Positions 1 through 38,511 of a stretch of 38,511 nt of DNA are shown piece by piece (within the stretch, counting starts at the first letter, position 1; every line of letters begins with the position of its first letter). The DNA comes from Eubacterium sp. ER2. Its GTDB lineage: Bacteria; Bacillota; Clostridia; Lachnospirales; Lachnospiraceae. Position numbers and translations under genes: made by a program. The notes beneath the pieces are model-generated. The model did no database searches. It saw nothing but the letters and a program-made list of their open reading frames with translations, and was not told the origin of the DNA. The stretch is from contig NZ_JPJE01000047.1 in the NCBI RefSeq assembly GCF_000765215.1, positions 1 through 38,511 of the forward strand. Reading direction: 5' to 3'.

Positions 1-90
1 TACCGGCACATCCAGGGACACCATTATGTCCCCGTCTTCCAGAATCACTGAATATTTCTCATACTCCTCTTTACACTTTATCTGTAGCAT
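1..90 (-). CDS. Unknown protein, N-terminal 30 codons only (cut by window edge)
   Basis: The reading frame opens at an ATG whose complement lies at 88-90 and runs off the left edge. It begins MLQIKCKEEYEKYSVILE. A strong AGGAGG ribosome site lies 7 bases upstream. The gene overlaps the 3' end of the sugar permease gene by 20 bases, the same overlap used between the permease and the ATPase, so it is almost certainly the fourth gene of the operon and translationally coupled. Too little is visible to name a family. By context it could be an enzyme or accessory protein for the imported sugar, but that is inference only. Confidence 0.6.
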   Translation of the reverse strand, partial: MLQIKCKEEYEKYSVILEDGDIMVSLDVPV

Positions 91-1081
91 GTTTATTCCT
101 CCTCTTTTTGTGCAATCTCTTGTTGCTCCTCATCGTATCAAGGTAAACCGCCAACAGGATCAGGAGACCTTTTATGATGATCTGCCAGTACGATGTGACA
201 TGCAGCATATTCAGTCCATTATTCATAAATCCCATGATCAGCACACCAATCATAACTCCGCCGGCCGTTCCGATCCCACCATTAAAACTCACACCGCCAA
301 GCACGGCTGCCGCTATGGCATTACACTCAAATCCTTCTCCTGCGTTCGGCTGTCCAGAATATACTCTAGATGCAGCAATCACGCCAGCAAGGGCACTGAA
401 CATCCCCGTGATCACAAATACTGTTGTAGTGATTCTTTTTACTTTTATCCCCGCATACACAGCGGCATGCCTGTTTCCTCCTATAGCATACATGCCCCGT
501 CCAAATTTTGTCCTGTTGAGCAATACGCACGTAAATAGAAGACAGATGACAATGACAACTGCCAGGATTGGTACAGGACCTATATATCCTGTTCCGATAG
601 CATTAAAATGGTCGTCATAGCACATGATTGATTTTCCATTCGTCATCAAAAAAGATGCCCCGCGGAAACACTGCTGAGTCGCCAGTGTGATGATAAAACT
701 CGGAATGGTCGTAAATGTAGCAACCAGACCATTAACCAGGCCACAGAAAGCGCCAAAGCAAAGTGTAATCAGTATAGCCACTTCAGCTGGCATACCTGTG
801 TTGATCATAGTCACACAAATGCAGCCACTTAATGCTAAGACACTCCCGACCGACAGATCTATCCCTCCAATAATCAGAACCATCGCCATTCCAAAGGCCA
901 GTACTGAGTCTACACTGATCTGCCGCATGACAGACAAGATGTTGTCTACTGTCAAAAAGGTATCTGTAAAGATAGCCAAGACAAGTACTAGCAGCAGAAG
1001 CGCCACCAAAATCATGGAGTTCCTTTTTAGGAATTTATTCATGCCTTTGTTTTCTAACAAATTACCGGTTATATGTTTCAT
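71..1081 (-). CDS. Sugar ABC transporter permease (RbsC/XylH type)
   Basis: A 336-residue polytopic membrane protein, the usual size of the BPD_transp_2 permeases that pair with RbsA/MglA-type ATPases. It has a hydrophobic helix near the N-terminus and the family block GGIDLSVGSVLALSG, then about eight further membrane segments. Another in-frame ATG lies at 1102, but AGGAGG sits directly before the ATG at 1081, so the later start is chosen. It overlaps the ATPase gene by 20 bases and is overlapped by 20 bases by the next gene, pointing to coupled translation. Role by family: the membrane channel of a monosaccharide or sugar-like solute importer. The substrate cannot be read from sequence. Confidence 0.92.
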   Translation of the reverse strand: MKHITGNLLENKGMNKFLKRNSMILVALLLLVLVLAIFTDTFLTVDNILSVMRQISVDSVLAFGMAMVLIIGGIDLSVGSVLALSGCICVTMINTGMPAEVAILITLCFGAFCGLVNGLVATFTTIPSFIITLATQQCFRGASFLMTNGKSIMCYDDHFNAIGTGYIGPVPILAVVIVICLLFTCVLLNRTKFGRGMYAIGGNRHAAVYAGIKVKRITTTVFVITGMFSALAGVIAASRVYSGQPNAGEGFECNAIAAAVLGGVSFNGGIGTAGGVMIGVLIMGFMNNGLNMLHVTSYWQIIIKGLLILLAVYLDTMRSNKRLHKKRRNKHATDKV

Positions 1082-2582
1082 GCTTAAAACCTCCTGTTGC
1101 ATAATGCATGATGATCTCCTGCGTCACCTTTTCTTTATCCGGTTCAAATATCTTGACCATCTGTCCTTCACACATAACGCCGATCCTGGTACTCATATTC
1201 ATGACCTCAGGAAGTTCTGAGGAGATCAGAATGATCGCGACACCCTGCCTGGCAATATCACAGATGAGATGATAGATGTCTGATTTTGCGCCTACATCAA
1301 CACCTCTTGTAGGCTCGTCCAGTATCAGGATCCTAGGATGAGCTGCCAGCCATTTGGAGATAACGATCTTCTGCTGGTTTCCTCCGCTAAGTTCTCCAGC
1401 AAGTTGTTCCGTATCAGCCATTTTAATCTCCAGTTGCCCAATATACTCATCAAAGATACTTTTTTCTTTCTTTTGATCGACAAAAACACCTTTAATAAAC
1501 TCTTTCATGACTGTGATCGTCATATTAAAAGCAATCGTGTTCTCCAAAAAAAGGCCACTTGTTTTCCGATCCTCAGGGACAAGGGCTATACCCCTGTCAA
1601 TAGCTTGCCTAGTAGATTTAGGAAGGTCCTTTTTCCCATCAATGAAAATTTCGCCAGACTGCACATGGTCTATCCCAAACAGCGCATTTGCCAGTTCAGT
1701 CCTTCCTGCTCCCATCAGACCGATCAAGCCGAATATCTCCCCCTCGGCCACAGAAAACGTAATGTCCTGCACCTTTTCTGTCGTGAGATTTCGGACTTCA
1801 AGCAGCGTTTTTCCAGGAACAGCCTTATAGTCGGGATAGTAATCTTCTATCTTATGTCCCACCATACTCTGGATGATCTCTTCATAGCTGATTTCCAATA
1901 ATGGTTTTGTAACCACATGGCATCCATCTCTCATGACAGTCACACTATCTGCAATCTTAAAAATCTCATCCATCTTATGGGAAATATAGATGATCGCTGT
2001 ACCTTTTTCTTTTAAAGAACGTATCTGTTCAAACAAGAACTCCACTTCCCTGTCCGTCAGAGATGACGTAGGCTCATCCATGACCAGGATCCCTGCATTC
2101 ATTGAAAGTGCTCTGGCTATCTCTACCATCTGCTGTCTGGATATGCTCAGTTCCCTCACGATCGTATCCGGGCTTACATCATCAAGCCCAATCCTGCCAA
2201 GCATTTCCGCTGCTGAGGCATTCATCCTGGGATAATCAATAAAACCTGCCTTGGTCTTAAACTCTCTCCCAAGAAAAATATTTTCTGCCACTGTCATATC
2301 CTGCACAAGGACGATCTCCTGATGGATTATAGCAACGCCTGCCTTCTGCGCCTCTTCTACAGAACCCTGCGTCAGTTTCTCACCATCTATCCATATCTCT
2401 CCGGAATTACAGGTGTAAATCCCACCTAATACTTTGATCAGGGTGGATTTCCCTGCCCCGTTTTCACCTGCAAGAGCACGGACCTCCCCCCTATCCAATC
2501 CGAAATCTACATCGTGCAGTACCTGTACTTCGCCAAAGCTCTTGTTGATCTGTTTCATCTGTAATTTTTTGGCTTTTTCCAT
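1062..2582 (-). CDS. Sugar ABC transporter ATP-binding protein, double NBD (RbsA/MglA type)
   Basis: A 506-residue protein with two fused nucleotide-binding domains, typical of carbohydrate uptake ATPases CUT2. The first domain has Walker A GENGAGKST (residues 39-47), a divergent signature LSISRQQMVEIARA and Walker B ILVMDEPTSSL. The second has a degenerate P-loop (GLMGAGRTEL), a good signature LSGGNQQK and Walker B ILILDEPTRGVD, the normal asymmetric pattern of this family. It powers import through the neighbouring permease. It lies 26 bases after the receptor gene, with a GGGGGCAAGG-type ribosome site, and overlaps the permease start by 20 bases. Confidence 0.95.
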   Translation of the reverse strand: MEKAKKLQMKQINKSFGEVQVLHDVDFGLDRGEVRALAGENGAGKSTLIKVLGGIYTCNSGEIWIDGEKLTQGSVEEAQKAGVAIIHQEIVLVQDMTVAENIFLGREFKTKAGFIDYPRMNASAAEMLGRIGLDDVSPDTIVRELSISRQQMVEIARALSMNAGILVMDEPTSSLTDREVEFLFEQIRSLKEKGTAIIYISHKMDEIFKIADSVTVMRDGCHVVTKPLLEISYEEIIQSMVGHKIEDYYPDYKAVPGKTLLEVRNLTTEKVQDITFSVAEGEIFGLIGLMGAGRTELANALFGIDHVQSGEIFIDGKKDLPKSTRQAIDRGIALVPEDRKTSGLFLENTIAFNMTITVMKEFIKGVFVDQKKEKSIFDEYIGQLEIKMADTEQLAGELSGGNQQKIVISKWLAAHPRILILDEPTRGVDVGAKSDIYHLICDIARQGVAIILISSELPEVMNMSTRIGVMCEGQMVKIFEPDKEKVTQEIIMHYATGGFKHETYNR

Positions 2583-2608
2583 AATCCTTGCCCCCTGTAA
2601 ATTTCAGA

Positions 2609-3589
2609 CTACTCGATTCCCCAATATTCCTTATATGTGTCAATATTGTCTTTTGTGCAAAGATTAAACTGCATGTGGGGATCCTCATCACATGAACCAG
2701 TCTCCAACACCTGAATCGCACGATCGGCTGCCTCTATTGCCATCTCTTTCATCGGATAAACAGCTGTGATATCCAGTGCACCATCTTCCATATTTCTGAT
2801 ATCTCCAGAAAGTCCATCTACGTTTGCCACCAAGATGTCGTCTGTTTTTCCTGCTGCTCTGACTGCAGCCGCGATGCCAATACCACAGTTTGAGTTGTTT
2901 CCGAAGATAGCAGAAATATCCGGATACTGCTGTAGCCAATCCTCTGTCTTCTTCATAGCTTCATCCTCCGTACAGACGCCATCAAAAACTTCCAAAACAT
3001 CGATATCATCGTATTGGCTGATCGCATCCTTAAATCCATCCCCTCTTTCCCTGCACACAAAAGCAACATCATATGTCAGCATAGTCAGTGTCCCTCTGTA
3101 ATCCAGGGCTTCTGCAACTGCCTCGCCCACAGCATAACCGGCTTCATAGTTATCTCCAGTAACAGATCCCACCGTCATATCCAAGAGAGAGTCATCCAAT
3201 ACCTGATTCACACTCAACACTGGGATATCAGCCGCATTACAAAGTTCAAATGCAGATTTAACTCCAACAGAATCGCATGCCTCTACAACGATGAGATCCG
3301 CTCCCTGACTGATAAAATCTTCTACGTCTTTTGTCTGCTGTGCCTGATCCGTATCTGCATCTTTGATAACAACTTCATACCCTTCTTTTTCCAATCTTTC
3401 CTTCATCGTATCACACAAAAGTGTCAAGCCTTCATTGGTATACATGGAGGTCGTGATCCCTACAAATCCTTTACTTTCTCCTCCTGAAGATTCATTGCTG
3501 TCTTTTTTCCCTTCACTTTCAGAACCACAAGCAGCTAATCCTGACATCATTAATACACATAACAAAACACTGATGATCTTCTTTTTCAT
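2609..3589 (-). CDS. Sugar-binding lipoprotein (periplasmic-binding-protein 4 / RbsB-like)
   Basis: A 326-residue exported substrate-binding protein. The N-terminus is MKKK followed by a hydrophobic stretch and the lipobox LAAC with the lipid-modified cysteine at residue 21, then a Ser/Gly/Glu-rich tether. The mature part has the two-lobed type I binding-protein look: VGITTSMYTNEG at the start, a DADTDQAQQ segment, and GADLIVVEACDS. A GTG-led extension to 3604 is open, but AAGGAGAAAAA sits before the ATG at 3589. It is the first gene of the operon, placed directly after promoter and operator. The ligand is unknown; the protein is diverged from the classical ribose and galactose receptors. Confidence 0.92.
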   Translation of the reverse strand: MKKKIISVLLCVLMMSGLAACGSESEGKKDSNESSGGESKGFVGITTSMYTNEGLTLLCDTMKERLEKEGYEVVIKDADTDQAQQTKDVEDFISQGADLIVVEACDSVGVKSAFELCNAADIPVLSVNQVLDDSLLDMTVGSVTGDNYEAGYAVGEAVAEALDYRGTLTMLTYDVAFVCRERGDGFKDAISQYDDIDVLEVFDGVCTEDEAMKKTEDWLQQYPDISAIFGNNSNCGIGIAAAVRAAGKTDDILVANVDGLSGDIRNMEDGALDITAVYPMKEMAIEAADRAIQVLETGSCDEDPHMQFNLCTKDNIDTYKEYWGIE

Positions 3590-3629
3590 TTTTTCTCCTT
3601 TCACTTTCGTTTCTTACATAGTTTTTATT

Positions 3630-3641
3630 GTGCTCGAGCAC
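3630..3641. promoter_or_regulatory. Perfect 12-bp palindrome, candidate LacI-family operator
   Basis: GTGCTCGAGCAC is a perfect palindrome with a central CG, the form preferred by LacI/GalR-family repressors. It sits just after the TATAAT at 3650-3655, at about the transcription start of the receptor-ATPase-permease operon, where repressor binding would block initiation. No LacI-type gene is present in the window, so the regulator would lie elsewhere. Confidence 0.5.
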
Positions 3642-3649
3642 GTTTTGTA

Positions 3650-3683
3650 ATTATAAATTACTCTACATGTGCTATATTGTCAA
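3650..3683 (-). promoter_or_regulatory. Promoter of the sugar ABC operon
   Basis: On the minus strand TTGACA occurs at 3678-3683 and TATAAT at 3650-3655, but they are 22 bases apart, too far for a standard pair. With a 17-base spacer the -10 would be TAATTT. Either the -35 or the -10 is a mismatch for its partner, so the promoter is probable but its exact core is not settled. The 3690-3821 stretch upstream is AT-rich, with several TTTTTCAC repeats and no gene. Confidence 0.5.
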
Positions 3684-3821
3684 GTTTTTTTTGATTTCAT
3701 TTGAATTATTCACTATTTTTCACAAACACTCTTTATAACCTACGCAAAATATGTCTTTTTTTTCGCTATTTTTCACATATTTTGCTCTTGAATAAAATCC
3801 ACTAACAGCTTTTCGTATAAA

Positions 3822-3888
3822 ATCGAGTAGGGGAGATTTTCTCTCCCCTCTCACACCACCGTACATGCCATTCGGCATACGGCGGTTC
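3822..3888 (-). ncRNA. Group II intron domains V and VI
   Basis: Domain V spans about 3854-3888: a GC-rich hairpin starting GAACCGCCGTATGCC with the CGC catalytic triad. Domain VI spans about 3826-3850 as a hairpin with arms GGGGAG and CTCCCC. The matching region of the second copy (38421-38489) keeps the same pairing with changed bases, which supports the fold by covariation. Confidence 0.8.
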
Positions 3889-5170
3889 AACATAACTTCA
3901 AAGCATGACGCTCAGTATAATAGTCAAGACTGCTTATAAGCCCTGCTTTGGCTAATACATCTTTAGAGATTGCCCTGACAGCGCATGTCTTAGTCGCTAC
4001 CCAGTAATAACGATCTCCACAATACGCTGTCAACCTTGCAAGGTCTTTCCCGACTCCCAGTTTCTGCAAGCCCCATTGTCGCTTCCCTGGAACTTTCCAC
4101 TGTTTCCAGATGATGACTCTGAGTCTTGTCCTTAAATGTGCGTCTATCTCTGTCATTGCTGTTTTCATGGAACCAAGGGCATAGTAGTTAATCCAGCCTC
4201 TTGTCACCTGATTGACTTTCTCAATCTTACTCGTGACTGTTCCCACCATTTTCCTACAAGTCAGTTCTTTCAATCTGCCTTTGAGCTTTTTCACTGACTC
4301 CTGATGGGGCCTGCACTTCCATTCTTTCGTCTTGCTGTCTTTGTAGAACCCGAAACCAAGATATTTCAGTTTTGTCGGCCTTGTGATGTGGCTCTTTGTC
4401 ATGTTGACCTTTAACCCAAGTTTCCTCTGTATCCAGTCCGACACCGTCCGCATTACTCTTTTTGCACTCGATTCGCTTTTGACCTCTATTACACAGTCAT
4501 CTGCGTATCTTGTAAATCGGAGTCCTCTTGTTTCCAGTTCCTTATCCAGTTCATTCAGCATGATGTTTGACAGCAGGGGGGACAGATTTCCGCCCTGCGG
4601 GGTTCCCAGTTTTGTTTCCTCGTAGCCCTGCGGCGTCATAACTCCTGCTTTCAGGTACTTGCGGATTAGGGATTCTGTATCGCCATCATTGATTATGTCG
4701 TGAACCAGACTCATCAACTTGTCCTGCGGTACATTATCGAAAAACTTCTCCAGGTCAATATCTACGATCCATTCATAACCTTCGTTTAAATATACAAGCA
4801 GTTGTCTGATTGTCATTTCACAGCTTCGGTTCGGTCTGAAGCCATAACTCCACTCTGAAAACAAAGGCTCACACATGGGGCTTATCACCTGCACGATACC
4901 TTGCTGGATCACCCGGTCCATTACAGTCGGAATTCCCAGTTTTCTTACTCCACCATCCGGTTTGGGGATTTCCACCCTCCTGGCCGGCTGTGGTTTGTAC
5001 TTCCTGTGCCTGATTTGATTCCTGATACTTTCCCAGTTCTCTTTGATATAATCGCCGAGTTCTTCAATCGTCACCTCATCTACTCCTCCTGCACCTTTGT
5101 TGGCACAGACCTTTTTGTATGCAGTGTTCATGTTGTCTTTGGACAGTATCTTTTCCAACAGTTCTGACAT
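3887..5170 (-). CDS. ltrA: Group II intron reverse transcriptase/maturase
   Basis: A 427-residue intron-encoded protein. The order is an RT N-terminal region (KVCANKGAGGVDEVTIEEL), fingers with RRVEIPKPDGGVRKLGIPT, palm with VDIDLEKFFDNV, GTPQGGNLSPLLSNI and the catalytic YADD at about residue 221, then the thumb/X maturase domain with GWINYYALG. No C-terminal HNH endonuclease follows, as expected for class C enzymes. The start at 5170 is preceded by GAGGAGAAAGC. The stop codon overlaps the first bases of domain V. It folds and splices its own intron RNA and reverse-transcribes it at the target. All core motifs look intact. Confidence 0.95.
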   Translation of the reverse strand: MSELLEKILSKDNMNTAYKKVCANKGAGGVDEVTIEELGDYIKENWESIRNQIRHRKYKPQPARRVEIPKPDGGVRKLGIPTVMDRVIQQGIVQVISPMCEPLFSEWSYGFRPNRSCEMTIRQLLVYLNEGYEWIVDIDLEKFFDNVPQDKLMSLVHDIINDGDTESLIRKYLKAGVMTPQGYEETKLGTPQGGNLSPLLSNIMLNELDKELETRGLRFTRYADDCVIEVKSESSAKRVMRTVSDWIQRKLGLKVNMTKSHITRPTKLKYLGFGFYKDSKTKEWKCRPHQESVKKLKGRLKELTCRKMVGTVTSKIEKVNQVTRGWINYYALGSMKTAMTEIDAHLRTRLRVIIWKQWKVPGKRQWGLQKLGVGKDLARLTAYCGDRYYWVATKTCAVRAISKDVLAKAGLISSLDYYTERHALKLC

Positions 5171-5668
5171 TGCCTTGTGTGCTTTCTCCTCGTTCTCACG
5201 GATTCGCCCTAAGCTATGCAGTACCTGCTCATTTACGTTTCGCCATTCCTGCCGTTAGGTATTCCATGAGGCATACATTTGATTACACGGTTACATTGTT
5301 CGGTCCTTCGGCAACGCTCATTTCAGAGCTTTGCCTACTACGACTTCTGCTGACTTCTCACAGTTCGTTGTTACTACGGTATATCTCCGTCTGTGAGACC
5401 TCGCGGGATAAGCCTGCCAGTCTTTCCTCGTCTACCCGCCTGATTTACGCACATGGGTTACGGTTGCCTTTAGGACTTCGCTATCTTGGGCCAGCTTATC
5501 CGCCATGTACGCCTTATATCAGGTTTCTGTTCGTCAGGCTACGATTTCGCTATCCCTTCTTCTCGTCCACACCTCGCGATGTAAACCTTGGGAGTCACTA
5601 TGGGGTTCGTTGGCAACTACGCCCCTTGTGGACTTTCACCACAGACTGACGGCATGCCCGTCATACAC
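5171..5668 (-). ncRNA. Group II intron RNA domains I-III (5' noncoding part)
   Basis: This 498-base stretch between the intron 5' end and the maturase start holds no protein gene. It begins GTGTATGACGG and contains GTGGTGAAAGTCCACAAGGG, a typical early domain I segment of class C introns, followed by several short hairpin-forming blocks. Open frames crossing it on either strand are not supported by ribosome sites or recognisable protein sequence. Individual domain I to III boundaries were not resolved by eye. Confidence 0.75.
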
Positions 5669-5705
5669 AAAAAAATCTCAGTATCATTTCCAATACTGAG
5701 ATTTT
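5669..5705 (-). terminator. Rho-independent terminator of the MATE gene; intron insertion site
   Basis: A perfect 13-bp stem (5672-5684 with 5693-5705, arms AAAATCTCAGTAT and ATACTGAGATTTT) around an 8-base loop, followed on the minus strand by a run of seven T at 5675-5669. It lies 25 bases after the MATE stop codon. The group II intron begins at the very next base, 5668. Confidence 0.93.
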
Positions 5706-5730
5706 CCTTTATAGTCTTATATAGTGTCAT

Positions 5731-7101
5731 TTAAACGTCTGCTTTTTTCATGAGCTTTTTAAACTCCCTGTAAAACAAAGTAGACGTAGTCAGCACCGCA
5801 ATGGCGTCCGCCACCGGCTCCGCCAGGAACACGGCGAACACCTTATCCTCCAGAAGAGCCGGGAGAATGTAGATCAAGGGGATGAGCACGATGATCTTCC
5901 GGAAAATAGCCAGGAAGGCGCTGACTCTGGAATTGCCCAGGGCGATGAAGGACTGCTGGCAGGAAATCTGGATGCCCATCAGGAGCACGGAGCCCATGTA
6001 AATCCGCAGGGCCCACTTGGTCAGCTCCGCAAGCTGGGCGTCATTGGTAAAAATGGCCACAAAGAGTCCCGGCACAAGCTGCACTGCCGCCCACAGCACA
6101 AAGGCAAAGGTAAAACAGCAGATCGTCTGGATCTGGAAGGCCTTCTTCACTCTGGCCATGTTTCCCGCGCCGTAGTTGAAGCTGATGATAGGCTGTCCGC
6201 CCTGGGTCAGGCCCTGCAGGGGCAGCATGGCAAACTGCATGACGCTGGACAGAATAGTCATGGCTCCCACCGCCAGATCCCCGCCGTACTTCAGCAGAGA
6301 AGAGTTAAAACACAGAAGCAGGATGCTCTCCGTGGACTGCATGACAAAGGGCGCCACGCCAAGGCCCACGCAGGGCATGAGAAGAGACCGGCGGATGCGC
6401 AGGTTTTCTTTTTTCAGCCTGAGCACGGTCTTTTTTCCGCACAGGAACCAGACCGCCCACACGGCGCTCAGCGCCTGGGACAGGATGGTGGCCAGGGCTG
6501 CTCCTGCCACGCCCATGTCAAACAGGAAAATGAACACCGGGTCAAGCACAATGTTGGTGACCGCCCCGATCACCACGGTGAGCATGCTGATCTTGGAAAA
6601 TCCCTGGGCAGAGATAAAGGCGTTCATGCCCAGCGTCAGCTGCACAAAGATGGTTCCAACGGCATAGATACTCATGTACTCCTTGGCGTAGCCTATGGTA
6701 TCGCTGCTGGCGCTGAAAAGATAGAGGAGGGGTTCCTGGAAGAGGAGCACCGCCGCCGTCAGGATGACAGCTATCACGATCAGGGCCGTAAAACAGTTCC
6801 CCATGATCTTCTCCGCGGTTTTGTTGTCCTTTTTTCCCATGTAGATACTGGCTCTGGGCGCTCCGCCCATGCCGATCAAACTGGCAAAGGCGGATATGAT
6901 CATGATCAGGGGGAAGCAGACCCCCACTCCCGTCAGAGCCGTGGAGCCGATCTCCGGTATGTGCCCGATGTACATCCGGTCCACCATGTTATAAAGCGCA
7001 TTCACGAGCTGGGATGTGATGGCCGGCACTGCCAGCGTCATCAGAAGTCGCCCTATGGGCTCCTCTCCCAGATTCACTTCTCTCGATATCTCCATCTTCA
7101 T
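5731..7101 (-). CDS. MATE family multidrug/cation antiporter
   Basis: A 456-residue membrane protein with about twelve predicted helices in two homologous halves, the normal MATE length. The N-terminus carries LGEEPIGRLLMTLAVPAITSQLVNALYNMVDRMYIG, the family start (helix 1 with Pro and the DRMYIG turn), and the middle has GLTQGGQPIISFNYGA. It should export drugs or cationic toxins in exchange for Na+ or H+. It starts three bases after the marR stop with AAGGAGAG upstream, so the two form one operon whose repressor is cotranscribed. A strong terminator follows. Confidence 0.93.
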   Translation of the reverse strand: MKMEISREVNLGEEPIGRLLMTLAVPAITSQLVNALYNMVDRMYIGHIPEIGSTALTGVGVCFPLIMIISAFASLIGMGGAPRASIYMGKKDNKTAEKIMGNCFTALIVIAVILTAAVLLFQEPLLYLFSASSDTIGYAKEYMSIYAVGTIFVQLTLGMNAFISAQGFSKISMLTVVIGAVTNIVLDPVFIFLFDMGVAGAALATILSQALSAVWAVWFLCGKKTVLRLKKENLRIRRSLLMPCVGLGVAPFVMQSTESILLLCFNSSLLKYGGDLAVGAMTILSSVMQFAMLPLQGLTQGGQPIISFNYGAGNMARVKKAFQIQTICCFTFAFVLWAAVQLVPGLFVAIFTNDAQLAELTKWALRIYMGSVLLMGIQISCQQSFIALGNSRVSAFLAIFRKIIVLIPLIYILPALLEDKVFAVFLAEPVADAIAVLTTSTLFYREFKKLMKKADV

Positions 7102-7104
7102 TGT

Positions 7105-7545
7105 CTATCTCTCTCCTTTTTCTGTAAATCTGTCAAGAATTTTCGTCATAGTCGCCTCCATCTGGTCGATCTCCTCCTGGGAAATCCCCTCCAGAAAGGC
7201 TTCATTGATCTTTTTTATCTCCCCCTGCAGTCTGCTGACAAGAGGCGCTGCCAGCTCTGTCAGACAAATTCTCTGAATCCTCCTGTCCCGCTCATCCTGC
7301 CGGCACTCCACCAGTCCTTTGGCGGCCAGGGACTCCAGGCTCCGGCTCACAAGCCCTTTGGAGACGCCCAGGATGACCCGCAGCTGGCTGGCCGTGTCAA
7401 TGGTCCGGTTGTTGGACAGGAGAATGAGTATGGAAATCTCATTGGGTGAAAACCGCTCCTCCTCGAATTTCCTGTTCAGTTCATTGGCATACACCTGCCG
7501 GATCTGGTTAAAATAGCCAAGCATGGCCTCCACTGTTCTCTGCAT
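7105..7545 (-). CDS. MarR-family transcriptional regulator
   Basis: A 146-residue winged-helix protein. The DNA-recognition region reads TASQLRVILGVSKGLVSRSLESLAAKGLV, followed by the wing ECRQDERDRRIQRICLT with the DxRDRR motif typical of MarR. N- and C-terminal helices would form the dimer interface. It is the first gene of an operon with the MATE exporter and is transcribed away from the MFS exporter, so it probably represses the MATE operon and perhaps the MFS gene, with release by a small ligand. The ribosome site is a weak GGGGGAAG. The probable operator lies at 7572-7585. Confidence 0.92.
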   Translation of the reverse strand: MQRTVEAMLGYFNQIRQVYANELNRKFEEERFSPNEISILILLSNNRTIDTASQLRVILGVSKGLVSRSLESLAAKGLVECRQDERDRRIQRICLTELAAPLVSRLQGEIKKINEAFLEGISQEEIDQMEATMTKILDRFTEKGER

Positions 7546-7571
7546 GTCTCTTCCCCCGCAAGGTCACTATA

Positions 7572-7621
7572 GTTTACTTGTAAACAATATGTAGTGTATA
7601 ACAAAAGGCGGCATCTGTCAA
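7572..7621 (-). promoter_or_regulatory. marR-MATE promoter with palindromic operator
   Basis: On the minus strand -35 TTGACA (7616-7621), a 17-base spacer and -10 TACACT (7593-7598). Directly at the expected start lies the dyad GTTTAC-TT-GTAAAC (7572-7585), arms of 6 bp, which fits autorepression by the MarR protein. The -35 box is only 8 bases from the -35 box of the divergent MFS promoter. Confidence 0.65.
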
Positions 7622-7629
7622 TGCCGATG

Positions 7630-7658
7630 TTGTCATCAGGAGACGTTTCCGGTATAAT
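7630..7658 (+). promoter_or_regulatory. Promoter of the MFS exporter
   Basis: -35 TTGTCA (7630-7635), 17-base spacer, -10 TATAAT (7653-7658). The transcript would carry a leader of about 190 bases before the MFS start at 7855. That leader holds the small ORF and the hairpins described separately. Confidence 0.75.
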
Positions 7659-7707
7659 AGCAGATACACGACACATATGCGCATTTTCTGAGAGAGGAGG
7701 CATCCAC

Positions 7708-7746
7708 GTGAGGCTTTGTATTGCAGCTGCTCCGTGCAGAGTCTGA
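7708..7746 (+). CDS. 12-codon leader peptide of the MFS exporter
   Basis: A GTG-started ORF reading MRLCIAAAPCRV, with an excellent ribosome site AGAGGAGG seven bases upstream. It lies inside the long leader of the MFS efflux gene. Its second half forms the left arm of hairpin 7729-7770. Short leader peptides with hairpins before efflux or methylase genes are known to sense ribosome-targeting drugs by stalling, and the MRL start recalls the stalling core of the ErmDL leader peptide. The fourth residue here is Cys rather than a basic residue, so the analogy is partial. Its function is inferred, not shown. Confidence 0.55.
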   Translation: MRLCIAAAPCRV

Positions 7747-7852
7747 TCCCGGGCGGGACTGACACGGAGCTTTGTCAAATGGAAAATACTGCCGTCCGGA
7801 AAGGGCTTTGCACTTTTGATCTGTTTTATCAAAAAAGAGAAAAGGAGCAAAG
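7729..7852 (+). promoter_or_regulatory. Candidate translational attenuator (two hairpins) of the MFS exporter
   Basis: Hairpin 1 pairs GCTCCGTG (7729-7736) with CACGGAGC (7763-7770), a perfect 8-bp stem that includes the end of the leader ORF. Hairpin 2 pairs CTTTGC (7806-7811) with GCAAAG (7847-7852), with an inner stem TTTTGAT/ATCAAAA (7814-7820 with 7828-7834). The outer arm of hairpin 2 touches the MFS ribosome site AAAGGAG (7841-7847). CTTTG at 7770-7774 could compete for the same CAAAG. A ribosome stalled on the leader could change which pairing forms. Confidence 0.5.
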
Positions 7853-7854
7853 TC

Positions 7855-9168
7855 ATGATACAAAAACTGAATACTTTATTTAATGGATTACATACATTTA
7901 TCATCCTCTGGGCCACCCAGGGATTCTCAGCCCTTGGCAGCTCCATGACGAGCTACGCCCTTGTCATATGGGCCTACCAGCAGGAGAGGTCGGCTCTGGC
8001 CTCCTCCCTTCTGACTGTGTGTTCCTACGCCCCCTATGTGCTGCTGAGCATTTTTGCGGGAGCCTTAAGCGACCGCTGGAACAAAAAGCTCACCATGCTG
8101 GTGTGCGACAGCTTTGCGGCCCTGTGCACGCTTTCCGTCCTGGCCCTCCTTGCGACCGGACGCCTGGAGCTTTGGCACCTCTATGTGGTCAACGCCTTGA
8201 GCGGTCTTGGGAACACCCTGCAGCAGCCCGCCTCGGATGTGGCGGTGAGCCTTTTGACTCCCAGAGAGCAGTACCAGAAGGCAGCGGGGATGCGGGCCTT
8301 TTCCAACTCCCTTGTGACTATACTGGCGCCGGTTTTCGCCACAGCCCTTCTGTCGGCCCTGGGCATTTACGCGGTCATCGCCTTTGACCTTCTCACCTTC
8401 ACGGCAGCCTTCCTCTGTCTGGTCTTCTTTGTGAAGATACCGGAGCGGGATCTGTCCAAAGGCTCTGAGGGACAGTCGTCTGTGCTGGTGGCTGCCGGCC
8501 AGGGCCTGCGCTACCTGGGGGAAAACCGGGGGATCCTGGATCTCATCCTCTTTCTGGCCTCCATCAACCTGGTGGCCTCGGTGTACAATGCGGCCCTTCC
8601 CGCCATGCTTCTCTCCAGAAACGGGGGAAGCCAGGGGGCTCTGGCATTGGTATCCGCATGTACAGGCCTGGCAAATGTGGCAGGCAGCGCCATCGCCACC
8701 TTCCTGCCGGCACCCAGGAGCCGGGTCAGAGCCATCTGCCTCTCCCTCCTCTTTGCCATGAGCACGGAAAACTTTCTTCTTGCTCTTGGACGGAGCACCC
8801 CTGTGTGGTGCCTGGGAGCTGTCCTTGGCTGGCTCTTCATCCCGGTCATGAACACCAACATGGATGCCCTCTTCCGCACCCACATACCCTTGGAGATGCA
8901 GGGGCGGGTCTACTCCGCGAGAAATACTCTGCAGTTTTTCACCATACCTGTAGGCTATCTGCTGGGCGGTGTTCTCGTAGACCGGGTCTTTGAGCCCTTT
9001 ATGGCAGGCCAGGACAGGGGCAGCATCCCGTCCATCCTGTTTGGCACTGGAAAGGGATCAGGCGCAGCCTTTCTGTTCTTTGTGATCGCATTTGCAGGCA
9101 TACTGGTATGCCTCTACTTCCAGAGAGACAGGCATATATGGGAGCTGGAGGGCAAAAGAAACGATTAA
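7855..9168 (+). CDS. MFS drug efflux transporter (macrolide-exporter-like)
   Basis: A 437-residue major facilitator protein with about twelve membrane segments, in the group of MefA-like exporters. Motif A appears as GALSDRWNKKLTMLVCD between helices 2 and 3, with GLGNTLQQPASDVAVSLL and PVFATALLSALGIY further on. An upstream in-frame start at 7816 exists, but AAAGGAG lies 7 bases before the ATG at 7855. It should export a hydrophobic antibiotic or toxin using the proton gradient; the substrate is not known. It stands divergent from marR-MATE. Its leader suggests drug-responsive control. Confidence 0.88.
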   Translation: MIQKLNTLFNGLHTFIILWATQGFSALGSSMTSYALVIWAYQQERSALASSLLTVCSYAPYVLLSIFAGALSDRWNKKLTMLVCDSFAALCTLSVLALLATGRLELWHLYVVNALSGLGNTLQQPASDVAVSLLTPREQYQKAAGMRAFSNSLVTILAPVFATALLSALGIYAVIAFDLLTFTAAFLCLVFFVKIPERDLSKGSEGQSSVLVAAGQGLRYLGENRGILDLILFLASINLVASVYNAALPAMLLSRNGGSQGALALVSACTGLANVAGSAIATFLPAPRSRVRAICLSLLFAMSTENFLLALGRSTPVWCLGAVLGWLFIPVMNTNMDALFRTHIPLEMQGRVYSARNTLQFFTIPVGYLLGGVLVDRVFEPFMAGQDRGSIPSILFGTGKGSGAAFLFFVIAFAGILVCLYFQRDRHIWELEGKRND

Positions 9169-9188
9169 ATTTACACCAATAAAATGTG

Positions 9189-9216
9189 CAGGCGCAGACT
9201 TCTCGGTCTGCGCCTG
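9189..9216 (+). terminator. Strong stem-loop after the MFS gene
   Basis: A perfect 11-bp stem CAGGCGCAGAC / GTCTGCGCCTG with loop TTCTCG, 20 bases after the MFS stop and before the next ribosome site. No U-run follows, so it is not a classic terminator. It may partially terminate or protect the upstream message from 3' decay. Confidence 0.45.
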
Positions 9217-9245
9217 TATGCCATACATTTCCAGGAGGAAACAAA

Positions 9246-9767
9246 ATGAACGGATTTATACTGCTGCTTCCCTTTTTCTTTATCAGGTTCGTCGTCCTGG
9301 CATTTCTTGACAAAGCCTCTCTACAAAGAGCAGCCATGTTTGCACCCCTGAAGGGAAACGAAAAACCAGCTTATTACATATATCAGTTGACAAATGCAGG
9401 AATTATTCTCTATCCTTTCTTCCTCACAGTAAAGCCGGCTCTGTCCCCATTCTTCCTCCTTGGGCTCATCTGCTATCTTCTGGGACTGCTCCTCTGTCTG
9501 GTCACGGTGGCGGCCTTCGCCTCGCCGGATGAAAACGGGCTCAACACTGACGGAATTTACCGCTTTTCCCGCAATCCCATGTATGTCTCTTACTTTTTCT
9601 GCTTTCTTGGGATAGCGCTGCTGACTAGGTCACTGCTCCTGCTCGGGGTCGTCCTCCCATTTCAGGTCAGCGGCCATTTCATCATCCTCTCCGAGGAGAG
9701 ATGGTGCCGCGAGAAGTTCGGGGCGGCATATGAGGAGTACTGCCGGAAAGCGCGGCGGTATATATAA
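9246..9767 (+). CDS. Isoprenylcysteine carboxyl methyltransferase (ICMT/PEMT)-like membrane protein
   Basis: A 173-residue protein with four or five hydrophobic helices and the ICMT/PEMT signature near the C-terminus: LNTDGIYRFSRNPMYVSYFF, then LSEERWCREKFGAAYEEYCRKARRYI. In this superfamily the RxPxY-type segment and the final E-E-x-Y helix bind S-adenosylmethionine at the membrane surface. Bacterial members methylate lipids or small molecules, and many have no assigned substrate. The start at 9246 follows AGGAGG closely. It is likely cotranscribed with the MFS gene, 77 bases upstream, though a hairpin lies between. Confidence 0.8.
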   Translation: MNGFILLLPFFFIRFVVLAFLDKASLQRAAMFAPLKGNEKPAYYIYQLTNAGIILYPFFLTVKPALSPFFLLGLICYLLGLLLCLVTVAAFASPDENGLNTDGIYRFSRNPMYVSYFFCFLGIALLTRSLLLLGVVLPFQVSGHFIILSEERWCREKFGAAYEEYCRKARRYI

Positions 9768-9816
9768 ATATATATGAGTAAGGTCAGCTCCTGCGGCCAA
9801 ACAGGCAGGTCTCCTC

Positions 9817-10803
9817 TCATTCCCCCTGGTATTCTGTCAGGGAATACCTCTCTCCTTCCGCTTCAAACACCTCTTCAAAGGGCAGGCCCTCCCGGTAGAT
9901 CCATCTCTTGATGTAGACCGGGCTCATCACAAACAGCCTCTCGTTTTTCAGGCCGGAATACCTCTCAAAGGAGCCGGGAAAATGCTTTCTGTACAGTCCG
10001 GCAAATCTCTCATTTTCCATGGGATGTCCCAGCTCCCTGCAGACGCCCTCAATCTGTATATTGTCCATGCACAGAGCCGCCTTCTTATTCTCCGCAAGCT
10101 GCCTGTACTTGAGGAAGGTTTGGTCTGTCTGAAAATACAGAAGCCCCTCCATCTGGATAATGCTCATCATCCTGGAGGAAACTCTGTCTTTCGCGGCAGT
10201 GGAGAGCACCATCTTCTTCGCCTCGCCAAAGGCTGCCCAGAAAGAGCTCTGCTGCCTTCGAAACTCATTTTCATGGTTCCTGGCGTACTGCAGGAGCTCC
10301 GGCGTCCCGGACCAGTACCGGACGCCCCAGTGTTCAAAATCCCATTCCTCCATATAGTCGTTGCACTCATAGTCAATATAATATAAGACGCCCTCCCGCA
10401 GGATAAAGTTGGTGGGAAAATAATCGATGTTAAGTCCTGCCGTGCCGAGGCGGAGGCACATGTCTTCGACCTGCTCCTGGCAGATTTCCGGCAGCACACC
10501 TCTAAGCACGAGGTCATACACGGTCTCTCCCTCTATGAACTCCTTGACGATCCTCTCCTTCTCCCGATCCACGTCCAGCAGCTCTGGCATGGGAATTCCA
10601 ATATTTCTCAGTCTTTTATAGTCCTGCAGCTCCGACTCCAGCTTATCCCCGAACTGGTAGTAATCGCAGGGCTCATGGTGGATCTGCTTTAAGACCACGT
10701 AGTTTCCTCCCGCAAGGGCCAGGTAGGAATAGCCGCCCTTCCCTTTCCCCAGAAGCTTCAGAATAGTGTACTTTGTTCCGTTTACAATGACTGTCTGTTC
10801 CAC
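9817..10803 (-). CDS. Atypical protein kinase domain fused to PNPOx-like flavin-binding domain
   Basis: A 328-residue two-domain protein. Residues 1-180 look like a small protein-kinase-like fold: Gly-rich loop LLGKGKGGYSYL (17-28), VVLKQ with Lys39, hinge IVKEFIEGETVYD, a catalytic loop IDYFPTNF with Asp127 and Asn132, and IDYE with Asp144 at the metal-binding place. Residues from about 188 resemble split-barrel pyridoxamine-phosphate-oxidase-like proteins: KKMVLSTAAKDRVSSRMMS, LYFQTDQTFLKY, IQIEGVCRELGHP. The upstream TTG start is rejected because AAGGGGAG precedes the GTG at 10803. It is third in an operon with a nitrilase and a flavin reductase. The fusion is in frame with almost no linker. 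Substrates are unknown. Confidence 0.78.
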   Translation of the reverse strand: MEQTVIVNGTKYTILKLLGKGKGGYSYLALAGGNYVVLKQIHHEPCDYYQFGDKLESELQDYKRLRNIGIPMPELLDVDREKERIVKEFIEGETVYDLVLRGVLPEICQEQVEDMCLRLGTAGLNIDYFPTNFILREGVLYYIDYECNDYMEEWDFEHWGVRYWSGTPELLQYARNHENEFRRQQSSFWAAFGEAKKMVLSTAAKDRVSSRMMSIIQMEGLLYFQTDQTFLKYRQLAENKKAALCMDNIQIEGVCRELGHPMENERFAGLYRKHFPGSFERYSGLKNERLFVMSPVYIKRWIYREGLPFEEVFEAEGERYSLTEYQGE

Positions 10804-10817
10804 GCTTTCTCTCCCCT

Positions 10818-11465
10818 TCAATCGTATTTCTCAATCTTCACCGTCCCGATGGCCGACAGATCCGGCTCCCCGGTGACAAGGTTCTGGGGCGAGGGCACAA
10901 GCATCATAAAGCCCTCCTCCCCGTATCTTTTCGCATAGCCCTGGGCGTAGTCCTCCTCCACGGACATGTGCTCCACTTTTCCGATGACCATGGCCGCCAT
11001 GCCGGCGCCGCTTAAGTCCTGCACGTCCCGCAGAGTGCACTCCATGGTCAGGAACGCCTCCCTTATCACCGGGGCATGGATGGACCTGGCCTCCTCCAGA
11101 GTGAAATTCCCTGGCTGAAACTCATCGCTGTCGTACTCGTTATGGAAAATAGTCTCTGTCAGCCTGTCATAACAGCTGATGGGCAGGAAATTGACGCAGA
11201 AGCATCTCTCCCGCAGGATGTTGGCGTAGGTGTGGGTGTGCTGGTACAGATTGCCCATGACCGCGAAAAAGGCGGTCTTGTCCCCGTGAAAGCAGCTCCA
11301 GCTGTGGAGGCACACATTGGGCTTCCCGTTCTCCTTCCATGTAGTGATGGCAAAGAGCGCGCCGGGGACAGCGGCGGTCGTCTCAAAGTGGGAGAAAAGC
11401 TGGAACTCCTCCGGGTACAGGGATTTGAAATATCCGGGGAACTCTTTCCCAATCTCAATCTTCAT
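10818..11465 (-). CDS. Flavin reductase-like FMN-binding split-barrel protein
   Basis: A 215-residue protein of the flavoredoxin/flavin-reductase family. Visible family features are the early PGALFAITTW strand, NGKPNVCLHSWSCFHGDK, a long FMN-contacting region around HTHTYANILRERCFCVNFLP, and FHNEYDSDEFQPGNFTLEEA. AAGGAGG abuts a first ATG at 11474, so the ATG at 11465, 9 bases further, is preferred. It likely binds FMN and moves electrons from NAD(P)H or a partner to a flavin or substrate. It lies between the nitrilase gene and the kinase-PNPOx fusion, 14 bases before the latter, in one operon. Confidence 0.85.
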   Translation of the reverse strand: MKIEIGKEFPGYFKSLYPEEFQLFSHFETTAAVPGALFAITTWKENGKPNVCLHSWSCFHGDKTAFFAVMGNLYQHTHTYANILRERCFCVNFLPISCYDRLTETIFHNEYDSDEFQPGNFTLEEARSIHAPVIREAFLTMECTLRDVQDLSGAGMAAMVIGKVEHMSVEEDYAQGYAKRYGEEGFMMLVPSPQNLVTGEPDLSAIGTVKIEKYD

Positions 11466-11527
11466 GTTCTGCATCCTCCTTCTTAAAAATCAGGATTTTA
11501 TAAATGACTATACGCGGTTGCCCCCGG

Positions 11528-12286
11528 CTATATCCGGTGGTCACTCCTGACAAAGGGCTCCTCCGATCCGGCCTGCAGGATACACATGTCTCTTGAGCCC
11601 GGAAGCTCCGGCAGGTACGCCACCCCGTCAAAGACGGTGGAGCCCCCGTTGCAGTCCGGTACTGTGCCCGGGTAATTGCAGGTACAGATGGCCGTCATGT
11701 TCTCAAAGGCCCTGGCCCGGATCTGGGAGAGCCGGTTGATCTCCATGGGACAGGCGTTGGGCACGAGAATGAGCTCCGCCCCCTTCAGCATCAGAATTCT
11801 GGCGCTCTCCGGAAATTCCCGGTCATAGCATATCATGGCTCCGGTCTTCACCGGGCCCAGGGGCGTGTCCAGGTCTGCCACATAGAAATCCTCTCCCGGC
11901 AACAGGTCCGCCTCCGCCCCGAACTCGCAGGTGTGCACCTTTGCGTAGGTGAGGACCCTCTCCCCGTTCCGATCAAATAGTGCCAGCGCATTGCGGCATC
12001 CCGCTCCGCATTTTTCCAGAAATGTAATGCCGATGGCCATGGAAAGCTCCCGGGCCAGCTCGCCAAAAGCCCGGACAAAGGGGCCATCCGCCGGAACCGC
12101 CTCCTTTTTCCACTCCTCATAGTTCCTGCTGCCTATATCGTAGCCACAGCTCCACATCTCCGGAAAAAGGGCGATGTGTGCTCCCATCTTTTTCGCTTCT
12201 TTACAGTATTCTATCCCCTTCTTCAGATTGCCCTCCAGCGTGCCGCAGGGGGCAATCTGGAGGAGGGCTGTCCTCAACAGCTCCAT
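11528..12286 (-). CDS. Carbon-nitrogen hydrolase (nitrilase superfamily)
   Basis: A 252-residue enzyme with the full catalytic triad: Glu43 in LFPEMWSCGYD, Lys116 in TYAKVHTCEFG and Cys153 in AMICYDREFPESAR. These proteins hydrolyse amide or nitrile C-N bonds in small metabolites. This one is short, like the amidase/omega-amidase branch, and its substrate is not evident. The ATG at 12286 is chosen because AAGGAGAG lies just upstream, while the earlier ATG at 12304 has none. It is first of three genes in the minus operon and divergent from the flavodoxin operon, sharing its control region. Confidence 0.92.
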   Translation of the reverse strand: MELLRTALLQIAPCGTLEGNLKKGIEYCKEAKKMGAHIALFPEMWSCGYDIGSRNYEEWKKEAVPADGPFVRAFGELARELSMAIGITFLEKCGAGCRNALALFDRNGERVLTYAKVHTCEFGAEADLLPGEDFYVADLDTPLGPVKTGAMICYDREFPESARILMLKGAELILVPNACPMEINRLSQIRARAFENMTAICTCNYPGTVPDCNGGSTVFDGVAYLPELPGSRDMCILQAGSEEPFVRSDHRI

Positions 12287-12312
12287 ATCCTTCTCTCCTT
12301 CCATTTGCCTAT

Positions 12313-12341
12313 ACTATATCTGTCTTTCAAAGTCCTGACAA
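12313..12341 (-). promoter_or_regulatory. Promoter of the nitrilase operon
   Basis: Minus-strand -35 TTGTCA (12336-12341), 17-base spacer, -10 TATAGT (12313-12318). The start would lie about 20 bases before the ATG. It is back to back with the flavodoxin promoter, 14 bases between -35 boxes, so one regulator bound at 12356-12370 could affect both. Confidence 0.7.
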
Positions 12342-12355
12342 GTATCATCAGCATC

Positions 12356-12370
12356 TTGACGCAATGTCAA
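12356..12370. promoter_or_regulatory. Operator copy 1, TGACRCARTGTCA palindrome
   Basis: TTGACGCAATGTCAA, a 15-bp sequence with 5-bp arms TTGAC/GTCAA, overlapping the -35 box of the plus promoter. It matches the second copy in the 13-base core TGACRCARTGTCA. Confidence 0.6.
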
Positions 12371-12384
12371 CAAAAGAATATAAT
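12356..12384 (+). promoter_or_regulatory. Promoter of the flavodoxin-AKR-monooxygenase operon
   Basis: -35 TTGACG (12356-12361), 17-base spacer, -10 TATAAT (12379-12384): a near-consensus promoter. One palindrome covers its -35 box and a second lies just after the start site, so it is probably repressed until needed. Confidence 0.8.
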
Positions 12385-12389
12385 AATAT

Positions 12390-12408
12390 TGCTGACACAG
12401 TGTCAGCA
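12390..12408. promoter_or_regulatory. Operator copy 2, TGACRCARTGTCA palindrome
   Basis: TGCTGACAC-A-GTGTCAGCA, a perfect 9-bp inverted repeat around one base, centred at 12399 at about +8 of the flavodoxin promoter. Its centre is 36 bases from that of copy 1. Neither a TetR, MarR nor HxlR gene is adjacent, so the binding protein is not identified. Confidence 0.65.
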
Positions 12409-12453
12409 TTTCATGTAAACAATACGGGAGACAATCAGATTGGAGGAATGTAA

Positions 12454-12981
12454 ATGAAACATGTTTTAATTCTTTCAGCAAGCCCGAGGAAAAACGGAAA
12501 CTCGGACATTCTCTGCCGCCAGTTTATGCGCGGCGCTCAGGATGCCGGGCACAGGACAGAGTTAATCTCTCTGTACGATAAAAGCACTGAATTCTGCCGG
12601 GCCTGCTACGCCTGCTTCACAACAGGCAGAGGCGTCCTCAGGGACGATATGGAAGAAATTCTCGATAAAATGCAGCAGGCAGACGTCATCGTTGTGGCGA
12701 CGCCCACCTATTTCTACTCTATGAACGGAAAGCTGAAGACAGTGATCGACCGCTTTCTTCCCAGATGGCAAAATCTCGGCGGACATGATGTCTATCTGAT
12801 CATCACCGGACATGACAGAAAAGAAGGGCTGAAGCTCGTGGAGGAAGAGCTGAACACAATCTTTACCGGCCTGGGAAACCAGGTCAAAGGCTGTATCTGG
12901 GGAGAGGAAGTCTGGCAAAAAGGTGAAGTGGAAAACACAAAGGCTATGGACGAAGCCTATCAGGCCGGCAGTCACATATAA
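12454..12981 (+). CDS. Flavodoxin-fold NAD(P)H-dependent oxidoreductase
   Basis: A 175-residue protein of the NADPH-dependent FMN reductase/iron-sulfur-flavoprotein fold. The phosphate-binding loop for FMN is SASPRKNGNSD (residues 9-19), followed by strand-helix repeats and VVATPTYFYSMNGKLKTVIDR for the flavin ring. A CRACYACF cysteine pair resembles that of iron-sulfur flavoproteins, but the compact four-cysteine cluster is not complete. GGAGG lies just before the start. It is the first gene of an operon with an aldo/keto reductase and a quinol-monooxygenase-like protein. This fits reduction or detoxification of quinones, nitro or carbonyl compounds. Confidence 0.9.
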   Translation: MKHVLILSASPRKNGNSDILCRQFMRGAQDAGHRTELISLYDKSTEFCRACYACFTTGRGVLRDDMEEILDKMQQADVIVVATPTYFYSMNGKLKTVIDRFLPRWQNLGGHDVYLIITGHDRKEGLKLVEEELNTIFTGLGNQVKGCIWGEEVWQKGEVENTKAMDEAYQAGSHI

Positions 12982-13002
12982 TTTGGATAAGGAGGAAACA
13001 AA

Positions 13003-14007
13003 ATGGAATACACAAAACTTGGGAACACAGATATAGAAGTGTCAAAGCTCTGTGTGGGCTGCATGAGCTTTGGAAAAGCCGGCACAATGCATGACTGGAC
13101 AGTGGATGAGTCCGCCACAGAAAAGATCGTAAAACACGCCCTGGATCTGGGCATCAATTTCTTCGACACAGCCAACGGATATTCAGAGGGCACCAGCGAG
13201 GAATACCTGGGCCGCGCGCTCAAAAAGAATATCGCGAGAGACAAGGTCGTCATCGCCTCAAAGGTCTACTTCAATCCGGGAAGGCTTTCTTCCGAGGCCA
13301 TCCACCGGGAGATGGACGGAAGCCTGAAGCGTCTCGGCACGGATTACCTGGATCTGTATATCATCCACAGGTTTGATTACGAGACGCCCATCGAGGAGAC
13401 CATGGAGGCACTGAACGATCTTGTGGTGTCCGGAAAGGTGCGGGCCATCGGGGCCTCGGCCATGTACGGATACCAGTTCTACAATATGCAGCTGGCCGCC
13501 AGGGATAACGGGTGGACACCCTTTGTGGCGATGGAAAATCACTACAATCTGCTCTACCGGGAGGATGAGCGGGAGCTGATCCCCATCTGCCGCCAGATGA
13601 ATGTATCCCTCATGCCCTACAGCCCTCTCGCGGCGGGACACCTCACCCGGCCGGAATGGAATTCCGACTCTCTCCGCAGCAAAACCGATCGGGCAGCGAT
13701 GGGAAAATATGACAGCACCCAGGAGCAGGATATGGAGATTGTCCGCCGCGTCCACTCTCTGTCGGAAAAATACGGCGTGAAGATGCAGCAGATCGCGCTG
13801 GCATGGGAGTGGGCCAAGGGTGTGGCGTCTCCCATCATCGGAGCCACAAAAGCCGCGCATTTTGACGATGCCGCAGGGGCATTTTCCGTAAAGCTCACCA
13901 AGGAAGACATCGCTTTTCTGGAGGAGCCCTATGTGCCCCACAGGATCGTGGGAGCCATTGACCATAATCCGGCAGACGGCGTCATGCTGCTGGACGAAAA
14001 GAAATAA
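13003..14007 (+). CDS. Aldo/keto reductase
   Basis: A 334-residue TIM-barrel NADPH-dependent reductase of the YajO/IolS-like group. Catalytic residues are visible: Asp55 and Tyr60 in FFDTANGY, the lysine in VVIASKVYF and the histidine in LYIIHRFDYETP. The cofactor end is present as SPIIGATKAAHFDDAAGAFSVKLT. It reduces aldehydes or ketones. AAGGAGG lies 8 bases before the ATG. It is 21 bases after the flavodoxin gene and 35 bases before the monooxygenase-like gene, in the same operon. Confidence 0.94.
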   Translation: MEYTKLGNTDIEVSKLCVGCMSFGKAGTMHDWTVDESATEKIVKHALDLGINFFDTANGYSEGTSEEYLGRALKKNIARDKVVIASKVYFNPGRLSSEAIHREMDGSLKRLGTDYLDLYIIHRFDYETPIEETMEALNDLVVSGKVRAIGASAMYGYQFYNMQLAARDNGWTPFVAMENHYNLLYREDERELIPICRQMNVSLMPYSPLAAGHLTRPEWNSDSLRSKTDRAAMGKYDSTQEQDMEIVRRVHSLSEKYGVKMQQIALAWEWAKGVASPIIGATKAAHFDDAAGAFSVKLTKEDIAFLEEPYVPHRIVGAIDHNPADGVMLLDEKK

Positions 14008-14042
14008 AATCCTATCAATTTCAGAGAAGCGAGGTATATGAA

Positions 14043-14375
14043 ATGAGCATCACAATGAATTTATATTATACAGGCGAGAGCGGCAATGCGCGCAGGTTTG
14101 CCGAGGAGATGGAGAAAAGCGGGACAGCCGCGCGGATCCGGTCAGAAGCCGGGAACGAGAAATACGATTACTTCTTCCCCATGAAGGATCCTGAGACAGT
14201 ACTGCTGATCGACAGCTGGAGAGATCAGGAGGCACTCGACGCCCATCACGCCTCACCTATGATGGAGACCATCGCTCAGCTCCGGGAGAAATACGATCTG
14301 CATATGAGAGCGGAAAGATACGTGTCTGACAGCGAAGGGATTTCCGCTTCAGACTCAAAATTCATCAAAAAATAG
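14043..14375 (+). CDS. Quinol monooxygenase / ABM-domain protein (YgiN-like)
   Basis: A 110-residue antibiotic-biosynthesis-monooxygenase fold protein. Typical ABM features are the N-terminal strand MSITMNLYYTGE, an acidic helix, ETVLLIDSWRDQEALDAHHAS and PMMETIAQLREKYDLHM. These small dimeric proteins act on quinols or polycyclic compounds, or simply bind them. The ribosome site is a modest GAGG. It is last in the flavodoxin operon, before a strong bidirectional terminator. Confidence 0.85.
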   Translation: MSITMNLYYTGESGNARRFAEEMEKSGTAARIRSEAGNEKYDYFFPMKDPETVLLIDSWRDQEALDAHHASPMMETIAQLREKYDLHMRAERYVSDSEGISASDSKFIKK

Positions 14376-14389
14376 GGTTAAAACAAAGA

Positions 14390-14425
14390 AAATCGCTGAG
14401 GCCGCAAGACTTCAGCGATTTTTTT
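14390..14425. terminator. Bidirectional Rho-independent terminator
   Basis: A 10-bp stem AAATCGCTGA (14390-14399) / TCAGCGATTT (14412-14421) followed by a T run, with an A-rich stretch on the other side. It lies between two converging operons and can serve both the plus flavodoxin operon and the minus aldo/keto reductase gene. Confidence 0.9.
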
Positions 14426-14440
14426 GAAATAACCGTCCTT

Positions 14441-15382
14441 CTATTTCATTTCCTTTTCCCAGTAACGGATCACATTCACCTGTGCCCCATCACCAAGTTT
14501 TTCCAACGTCTCGATCTCTTCCGCAGTGAGCTCTATTTCCGCTGCTTTCACAGCGTCCTCCACCTGATAGACCTTCGTCACACCAATGATCGGCAGTGTC
14601 CCTTTGGCGATTGCCCAGGCGACCGGGATCTGCGCGATTGCCGCGTGATGGCGGTCCGCAATCTCTTTCAGCCCCACATTCAGCTTCTCCAGCTTCGGGA
14701 GCATGGGATTATATGTCCTTCCCCGGTCTGAGTCCGCCGGGAACGGATGCTCTGTGTCGTATTTTCCTGTCAGTGCGCCCTGCTCCAGTACCATATAGGA
14801 GAAGAAGATAATGTTATTTTCTTTGCAGTAGTCCAGAATCCCGGAGGTTTCGGAAGACCGGTTCAGAAGGCTGTAGTGGTTCTGGATCGCGGAGATCTTC
14901 AGCCCCTCTTTGGCAAGGATATCCGCTGCCTCTTTGATTTCCGCCAGACTGTGGTTTGAGAGACCGATCTTCCCTATCTTTCCGCTCTTTGCAAGGGGGA
15001 TCAGCTCTGTCACCCATTTTGGCGCGTCCACAGGGTTGTGTATCCAGTAAAAATCCATATAATCTGTCCCCAGCAGCTCTGCGCTTTTTTCATACAGTGC
15101 GGTCACTGCATTTTCTGCTGCTGGATCCGCACACTGCGGGGTAAATTTATCTGAGATCAAATAGCTGTCTCTTGGGATTGTTCTGAGGAAATCCCCCAGC
15201 ACCTTTTCAGAGGTTCCCATCCCGTACGCATACGCGGTATCCCAGAGATTGAGTCCTGCTTTCATCGCTGCGTCAAATACAGGCCTGAGAGTTTCCGGCG
15301 CAAGGTTTCCTCCAAATGTACCGTCATTTCCCCACGCCCATGCCCCAAGAGCAATCCTGGGAATATCTTTTATTTCTGCCAT
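14441..15382 (-). CDS. Aldo/keto reductase
   Basis: A 313-residue enzyme of the same superfamily as the plus-strand reductase but clearly a different branch. Key sites are LNLWDTAYAYGMGTSEKVLG (catalytic Asp and Tyr), YLISDKFTPQ (Lys) and DFYWIHNPVDAP (His), with an IIGVTKVYQVEDAV cofactor segment. GGAGGG lies 7 bases before the ATG at 15382, so the open TTG extension is not used. It has its own promoter with a dyad in the spacer and shares a 14-bp element with the flavodoxin gene at 18867. It ends the minus redox cluster. Confidence 0.93.
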   Translation of the reverse strand: MAEIKDIPRIALGAWAWGNDGTFGGNLAPETLRPVFDAAMKAGLNLWDTAYAYGMGTSEKVLGDFLRTIPRDSYLISDKFTPQCADPAAENAVTALYEKSAELLGTDYMDFYWIHNPVDAPKWVTELIPLAKSGKIGKIGLSNHSLAEIKEAADILAKEGLKISAIQNHYSLLNRSSETSGILDYCKENNIIFFSYMVLEQGALTGKYDTEHPFPADSDRGRTYNPMLPKLEKLNVGLKEIADRHHAAIAQIPVAWAIAKGTLPIIGVTKVYQVEDAVKAAEIELTAEEIETLEKLGDGAQVNVIRYWEKEMK

Positions 15383-15419
15383 GTTATTTCCCTCCAATAT
15401 TTATTTAATTTCTATAATT

Positions 15420-15457
15420 ATTATAAAAAGCGTTCCCGCTTAAGTCTAATACCTGTC
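15420..15457 (-). promoter_or_regulatory. Promoter of the minus aldo/keto reductase with shared GACARGTATTAGAC element
   Basis: Minus strand: GACAGGTATTAGAC (15444-15457), whose TTAGAC serves as -35 (15444-15449), an 18-base spacer, and -10 TATAAT (15420-15425). Inside the spacer lies AAGCG-N4-CGCTT (15428-15441). An identical layout occurs upstream of the flavodoxin gene at 18867-19352. A dyad inside a lengthened spacer is typical of MerR-type activation. The rest of 15458-15547 shows no gene. Confidence 0.65.
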
Positions 15458-15547
15458 AATCATCATTTTTCATGCCCCACATGTATAATTCTGAGCAGCG
15501 GATACTTTAACGGCTTGCCATCCCATCCAGGCACAGAAAATATCCTG

Positions 15548-16090
15548 CTACTCACTTAGGTTCATACATTTCCCGATCACGTCCCCTGTGGTAAGATACT
15601 CATACGTCGGCATTTCAAAAAGAACCGGCTTCAGTGTGCGGTAATCGATCTTCCCGGCTTCGTTCAGCACGCTCTCCTCCGCATAGACCCCGTCGATCCT
15701 GCAGATGAAGCTCTCAAAGCCTTCTGTCTCGTAAATGTCGTCTACAGTGCAGTCCATGACAACCGGAGCCTCGTCGATGACCGGCGCGCCCGTTCCCTCT
15801 GTGCGGTAGGCAAACATCCCGGATTTATCCACCTTGTTTCCGCTGACGCATCCGGCGCGATCCGCTTTCTTCAGCATTGCCTTGTCCACGATATTTACCG
15901 TCAGAGCCCTCGTCTCTCTAATACCCTGATTAGTATAGTGGGCTTTCGCGAGGCTGACCATGATCCGGTCATGTCCGATGATCCCCACATGTCCCACCAG
16001 AGCATAGTTCGGTTTCCCGTTCACCATCGCTCCCACCACGACAAGGGGCGTGGGATAGAGCGCAATACTGTCTCCAATATGCTTTTTCAT
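15548..16090 (-). CDS. Flavin reductase family protein (FMN-binding split barrel)
   Basis: A 180-residue protein of the flavin_reduct family. Its start IALYPTPLVVVGAMVNGKPNYALVGHVG and the middle SLAKAHYTNQGIRETRALTVNIV match the strand pattern that binds FMN in flavoredoxin-like proteins, and VVMDCTVDDIYETEGFESFICRIDGVYAEE is the common C-terminal portion. GGAAGG precedes the ATG at 16090 by 8 bases, while the earlier ATG at 16117 has no ribosome site. It lies 65 bases after the permease gene in the same direction and likely belongs to the redox cluster. It is unrelated in detail to the second flavin-reductase gene at 10818. Confidence 0.88.
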   Translation of the reverse strand: MKKHIGDSIALYPTPLVVVGAMVNGKPNYALVGHVGIIGHDRIMVSLAKAHYTNQGIRETRALTVNIVDKAMLKKADRAGCVSGNKVDKSGMFAYRTEGTGAPVIDEAPVVMDCTVDDIYETEGFESFICRIDGVYAEESVLNEAGKIDYRTLKPVLFEMPTYEYLTTGDVIGKCMNLSE

Positions 16091-16155
16091 CTGCTTTTCC
16101 TTCCTTTCATTTTCCACTTATTTTTTATCGTCCTATATATAGCAAAGATGTCCGC

Positions 16156-17055
16156 TCACAGGATCCGATCTACTGTCAGCCCGATCACCAGGGAAATCAG
16201 GATTACATAGCCCAGATAGAGGACAAATCTTTTCGCCCCCAGCACGATCTTCAGCGCTCCCAGGTTCGTGATCTTGGTAGCCGGTCCAGTGACCATAAAG
16301 GCCGCCGCGAAGCCCATGCTCATCCCCGATGCCAGCCACTGCTGCAATAGAGGGACCGTGCCTCCGCCGCAGGCGTAGAGAGGCACTCCGATGGTGGCAG
16401 CCAGCAGCACGCCGAACCCCTCCTGCTCCCCGAAAAGCTTTGCAAATGCATCCGCGGGAACGTATCTCTGAAACAGTGAGGAGAGCAGCACCCCCACAAG
16501 AAACCAGGGCGCCGTCGCCCGGATATTCCTGCCCAGGCTCTTCAGAAACCGCATGGCCGGGTCTGGATCTGTGTCCCTGTTTTCCGCTTCTGAAAACCCG
16601 GTAAAATTAAAATAGCTCCTGCCTTTATAAAAAAACCGCACGCAGAGTCCCGCGCCCAGCCCGCCCAGAAAGGCGGACAGAAATCTCACGGTCACTGCCT
16701 CCGGGCCGAGGATCCCGCTTGTGATCAGCAGCTGCGGGTTCAGAAGGATGGAGCTCATCATAAAGGCCGCAAGGAGGTCATCCTTCATCCCCTTCTGAGA
16801 GAAGGACGCCGCAATGGGGATGGTGCCGTACATGCACAGCGGGGAGGCGATTCCAAGGAGGCTGGCCGGAATAAGACCCAGGACTCCCAGCCTTTTTTCT
16901 CCAAGAGCCCCAAAGGCGGACTGGATCTTCCCTTTGCCGAACACAGAGATAGCAGAGCCGATCACCATCCCCAATACCCAGTAAAAGAAAACCTGCTCCA
17001 GCTGGATGCTGAAATAGTACCATATGTAAATAAATTCTCTTCTCAAAATCTCCAT
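16156..17055 (-). CDS. Permease of the DUF318/ArsP-like family
   Basis: A 299-residue membrane protein with eight to ten helices and two related halves. Each half has a marker loop: SPLCMYGTIPIAASFSQKG in the first and VPLYACGGGTVPLLQQWLASG in the second, as in the predicted-permease family that includes ArsP and YraQ. A variable cytoplasmic linker lies between them. ArsP proteins export trivalent organoarsenicals, but the cysteines here differ from that pattern, so the substrate is open. It starts 27 bases after the DUF362 gene and is probably cotranscribed with it. Confidence 0.82.
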   Translation of the reverse strand: MEILRREFIYIWYYFSIQLEQVFFYWVLGMVIGSAISVFGKGKIQSAFGALGEKRLGVLGLIPASLLGIASPLCMYGTIPIAASFSQKGMKDDLLAAFMMSSILLNPQLLITSGILGPEAVTVRFLSAFLGGLGAGLCVRFFYKGRSYFNFTGFSEAENRDTDPDPAMRFLKSLGRNIRATAPWFLVGVLLSSLFQRYVPADAFAKLFGEQEGFGVLLAATIGVPLYACGGGTVPLLQQWLASGMSMGFAAAFMVTGPATKITNLGALKIVLGAKRFVLYLGYVILISLVIGLTVDRIL

Positions 17056-17082
17056 GCCGTCCCGCCTTCCGCCGTCTCGTCT

Positions 17083-18087
17083 CTAACCTTCTATATTGAT
17101 CAGCTCATATGTCCTGCTGCCAAGTCCTATTTCCTCCGCGTGCTCCAGCGTGTGCAGACCGTTTCTGGATTCAATCCTCTCCACCATAGAGTCCCCGTCC
17201 CGCGCGCTGTAGACCAGGTTAACACAGGCCTGATCCAGGGCCACCGGGTCATAGGACGCGAGTATCCCGATATCGTGCATGTCAGGCTGAGCCGGGTTAC
17301 CGTCGCAGTCGCAGTCCACAGAAAGACGGTTCATGACATTGATATACAGGATATTCCCATCCAGGTAATCCACAACAGATTTTCCTGCCTCCGCCATGGA
17401 CTCCAGAAAAGCGTCCTGGTCTCCGCCCCACATGCTGCCGCCGGTGCCGCCGCTGTGGATATGGGCCTTTCCCTCCGGGGAAGCAATACCGATGGAAATA
17501 TTTTTTATAGCGCCGCCGTACCCTGCCATGGAATGGCCCTTGAAGTGCGAGAGCACTACATAGTAATCATAGTCCGCAAAATGGCTGCCCACATAGTTTT
17601 CTTCCAGATTAGCGCCTCCCGTCACAGGCAGCGTCATGGAGCCCTCCTCGTCCATGATGTCCACATCCGCTATCTCCGTATAGCCGTGGTCTTCCGCCAC
17701 CTGATAGTGCATGGCCGTGCTGACCCGGGAACCACCGTATGCTGTGTTGCACTCCACGATGGTCGGATCATCAAAGGACTGCACCAGATCCCCGATCAGG
17801 TCTGTCCGCAGATAATTGCTGCCCGGCTCCCCTGTGGAGAGCTTGACCGCAAGCTTTCCCTCCGGGGAAGCCTGAAGGGCCTCATAGACGGCGATCAATC
17901 CATCTGAGCTGATGTCTGTTGTCATATAGACCGCCGGGGAACCGGCGGCAGCGCCCGGACTGCCTGTGCCAGCGGCTTCATCGCCGGACGAGACCTCTGT
18001 CTCTGGTTCCTGTGTCCTGCCGCATCCGGCCAGCAGGCCTGCAAAAGTCATGGCAGCGACCAGTGTGATCACAAATTTCTTTCTCAT
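17083..18087 (-). CDS. DUF362-domain lipoprotein
   Basis: A 334-residue exported protein. The N-terminus is a lipoprotein signal with LLAGC about residue 21, followed by a Glu/Ser/Gly/Ala linker. The rest matches the DUF362 family: NYLRTDLIGDLVQSF, TIVECNTAYGG, DYYVVLSHFKGHSMAGYGGAIKN, GKAHIHSGG. DUF362 proteins often sit with iron-sulfur or redox proteins; this one has a CDCDG cysteine pair but no ferredoxin motif. GAGGTGG precedes the ATG at 18087. It lies 14 bases after the DUF4405 gene and is surface anchored, so it may hand electrons or substrate to the membrane protein. The function is unproven. Confidence 0.85.
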   Translation of the reverse strand: MRKKFVITLVAAMTFAGLLAGCGRTQEPETEVSSGDEAAGTGSPGAAAGSPAVYMTTDISSDGLIAVYEALQASPEGKLAVKLSTGEPGSNYLRTDLIGDLVQSFDDPTIVECNTAYGGSRVSTAMHYQVAEDHGYTEIADVDIMDEEGSMTLPVTGGANLEENYVGSHFADYDYYVVLSHFKGHSMAGYGGAIKNISIGIASPEGKAHIHSGGTGGSMWGGDQDAFLESMAEAGKSVVDYLDGNILYINVMNRLSVDCDCDGNPAQPDMHDIGILASYDPVALDQACVNLVYSARDGDSMVERIESRNGLHTLEHAEEIGLGSRTYELINIEG

Positions 18088-18101
18088 AAAACCACCTCGT
18101 T

Positions 18102-18854
18102 TCAAGCTTTCTGTTTTCTGTGCTTCTGAAGAATTCTGGACAAATAGTAGGCGATCCAGATAAACAGCCCCATCATTGCCGCGTAATCTATATAGAAAGT
18201 GATCGGGGATTCACTGTAATCCAGGAAAACAAATTCTGTCCTAAGAAACATATAAGTTTCCAAATCTCTTCTCACAAACGCATACATCCCATAGCAGGCG
18301 ATCCCCGCGCCCAGAAGCCTAATGACCAGGGCTCGGATCCCGGGAGACGCTTTCTCTCCTGAGCCGCCACCCGGCATCTCTCCTGATGTCTTTCCCGCTA
18401 TCTTTTCCGACATCTTTCGCGCCCCTGCCAGCGCCATGCCCCAGTGGAGCCCCAGATGCAGCGCCATCAGCACAAATCCCCAGTAGCAGGCTGCCATGTG
18501 CATCAGCCTTGCCGTCCCCATCCCACTGTCGATGGGAAGGAACGCAAACACATGCCGGGACACCATGATGCCGCTTGCCAGCAGGCAGAGCATCACAGCC
18601 AGCAGTACAAGGTCCACCGCGGTGACCAGCGCTCTCATCCCTGTATATTTTCCGCGGAACAGATTTCTGTGCCAGCCCGGGTTCAGCAGGTGATGGGCTA
18701 TAAAGAGCACGAGCATGCCTGTCCCCGCCCATTCATGGGCCTCCTCTCCCCAGAGCTGATATCCCATCAGGAACAGGAGCGCCAGAGTCATGAGAAGGTC
18801 CACTGCCAGCCTGATTTTGGACTTTGTTTTCATTTTTTTCTTTTCTTCACTCAT
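18102..18854 (-). CDS. DUF4405 membrane protein (cytochrome b-like)
   Basis: A 250-residue protein with five or six membrane helices. Histidines placed within or at the ends of helices (HEWAGTGMLVLFIAHHLLNPGWHR; HMAACYWGFVLMALHLGLHWG) resemble the heme ligands of small b-type cytochromes, the recognised look of DUF4405. A glycine/serine-rich cytoplasmic loop separates helices 4 and 5. Two ATG codons are close: 18860 lies too near AAAGGG, so 18854 is favoured. It is sandwiched between flavodoxin and DUF362 genes, suggesting electron transfer across or along the membrane. Heme binding is inferred. Confidence 0.82.
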   Translation of the reverse strand: MSEEKKKMKTKSKIRLAVDLLMTLALLFLMGYQLWGEEAHEWAGTGMLVLFIAHHLLNPGWHRNLFRGKYTGMRALVTAVDLVLLAVMLCLLASGIMVSRHVFAFLPIDSGMGTARLMHMAACYWGFVLMALHLGLHWGMALAGARKMSEKIAGKTSGEMPGGGSGEKASPGIRALVIRLLGAGIACYGMYAFVRRDLETYMFLRTEFVFLDYSESPITFYIDYAAMMGLFIWIAYYLSRILQKHRKQKA

Positions 18855-18866
18855 GACCATGCCCTT

Positions 18867-19352
18867 TCAATCTTTCGGAAAATTCTGTTTCAGCCACGTC
18901 GAAATCCTGCCCTGCAGGTCACCGCTTCCGTTTTCCAGCACATACAGACTGCTCCCTATCTTCGCGCCCGGGCAGAGTTCCCTGACGGCCTGCTCCATCC
19001 CTCTGTCCTCCCCTCCGCAGTGGCTGAAAAATGGAAGAACGGTCTTCCCTGCCAGATCATTTTCACTGAGCCAGGACGCCAGAGGCGGAGCAATCGTCCC
19101 GCACCAGTTGGGCGTGCCGACAAAGATCACATCGTACGCATCCGCCTTGTCATCTACGGGGAGCAGCAGAGGCCTGGTCCGCGTCCGGATCTCTTTTTTC
19201 ACCTGGGTCAGAAGCCTCTCAAAATCTGACGGATAGGGCTGTCTTGGATAGATCCGGCCAAGACGCCCTCCTGTCTGTCTCTGTATCACTTCCGCGATCC
19301 TGCGGGTTTTCCCTGAATAGGAATAACAGACAATCAAAACATTTCCCTGCAT
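18867..19352 (-). CDS. Flavodoxin (Flavodoxin_4 type)
   Basis: A 161-residue flavodoxin. The FMN phosphate loop is YSYSGKTRRIAE (near residues 10-21), the ring-binding region is GTPNWCGTIAPPLASWL, and FFSHCGGEDRGMEQAV follows. It carries one or two electrons at low potential in place of ferredoxin. AAGGAGGG is placed before the ATG at 19352; the in-frame ATG at 19376 is rejected. Its promoter holds the shared GACARGTATTAGAC element. It is first in the flavodoxin-DUF4405-DUF362-permease operon and next to the LysR gene, a common arrangement for regulators and their targets. Confidence 0.92.
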   Translation of the reverse strand: MQGNVLIVCYSYSGKTRRIAEVIQRQTGGRLGRIYPRQPYPSDFERLLTQVKKEIRTRTRPLLLPVDDKADAYDVIFVGTPNWCGTIAPPLASWLSENDLAGKTVLPFFSHCGGEDRGMEQAVRELCPGAKIGSSLYVLENGSGDLQGRISTWLKQNFPKD

Positions 19353-19374
19353 ATGGCGGCCCTCCTTTTCGTCC

Positions 19375-19412
19375 ATTATCCTATGGCCGCCCCGTTCTGT
19401 CTAATACTTGTC
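19375..19412 (-). promoter_or_regulatory. Promoter of the flavodoxin operon with shared GACARGTATTAGAC element
   Basis: Minus strand: GACAAGTATTAGAC (19399-19412) with TTAGAC as -35 (19399-19404), an 18-base spacer and -10 GATAAT (19375-19380). The element differs by one base from the one upstream of the aldo/keto reductase and keeps the same distance to the -10 box, so both are probably bound by the same regulator. Confidence 0.65.
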
Positions 19413-19446
19413 CGGTATGGGAAATCATGCTTTCCCCGCATGGCAA

Positions 19447-19493
19447 AAAATGGCTGCGGCATCAGACTCGTAAGCCGATGCCGCAGCCATTTT
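19447..19493 (-). terminator. Terminator of the LysR gene
   Basis: A perfect 17-bp stem AAAATGGCTGCGGCATC (19447-19463) / GATGCCGCAGCCATTTT (19477-19493) with a 13-base loop, followed on the minus strand by a run of T. It overlaps the LysR stop codon and insulates the flavodoxin promoter. Confidence 0.93.
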
Positions 19494-20365
19494 CAATGCT
19501 CCTGTATTGTCTGTACAAAAAGAGACGCCGCCTGGGAAAACAGATGATTTTTCTTCCAGAGGATCACGCTCCTTGTGACATGCGCCGGGTGGATCTGCCG
19601 GAAGCAGAGCTCCGGATCCGCATGGATGGACAAAGCTCCGTCCAGGCAGACCGCGCACCCCATCCCGGCCTCCACCAGAAGAGCCGCATTGGAAAGGATA
19701 TTGTAGTAAGCCGGGATATCCAGATGGCGCTCCTCACACTGCATCCAGTGGAGGATCTGCTCCTTCGCGTTTTCCCGCCCCGGCATGATCAGGGGATACT
19801 GCTTGATGTCCTCCGCTGTCACGGTCTCCTTTTTCGCAAGCTGGTGATCCCGTCGGACGAGAATTCCCCAGGTCTCCTTCTGGGGCATCCTCACATACTC
19901 AAATTTTGCGGTGTCAATGGGCTCCATCACAAGGCCAAGGTCAAGCAGGCCGTGCTCGATCATCTCTTTGATATTGTCCGCCATTCCATTGTAGAGTTCA
20001 AACTGAACGCCAGGATATTTTTCACGGAATTCTTTCATGCAGACAGCCAGTGTGCGCCCGCCCACAGCCTCCGTGGCGCCGATCCGCACAGTGCCGCAGA
20101 TGATGTCCTTCTTGTCTGTAAATGTATGCTCCAGCTTGTCCGCCAGCTCTACAATGGTTTCCGCCTGCTGCCTGAACAGGAAGCCCTCATCCGTCAGCGT
20201 GACAGAGCGTTTCCCCCGGATCAGCAGCGCCGTCCCCATCTCGTCCTCCAGCTCCTTCAGCTGGCGGCTGAGTGTGGGCTGGGTCACATGAAGAATATCG
20301 GCGGCTCTCGTGATATTCCCCTCGGCCGCCACTGTCAGAAAATATTTCAGCACACGCAGTTCCAT
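19493..20365 (-). CDS. LysR-family transcriptional regulator
   Basis: A 290-residue regulator. Residues 1-60 are the LysR winged helix: MELRVLKYFLTVAAEGNITRAA, then ILHVTQPTLSRQLKELEDEMG. The rest is a two-lobed ligand domain with GTVRIGATEAVGGRTLA at its start. AGGAG lies 9 bases before the ATG at 20365; a longer frame to 20443 has no start signal. It lies upstream of, and in line with, the flavodoxin-to-permease operon and is separated by a strong terminator. It is the natural candidate to act on the shared GACARGTATTAGAC sites. The effector is unknown, perhaps a redox-active or carbonyl compound. Confidence 0.94.
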   Translation of the reverse strand: MELRVLKYFLTVAAEGNITRAADILHVTQPTLSRQLKELEDEMGTALLIRGKRSVTLTDEGFLFRQQAETIVELADKLEHTFTDKKDIICGTVRIGATEAVGGRTLAVCMKEFREKYPGVQFELYNGMADNIKEMIEHGLLDLGLVMEPIDTAKFEYVRMPQKETWGILVRRDHQLAKKETVTAEDIKQYPLIMPGRENAKEQILHWMQCEERHLDIPAYYNILSNAALLVEAGMGCAVCLDGALSIHADPELCFRQIHPAHVTRSVILWKKNHLFSQAASLFVQTIQEH

Positions 20366-20513
20366 CCTGATCACTCCTGTAGGTTTTCTTACTATCCGGT
20401 TTCTTTTTACTTCTAATTTACCAGCTATTCGGTCAGAGGGCAAATGCTTATATTTTATAACAGGATATCAATGTCAGGCATAGGGCTCATGTGAGAGCGG
20501 GCAGCAGAATCAG
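20366..20513. other. Upstream region of the LysR gene, interrupted by the IS element
   Basis: This AT-rich stretch carries no gene. It should contain the LysR promoter; TTGATA (complement of 20465-20470 region) and several TATAA-like hexamers are present, but no pair with normal spacing stood out. The IS30 element begins at its far end, so the original intergenic space between lysR and tetR was split. Confidence 0.4.
20499..20512 (+). repeat. Left direct repeat flanking the IS30 element
   Basis: GGGCAGCAGAATCA, repeated exactly at 22217-22230 on the other side of the element. It is the likely target-site duplication. Confidence 0.7.
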
Positions 20514-22216
20514 CTGACTTGAAATTTTAAATTCCAGTGCAGAGTTAAATTCCACATGCCATTAAAAATTCATTGCTATTATAAGTTTTTTGATGCTGAA
20601 ATCTTCAATAACTGTTATAATGAGATTGACTTCTCAAAGAAATTTCTGTTTTTGGGCATGGCAAACAGGCCACTGGAATTCTGTGTGCTAGACTAAATTC
20701 CACTGACCGTCTTTAAAAAATATGAAAAGTATACTTCCATTCCGACAGCAGATTTTTGAGATGGTTTTTAATGGTTAAAGCGGATCAGCTTAGGCGTCAG
20801 ATTGACATGGTCAGGATCAATCGGCCTAAGCTGAAATGCGTTTAAGACTTCTTTTCCAAGTGTTTCCAATGCCATACTATACGGCGTCCTTCCGCCCAGA
20901 CATTCTCTGGGAGTGGAATTGATATGGTTCACGATCAGGTTTACGTCCCATTGTGTAAGGAATTCAAAACTGGTTCCTTTTGGGAGGATCATCCGCAGCA
21001 TCGTATGAGCCTGTTCCAGCCCGCCCTTCTGCCCGCTCTGCATGGGATCACAATAATAAATGCTGGAACGCTGTATTCCGGTCACGCCAGTTTCCAGAGC
21101 ATCCGGGTCACCGAATTCGGAGCCGCGGTCCGTCAGAATGTATTCAAACACAGAGGCGAACTCGAAGGTGCCCATACGTTTTTCCAAACGATCAAAAATA
21201 AGACGGACAGCGCCTTTGGTGCAGCGGTTCATCAGGAATGCAAGAAAGAGCTTTTCTCTTGTAAAAAACATGGTCAACAGCGTTTCCTTTGACTCTCTCG
21301 AAGAATGGACAGTATCCATTTCAACGTGCGCTGTAAGATCCAGGGCGCAAAAATCGCTGTAAAGTCTGCCGGAAAAAACAGCTCTGTTCGTGATCTGTGT
21401 TTTGTGACATTTCCTTGGCTTAAAACGAACTTTCCGCTTCAGATCGACATTCCTTGCGGTGAAAAGTCCCTGATCAAGATAAGAATACATGGTGCGGACA
21501 GACATATCTAATTCCGGATGATTCGTCAGGATATGATAAGGCGACTGTCCTTGTTCAATTAACGGGGAAATGATCTTATCTTTTTGATGCAGCCCCCGTT
21601 TGGTCATGTTGATCCCGGCTCTGGAATCTCGAAGCTTTTCACGATATTTTCTGTCGGCAAATCGGGCATTATAGTTGTACTTATGGGCGATTGTACAGTG
21701 AGTGATCTTTTTATCACAGCCATTGCAGACATAAGGTGCCCGATCAAGCCTTGAGCAGCGCTCCTTTACAAAGTCTTTGCATGTTTGGTTACAAGTAGGG
21801 CAGGATGTACATTTAATGCCACACAGAACGATTTTCCCACAGGCATTGGTTTTCCTGCAATGATAGCGGTGAACACAGAAGTTTTTGGCATTATAAAATG
21901 TGCCTTTGTGATACCAGTCGGAAAGTCGGTGAGCCCTTACCTCTTTTGAGATAGTAATTGGGTCCTTGCACAGGAATCTGGCAATATCCTTAAAGGATGT
22001 TCCCTTATTCAATTCATTTTCGATGTAAATACGGTCTTCAAGGGTAAGGTGTTTCTGATTACCTGGAATATATTTACTCATTGGTATTATTCCTCCTTCT
22101 ACTGCTGTCAGAAGGAGAGATAAACATAGCACAGCTATATGAAAGAGTAAATACCAACTGTGCAGGAGTAAACTCTACACTTTATTAAAGGAGTGGAATT
22201 TAAAATTTCATTTTAG
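20514..22216 (-). mobile_element. IS30-family insertion sequence, complete
   Basis: About 1.7 kb. Left end 20514-20538 and right end 22192-22216 form a 25-bp inverted repeat with four mismatches, sharing TGAAATTTTAAATTCCA. The element is flanked by a 13-14-bp direct repeat. Within it, 20539-20767 is a 230-base AT-rich noncoding stretch after the transposase stop, containing further copies of TAAATTCCA that may be subterminal transposase sites. The single transposase frame is intact. It is inserted between lysR and tetR, just upstream of the tetR -35 box. Confidence 0.88.
20768..22081 (-). CDS. IS30-family transposase
   Basis: A 437-residue DDE transposase. The N-terminus has the IS30 helix-turn-helix: HLTLEDRIYIENELNKG then SFKDIARFLCKDPITISKEV. 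A Cys/His-rich zinc-finger-like block follows (CGIKCTSCPTC, CNGC). The catalytic residues are in VEMDTVHSS (Asp), ILTDRGSEFGDP (Asp) and GGLEQAHTMLR (Glu), with VNHINSTPRECLGGRTP near the end. AGGAGG lies 10 bases before the ATG at 22081, preferred over the open frame to 22132. It cuts and joins the terminal repeats and appears functional. Confidence 0.95.
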   Translation of the reverse strand: MSKYIPGNQKHLTLEDRIYIENELNKGTSFKDIARFLCKDPITISKEVRAHRLSDWYHKGTFYNAKNFCVHRYHCRKTNACGKIVLCGIKCTSCPTCNQTCKDFVKERCSRLDRAPYVCNGCDKKITHCTIAHKYNYNARFADRKYREKLRDSRAGINMTKRGLHQKDKIISPLIEQGQSPYHILTNHPELDMSVRTMYSYLDQGLFTARNVDLKRKVRFKPRKCHKTQITNRAVFSGRLYSDFCALDLTAHVEMDTVHSSRESKETLLTMFFTREKLFLAFLMNRCTKGAVRLIFDRLEKRMGTFEFASVFEYILTDRGSEFGDPDALETGVTGIQRSSIYYCDPMQSGQKGGLEQAHTMLRMILPKGTSFEFLTQWDVNLIVNHINSTPRECLGGRTPYSMALETLGKEVLNAFQLRPIDPDHVNLTPKLIRFNH

Positions 22217-22230
22217 GGGCAGCAGAATCA
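22217..22230 (+). repeat. Right direct repeat flanking the IS30 element
   Basis: GGGCAGCAGAATCA, identical to 20499-20512. It abuts the right inverted repeat exactly, while the left copy is one base from the left inverted repeat, so the duplication is 13 or 14 bases depending on where the ends are set. Confidence 0.7.
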
Positions 22231-22244
22231 TTCCTGTTCCCCTC

Positions 22245-22273
22245 TTGACACAGCTCCCGAAATCGTCTATAAT
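22245..22273 (+). promoter_or_regulatory. Consensus promoter of the tetR gene
   Basis: -35 TTGACA (22245-22250), 17-base spacer, -10 TATAAT (22268-22273): a perfect match to the vegetative consensus. The IS30 right end lies 29 bases upstream, leaving the promoter intact. Confidence 0.88.
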
Positions 22274-22274
22274 C

Positions 22275-22300
22275 ATAACAGTGTTTCAAAACAATGTTAT
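22275..22300. promoter_or_regulatory. TetR-type operator dyad
   Basis: ATAACA-N-TGTTT-NN-AAACA-N-TGTTAT, a 26-bp inverted repeat with 11 of 13 pairs matched, placed immediately after the -10 box at the expected start. This suits autorepression by the TetR protein encoded 29 bases downstream. Confidence 0.7.
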
Positions 22301-22328
22301 AAATTAGTTGAAAGGAAGCAGATCTGGT

Positions 22329-22949
22329 ATGGCAAAGCAGATAGAAGGCGTGTACGAGGCAATCCTCTCCTGCGCCAAAAAGGAATTTTTAGAGAAGGGC
22401 TACAGGGATGCATCCCTTCGGGTCATCGCCCAGGCGGCCGGCACAAGCACAGGCTCCATCTATACCCGCTTCGGGGACAAGGAGGGGCTATTTGAGGCGA
22501 TCGTCGGTCCCGCCGCCGACCAGCTCACGGAAATGTTTTTAAAGATACAAAAAGATTTCCACAATCTGAGTGAAGATACACAGCGGGCCGAGATGGGACA
22601 GTATACGGCAGACCATCAGATGCGGATGCTGGACTGCATTTATGAACATTTCGATGAATTCCGGCTTCTCCTGGACTGCGCGGAGGGCACCCGCTTCTCT
22701 GCTTTTCTGGATAAGCTGGTAGATATCGAGGTGGACTACACCTACAAATATATGGAAGTCATCGGGTGCGAGAGCGTAAAGTCCGGACTGATCACCGAGG
22801 AATTTATCCACATCGTCACAACCGCCTATTTTAACGGCATGTTCGAGGTGGTGCGGCACAGGATGGAAAGGGCCGATGCGGACAAATACATCCGGCTTCT
22901 CAACCGCTATCACATGCAGGGCTTCACCACCATCTTCAACCCGGAATAG
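22329..22949 (+). CDS. TetR/AcrR-family regulator
   Basis: A 206-residue repressor-type protein. The N-terminal helix-turn-helix reads LRVIAQAAGTSTGSIYTRFGDKEGLFEAI (about residues 30-58), and the remaining helices form the ligand and dimer domain. The ATG at 22329 is used; the TTG-led extension is rejected. Ribosome site AAAGGAAG lies upstream. It precedes the lone ABC half-transporter gene by 115 bases and probably controls itself and perhaps that gene. The inducer is unknown. Confidence 0.93.
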   Translation: MAKQIEGVYEAILSCAKKEFLEKGYRDASLRVIAQAAGTSTGSIYTRFGDKEGLFEAIVGPAADQLTEMFLKIQKDFHNLSEDTQRAEMGQYTADHQMRMLDCIYEHFDEFRLLLDCAEGTRFSAFLDKLVDIEVDYTYKYMEVIGCESVKSGLITEEFIHIVTTAYFNGMFEVVRHRMERADADKYIRLLNRYHMQGFTTIFNPE

Positions 22950-23025
22950 AGGGCTTTCAAAGCTCACTGGTAATCAGGCTGTTTCCTGTCCGGTACCGCA
23001 GGCGGCAGCCTTATTGTAAAATCAC

Positions 23026-23045
23026 CGGTTAGTGTTTCCTAACCG
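23026..23045. promoter_or_regulatory. GTTAG-N6-CTAAC site A, before the lone ABC gene
   Basis: CGGTTAG-TGTTTC-CTAACCG, a 7-bp inverted repeat with a 6-base centre, only 19 bases before the ATG of the ABC gene. The same arrangement occurs at 24884-24901 and 29302-29319. The half-sites resemble those of DtxR/IdeR-type iron boxes, but the usual spacing there is shorter. No clear core promoter was recognised upstream of this copy. Confidence 0.65.
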
Positions 23046-23064
23046 CCAAAAAGGAGGAATTCTT

Positions 23065-24807
23065 ATGCAGCAAAAAAGTCCTATGCTCCGTCTGTGGGAG
23101 CTGGGAGAACAATATCACGGCGGACTGATACGGGCGGTCCTCTCCGCCTCCATCGGCGTCCTGTGCGGGATACTGCCGTATTTTGCGGCAGCGCAGATCA
23201 TCATCGGACTCATCCATCGGGAGCAATACGCCTCATATTATCTGCTCTGGTGCGCCGCGGCCCTGGGAGGCTACGTCCTGCGGGCAGTCCTTTATGCTCT
23301 CGCGCTTTCCATGTCCCACAAGGCCACCTTCTCTATTTTAAAAGAAATCAGGGAGCGCATCCTTGCCAAGCTGCCAAAGCTTCCGCTTGGAACAGTCATG
23401 GACACCCCCAGCGGACAGATGAAGCAGATCATCATGGACCAGGTGGAGAGCATGGAACGGCCCCTCGCCCATCTTCTGCCGGAGATGACGTCCAACATCC
23501 TGGCGCCGGTGTGCATCCTGGTCTATCTTTTTGTCCTTGACTGGCGGATGGCTCTGCTCTCCCTTGTCTCCATCCCTGTGGGAATGGCGTTCATGATGGC
23601 TGTGATGGCCAATTACGGGAAGCAGTATGAGGGCTCCGTCAAGGTGACACAGGAGATGAACTCCACCATCGTGGAGTATATCGGCGGCATCGAGGTGATC
23701 AAGGCATTTAACCAGGGGAAACATTCCTATGAAAAATTGTCCCAAAGGGTGCTCGCAAACGCATCCTACTTCTATCACTGGATGAAGAGCTGCCAGCTGC
23801 CGGTGTCCATCTCCCGGACGCTGGCCCCCACCACCCTGATCACCATCCTTCCCGCGGGCTGGGCCCTGCATCTGGGCGGCTCTCTGGACATCGAGACCTT
23901 TGTTACCGTGATCATCCTCTCCCTTGGCATTGCAGGCCCCCTGCTCGCCGCCATGGACTTTGTGGACAGCCTGGCAAAGGTGGGGACTATCGTAGGCCAG
24001 GTGGACTCCATCCTGAACAGCAAGGAGCAGCAGCACGGCATGACGCCGGTATCCTTCGACTCCATGGATATCCGCCTGGGCCACGTCTCCTTCGGCTACC
24101 ATGCGGATCAGGAGGTCCTGCACGATGTCTCCCTGGCCATCCCCTCCGGGACTGTGACCGCCTTTGTGGGCCCCTCCGGCAGCGGGAAGTCAACCATCGC
24201 CAAGCTGATCGCCGGGTTCTGGGATGTGAAGAAGGGAACGATCACCCTGGGCGGCCACGACCTGAGGGACATTCCTCTCTCCCAGCTCTACGAGCAGACG
24301 GCTTTCGTCTCCCAGGACAATTACCTGTTCAATGAGTCGGTAAGGGAGAACATCCGCATGGGAAAACCCGGGGCCAGCGACAGGGAGGTGGAGGCCGCGG
24401 CAAAGGCCGCAGGCTGCGACGCCTTCATACGGAATCTGGAGCAGGGCTACGACACCCTGGTAGGCGGAGGCGGCGCTCATCTCTCCGGCGGGGAGCGCCA
24501 GAGGATTGCCATCGCCCGGGCCATGCTGAAAAACGCGCCCATCATCATCTTTGACGAGGCCACGGCCAACGTAGACCCGGAAAACGAAGACAAGCTCCAG
24601 AAGGCAATGGAGGAGCTGACGCGGGACAAGACGATCATCATGATCGCCCACCGGCTGAAGACCGTGCAGAAGGCAGACCAGATCCTCGTGCTGGATGAGG
24701 GCGTCATCGCAGAGAGGGGAACTCATGCCGAGCTCTCGGAAAAGCCGGGACTGTATCGGGATTTCCTGAACGCGAGAAAAGAGGCGGCCGGCTGGAAGCT
24801 GGCATAA
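23065..24807 (+). CDS. ABC half-transporter (permease-ATPase fusion, exporter fold), unpaired
   Basis: A 580-residue protein: six-helix ABC membrane domain (about 1-330), then the ATPase. Walker A GPSGSGKST is near residue 370, signature LSGGERQRIAIARAM near 472, Walker B IIIFDEATANVD near 493 with the catalytic Glu, and IAHRL follows. AAGGAGG precedes the ATG at 23065. Most relatives act as heterodimers with a second half-transporter encoded next door; here the neighbour is instead a methyltransferase. It could be a homodimer or pair with one of the proteins encoded at 25786-29271. By analogy with IrtAB/YbtPQ it may import a metal chelate, but export is equally possible. Confidence 0.9.
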   Translation: MQQKSPMLRLWELGEQYHGGLIRAVLSASIGVLCGILPYFAAAQIIIGLIHREQYASYYLLWCAAALGGYVLRAVLYALALSMSHKATFSILKEIRERILAKLPKLPLGTVMDTPSGQMKQIIMDQVESMERPLAHLLPEMTSNILAPVCILVYLFVLDWRMALLSLVSIPVGMAFMMAVMANYGKQYEGSVKVTQEMNSTIVEYIGGIEVIKAFNQGKHSYEKLSQRVLANASYFYHWMKSCQLPVSISRTLAPTTLITILPAGWALHLGGSLDIETFVTVIILSLGIAGPLLAAMDFVDSLAKVGTIVGQVDSILNSKEQQHGMTPVSFDSMDIRLGHVSFGYHADQEVLHDVSLAIPSGTVTAFVGPSGSGKSTIAKLIAGFWDVKKGTITLGGHDLRDIPLSQLYEQTAFVSQDNYLFNESVRENIRMGKPGASDREVEAAAKAAGCDAFIRNLEQGYDTLVGGGGAHLSGGERQRIAIARAMLKNAPIIIFDEATANVDPENEDKLQKAMEELTRDKTIIMIAHRLKTVQKADQILVLDEGVIAERGTHAELSEKPGLYRDFLNARKEAAGWKLA

Positions 24808-24843
24808 TGAACGGCCGAAACAGCTTCAAATCTGTTTGATAGG

Positions 24844-24872
24844 TTGCTTTTTCCTGCGGGATAGGATATACT
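24844..24872 (+). promoter_or_regulatory. Promoter of the methyltransferase gene
   Basis: -35 TTGCTT (24844-24849), 17-base spacer, -10 TATACT (24867-24872). It overlaps the space after the ABC gene. The GTTAG-N6-CTAAC dyad begins 11 bases downstream of the -10 box. Confidence 0.6.
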
Positions 24873-24883
24873 GATCACATGTA

Positions 24884-24901
24884 AGTTAGTTATTTCTAAC
24901 T
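24884..24901. promoter_or_regulatory. GTTAG-N6-CTAAC site B, before the methyltransferase gene
   Basis: AGTTAG-TTATTT-CTAACT, perfect 6-bp arms around 6 bases, at about +5 to +22 of the promoter at 24844-24872. The position right after the start site fits repression. Confidence 0.7.
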
Positions 24902-24937
24902 CACTGATTTGCTTACAAGTGAAAGGAGACGGTTCAA

Positions 24938-25753
24938 ATGAAGCAAGATCACGTTCAACAAAGGGCAATCCGCCTTGGGACTCACGGAGAGGATTACGGA
25001 AGCTGGATGTCAAACCCTGTTTTCTATGTGGCAGGCGCCCTTTTGACACTGTCCACGGTGCTGACTGTGCTGTCCTTCACAGTATTCCATATCACGGCGC
25101 TTGGTGCGGTATTCGTGATCGCCGCACTTCTTCTGCTGGCGCTGCTGGGCTGGATCACCTGGATACGGCGGCAGTACGCCTTTGGGGGCGGCGGCACGAT
25201 GGGGCGGACCCACCTGGCTGTCCTTTCCCATCTGGATTTTGACGGGCAGGGGCAACTTCTGGACGTGGGCTGCGGCTCCGGGCCCCTGTCCATCCGGGCG
25301 GCCCTCACCTGGTCATCGGCGCGAGTGGTGGGCATTGACTATTGGGGCGTGGACTTCGGCTACAGCCAGGCCATGTGTGAGAAAAACGCCGCCAGCGAAG
25401 GCGTGGCCGCCCGGTGTCGTTTTCAGCACGGGGACGCCAACAAGCTGGACTTCCCGGACGAGAGCTTCGACGCCGTGGTGAGCAACTACGTCTACCACAA
25501 CATCAGGGGTTCGGACAAGCAGGCATTGCTGCTGGAGACCCTGCGGGTGCTGAAAAAGGGCGGTGTGTTCGCCATCAACGACAACATGAAGCCCCGGATG
25601 TACGGGGATATGGAGGCCTTCGCCCAGGAGCTGCGGGACATGGGCTATGAGGATGTGCGGCTCATCGACACGACCCGGGAGGCTTTCGGCTCACGCCGGC
25701 GGGCGGCCATGATGATGCTGGGCGAGTCCCGGATGCTGGTGGGGCGGAAATAG
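24938..25753 (+). CDS. Membrane-anchored SAM-dependent methyltransferase
   Basis: A 271-residue protein. Two membrane helices occupy about residues 27-75, followed by a class I methyltransferase domain: motif I LLDVGCGSGPLSIRAAL, VVGIDYWGVDFGY, FQHGDANKLDFPDESFDAVVSNYVYHN, and LRVLKKGGVFAIND. GAAAGGAG lies before the ATG at 24938. It has its own operator-containing promoter after the ABC gene and converges on the ABC pair. Such methyltransferases are often found beside siderophore-type ABC genes, but the methyl acceptor is unknown. Its GC content is visibly higher than that of the ABC pair. Confidence 0.9.
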   Translation: MKQDHVQQRAIRLGTHGEDYGSWMSNPVFYVAGALLTLSTVLTVLSFTVFHITALGAVFVIAALLLLALLGWITWIRRQYAFGGGGTMGRTHLAVLSHLDFDGQGQLLDVGCGSGPLSIRAALTWSSARVVGIDYWGVDFGYSQAMCEKNAASEGVAARCRFQHGDANKLDFPDESFDAVVSNYVYHNIRGSDKQALLLETLRVLKKGGVFAINDNMKPRMYGDMEAFAQELRDMGYEDVRLIDTTREAFGSRRRAAMMMLGESRMLVGRK

Positions 25754-25785
25754 AGGGGGGATCAGAAGCTGGTGAAGCTTTCCTA

Positions 25786-27519
25786 TCATGCCCCTTTCAC
25801 GATCCACGCCTTTGCCTTCTCCTGCTCCTGCACCATTTCGTAATAATGCCCCTGTTTTTGCATTAGCTCCGCATGGGTCCCCCTCTCCTCAATGCGCCCC
25901 TTATCCAGTACGATTATCTGGTCGGCATTTTGAATTGTATTGAGCCGGTGAGCGATTACAAATACTGTTTTCCCTTTCATCAACCGATCCAGGGCCTGGT
26001 TGATTTTTGCCTCATTGTCTGCGTCCAGCGATGCCGTAGACTCATCCAGGAGCAGGATGGGCGCGTCTTTCAGAATGGCCCGCGCGATGGCGATCCGCTG
26101 CTTTTCACCGCCGGAAAGCGTATTGCCTCCTTCGGAGAGATGGGTCTGGTAGCCTTCCGGAAGCTTCATAATGAAATCATGGCAGTGTGCCGCTTTTGCC
26201 GCAGCAACAATCTCCTCTTCCGCCGCGTTTTCCCGTCCGGCTTTGATGTTGTTGTAGACCGTGTCAGACAGCAGTGTGTTATCCTGGAACACTTCACTGA
26301 TATAATGCAGAATTCCATCCGGGTTCATTTCCTTTACATCACGGCCGCCAATACAGATCCGCCCATTTGAAGCATCCCAAAAGCGGGCAATCAGATTGGC
26401 AATCGTGGATTTTCCTGAACCAGAGGGTCCGATCAATGCAGTTGTGCTGCCTTCTTTCGCATAAAAGCTGATGTCGTGCAATACATCAGTTTCTTTGGTA
26501 TAGGAAAAATCCACATGTTCAAAAGAAACATCGAAATGCGTCAGCTTTACATTTTCCTCCTGATACGGGAGAGGCTTGGTATCATACGCTTTTTCCAGAT
26601 TGACAGCAGCCAGCTTCAGATCCTTCAGCATATTGTAGGAATGTTCAAAGGAAATCAAAAGCGCTGAGAGGGCAAGGCTCAAAAGCATAAAGGCTACAAG
26701 CTGATCCGGCTCAATCGTACCGCCGAGAAACAGATAGCTTCCCGCAAGGACAACCAACGGGAGGAGAAAGTTCGCAACAATCGAATACATACTTGTCGGC
26801 GCTGCTGTTTTTACTTCGGCTTTCACACTGACCCTGCGGATTTTCTCCAGGGTATCGGACATCCTGGAAAAATGGGAGCTTGTCATATTATGAGACTTAA
26901 ATACCTTCATGCCCTTGATGTATTCAAGAACAATCGAGATCATCCTGGCAGTAAGCTCTCTCTTTTGCGCTCCATACGTTTCTACAAGACGATTTCCCCA
27001 CGCAAGGATGGGCGCGGCAATGATCAACACGACACATTCCGCCAATGCCAGCCTCCAATTTATAAAAAATGTACCGATCAACACTAAACCAGCCATCACG
27101 ATTGTCTTTACGACAGACGGCAGTGCGTGGGTGATCACCGCTTCAAAGTTGCTCAAATCCCTCGTTAATGTGCCAAGCAGATACCCGCTGCTGTTCTGAT
27201 TAAAATAGCCCAGACTTAGGGATCGATAATGGTTGGCCAGATCAAGGCGCATCTTCCCGCACATTTCCGCGCCCCTGACAAAGCAGAGATAATAAGCATT
27301 CCGATAGATCACCAGGCGAATGATAACGCTGACCAGACAAACCGCGGTAAAGACAGCAATCCGCTGTGCTGTCAGAGCGCTGTCCAGAAGATGGATTACC
27401 GTCAAATACAGAATAAAGTACAAAATGATACTGAAGACTGCATCCAACGACATAAGCGCAATGGGGAAAGCCAGCTGCTCTCCTTTTTCTCCGAGAAGCT
27501 TTTTCATGATACGCAGCAT
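25786..27519 (-). CDS. ABC half-transporter, second of a heterodimer pair
   Basis: A 577-residue membrane-ATPase fusion. The membrane domain starts with LAFPIALMSLDAVFSIILYFIL; the ATPase has GPSGSGKST, LSGGEKQRIAIARAI, LLLDESTASLD and VIAHRLNTIQNAD, all intact. Its ATG directly follows the TAA of the preceding half-transporter, with AGGAGG inside the end of that gene, so the two are translated together and should form a heterodimer. Relatives include IrtB/YbtQ-type importers of ferric chelates as well as drug exporters. It is convergent with the methyltransferase gene. Confidence 0.93.
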   Translation of the reverse strand: MLRIMKKLLGEKGEQLAFPIALMSLDAVFSIILYFILYLTVIHLLDSALTAQRIAVFTAVCLVSVIIRLVIYRNAYYLCFVRGAEMCGKMRLDLANHYRSLSLGYFNQNSSGYLLGTLTRDLSNFEAVITHALPSVVKTIVMAGLVLIGTFFINWRLALAECVVLIIAAPILAWGNRLVETYGAQKRELTARMISIVLEYIKGMKVFKSHNMTSSHFSRMSDTLEKIRRVSVKAEVKTAAPTSMYSIVANFLLPLVVLAGSYLFLGGTIEPDQLVAFMLLSLALSALLISFEHSYNMLKDLKLAAVNLEKAYDTKPLPYQEENVKLTHFDVSFEHVDFSYTKETDVLHDISFYAKEGSTTALIGPSGSGKSTIANLIARFWDASNGRICIGGRDVKEMNPDGILHYISEVFQDNTLLSDTVYNNIKAGRENAAEEEIVAAAKAAHCHDFIMKLPEGYQTHLSEGGNTLSGGEKQRIAIARAILKDAPILLLDESTASLDADNEAKINQALDRLMKGKTVFVIAHRLNTIQNADQIIVLDKGRIEERGTHAELMQKQGHYYEMVQEQEKAKAWIVKGA

Positions 27520-29271
27520 TTATACCGCCTCCTTTCCAACCGTGGTCTGTGTATAAGCATCCCACATCTGACTGTACACGCCGCCTTTGTCAAGCAATTC
27601 TTTATGGGTACCCTGTTCGGCTGTCATGCCGTCTTGAAAGACCACAATCTGATCCGCATTTCGTATCGTATGAAGCCGGTGGGCAATCATAATGGTTGTC
27701 TTGCCTTTCAGAAGGTTTTGAAGGGCAACCTGTATCTTATGCTCATTCTCAATATCCGAGTAGGAAGTCGCCTCATCAAACACAACAATAGGCGCGTCTT
27801 TGAGGATTGCCCTGGCAATGGAAATACGCTGCTGCTGTCCGCCGGACAGCTTGACGCCCTCATCGCCAATCCTTGTGGCATAGCCTTGAGGCAGGCTCAT
27901 AATAAAATCGTCAATCTGTGCCGCCTGCGCCGCCTTGCGGACCTGCTCTTCTGAGGCATCAGTCCCCATACGGATATTCTCAAGCAGCGTATCCTCAAGC
28001 AAAAAGACATCCTGAAACACAAAGGCGGTCAGGTCCATCAGGTTTTCCGTTTTCAGATCTGTAATCGGGACGCCGCCGATCTTGATCGCTCCGGCCGTGG
28101 TATCCCAATATCGCCCCAGTAATTGAACAGCCGTTGTTTTGCCTGCGCCGGAGGGACCGACAAACGCGTTAATGCTCCCGGGTTCCAGATGGAGATCGAT
28201 TGAAGTCAGGGCTTCTTTTTCCCCCTCCGAGTAATGGAAAGATACATTCTCATAGTCGATTGCATAGCAGCCATCTTTCGGCAAAACGGCGCTTCCGCTT
28301 TCCATTTTGTCCATGCCCATGATCTTCCGGATATGATCAAGCCCGCTTCCCAGTTCCATGGACTGCATAAAGATGGTTACCATGTTCAGGAACGATGTAA
28401 AGAAACACATGGTGAGCAGAATAAACAGCAGATAGGCTGCGATCCGCAGGGATCCCCGCAGAAACAGCCAGCCGCCAATTGGCAATGTAAATAAGATGGC
28501 CGAATCCAGTACAACCAGCGCAATAGATAGTGGGTAGCAGGACGATACGCACATCTTTTTCCAGCAGGCAGTGTAAAGCTTTAGGGCATTTCGGTATTGT
28601 TCGAACTTCTCCGCAGTCAGATGATACATCTTGATCACCGGCATGGCAGTGATAAATTCGTTTGCCGACGCATTCAGATTTTCCGTATTCCCGGCAAATT
28701 CCTCGGTCATATCCGGATACCTCCCCATCAGCATCATGGGGACTGCAATCCCCAAAATCATAGGGATCAGCATGACAAGCGCCATTCCCCAATGCAGACG
28801 AAGCATAAAGATAAACATCATAAGAGGGACGACAGCAGCCTGCGCCAGTTCCAGTGAACTGTGAGCCAGAAACTGCTCAATCCTGTCTACATCGTCAAAC
28901 AGTGTCGTTTTGATCTGCCCCGGCGCGTGTTCCTGAAAAAATCCCAGGTTAAATCCGGACATATGTTCCAGTACCCTCACTTTGATCCTGTGCATGGTAT
29001 TGAACGCCGCCGCATGGGAGCAGATGCCTGCGATGGACATGAGAAGCGCCTGCAATATGGCTGCCGCTATCCCGATACATGCCCACATCGCCATTGCCCC
29101 AAAGGTCACTTCATTCTCAATAATTAAGAGCAGTATCCGGTATACCACCAGATACGGAACAAATGAAAGCGCGGAGCAAAAAACGGCAAGAGCCATTCCC
29201 ATACCCAGCTTTCCAAGCTCCTCCCTGGCGAGCGTAAAAACATAGGACAATCCGGTTCGTTTTTGTTCCAT
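27520..29271 (-). CDS. ABC half-transporter, first of a heterodimer pair
   Basis: A 583-residue fusion of a six-helix membrane domain and ATPase. Motifs are GPSGAGKTT, LSGGQQQRISIARAI, IVVFDEATSYSD and MIAHRLHTIRNAD. The membrane domain begins LAREELGKLGMGMALAVFCSALSFVPYLVVYRILL, like the IrtA/YbtP side of siderophore-type pairs. AAAGGGG precedes the start. Its promoter region carries the third GTTAG-N6-CTAAC site. The divergent AraC gene shares the control region. Metal-chelate import is the favoured idea, based on context only. Confidence 0.92.
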   Translation of the reverse strand: MEQKRTGLSYVFTLAREELGKLGMGMALAVFCSALSFVPYLVVYRILLLIIENEVTFGAMAMWACIGIAAAILQALLMSIAGICSHAAAFNTMHRIKVRVLEHMSGFNLGFFQEHAPGQIKTTLFDDVDRIEQFLAHSSLELAQAAVVPLMMFIFMLRLHWGMALVMLIPMILGIAVPMMLMGRYPDMTEEFAGNTENLNASANEFITAMPVIKMYHLTAEKFEQYRNALKLYTACWKKMCVSSCYPLSIALVVLDSAILFTLPIGGWLFLRGSLRIAAYLLFILLTMCFFTSFLNMVTIFMQSMELGSGLDHIRKIMGMDKMESGSAVLPKDGCYAIDYENVSFHYSEGEKEALTSIDLHLEPGSINAFVGPSGAGKTTAVQLLGRYWDTTAGAIKIGGVPITDLKTENLMDLTAFVFQDVFLLEDTLLENIRMGTDASEEQVRKAAQAAQIDDFIMSLPQGYATRIGDEGVKLSGGQQQRISIARAILKDAPIVVFDEATSYSDIENEHKIQVALQNLLKGKTTIMIAHRLHTIRNADQIVVFQDGMTAEQGTHKELLDKGGVYSQMWDAYTQTTVGKEAV

Positions 29272-29301
29272 AATAAACGGTACCCCTTTCTCTGTATTTT
29301 T

Positions 29302-29319
29302 GGTTAGCTATCACTAACC
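29302..29319. promoter_or_regulatory. GTTAG-N6-CTAAC site C, before the ABC pair
   Basis: GGTTAG-CTATCA-CTAACC, perfect 6-bp arms around 6 bases, located 31 bases before the ATG of the ABC pair and just downstream of its -10 box. Confidence 0.72.
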
Positions 29320-29331
29320 TTGACAGATTTC

Positions 29332-29359
29332 ATTTTACCGCTTAGAATGAAAAATGCAA
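29332..29359 (-). promoter_or_regulatory. Promoter of the ABC pair
   Basis: Minus strand -35 TTGCAT (29354-29359), 16-base spacer, -10 TAAAAT (29332-29337). Site C lies directly downstream. The remaining AT-rich stretch to 29500 has no gene. Confidence 0.5.
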
Positions 29360-29507
29360 CAGCCACTACTTTTTTTACCCGGATTTTATTTCTCTCAAAA
29401 AATCCTTTTAATTTCAGGGGTTTTCAGCATTTTCCATAAAATATTTTTGTAAAATCGTGACTGAAAAATGTTGGATTATAACCTTTTATACAGGACTTCA
29501 AAGGTGA

Positions 29508-29525
29508 CGTCGTATAATACGATAT
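29508..29525 (+). promoter_or_regulatory. -10 region of the AraC-type regulator gene
   Basis: TATAAT at 29513-29518 lies in the palindrome TCGTAT-A-ATACGA. No good -35 hexamer sits 16-18 bases upstream, a common sign of an activator-dependent promoter; the AraC protein itself may be the activator. Confidence 0.45.
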
Positions 29526-29548
29526 CAGAAAGGAAAAGGACATAGAAA

Positions 29549-30547
29549 ATGGATATGACAATTGCGGATTATTTCTTACAGCTTCCGGAGAAGATGCATT
29601 TTGCTGAAGTACAGGAGCTTTCTGATGGCGGGACAAAATACTACCGGATGCTCTCTGATTACGGCAGCGGCTCTTTTCAGTTAATTCGTTTTGATGATGA
29701 CCTTCTTTTCATTTTGATCGCTGATTTTACGCCAAAGGAAACCTTTGAGAAGGTTGCGGCCATTTCGGAAGAATACATCGAGATCAGCCAGTTTGAGACA
29801 GACAGCAGCACATTCAAAATCGGCAGACGAAAAACGCAGCCTGTAGGCAAAGGGATATTCTGCTATGTGAATACGAAGAAGACAACATATGTATACTGCG
29901 AAAAAGGAAAACCCGTGCGGTTTACCAAAGTCATCCTGACGCGGAAATACTTTGATACCTTTTTCCGTGAATACTATGGGCAGGACTATGAGCAGTCAAA
30001 ATCCGCACAGGAGTATCTTCTGCGCAACCCCAATCTGCCGGAACTGAATTTTGTGTTCCGGCAGATCCGGGACTGCCAGGCCACAGGAAATCCCCTGCGG
30101 CTGTACCTGCAAAGCAAGGTCCTGGAACTGCTCTCGCTGGTTATGAAGGGGATGGGAAACGAAGAGGAGCATATTCCTGTCCGTCTGGACTATAAAGATA
30201 TCCGCGGGCTGAAAAAATCCGTGGCATATATGAAGAAAGATCTGGCCACATATCCGTCAGGAGTAAAGCTGGCTCAAATCGCCGGGATGAGCGCCACACG
30301 ATACCAGCTTGCTTTTCGGAAGTACTTTGGGACAACCCCCTATGAATATCTCAAAGAAATGCGGCTGAATCAGGCGTTGCTCCTGCTGAAAAATTCAGAC
30401 TGCGGAATTGCCGTGATCGCCGCAAAGGTCGGATATCACCATTCAGGCCACTTTGCCAAGCTGTTTAAAAGTGTATATGGAATAGGGCCAAGAGAATACA
30501 GGCTTGCTTCTGCCGCAGTCTCAAGGCCAATCTACGATCATATCTAA
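29549..30547 (+). CDS. AraC-family regulator
   Basis: A 332-residue protein with an N-terminal sensor part (about 1-215) and a C-terminal double helix-turn-helix. The second half shows VKLAQIAGMSATRYQLAFRKYFGTTPYEYLKEMRLNQALLLL, then GCGIAVIAAKVGYHHSGHFAKLFKSVYGIGPREYR-like order, the standard AraC pattern. The layout of sensor and DNA-binding parts recalls siderophore regulators such as PchR and YbtA, but the sensor part is not specific enough to be sure. It is transcribed away from the ABC pair and probably activates it when the chelate is present. Confidence 0.9.
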   Translation: MDMTIADYFLQLPEKMHFAEVQELSDGGTKYYRMLSDYGSGSFQLIRFDDDLLFILIADFTPKETFEKVAAISEEYIEISQFETDSSTFKIGRRKTQPVGKGIFCYVNTKKTTYVYCEKGKPVRFTKVILTRKYFDTFFREYYGQDYEQSKSAQEYLLRNPNLPELNFVFRQIRDCQATGNPLRLYLQSKVLELLSLVMKGMGNEEEHIPVRLDYKDIRGLKKSVAYMKKDLATYPSGVKLAQIAGMSATRYQLAFRKYFGTTPYEYLKEMRLNQALLLLKNSDCGIAVIAAKVGYHHSGHFAKLFKSVYGIGPREYRLASAAVSRPIYDHI

Positions 30548-30568
30548 AAAAATTTTTACATCAAATGC

Positions 30569-31060
30569 TTATCCTGGCAAAGCCAGATACTCGTCCGCAT
30601 CCTCTCTTCTCCGGAAGATATGGATATCTCTGCCGTCTCTGTACTTCTCCAGCATGTCGTAGATCCTGGGAAGCTGATCATTTGGAAAGTCCACGATCCA
30701 CTGGCGGAATTCCATGTCAAGCTCTGTCTCCACCCAGGGCAGATCCTCCCGCTTTTTCCCGATCCGCTCCCCGGCTCCTGCCAGGCAGAGCTCCAAAGGA
30801 TAGTCCAGGAGAAAGACGGTATCGCAGGCCGCAAGCCGCATTTCCAGGGTGCGCAGATAATTTCCGTCGATAATCCACTGTTTTCCGCATATGATCTCTC
30901 CCAGCTTCCTGTCAAATTCTTCCCTGGGGATATTTGTGCCGTCAGCCCTGTGCCAGATCATGTCCAGGTAATATAAGGGCAGCGATGTCCTGTCCCGCAG
31001 CTTCCGGGCAAAGGTGCTTTTCCCCGCGCCGGGACAGCCTATCACGATCGCCTTTTTCAT
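30569..31060 (-). CDS. P-loop kinase-like protein (FlaR/adenylate-kinase-related)
   Basis: A 163-residue nucleotide-binding protein. Walker A is IGCPGAGKSTFARKL at residues 8-22, followed by LYYLDMIWHRADGTNI and WIIDGNYLRTLEMRL, the order seen in proteins annotated as DNA topology modulation protein FlaR and related to adenylate and shikimate kinases. A basic lid region GERIGKKREDLPW is present. The substrate is unknown; a small-molecule phosphotransferase is the simplest reading. It is last in a four-gene minus operon, four bases after the DUF6483-like gene, and it converges with the AraC gene. Confidence 0.85.
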   Translation of the reverse strand: MKKAIVIGCPGAGKSTFARKLRDRTSLPLYYLDMIWHRADGTNIPREEFDRKLGEIICGKQWIIDGNYLRTLEMRLAACDTVFLLDYPLELCLAGAGERIGKKREDLPWVETELDMEFRQWIVDFPNDQLPRIYDMLEKYRDGRDIHIFRRREDADEYLALPG

Positions 31061-31064
31061 CCTC

Positions 31065-31442
31065 TTACCTGCTCACCGGATCCCACAGGTCCCCGTATCC
31101 GTAGGAATCCACGATGTATTTCATTCCGTCTACGACCTCGTCCTGGGTAAAACCGTGCTCCTCCAGGAATTCCTCGCTCTTGCACCCCAGCTTCTCATAA
31201 AAGCGCAAAGCCATCTCAAAGTAGGACTGGCTGTCCGGATCCAGCTCATCCAGGAGTTGATTTTCCGCCTCGTTGATCTGCCCGTCGTCTATCATGGCGG
31301 TCAGCTTTTTAAACTGCCGCAGTCTCTCCACAGAAACCGGGAGCTCATCCTCCTTGTCAATATCCCTGCCAAATATCAGTCTTATGAGCATGCGCGCGAT
31401 CTCGTGGGTGAGGCGCATGATATAGTCCTTGTCCTCAATCAT
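31065..31442 (-). CDS. DUF6483-like small protein
   Basis: A 125-residue, mostly helical and acidic protein starting MIEDKDYIMRLTHEIARMLIR. It includes LRQFKKLTAMIDDGQINEAENQLLDELD and YEKLGCKSEEFLEEHGFTQDEVVDGM, a pattern I associate with DUF6483 proteins of Lachnospiraceae. AAGGAGG precedes the ATG at 31442; the longer frame to 31514 overlaps the neighbouring gene without a start signal. The function is unknown. Helical repeats suggest a binding partner for another protein, perhaps of the nucleotidyltransferase next to it. Confidence 0.7.
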   Translation of the reverse strand: MIEDKDYIMRLTHEIARMLIRLIFGRDIDKEDELPVSVERLRQFKKLTAMIDDGQINEAENQLLDELDPDSQSYFEMALRFYEKLGCKSEEFLEEHGFTQDEVVDGMKYIVDSYGYGDLWDPVSR

Positions 31443-31455
31443 CTGTCCATCCTCC

Positions 31456-32112
31456 TTATAGTCTGTTGATCCATCCCTGGGCCCACAGAAGCAGCCTGTC
31501 CGACATTTCCTCAAAGTCCGCCTGTCCGCCTTCCTTCAGGGCCAGAAACGTTTCCACAATATTCTGTTCCTCTTTCCCGGCTATGTCAAGCAGATCCCTC
31601 TGTTTTTTCGTATATTTTCCTGTCTGCCTGAAGCAGATGGCCTGCACCACAAAGGATGCCGACTTGTACAGGCCCTTTAGGATCTCCTCCTGCCTGTCGT
31701 AGAGCATATTGTGGACGCAGCCATGGTAAATATTGCACACACCGATCTTTATCGCCCGCCGCACCGCCTCGTCGTCGATCCGCTCCAGCAGTCCATCCAG
31801 GCTTCCCACAATGGGCCTGGTGTCATAGTAAAACTGAAAGAGATCCGACGGCTCCCATCTGAGCAGCTCCTCCTTTCCGGATAGAAAGCCGCAGACAAGC
31901 TCCCGTTCCGGCAGCCTGTCCAGCATCCCCTCGTAGATCCGCACATCCGCAGGTGTCAGCTTATCAAGGATCACTACCAGGTCGATGTCGCTGCCTTCCG
32001 TCTCCTCTCCCCGCCCCCGGCTTCCCTGAAGGCCCGCGAACCAGATCCGTTCCTCAAAGGTCTCCTCCAGCGCCCTGATAAAATTTTCTGTCCAGCTCTT
32101 TATCTCGATCAT
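31456..32112 (-). CDS. Nucleotidyltransferase-fold protein (streptomycin-adenylyltransferase-like)
   Basis: A 218-residue protein with the polymerase-beta nucleotidyltransferase signature GSRGRGEETEGSDIDLVVI (about residues 30-48), that is GS-x-RG with the catalytic DxD. A downstream helical part with FQFYYDTRPIVGS and IKIGVCNIYHGCVHNML follows. This class transfers nucleotides to antibiotics, proteins or small molecules; the acceptor is unknown. GGAGGAAAG precedes the ATG. It lies 13 bases before the DUF6483-like gene and 10 bases after the ACT gene, in one operon. Confidence 0.88.
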   Translation of the reverse strand: MIEIKSWTENFIRALEETFEERIWFAGLQGSRGRGEETEGSDIDLVVILDKLTPADVRIYEGMLDRLPERELVCGFLSGKEELLRWEPSDLFQFYYDTRPIVGSLDGLLERIDDEAVRRAIKIGVCNIYHGCVHNMLYDRQEEILKGLYKSASFVVQAICFRQTGKYTKKQRDLLDIAGKEEQNIVETFLALKEGGQADFEEMSDRLLLWAQGWINRL

Positions 32113-32122
32113 GCTTTCCTCC

Positions 32123-32452
32123 TCACTCTGCTATGCTGTATCCGTCCTCCTTCAGCACAGAAAGCGCTCTTCCAAACTGTTCCTTCTTGATCAGCACATA
32201 GTCCGTGTTGTAGGTAGACACCGCAAAGATACTGATTTCTCTGTGCGCCAGGAGATCTGCGATCTTCGCCAGTATCCCGGTCAGAGAAAAGTCCAGTACG
32301 CCCTTCAGCCGGAAGGCTCTCCATCCGTCACGCTCCTTTGGCCCTTCCAGAAGAACCCTGCTGTCTAAAAGTAGAACACAGGCCAGGTTGCTTGTCAATA
32401 TTTTTATTTTTCTGTTGCTATTCCCCTTCTTTTTATGTATAATGTAAACCAA
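32123..32452 (-). CDS. ACT-domain protein, shortened at the N-terminus (possible pseudogene)
   Basis: The C-terminal part is clear: ERDGWRAFRLKGVLDFSLTGILAKIADLLAHREISIFAVSTYNTDYVLIKKEQF, the signature of COG3603-type ACT proteins that sense small ligands. Upstream of it the reading frame (KILTSNLACVLLLDSRVLLEGPK) is too short for the usual first half of about 60 residues, and no ATG with a ribosome site is present; the open frame begins at a TTG at 32452. The stretch resembles a fused remnant, suggesting an internal deletion of about 30 codons. The start shown is therefore only the limit of the open frame. Confidence 0.6.
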   Translation of the reverse strand: MVYIIHKKKGNSNRKIKILTSNLACVLLLDSRVLLEGPKERDGWRAFRLKGVLDFSLTGILAKIADLLAHREISIFAVSTYNTDYVLIKKEQFGRALSVLKEDGYSIAE

Positions 32453-32623
32453 TCACCGGGAGAATTCTTTCTCTCAAAGGCTGCGTGTCAGCCGCTCTTA
32501 TTTACATCATCCGGCACGTGTCCGGGGCGGTTTCCGCCAGAACATTTCCTTTTATTAAGTTTGCAGACGTCTAAAAGGTTGCAGTCTGTTGTCTTTATGT
32601 CTATAATGGAGGTATAACGATTT

Positions 32624-33427
32624 ATGTGTATAACCAAAAAAGTAAATATGGATCGCTCAGAATATCCCACTGCGGACCGGGAGTACAAGGACCGTCTCTT
32701 CCGCTTTGTCTTCAACAACAGGGAGGACCTTCTGTCTCTGTACAACGCTGTGGCCGGGACCAGCTACACAGACCCGGACAGTCTTGGGATCAACATTGCG
32801 AAGCTGTACGAGAAGATCATTGCCCAGAACAATATCAACATCTACAGCTCGGGAGCCAAAAAATTCCCCTTCCCCCAGCACATTGTGTTCTACAACGGCA
32901 CCGACAGCCAGCCGGACCAGACAGTCCTGCGGCTTTCCGACCTCTTTGAGGGACAGGAGGACGGGAAAACGCCGGCTCTTGAGTGCGTTACCGTGATGCT
33001 GAACATCAACTACGGCCACAACCGGGCGCTCATGGAGAAATGCCGCCGTCTGGAGGAGTATTCTATCTTCATTGACAGGGTACGAGGAAGGCTGGCAGAA
33101 AACCTGCCACTGGAGGAGGCCATCATGGCAGCCATCGACGACTGCATCCAGGACAGTATTCTAAAGGATATCCTGATCCAGCAGAAAGCGGAGGTAGTGC
33201 AGATGATACTGGAAACATTTGACAAAGACAAGTACGAGAAAGCCATCAAGAGTGAGGCCTATGAGGATGGGTATACAGAGGGCAGAAAGGAGGGCTATGA
33301 CCTGAGGCTCCTGGAGCAGGTGCAGAAGAAGCTGGCCAGAGGAAAATCCGCAGAGGAGATTGCCCAAGACCTGGAGGAGACGCCGGAGACCATCGCCGGT
33401 CTGATCTCCCGGCTTCAGGAAAAGTAA
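32624..33427 (+). CDS. Rpn-family (PD-(D/E)XK nuclease/transposase-like) protein, core apparently deleted
   Basis: A 267-residue protein with the ends of the Rpn-type family: YPTADREYKDRLFRFVFNN and LLSLYNAVAGTSYTDP at the start, FPFPQHIVFYNGT in the middle, VTVMLNINYGHNRALMEKCRRLEEYSIFIDRVRG, and a C-terminal RKEGYDLRLLEQVQKKLARGKSAEEIAQDLEE repeat-rich tail. The usual segment with the Asp/Glu-x-Lys active site, which lies between YNAV and VFYNG, seems to be missing, with only about 35 residues there. GGAGG lies 11 bases before the ATG. It may be an inactive remnant. Confidence 0.72.
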   Translation: MCITKKVNMDRSEYPTADREYKDRLFRFVFNNREDLLSLYNAVAGTSYTDPDSLGINIAKLYEKIIAQNNINIYSSGAKKFPFPQHIVFYNGTDSQPDQTVLRLSDLFEGQEDGKTPALECVTVMLNINYGHNRALMEKCRRLEEYSIFIDRVRGRLAENLPLEEAIMAAIDDCIQDSILKDILIQQKAEVVQMILETFDKDKYEKAIKSEAYEDGYTEGRKEGYDLRLLEQVQKKLARGKSAEEIAQDLEETPETIAGLISRLQEK

Positions 33428-33428
33428 G

Positions 33429-34175
33429 TCAGCTCCCGTTGTATTTATAGCCAAAGCCTGTGATGGTTTTTATGGTTTCATGCCCGCAGGTAAAAGGCCT
33501 TAGCTTTTTCCGTATCTGATAGACGGTATTTTCCACTGCGTGGCAGGACTGATTGGAGGGCTCCTGCCACACAGTTTCGTATATGTTTTCTTTTGTAAAA
33601 GAGATGTCCGGATGGGACCAGAGAAGATACAGGACCGCAAATTCCTTTTCTGAGAGATAGATTTCCCGGTCTCCCAGCACTGCCTGGCGTATGGAGGCGT
33701 CCATCGTCAGCCTGCCGGCCAGGGGCACTTCCATCCCCCAGAGTCTTCGTATCTCCAGACAGTCCTTTTCTATCTGCGCAAGGAGCAGGGAGGCGCTGTC
33801 AAAGCTTCTGACATCCCGTATTTTTCTGTACAGGCGTAGAGTCGCCCTGCTGCCGAATATTTCTCTTTGAAAGTCCAGAATATGGATTTTGACGAGCACA
33901 GCCTTGTCGCTGTCCATGGTGGGGCAGGGGCCGATGTGTACGGCGCAGCAGTACCTCTCACTTTCTCTCCCTGGATCTTCCCCGCAGCTTTCCCCACTGT
34001 ACAGAAGGATTTTCCCCGCATATACGCCTGTCCCGGGCAGCTGTGTGCCCTGATCCGGCCGCAGATCCGCGGTGGGCATCCCCACAAGCCGCCCGATACC
34101 CCTCTTGTGTATGATTTCCCCTCTTATCTCACCTGACAGCAGCTCTTCCTCTGCCTTCTTCTCTGTCATTTTCAT
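33429..34175 (-). CDS. Riboflavin-kinase-like domain fused to OmpR-type winged helix (candidate flavin-sensing regulator)
   Basis: A 248-residue two-domain protein. Residues 14-150 resemble the RibF kinase domain: GEIIHKRGIGRLVGMPTADL, a PGTGVYAGKI strand, YCCAVHIGPCPT, IHILDFQREIFG, FDSASLLLAQIEKD. Residues 165-248 form an OmpR/PhoB-like winged helix (LGDREIYLSEKEFAVLYLLWSH, then VENTVYQIRKKLRPF, ITGFGYKY). Key kinase residues are altered: PTAN is PTAD (Asp37) and the catalytic Glu position before HILDF is Lys96. This suggests flavin binding without kinase activity. It is 29 bases after ribU and probably regulates it. Archaeal RbkR has a similar regulator-kinase pairing but a different kinase family. 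Confidence 0.82.
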   Translation of the reverse strand: MKMTEKKAEEELLSGEIRGEIIHKRGIGRLVGMPTADLRPDQGTQLPGTGVYAGKILLYSGESCGEDPGRESERYCCAVHIGPCPTMDSDKAVLVKIHILDFQREIFGSRATLRLYRKIRDVRSFDSASLLLAQIEKDCLEIRRLWGMEVPLAGRLTMDASIRQAVLGDREIYLSEKEFAVLYLLWSHPDISFTKENIYETVWQEPSNQSCHAVENTVYQIRKKLRPFTCGHETIKTITGFGYKYNGS

Positions 34176-34204
34176 CCCTCACTGCTCCCTTCCGGATATC
34201 TGTC

Positions 34205-34849
34205 TCACATCATTCCATTTAATACAAGGATCAGCATAACACAGGTAACGATCACCGCTGCCGCCAGCAGGAGGAGACCCCTGTGCCGTCCTCCGCCCCT
34301 CTGTTCCGCTCCCTCTATGTAGCCGCTCTTTCTGAGGGCAGTGACCACCGGCTTGTAGAGCAGAAAGGTAAATGCCGCGTTCAGGCCGCTTTTTAGCAGA
34401 TTGAAGGGGAGAAAGGCCGGCAGGAGAAGCTGCGCCACCGCCTCCCGCGGGTAGCCCATGTAAATGGGAGTGACCAGGTAGTTCCAGAGCAGCATCACCG
34501 CTGTCATGGCCACGCAGGCCGCTCCCAGTGCAGCCAGCGCCCCCTTCAGGCTGCGGAATTTCCGGTAGATGACCGACGCCGTGCAGGCAAAGGCACAGGT
34601 GGACACAATGTTCATAACGCATCCTATAACCCCCGTATCGCTGACCGTCACCATCTCGATCACGGATACAATGACTGACACGGCGAAGGCGGTCAGCGGT
34701 CCCCAGATCAGCCCTCCCAGAGTGATGACAATATCTTTCGGATCATAGCTCAAAAAGAGCACAACCGGGATGCGCCCCAAAGCCATGACCACATAGGCAA
34801 TGGCAGACAGCATGGCGGCTGCCGTGATTTTCTTTGTCCTGTCGTCCAT
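34205..34849 (-). CDS. ribU: Riboflavin ECF transporter S component (RibU)
   Basis: A 214-residue membrane protein with six helices. The family pattern is clear: KKITAAAMLSAIAYVVMALGRIPVV, FLSYDPKDIVITLGGLIWGPLTAFAVS with the conserved D-P-K-D loop, VIVSVIEM, and LLWNYLVTPIYMGYPREAV. RibU binds riboflavin or FMN and works with the shared ECF module encoded elsewhere. GGAGG lies 10 bases before the ATG. No FMN riboswitch was found upstream; instead a hairpin or operator-like dyad lies in its leader and the next gene is a riboflavin-kinase-like winged-helix fusion. Confidence 0.93.
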   Translation of the reverse strand: MDDRTKKITAAAMLSAIAYVVMALGRIPVVLFLSYDPKDIVITLGGLIWGPLTAFAVSVIVSVIEMVTVSDTGVIGCVMNIVSTCAFACTASVIYRKFRSLKGALAALGAACVAMTAVMLLWNYLVTPIYMGYPREAVAQLLLPAFLPFNLLKSGLNAAFTFLLYKPVVTALRKSGYIEGAEQRGGGRHRGLLLLAAAVIVTCVMLILVLNGMM

Positions 34850-34880
34850 ACAGCTTTTACCTCCAGAGAAAATGAAGCAC

Positions 34881-34941
34881 CCGGAAGGGATCCCCCCTCC
34901 CGGATGTTATAAAGCATACACTCCGGAGGCATCCGCGGCAA
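34881..34941 (-). promoter_or_regulatory. Promoter and leader hairpin/operator of ribU
   Basis: Minus strand -35 TTGCCG (34936-34941), 17-base spacer, -10 TATGCT (34913-34918). Just after the start lies CCGGGAGGG-GGGAT-CCCTTCCGG (34881-34903), a 9-bp dyad with one G-T pair. It is either an RNA hairpin or a DNA operator for the regulator encoded downstream. The 34850-34980 region holds no gene and no recognisable FMN riboswitch. Confidence 0.5.
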
Positions 34942-34980
34942 GACTACGGCCTGATTTCGGAAACAATTCGGAACTGCCGC

Positions 34981-35241
34981 CTAGTATGTATTGACCAAAT
35001 ACCTGGCCCTTTCCAGATCCTTTCTCAGAACAAAGATTTCATACTCATACATAAGATCAATCGAACTTCCCACGCTTCCAAAGCTTCCACGGGCCGTGCC
35101 ATGGCCCATCCATCGGTTTCCGCTGCTCCTCGTCCTGTAGGTATAGGGAATTTTCTCCCTCTCCAGCGCCTCCCTCATCTCGTTAAAACGCTTCATGTCT
35201 CTTCCGATCCACAGGCTCTCCCTGTTAAAAATTGTGATCAT
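34981..35241 (-). CDS. Small DUF2007-like protein
   Basis: An 86-residue protein beginning MITIFNRESLWIGRDMKRFNEM and ending YEIFVLRKDLERARYLVNTY. The strand-helix-strand layout and the closing V-x-x-x-D-x-x-x-A helix resemble DUF2007 (GlnB-like signalling) proteins. An SSGNRWMGHGTARGS loop is unusually Gly/Ser-rich. GAGGAGGGGG precedes the ATG at 35241. The longer frame to 35439 is out of keeping with the ribosome site. It lies 14 bases after the membrane-protein gene and is probably part of the same operon. The role is unknown. Confidence 0.65.
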   Translation of the reverse strand: MITIFNRESLWIGRDMKRFNEMREALEREKIPYTYRTRSSGNRWMGHGTARGSFGSVGSSIDLMYEYEIFVLRKDLERARYLVNTY

Positions 35242-35255
35242 AGTCCCCCTCCTCT

Positions 35256-35834
35256 TCAGTCCTGACAAAGTCCGGCCATTCGATATACATATACAATTTT
35301 CACAACACTCACAACAACCAGCCCAATCCCGCAGGCCAACATTGCGATCACTCCCGGTAAAAACAAAAGGGCACTGCAGACAGTACCTCCCGCAAATCCT
35401 GCCAGCATGCCCACATACCACTGACGCAGCCTGAGCCACTTTTCACTCAGTATCACATCTCTGTCGTGGACAAATTCAGCATGTCCCGCAAATTCCTGGT
35501 ACTCTCCTGCTATATCCACAGCGGCTGATGCAATGACCACCAGAATGATAAGAGTGACCAACAGGCTGCCATCCAGAAAATAGGACACGGCAGAAGATAG
35601 GACTCCTACTACTGCCGACGCGGCTTTACAGAACCCCGCCATTCTGAAGTGAGCACTGAAATGTTCCATCTTAAGCAGGACGGCTCCATAAACCACTGTC
35701 GCCAGGATATTCACAAACCACAGCAGCGTGTAGAGCCTTCCGTCCCCTTCCCCATTAGAAATGGTCCTTGCAACAGTACATACGATTAGAAGCCAGAACA
35801 GACTCTGGTACCATTTTCCACTTATCTCACTCAT
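35256..35834 (-). CDS. Hypothetical membrane protein
   Basis: A 192-residue protein with about five membrane helices: SLFWLLIVCTVARTI, LLWFVNILATVVYGAVLL, AASAVVGVLSSAVSYF, LLVTLIILVVIASAAVDI, and LPGVIAMLACGIGLVVVSVVKIVYVY at the end. A charged segment (HAEFVHDRDVILSEKWLRLRQW) lies between. No family was recognised. The GGAGAGAG ribosome site and the ATG at 35834 overlap the end of the tag gene by 8 bases, so translation is coupled. The longer frame to 35861 is rejected. Confidence 0.7.
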   Translation of the reverse strand: MSEISGKWYQSLFWLLIVCTVARTISNGEGDGRLYTLLWFVNILATVVYGAVLLKMEHFSAHFRMAGFCKAASAVVGVLSSAVSYFLDGSLLVTLIILVVIASAAVDIAGEYQEFAGHAEFVHDRDVILSEKWLRLRQWYVGMLAGFAGGTVCSALLFLPGVIAMLACGIGLVVVSVVKIVYVYRMAGLCQD

Positions 35835-36429
35835 TTTTTCTCTCTCCTCTCTCCTCCACATCCGCCAGCTTCAGCAGCTCCCCGTACCGAAAACAGTCTC
35901 TCTGATGGTCGTTTATTATGCCGCAGGCCTGCAGATGGGAGTACACAGTGACAGGTCCCATGTACTTCAGTCCCCGCTTTTTGAGGTCCCGACTGATCCT
36001 GTCGGAGAGCTCGTTGCTTGCCGGCAGCCCTTCTGTCTGATGGGAGGGATAAATGTAGGTCTTCCCCCCTGTAAAGCTCCACAGGTAGGCACTGAAGGAT
36101 CCTGCCTCCTGATGGATCCTCTGAAAGCACCGGGCGTTGTGTATAACAGCCCGGATCTTCCTCTCCGATCGGATCATGCCCTCTGTCTGCAAAATCCGCT
36201 CCACATCCTCCTCGCCGTAGCCTGCCACCTTGTCAAAATCAAAGTCGTCAAAGCACTGCCGGAAAATCTCCCTCTTCTGTATCATCATGTTCCAGTTCAG
36301 GCCGCACTGCATGACCTCCATCATCAGGAACTCAAACTGTTTCCGGTCGTCATGGAGGGGCACGCCCCACTCCTCATCATGATACCGGATCATCTTCTCA
36401 TTGCACATGCACCACTGACATTTCTCCAA
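35827..36429 (-). CDS. tag: DNA-3-methyladenine glycosylase I
   Basis: A 200-residue base-excision repair enzyme. Features: N-terminal CQWCMCNEKMIRYHDEEWGVPLHDD, with the zinc-binding Cys and His, FEFLMMEVMQCGLNWNMMIQKRE, and GLKYMGPVTVYSHLQACGIINDHQRDCFRY with the remaining zinc ligands near the end. It removes 3-methyladenine from alkylated DNA. The TTG at 36429 (protein M-EKCQWC) has AGGAGGG at ideal spacing; the GTG further upstream has none, so a TTG start is chosen. It overlaps the next gene by 8 bases and follows an unknown gene by 80 bases. Confidence 0.92.
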   Translation of the reverse strand: MEKCQWCMCNEKMIRYHDEEWGVPLHDDRKQFEFLMMEVMQCGLNWNMMIQKREIFRQCFDDFDFDKVAGYGEEDVERILQTEGMIRSERKIRAVIHNARCFQRIHQEAGSFSAYLWSFTGGKTYIYPSHQTEGLPASNELSDRISRDLKKRGLKYMGPVTVYSHLQACGIINDHQRDCFRYGELLKLADVEERGERKNE

Positions 36430-36509
36430 GCTCTGTCCCTCCTCTCTCTGACACACCGGCTTATCCCCTTGCGAACCGATACGCTGCCTTTTCCTCTCTG
36501 GCTGACGCT

Positions 36510-37148
36510 CTACCTCGTGTAGTAAAACATATTGCCGTCATACTTTTCATCCAGTGTCTGTCGGCTTGTGAACACGCACTGCACCCCATCCACAAATGCG
36601 CCGAACGGATCGTGTCTCTCCACAATGGCGTCCATCTTTCTTCTTATACTGCCGCACACGCCGTCGGCCTGGTGGCAGTCTCTTTGCTCATCTGTCTCAA
36701 AAAAGACGTGTACCCTGTCGAAAAGGATTTCCATCCGCCAAATATCCGGGGCCTCTATACTCCTGATCTCCCCGGCGCACCTTTGGAGCACCCTTTTTTG
36801 TATCTCGTCCCTGAGCGTGTCATAGGTCACAAGGAAGTCCCCGGGCCTTCGGTAAGCGGGATGTGTATTATGCCTGACACACAAAGCGGCAAATTTCTCC
36901 GCTGTGCGTCTCTGCTTCCGCTCATCTGGGTTTGCCCCCTTTTTCATCTTCCCGGCGCAGTCCCTGTCCCACAGGAGCAGGCGCAGTCGGGGCCGACCTG
37001 CGTTAGTCCGTTCACAAAAATAATTGTAAACCCGCAGGCTGTAGGTCTCCTCAAACCACTGCTCCAGCTCCGTAAAAAGAGGGTCTTTCTCCTCCCTGCC
37101 GGCCAGGACCGCCACTGCATGGCTGTACTCTTCTTCTCTCAATAGCAT
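36510..37148 (-). CDS. Unknown protein
   Basis: A 212-residue soluble, charged protein without membrane segments or a family I recognise. It starts MLLREEEYSHAVAVLAGREEKD and contains EETYSLRVYNYFCERTNAG, LRLLLWDRDCAG, AGEIRSIEAPDIWRMEILFDRVHVFFETD and VCGSIRRKMDAIVERHDPFGAF. The frame is well supported by a TATAAT promoter, the ribosome site AGAGGA and a position upstream of tag in the same direction. Possible roles in stress or repair follow from context alone. Confidence 0.7.
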   Translation of the reverse strand: MLLREEEYSHAVAVLAGREEKDPLFTELEQWFEETYSLRVYNYFCERTNAGRPRLRLLLWDRDCAGKMKKGANPDERKQRRTAEKFAALCVRHNTHPAYRRPGDFLVTYDTLRDEIQKRVLQRCAGEIRSIEAPDIWRMEILFDRVHVFFETDEQRDCHQADGVCGSIRRKMDAIVERHDPFGAFVDGVQCVFTSRQTLDEKYDGNMFYYTR

Positions 37149-37196
37149 GCCGTCATCCTCTGCTCTGTTTTTCTGTTATTCCGCTTCGTTTTTTTC

Positions 37197-37226
37197 ATTA
37201 TAATACATATGGCGGGCTTTTTACAA
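37197..37226 (-). promoter_or_regulatory. Promoter of the unknown gene and tag operon
   Basis: Minus strand -35 TTGTAA, an 18-base spacer and -10 TATAAT (37197-37202), about 45 bases before the ATG at 37148. The wider stretch 37227-37275 is AT-rich and holds no gene. Confidence 0.6.
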
Positions 37227-37275
37227 AAATATTAGCGCTATCGCGTGCAAAATATACTTAAAAATGTACACAACA

Positions 37276-37312
37276 AAAGCCTGCACGAATTCTTATAAAT
37301 CCGTCAGGCTTT
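37276..37312 (-). terminator. Hairpin terminator of the XRE regulator gene
   Basis: Stem AAAGCCTG / CAGGCTTT (37276-37283 with 37305-37312), extended by CG pairs, and followed on the minus strand by TTTT. It overlaps the stop codon of the gene. Confidence 0.7.
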
Positions 37313-37527
37313 CATTCTTTTACATACACTATCAATTCTCCGATTTCACACTCAAAATAACTGCATAATTTACATATCAGGTTTGCGTCCAATCTCTGAA
37401 ATTCATTCCTGCAATATCTGTTAAAATTTGCCCTCGGTATATCCAACTCACGGCAAATAGTATTTTTACTAATACCTCTTTCTTTTAGCAATTCTTCTAT
37501 GCGTAATTCCAAATGACCATATTCCAT
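37312..37527 (-). CDS. Small XRE-type helix-turn-helix regulator
   Basis: A 71-residue Cro/C1-like protein. The helices read LRIEELLKERGISKNTICRELDIPRANFNRYC, then FQRLDANLICKLCSYFECEIGELIVYV, the standard single-domain XRE layout with a short C-terminal strand. GAGTGAGG precedes the ATG at 37527. It is divergent from the secreted-peptide gene, and the palindrome TCACTATATAGTGA lies between, a likely operator. Confidence 0.88.
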   Translation of the reverse strand: MEYGHLELRIEELLKERGISKNTICRELDIPRANFNRYCRNEFQRLDANLICKLCSYFECEIGELIVYVKE

Positions 37528-37577
37528 TCGCCTCACTCCCTACACAAAGTATATTTGATAAATCTTCATGTAGTAAT

Positions 37578-37591
37578 TCACTATATAGTGA
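37578..37591. promoter_or_regulatory. Perfect 14-bp palindrome, candidate XRE operator
   Basis: TCACTATATAGTGA lies midway between the divergent XRE gene and the secreted-peptide gene. The following AGGTATTATATAG carries TATA-like hexamers that may be the core of the plus promoter. Confidence 0.55.
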
Positions 37592-37638
37592 GGTATTATA
37601 TAGTTATCCCCTTGTATTTTAAATTGAGGAGCAAAATA

Positions 37639-37953
37639 GTGAACCGAAAAATAAAAGCTATATGCACTGCCTTGTGCTTATTTCTGATATTCTCTTATTG
37701 CGTAAATCTCCCGGATTACTCTGTTGTAAATAGTATGTCCTTTAGCAGTGCAAATACACGGGAAACAGAAATAAAAGTAGTTGTATACAAATACTGGAAT
37801 TTGAACGAAATTATCAAATCTATAGAGCAGGAACATAATAAAATCAATGGAGTACCAACTTCTTTAGAAATCAATCTTTATTACTCTCGTTGGCATATCA
37901 GACACGGTATAGGACCTTTTAAGACAGTGGTTTTCCATTATAAACAAAAATAG
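37639..37953 (+). CDS. Small secreted protein of unknown function
   Basis: A 104-residue protein, GTG start at 37639 with GAGGAG seven bases upstream. It opens MNRKIKAICTALCLFLIFSYC, a signal peptide or anchor helix, followed by a polar segment with EIKVVVYKYWNLNEIIKSIEQEHNKI and a basic tail RHGIGPFKTVVFHYKQK. No family was recognised. It stands between the XRE regulator and an SdpI-like membrane protein, transcribed towards the latter. A secreted peptide toxin with its immunity protein is possible but unproven. Confidence 0.6.
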   Translation: MNRKIKAICTALCLFLIFSYCVNLPDYSVVNSMSFSSANTRETEIKVVVYKYWNLNEIIKSIEQEHNKINGVPTSLEINLYYSRWHIRHGIGPFKTVVFHYKQK

Positions 37954-37998
37954 CGGACAATTCTGCCCGCTACAACTCTTAATTTGACGATTTATCAG

Positions 37999-38340
37999 TC
38001 ATGACAATGCAATATAAATTATTGTAATTTCTACCAGAAATATAAAAAAGCACAAACTGCTTACAATCCAATTATACTGAAAATCATTTAAAAAAGTCCG
38101 TGAATGTGTAAGGCAATATTTGATTTTTTCTCTTCCGGTAAGAAACATTATCATTAATTGTATTAAAGGGAAAAGGAAAATCTGAATTTTATTTGAATAG
38201 TCATCAGCTATTCCACTAGCATTAAAGTGCATTGGTATTTTTAGCGGTAAAAACCCAAAAGCTACCAGACTTACCAGAATACCAAGTCCAACAATAGTCC
38301 ATGAAAGTTTCCTATCGTTTATAAAATCTTTGAATTTCAT
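37999..38340 (-). CDS. DUF1648 (SdpI-like) membrane protein
   Basis: A 113-residue protein with three or four membrane helices. The DUF1648 marker is LKIPMHFNASGIADDYSNK (about residues 33-51), the region shared with the SdpI immunity protein of Bacillus. The second half of SdpI is missing, as in many short relatives. The ribosome site is poor, so translation may be coupled to an upstream frame (ends in TCATGA just before the start). It is convergent with the secreted-peptide gene. Its own upstream region is cut by the second intron. Confidence 0.75.
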   Translation of the reverse strand: MKFKDFINDRKLSWTIVGLGILVSLVAFGFLPLKIPMHFNASGIADDYSNKIQIFLFPLIQLMIMFLTGREKIKYCLTHSRTFLNDFQYNWIVSSLCFFIFLVEITIIYIALS

Positions 38341-38420
38341 TTCTCATGACGCCTGCCATTCCTTGATTTCCAATTTTTCTATATCTCTGATTGTACTCCT
38401 CGCGTTTCACACCCACAAGA

Positions 38421-38511
38421 ATCGGATAGGGGAGATTTGACCCTCCCCTTCCACACCACGTAGCGTACCGTTCAGTACTACGCGGTTCAATAGTTTACGC
38501 GTACTTTCAGA
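38421..38511 (-). mobile_element. Second group IIC intron, 3' end only (cut by window edge)
   Basis: The last 91 bases repeat the end of the first intron in altered form: GAACCGCG with domain V (about 38453-38488), then the GGGGAG/CTCCCC domain VI hairpin and the boundary CTATCCGAT ending at 38421. The orientation is the same as the first intron. The rest lies beyond the window. Confidence 0.82.
38487..38511 (-). CDS. ltrA: C-terminal tail of second intron maturase (partial)
   Basis: Seven codons reading LKVRVNY and a TGA whose last bases overlap the start of domain V, exactly as in the first intron. The assignment is by position only. Confidence 0.5.

Follow-up and report, generated by a model that had tools for sequence, protein, structure and literature searches.

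A flavokinase-winged helix fusion encoded behind ribU as a candidate flavin-responsive regulator of riboflavin uptake in bacteria

Why should a gene directly behind a riboflavin transporter gene encode a flavin kinase domain joined to a DNA-binding domain? The question is raised by a locus of Eubacterium sp. ER2 (Lachnospiraceae), located in a stretch of 38,511 nucleotides of contig NZ_JPJE01000047.1 that was analysed as a whole (henceforth referred to as the window). The transporter gene, the fusion gene and its two domains are placed as follows.

34205 to 34849, minus strand: ribU, S component of an ECF-type riboflavin transporter, 214 aa (PF12822, ECF_trnsprt, 71.8 bits; RibU structures in the PDB).
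33429 to 34175 (stop codon included), minus strand: flavokinase-winged helix fusion gene, 248 aa with an ATG start (open reading frame and Pfam).
33744 to 34130, minus strand: Flavokinase domain PF01687, residues 16-144 (Pfam and alignments).
33444 to 33668, minus strand: OmpR/PhoB-type winged helix PF00486, residues 170-244 (Pfam and alignment).

The initial annotation of this DNA had proposed that a RibF-type kinase domain and an OmpR-type DNA-binding domain are united in one protein, and the Pfam searches agree: Flavokinase (PF01687) was matched at 86.6 bits against a curated cut-off of 19.6, and Trans_reg_C (PF00486) at 60.7 bits against a cut-off of 26.2. These were the only families found in the protein at E 0.1, so that PF01687 is its sole kinase family at that threshold and a receiver domain is absent. 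The fusion gene begins 29 nt 3' of ribU on the same strand, as annotated, and the identity of the transporter is backed by matches to the solved RibU structures 5kc0, 5kbw and 3p5n (E 1.6e-17 to 1.5e-10). The annotation had also read two essential kinase residues as replaced, and alignment to the riboflavin kinase (RFK) module of C. ammoniagenes (5a88) bears this out: D37 aligns with the Asn of the PTAN motif, which here reads PTAD (codon 34065-34067), and K96 aligns with the Glu of VES (codon 33888-33890; both codons counted from the ORF start at 34175). In the part available of the work on the C. ammoniagenes enzyme, E268 is given as the catalytic base and residues 207-210 as the PTAN motif (PMC5428420). 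The flavokinase (FK) domain of the window protein further carries a 12-residue insertion (residues 59-70) that is absent from all 11 homologues in our alignment A1. In the winged helix, the motif HAVENT..Q.RK (residues 212-223), which presumably forms the recognition helix, is invariant across the 12 rows of A1. Single-sequence structure prediction of the window protein gave a mean pLDDT of 30.8 and no usable fold.

We determined how widely the fusion occurs. Within the genus, where 11 genomes were searched at E 1e-25, only the window's own gave a match. At E 1e-22 the family had matches in 13 of its 397 genomes, and 12 (the window's included) encode a full fusion, which makes it rare (12/397); the remaining match, in genome G201, comprises a winged helix only. 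Searches with profile A1 yielded at least one further full fusion in the order (G719, among 392 genomes) and at least one in the phylum (G1045, among 398 genomes); these searches scored only the six or seven top candidates of each genome, so further fusions are possible, and their threshold was passed by 138 and 79 genomes, respectively, nearly all of them, like RibF, by virtue of the kinase part only. Full-length fusions thus number at least 14, that is, the window protein and 13 others. Both Pfam families are matched by all 12 members of A1 and also by the proteins of loci L100 and L101, where HAVENT..Q.RK is likewise present. The expectation that ribU adjoins the gene in homologues holds throughout: each of the 14 fusion genes lies directly behind a same-strand ribU, and the RibU proteins beside the 13 other fusions share 59-71% identity with that of the window and belong to the same ribU subfamily. 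Since the 14 rows contain two near-identical pairs (L036/L037 and L038/L039), they represent about 12 independent cases. The remaining neighbours look, by eye, to differ between loci; at one of them an azaaromatic (yjdF) riboswitch stands directly 3' of the fusion gene (L034:6839-6959, minus strand). An identical 114-aa ORF with a winged helix only, including HAVENT..Q.RK, was seen in two genera (L040:5840-6184 and L103:2387-2731); it may belong to a shared mobile segment, and no ribU match was present in the stretches fetched around either copy.

A regulator of ribU would be expected to leave a mark in the DNA upstream, and the leader of the window operon contains the following features.

34956 to 34973, minus strand: predicted operator TTCCGAATTGTTTCCGAA, two 7-bp direct repeats with a period of 11 bp, exact in 14/14 fusion loci.
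34936 to 34941, minus strand: -35-like hexamer TTGCCG, 14 nt past the operator, 4/6 consensus (TTG at the same spacing in 14/14).
34913 to 34918, minus strand: -10-like hexamer TATGCT, 17 nt past the -35 hexamer, 4/6 consensus (TAT at the same spacing in 13/14).
34878 to 34906, minus strand: terminator-like leader hairpin containing 34881-34903 (RNA folding z -2.20).

An exact TTCCGAA-N4-TTCCGAA stands on the coding strand 5' of ribU at all 14 fusion loci, and the chance of such a site is about 4e-6 per 600-nt leader. The copy at 34956-34973 is the only exact one in the window and in its whole genome. The spacing to the promoter is equally regular: TTG follows 14 nt past the repeat in 14/14 loci and TAT 17 nt past the -35 hexamer in 13/14, with a shift of one nucleotide in L032. 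Across the fusion loci the hexamers themselves agree with the consensus at between 6 and 11 of their 12 positions; the window has 8/12, and a consensus promoter scan of 34840-35000, which needs 9 matches, reported none. The PHO box was first defined as two 7-nt direct repeats 4 nt apart (PMC4415409, in the part available), and the tandem repeat at ribU thus has the pho-box geometry expected for a domain of the OmpR/PhoB type. The annotation had placed the DNA site of the regulator at 34881-34903; we rejected this stretch as operator because it lies 3' of the predicted promoter, just past it, within the terminator-like RNA hairpin, and the conserved repeat is at 34956-34973.

Having located the repeat, we assessed whether it tracks the fusion. 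Among the 397 family genomes the exact site occurs in 45, namely in all 12 fusion genomes, each with exactly one exact site and that at ribU, and in 33 of the 385 others (Fisher test, 1e-12, relatedness ignored); a control with the reversed pattern had matches in 22 of the 397. Outside the family, G1045 has one exact site, at ribU, and G719 has two, one at ribU and the second away from it, inside a 159-aa ORF. We therefore rejected a wide regulon of exact sites, as the 12 family fusion genomes and G1045 each have a single one, at ribU. The search for one-mismatch sites covered 6 genomes; that of the window has two, both within ORFs. A survey of the ribU subfamily gave 36 places in 35 of 338 genomes, of which 30 could be read as loci. 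The exact repeat is present at 9/9 of these loci with the fusion and at 0/21 without it (Fisher test, 7e-8, relatedness ignored). Near misses among the 21 comprise one mismatch at L205, two at L207 and three to six at the rest. One of the six places outside the 30 is the fusion locus G274:C25 (L039); at the other five no fusion was found, and the exact site is absent from four of those genomes. Genome G234 has one exact site, on a different contig from its ribU.

These data bear on the alternative that the repeat is bound by some other regulator of the host and that the fusion protein acts elsewhere. The window genome is rich in OmpR-type winged helices, 17 of 18 further matches being to that domain, and a search of its contigs for related loci returned five: L009 matches the kinase part and the other four the winged helix. 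Yet the repeat follows the fusion, as the 9/9 against 0/21 distribution indicates: in fusion genome G274, a second ribU of the same subfamily (L204, contig C53) has a riboswitch, no fusion or repeat nearby and a best match with six mismatches, and in a genome of the window's own genus (G002, L207), which has ribU without the fusion, the exact site is absent altogether. The two-mismatch site of G002 lies at -469 in an apparently coding stretch of the upstream gene; we took it as chance and not as an operator. At L205 the fusion gene behind ribU is broken off after about 70 residues (L205:2151-2402), and there the repeat has one mismatch and stands 3 instead of 14 nt from the TTG, so that gene and site seem to decay together. 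Another regulator at the repeat is thus very improbable. The fusion, the synteny, the repeat, its spacing and their co-occurrence are established at the level of sequence; that the fusion protein binds the repeat is very probable.

How does this predicted control relate to the FMN riboswitch? The annotation had noted that the ribU leader lacks one, and this stands for the window, where the FMN riboswitch (RF00050) was not found at the Rfam gathering score; it fails as a general trait, as 8/14 fusion operons have an FMN riboswitch above the cut-off between promoter and ribU. Six are without a recognised one: L030 (G370) has a sub-threshold match of 34.6 bits, and in G000, G362, G214, G045 and G719 a match between promoter and ribU is absent. 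The distance from repeat to ribU is 95-133 nt without the riboswitch, 217 nt with the remnant and 314-337 nt with the riboswitch. At ribU-subfamily loci without the fusion, 18/21 have the riboswitch. An association of the fusion with riboswitch loss is suggestive only (8/14 against 18/21; Fisher test, 0.11, or 0.04 when L222, with only 209 bases upstream, is dropped). The presence of FMN riboswitches before ribU at both kinds of locus ties the operon to flavin. The hairpin at 34878-34906 is perhaps a remnant of the expression platform of a riboswitch. Aptamer-like pieces are visible by eye in the L029 leader; the ribU leader of L100 has a terminator hairpin and T run at about 3400-3500, without an FMN aptamer.

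Flavin supply in the genomes concerned is consistent with a need for riboflavin uptake. The window genome (3.27 Mb, 74 contigs) encodes a canonical RibF in which both PTFN and VES are preserved, so FMN can probably be made without the fusion protein; lumazine synthase was not found in it at E 0.001, so riboflavin probably has to be imported. Its one FMN riboswitch is on contig C62, about 130 nt 5' of a second ribU (L015:4961-5596), the product of which matches RibU 3p5n (E 7e-30, PDB) and is 28% identical to the window RibU over 190 residues. Similarly, canonical RibF scored above the cut-off in 14/14 fusion genomes, and lumazine synthase was not found in 13/14, so that riboflavin uptake probably matters in them.

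We next considered whether the regulator arose from a kinase by loss of catalysis, as the annotation had supposed; it had suggested examining in homologues whether residues 37 and 96 are always altered. They are not. The PTAN Asn is kept in 13/13 other fusions and the catalytic Glu in 12/13, with both present in 12/13; the only other fusion without the Glu is L101, where Gly replaces it. The annotation had named homologues with intact PTAN and Glu and with kinase activity as evidence against its model, and as far as sequence goes such homologues exist. Loss of catalytic residues is therefore rejected as the trait that defines the family, and the idea that it made the regulator is not supported. 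As the kinase sites of relatives are mostly intact, the fusion and its operator came first, and the loss in the window copy was a late change. What stands of the proposed flavin sensor is a flavokinase-derived and probably DNA-binding regulator of ribU, in view of the adjacency and the repeat at 14/14 loci; its origin through catalytic loss does not.

The ancestry of the fused kinase lies elsewhere. A tree of FK domains (which did not include RibR) separates the 14 fused domains from the 16 RibF kinases (99/96; 200/200 bootstrap trees), and we thus rejected an origin of the fused kinase from RibF. The fused domains group by themselves at 91/80, which supports a single origin; their nearest neighbour is the stand-alone FK of L102, joining them at 99/96, followed by the stand-alone kinases L104 and L106, and a fourth, L105, falls with RibF. 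At L102 (4700-5759) a ribU of the same subfamily is followed by the stand-alone flavokinase, behind an FMN riboswitch, and the best match to the repeat has four mismatches. Judging by this tree, the winged helix was thus probably acquired once, by a stand-alone kinase encoded behind ribU. The other RibF match in the genome of L102 (G106) is the adenylyltransferase part only, so the L102 kinase is probably needed there; together the two constitute a natural split of the bifunctional enzyme. In a tree of RibU, which is poorly resolved and whose bootstrap had not settled, the fusion-linked RibUs form no single clade and require six changes; gain, loss and transfer of the operon are consequently indistinguishable.

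The mostly intact sites raise the alternative that the protein is an active, autoregulating kinase with FMN synthesis at the point of uptake as its main job, the winged helix only setting the level of the operon. Conservation of the Asn (13/13) and the Glu (12/13) in the other fusions is in its favour, as is the probable need for the kinase at L102, the closest outgroup. On the other hand, a full RibF is kept in 14/14 fusion genomes, and the two fusions without the Glu still have an intact repeat and winged helix; we consider this alternative unlikely. A regulatory protein with a flavin-binding kinase domain remains our preferred reading, and that the fusion protein senses a flavin is likely, although less so than that it binds the repeat.

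The window copy itself is in all likelihood kinase-dead, given its altered residues. To compare its two domains we counted, leaving out one row at a time, the departures from otherwise invariant columns in 12 rows (the near copies L037 and L039 were dropped, and column 96, at which two rows differ, is outside the counts). The window FK differs at 6/29 such columns and its winged helix at 0/25; for L101 the figures are 3/26 and 0/25, and for the other ten rows 0-2 of 23-25 in the FK and 0-2 of 25-27 in the winged helix. The two copies without the Glu are thus also the most altered elsewhere in the FK (L101 by a small margin), with a winged helix intact at the counted columns. Could the FK domain of the window copy simply be decaying, leaving a constitutive regulator with no flavin response? 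The 6/29 against 0/25 columns, the 12 extra residues and the lower FK score (86.6 bits, compared to 115.5 in L100 and 120.7 in L101) are as decay would predict. However, the frame is open and the score of the domain well exceeds its cut-off, binding can survive changed catalytic residues, and the RibU of the window genome is likewise on a long branch (0.42 compared to 0.21 in L100), so that rapid change extends beyond the FK domain. The relative rates are accordingly mixed, the window FK being fast against its own winged helix and not against its own RibU. We regard decay as rather improbable, a little less so than an active kinase in the family at large; whether the window copy still binds a flavin could equally well go either way.

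Overall, we favour the reading that the fusion protein is a dedicated, flavin-responsive transcription regulator of the ribU operon, and consider it fairly likely, with activation the more probable mode. Its N-terminal FK domain would be the sensor and would bind riboflavin or FMN, probably together with nucleotide and Mg2+. The flavin-bound state would set whether the tandem TTCCGAA repeat is occupied by two winged helices in a head-to-tail arrangement. At low intracellular flavin, the ribU promoter would most likely be activated, leading to more riboflavin uptake and more of the regulator itself. In relatives, as the kinase site is intact in most of them, the protein may signal flavin and convert it at the same time; the window copy, with catalytic Glu and PTAN Asn replaced, would most likely be a sensor without catalysis, the ordinary RibF of the cell making FMN.

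The window operator is centred about 59 bp 5' of the presumed transcription start, and activators commonly occupy that position. Repression is frequent among other vitamin regulators, and the flavin-bound protein might instead hold transcription down from its upstream site. Promoters near consensus, as in L029, L034 and L035 (11/12 matches each), would seem to need no activator, and as the promoters of relatives are not uniformly weak the case for activation is weakened. Nevertheless, the site does not overlap the promoter, and the 14 nt between its end and the -35 hexamer are a fixed spacing in 14/14 loci, which argues against a repressor. Repression is thus the less probable of the two, although it is the most plausible of the alternatives weighed here, and activation is moderately favoured. 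Both ribU genes of C. scindens are raised when riboflavin is low, and the accessible part of that report names riboswitches there and no protein (PMC12934955).

Enzyme-regulator proteins as such have precedents. RbkR of archaea joins a riboflavin kinase to a DNA-binding domain and controls riboflavin genes; it uses a CTP-dependent kinase, whereas the fusion has a RibF-type PF01687 kinase and an OmpR-type PF00486 part. NadR and BirA are further proteins of this kind. With OmpR/PhoB response regulators the fusion shares the winged helix, and the PHO box, as described in the text cited above, likewise consists of two 7-nt direct repeats 4 nt apart; in the fusion, however, a flavokinase stands where the receiver domain would be. 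RibR of Bacillus subtilis is described as a monofunctional flavokinase that regulates riboflavin genes in a cell which also has RibFC (PMC7693651, in the part available). The likeness is that of a flavokinase with a regulatory role beside a full RibF-type enzyme. Compared by that description, RibR binds RNA and acts on FMN riboswitches, whereas the fusion has a DNA-binding winged helix and a repeat 5' of the promoter (PMC7693651); in a tree without RibR, the fused FK domains are separate from RibF and cluster with stand-alone kinases. As RibR and RbkR are already known, the new part is that a flavokinase of bacteria is joined to a DNA-binding domain and paired with a conserved operator, and the titles and abstracts searched (subscription literature being mostly outside them) contained no published description of a flavokinase-winged helix fusion.

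Control of bacterial riboflavin genes by flavin is known mainly through the FMN riboswitch, which has the same gene and the same presumed signal and is also present in 8/14 fusion operons. The riboswitch acts on the transcript, whereas the target of the fusion would be a DNA site, and the window operon has no recognised riboswitch. The riboswitch's work appears here to be shared by a protein derived from a kinase, with a predicted operator of 18 bp, and in 6/14 operons this protein appears to do it where no riboswitch is recognised. We tentatively propose, from the comparison of these genomes, a bacterial transcription factor for vitamin B2 with a new architecture, in which a flavokinase gained a PhoB-type winged helix once and recognises a private pho-box-like repeat at ribU, with control first shared with the FMN riboswitch and taken over where the riboswitch decayed, and with catalysis given up at least twice, in the lineages of the window and of L101, to leave a pure flavin sensor. 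The operon forms a natural series, from riboswitch alone through both layers to regulator alone, which lets one ask how a protein replaces an RNA switch and how an enzyme becomes a sensor. Because no lumazine synthase was found in 13/14 fusion genomes, imported riboflavin is probably needed, and the circuit thereby bears on the cross-feeding of vitamins.

Elsewhere in the window, a 267-aa ORF convergent with the fusion gene (32624-33427, plus strand) matched no Pfam family above the cut-off; it may resemble Rpn/transposase-like nucleases. Pieces of a group II intron (RF02001, RF01998 and RF00029) lie at 3822-5583 on the minus strand.
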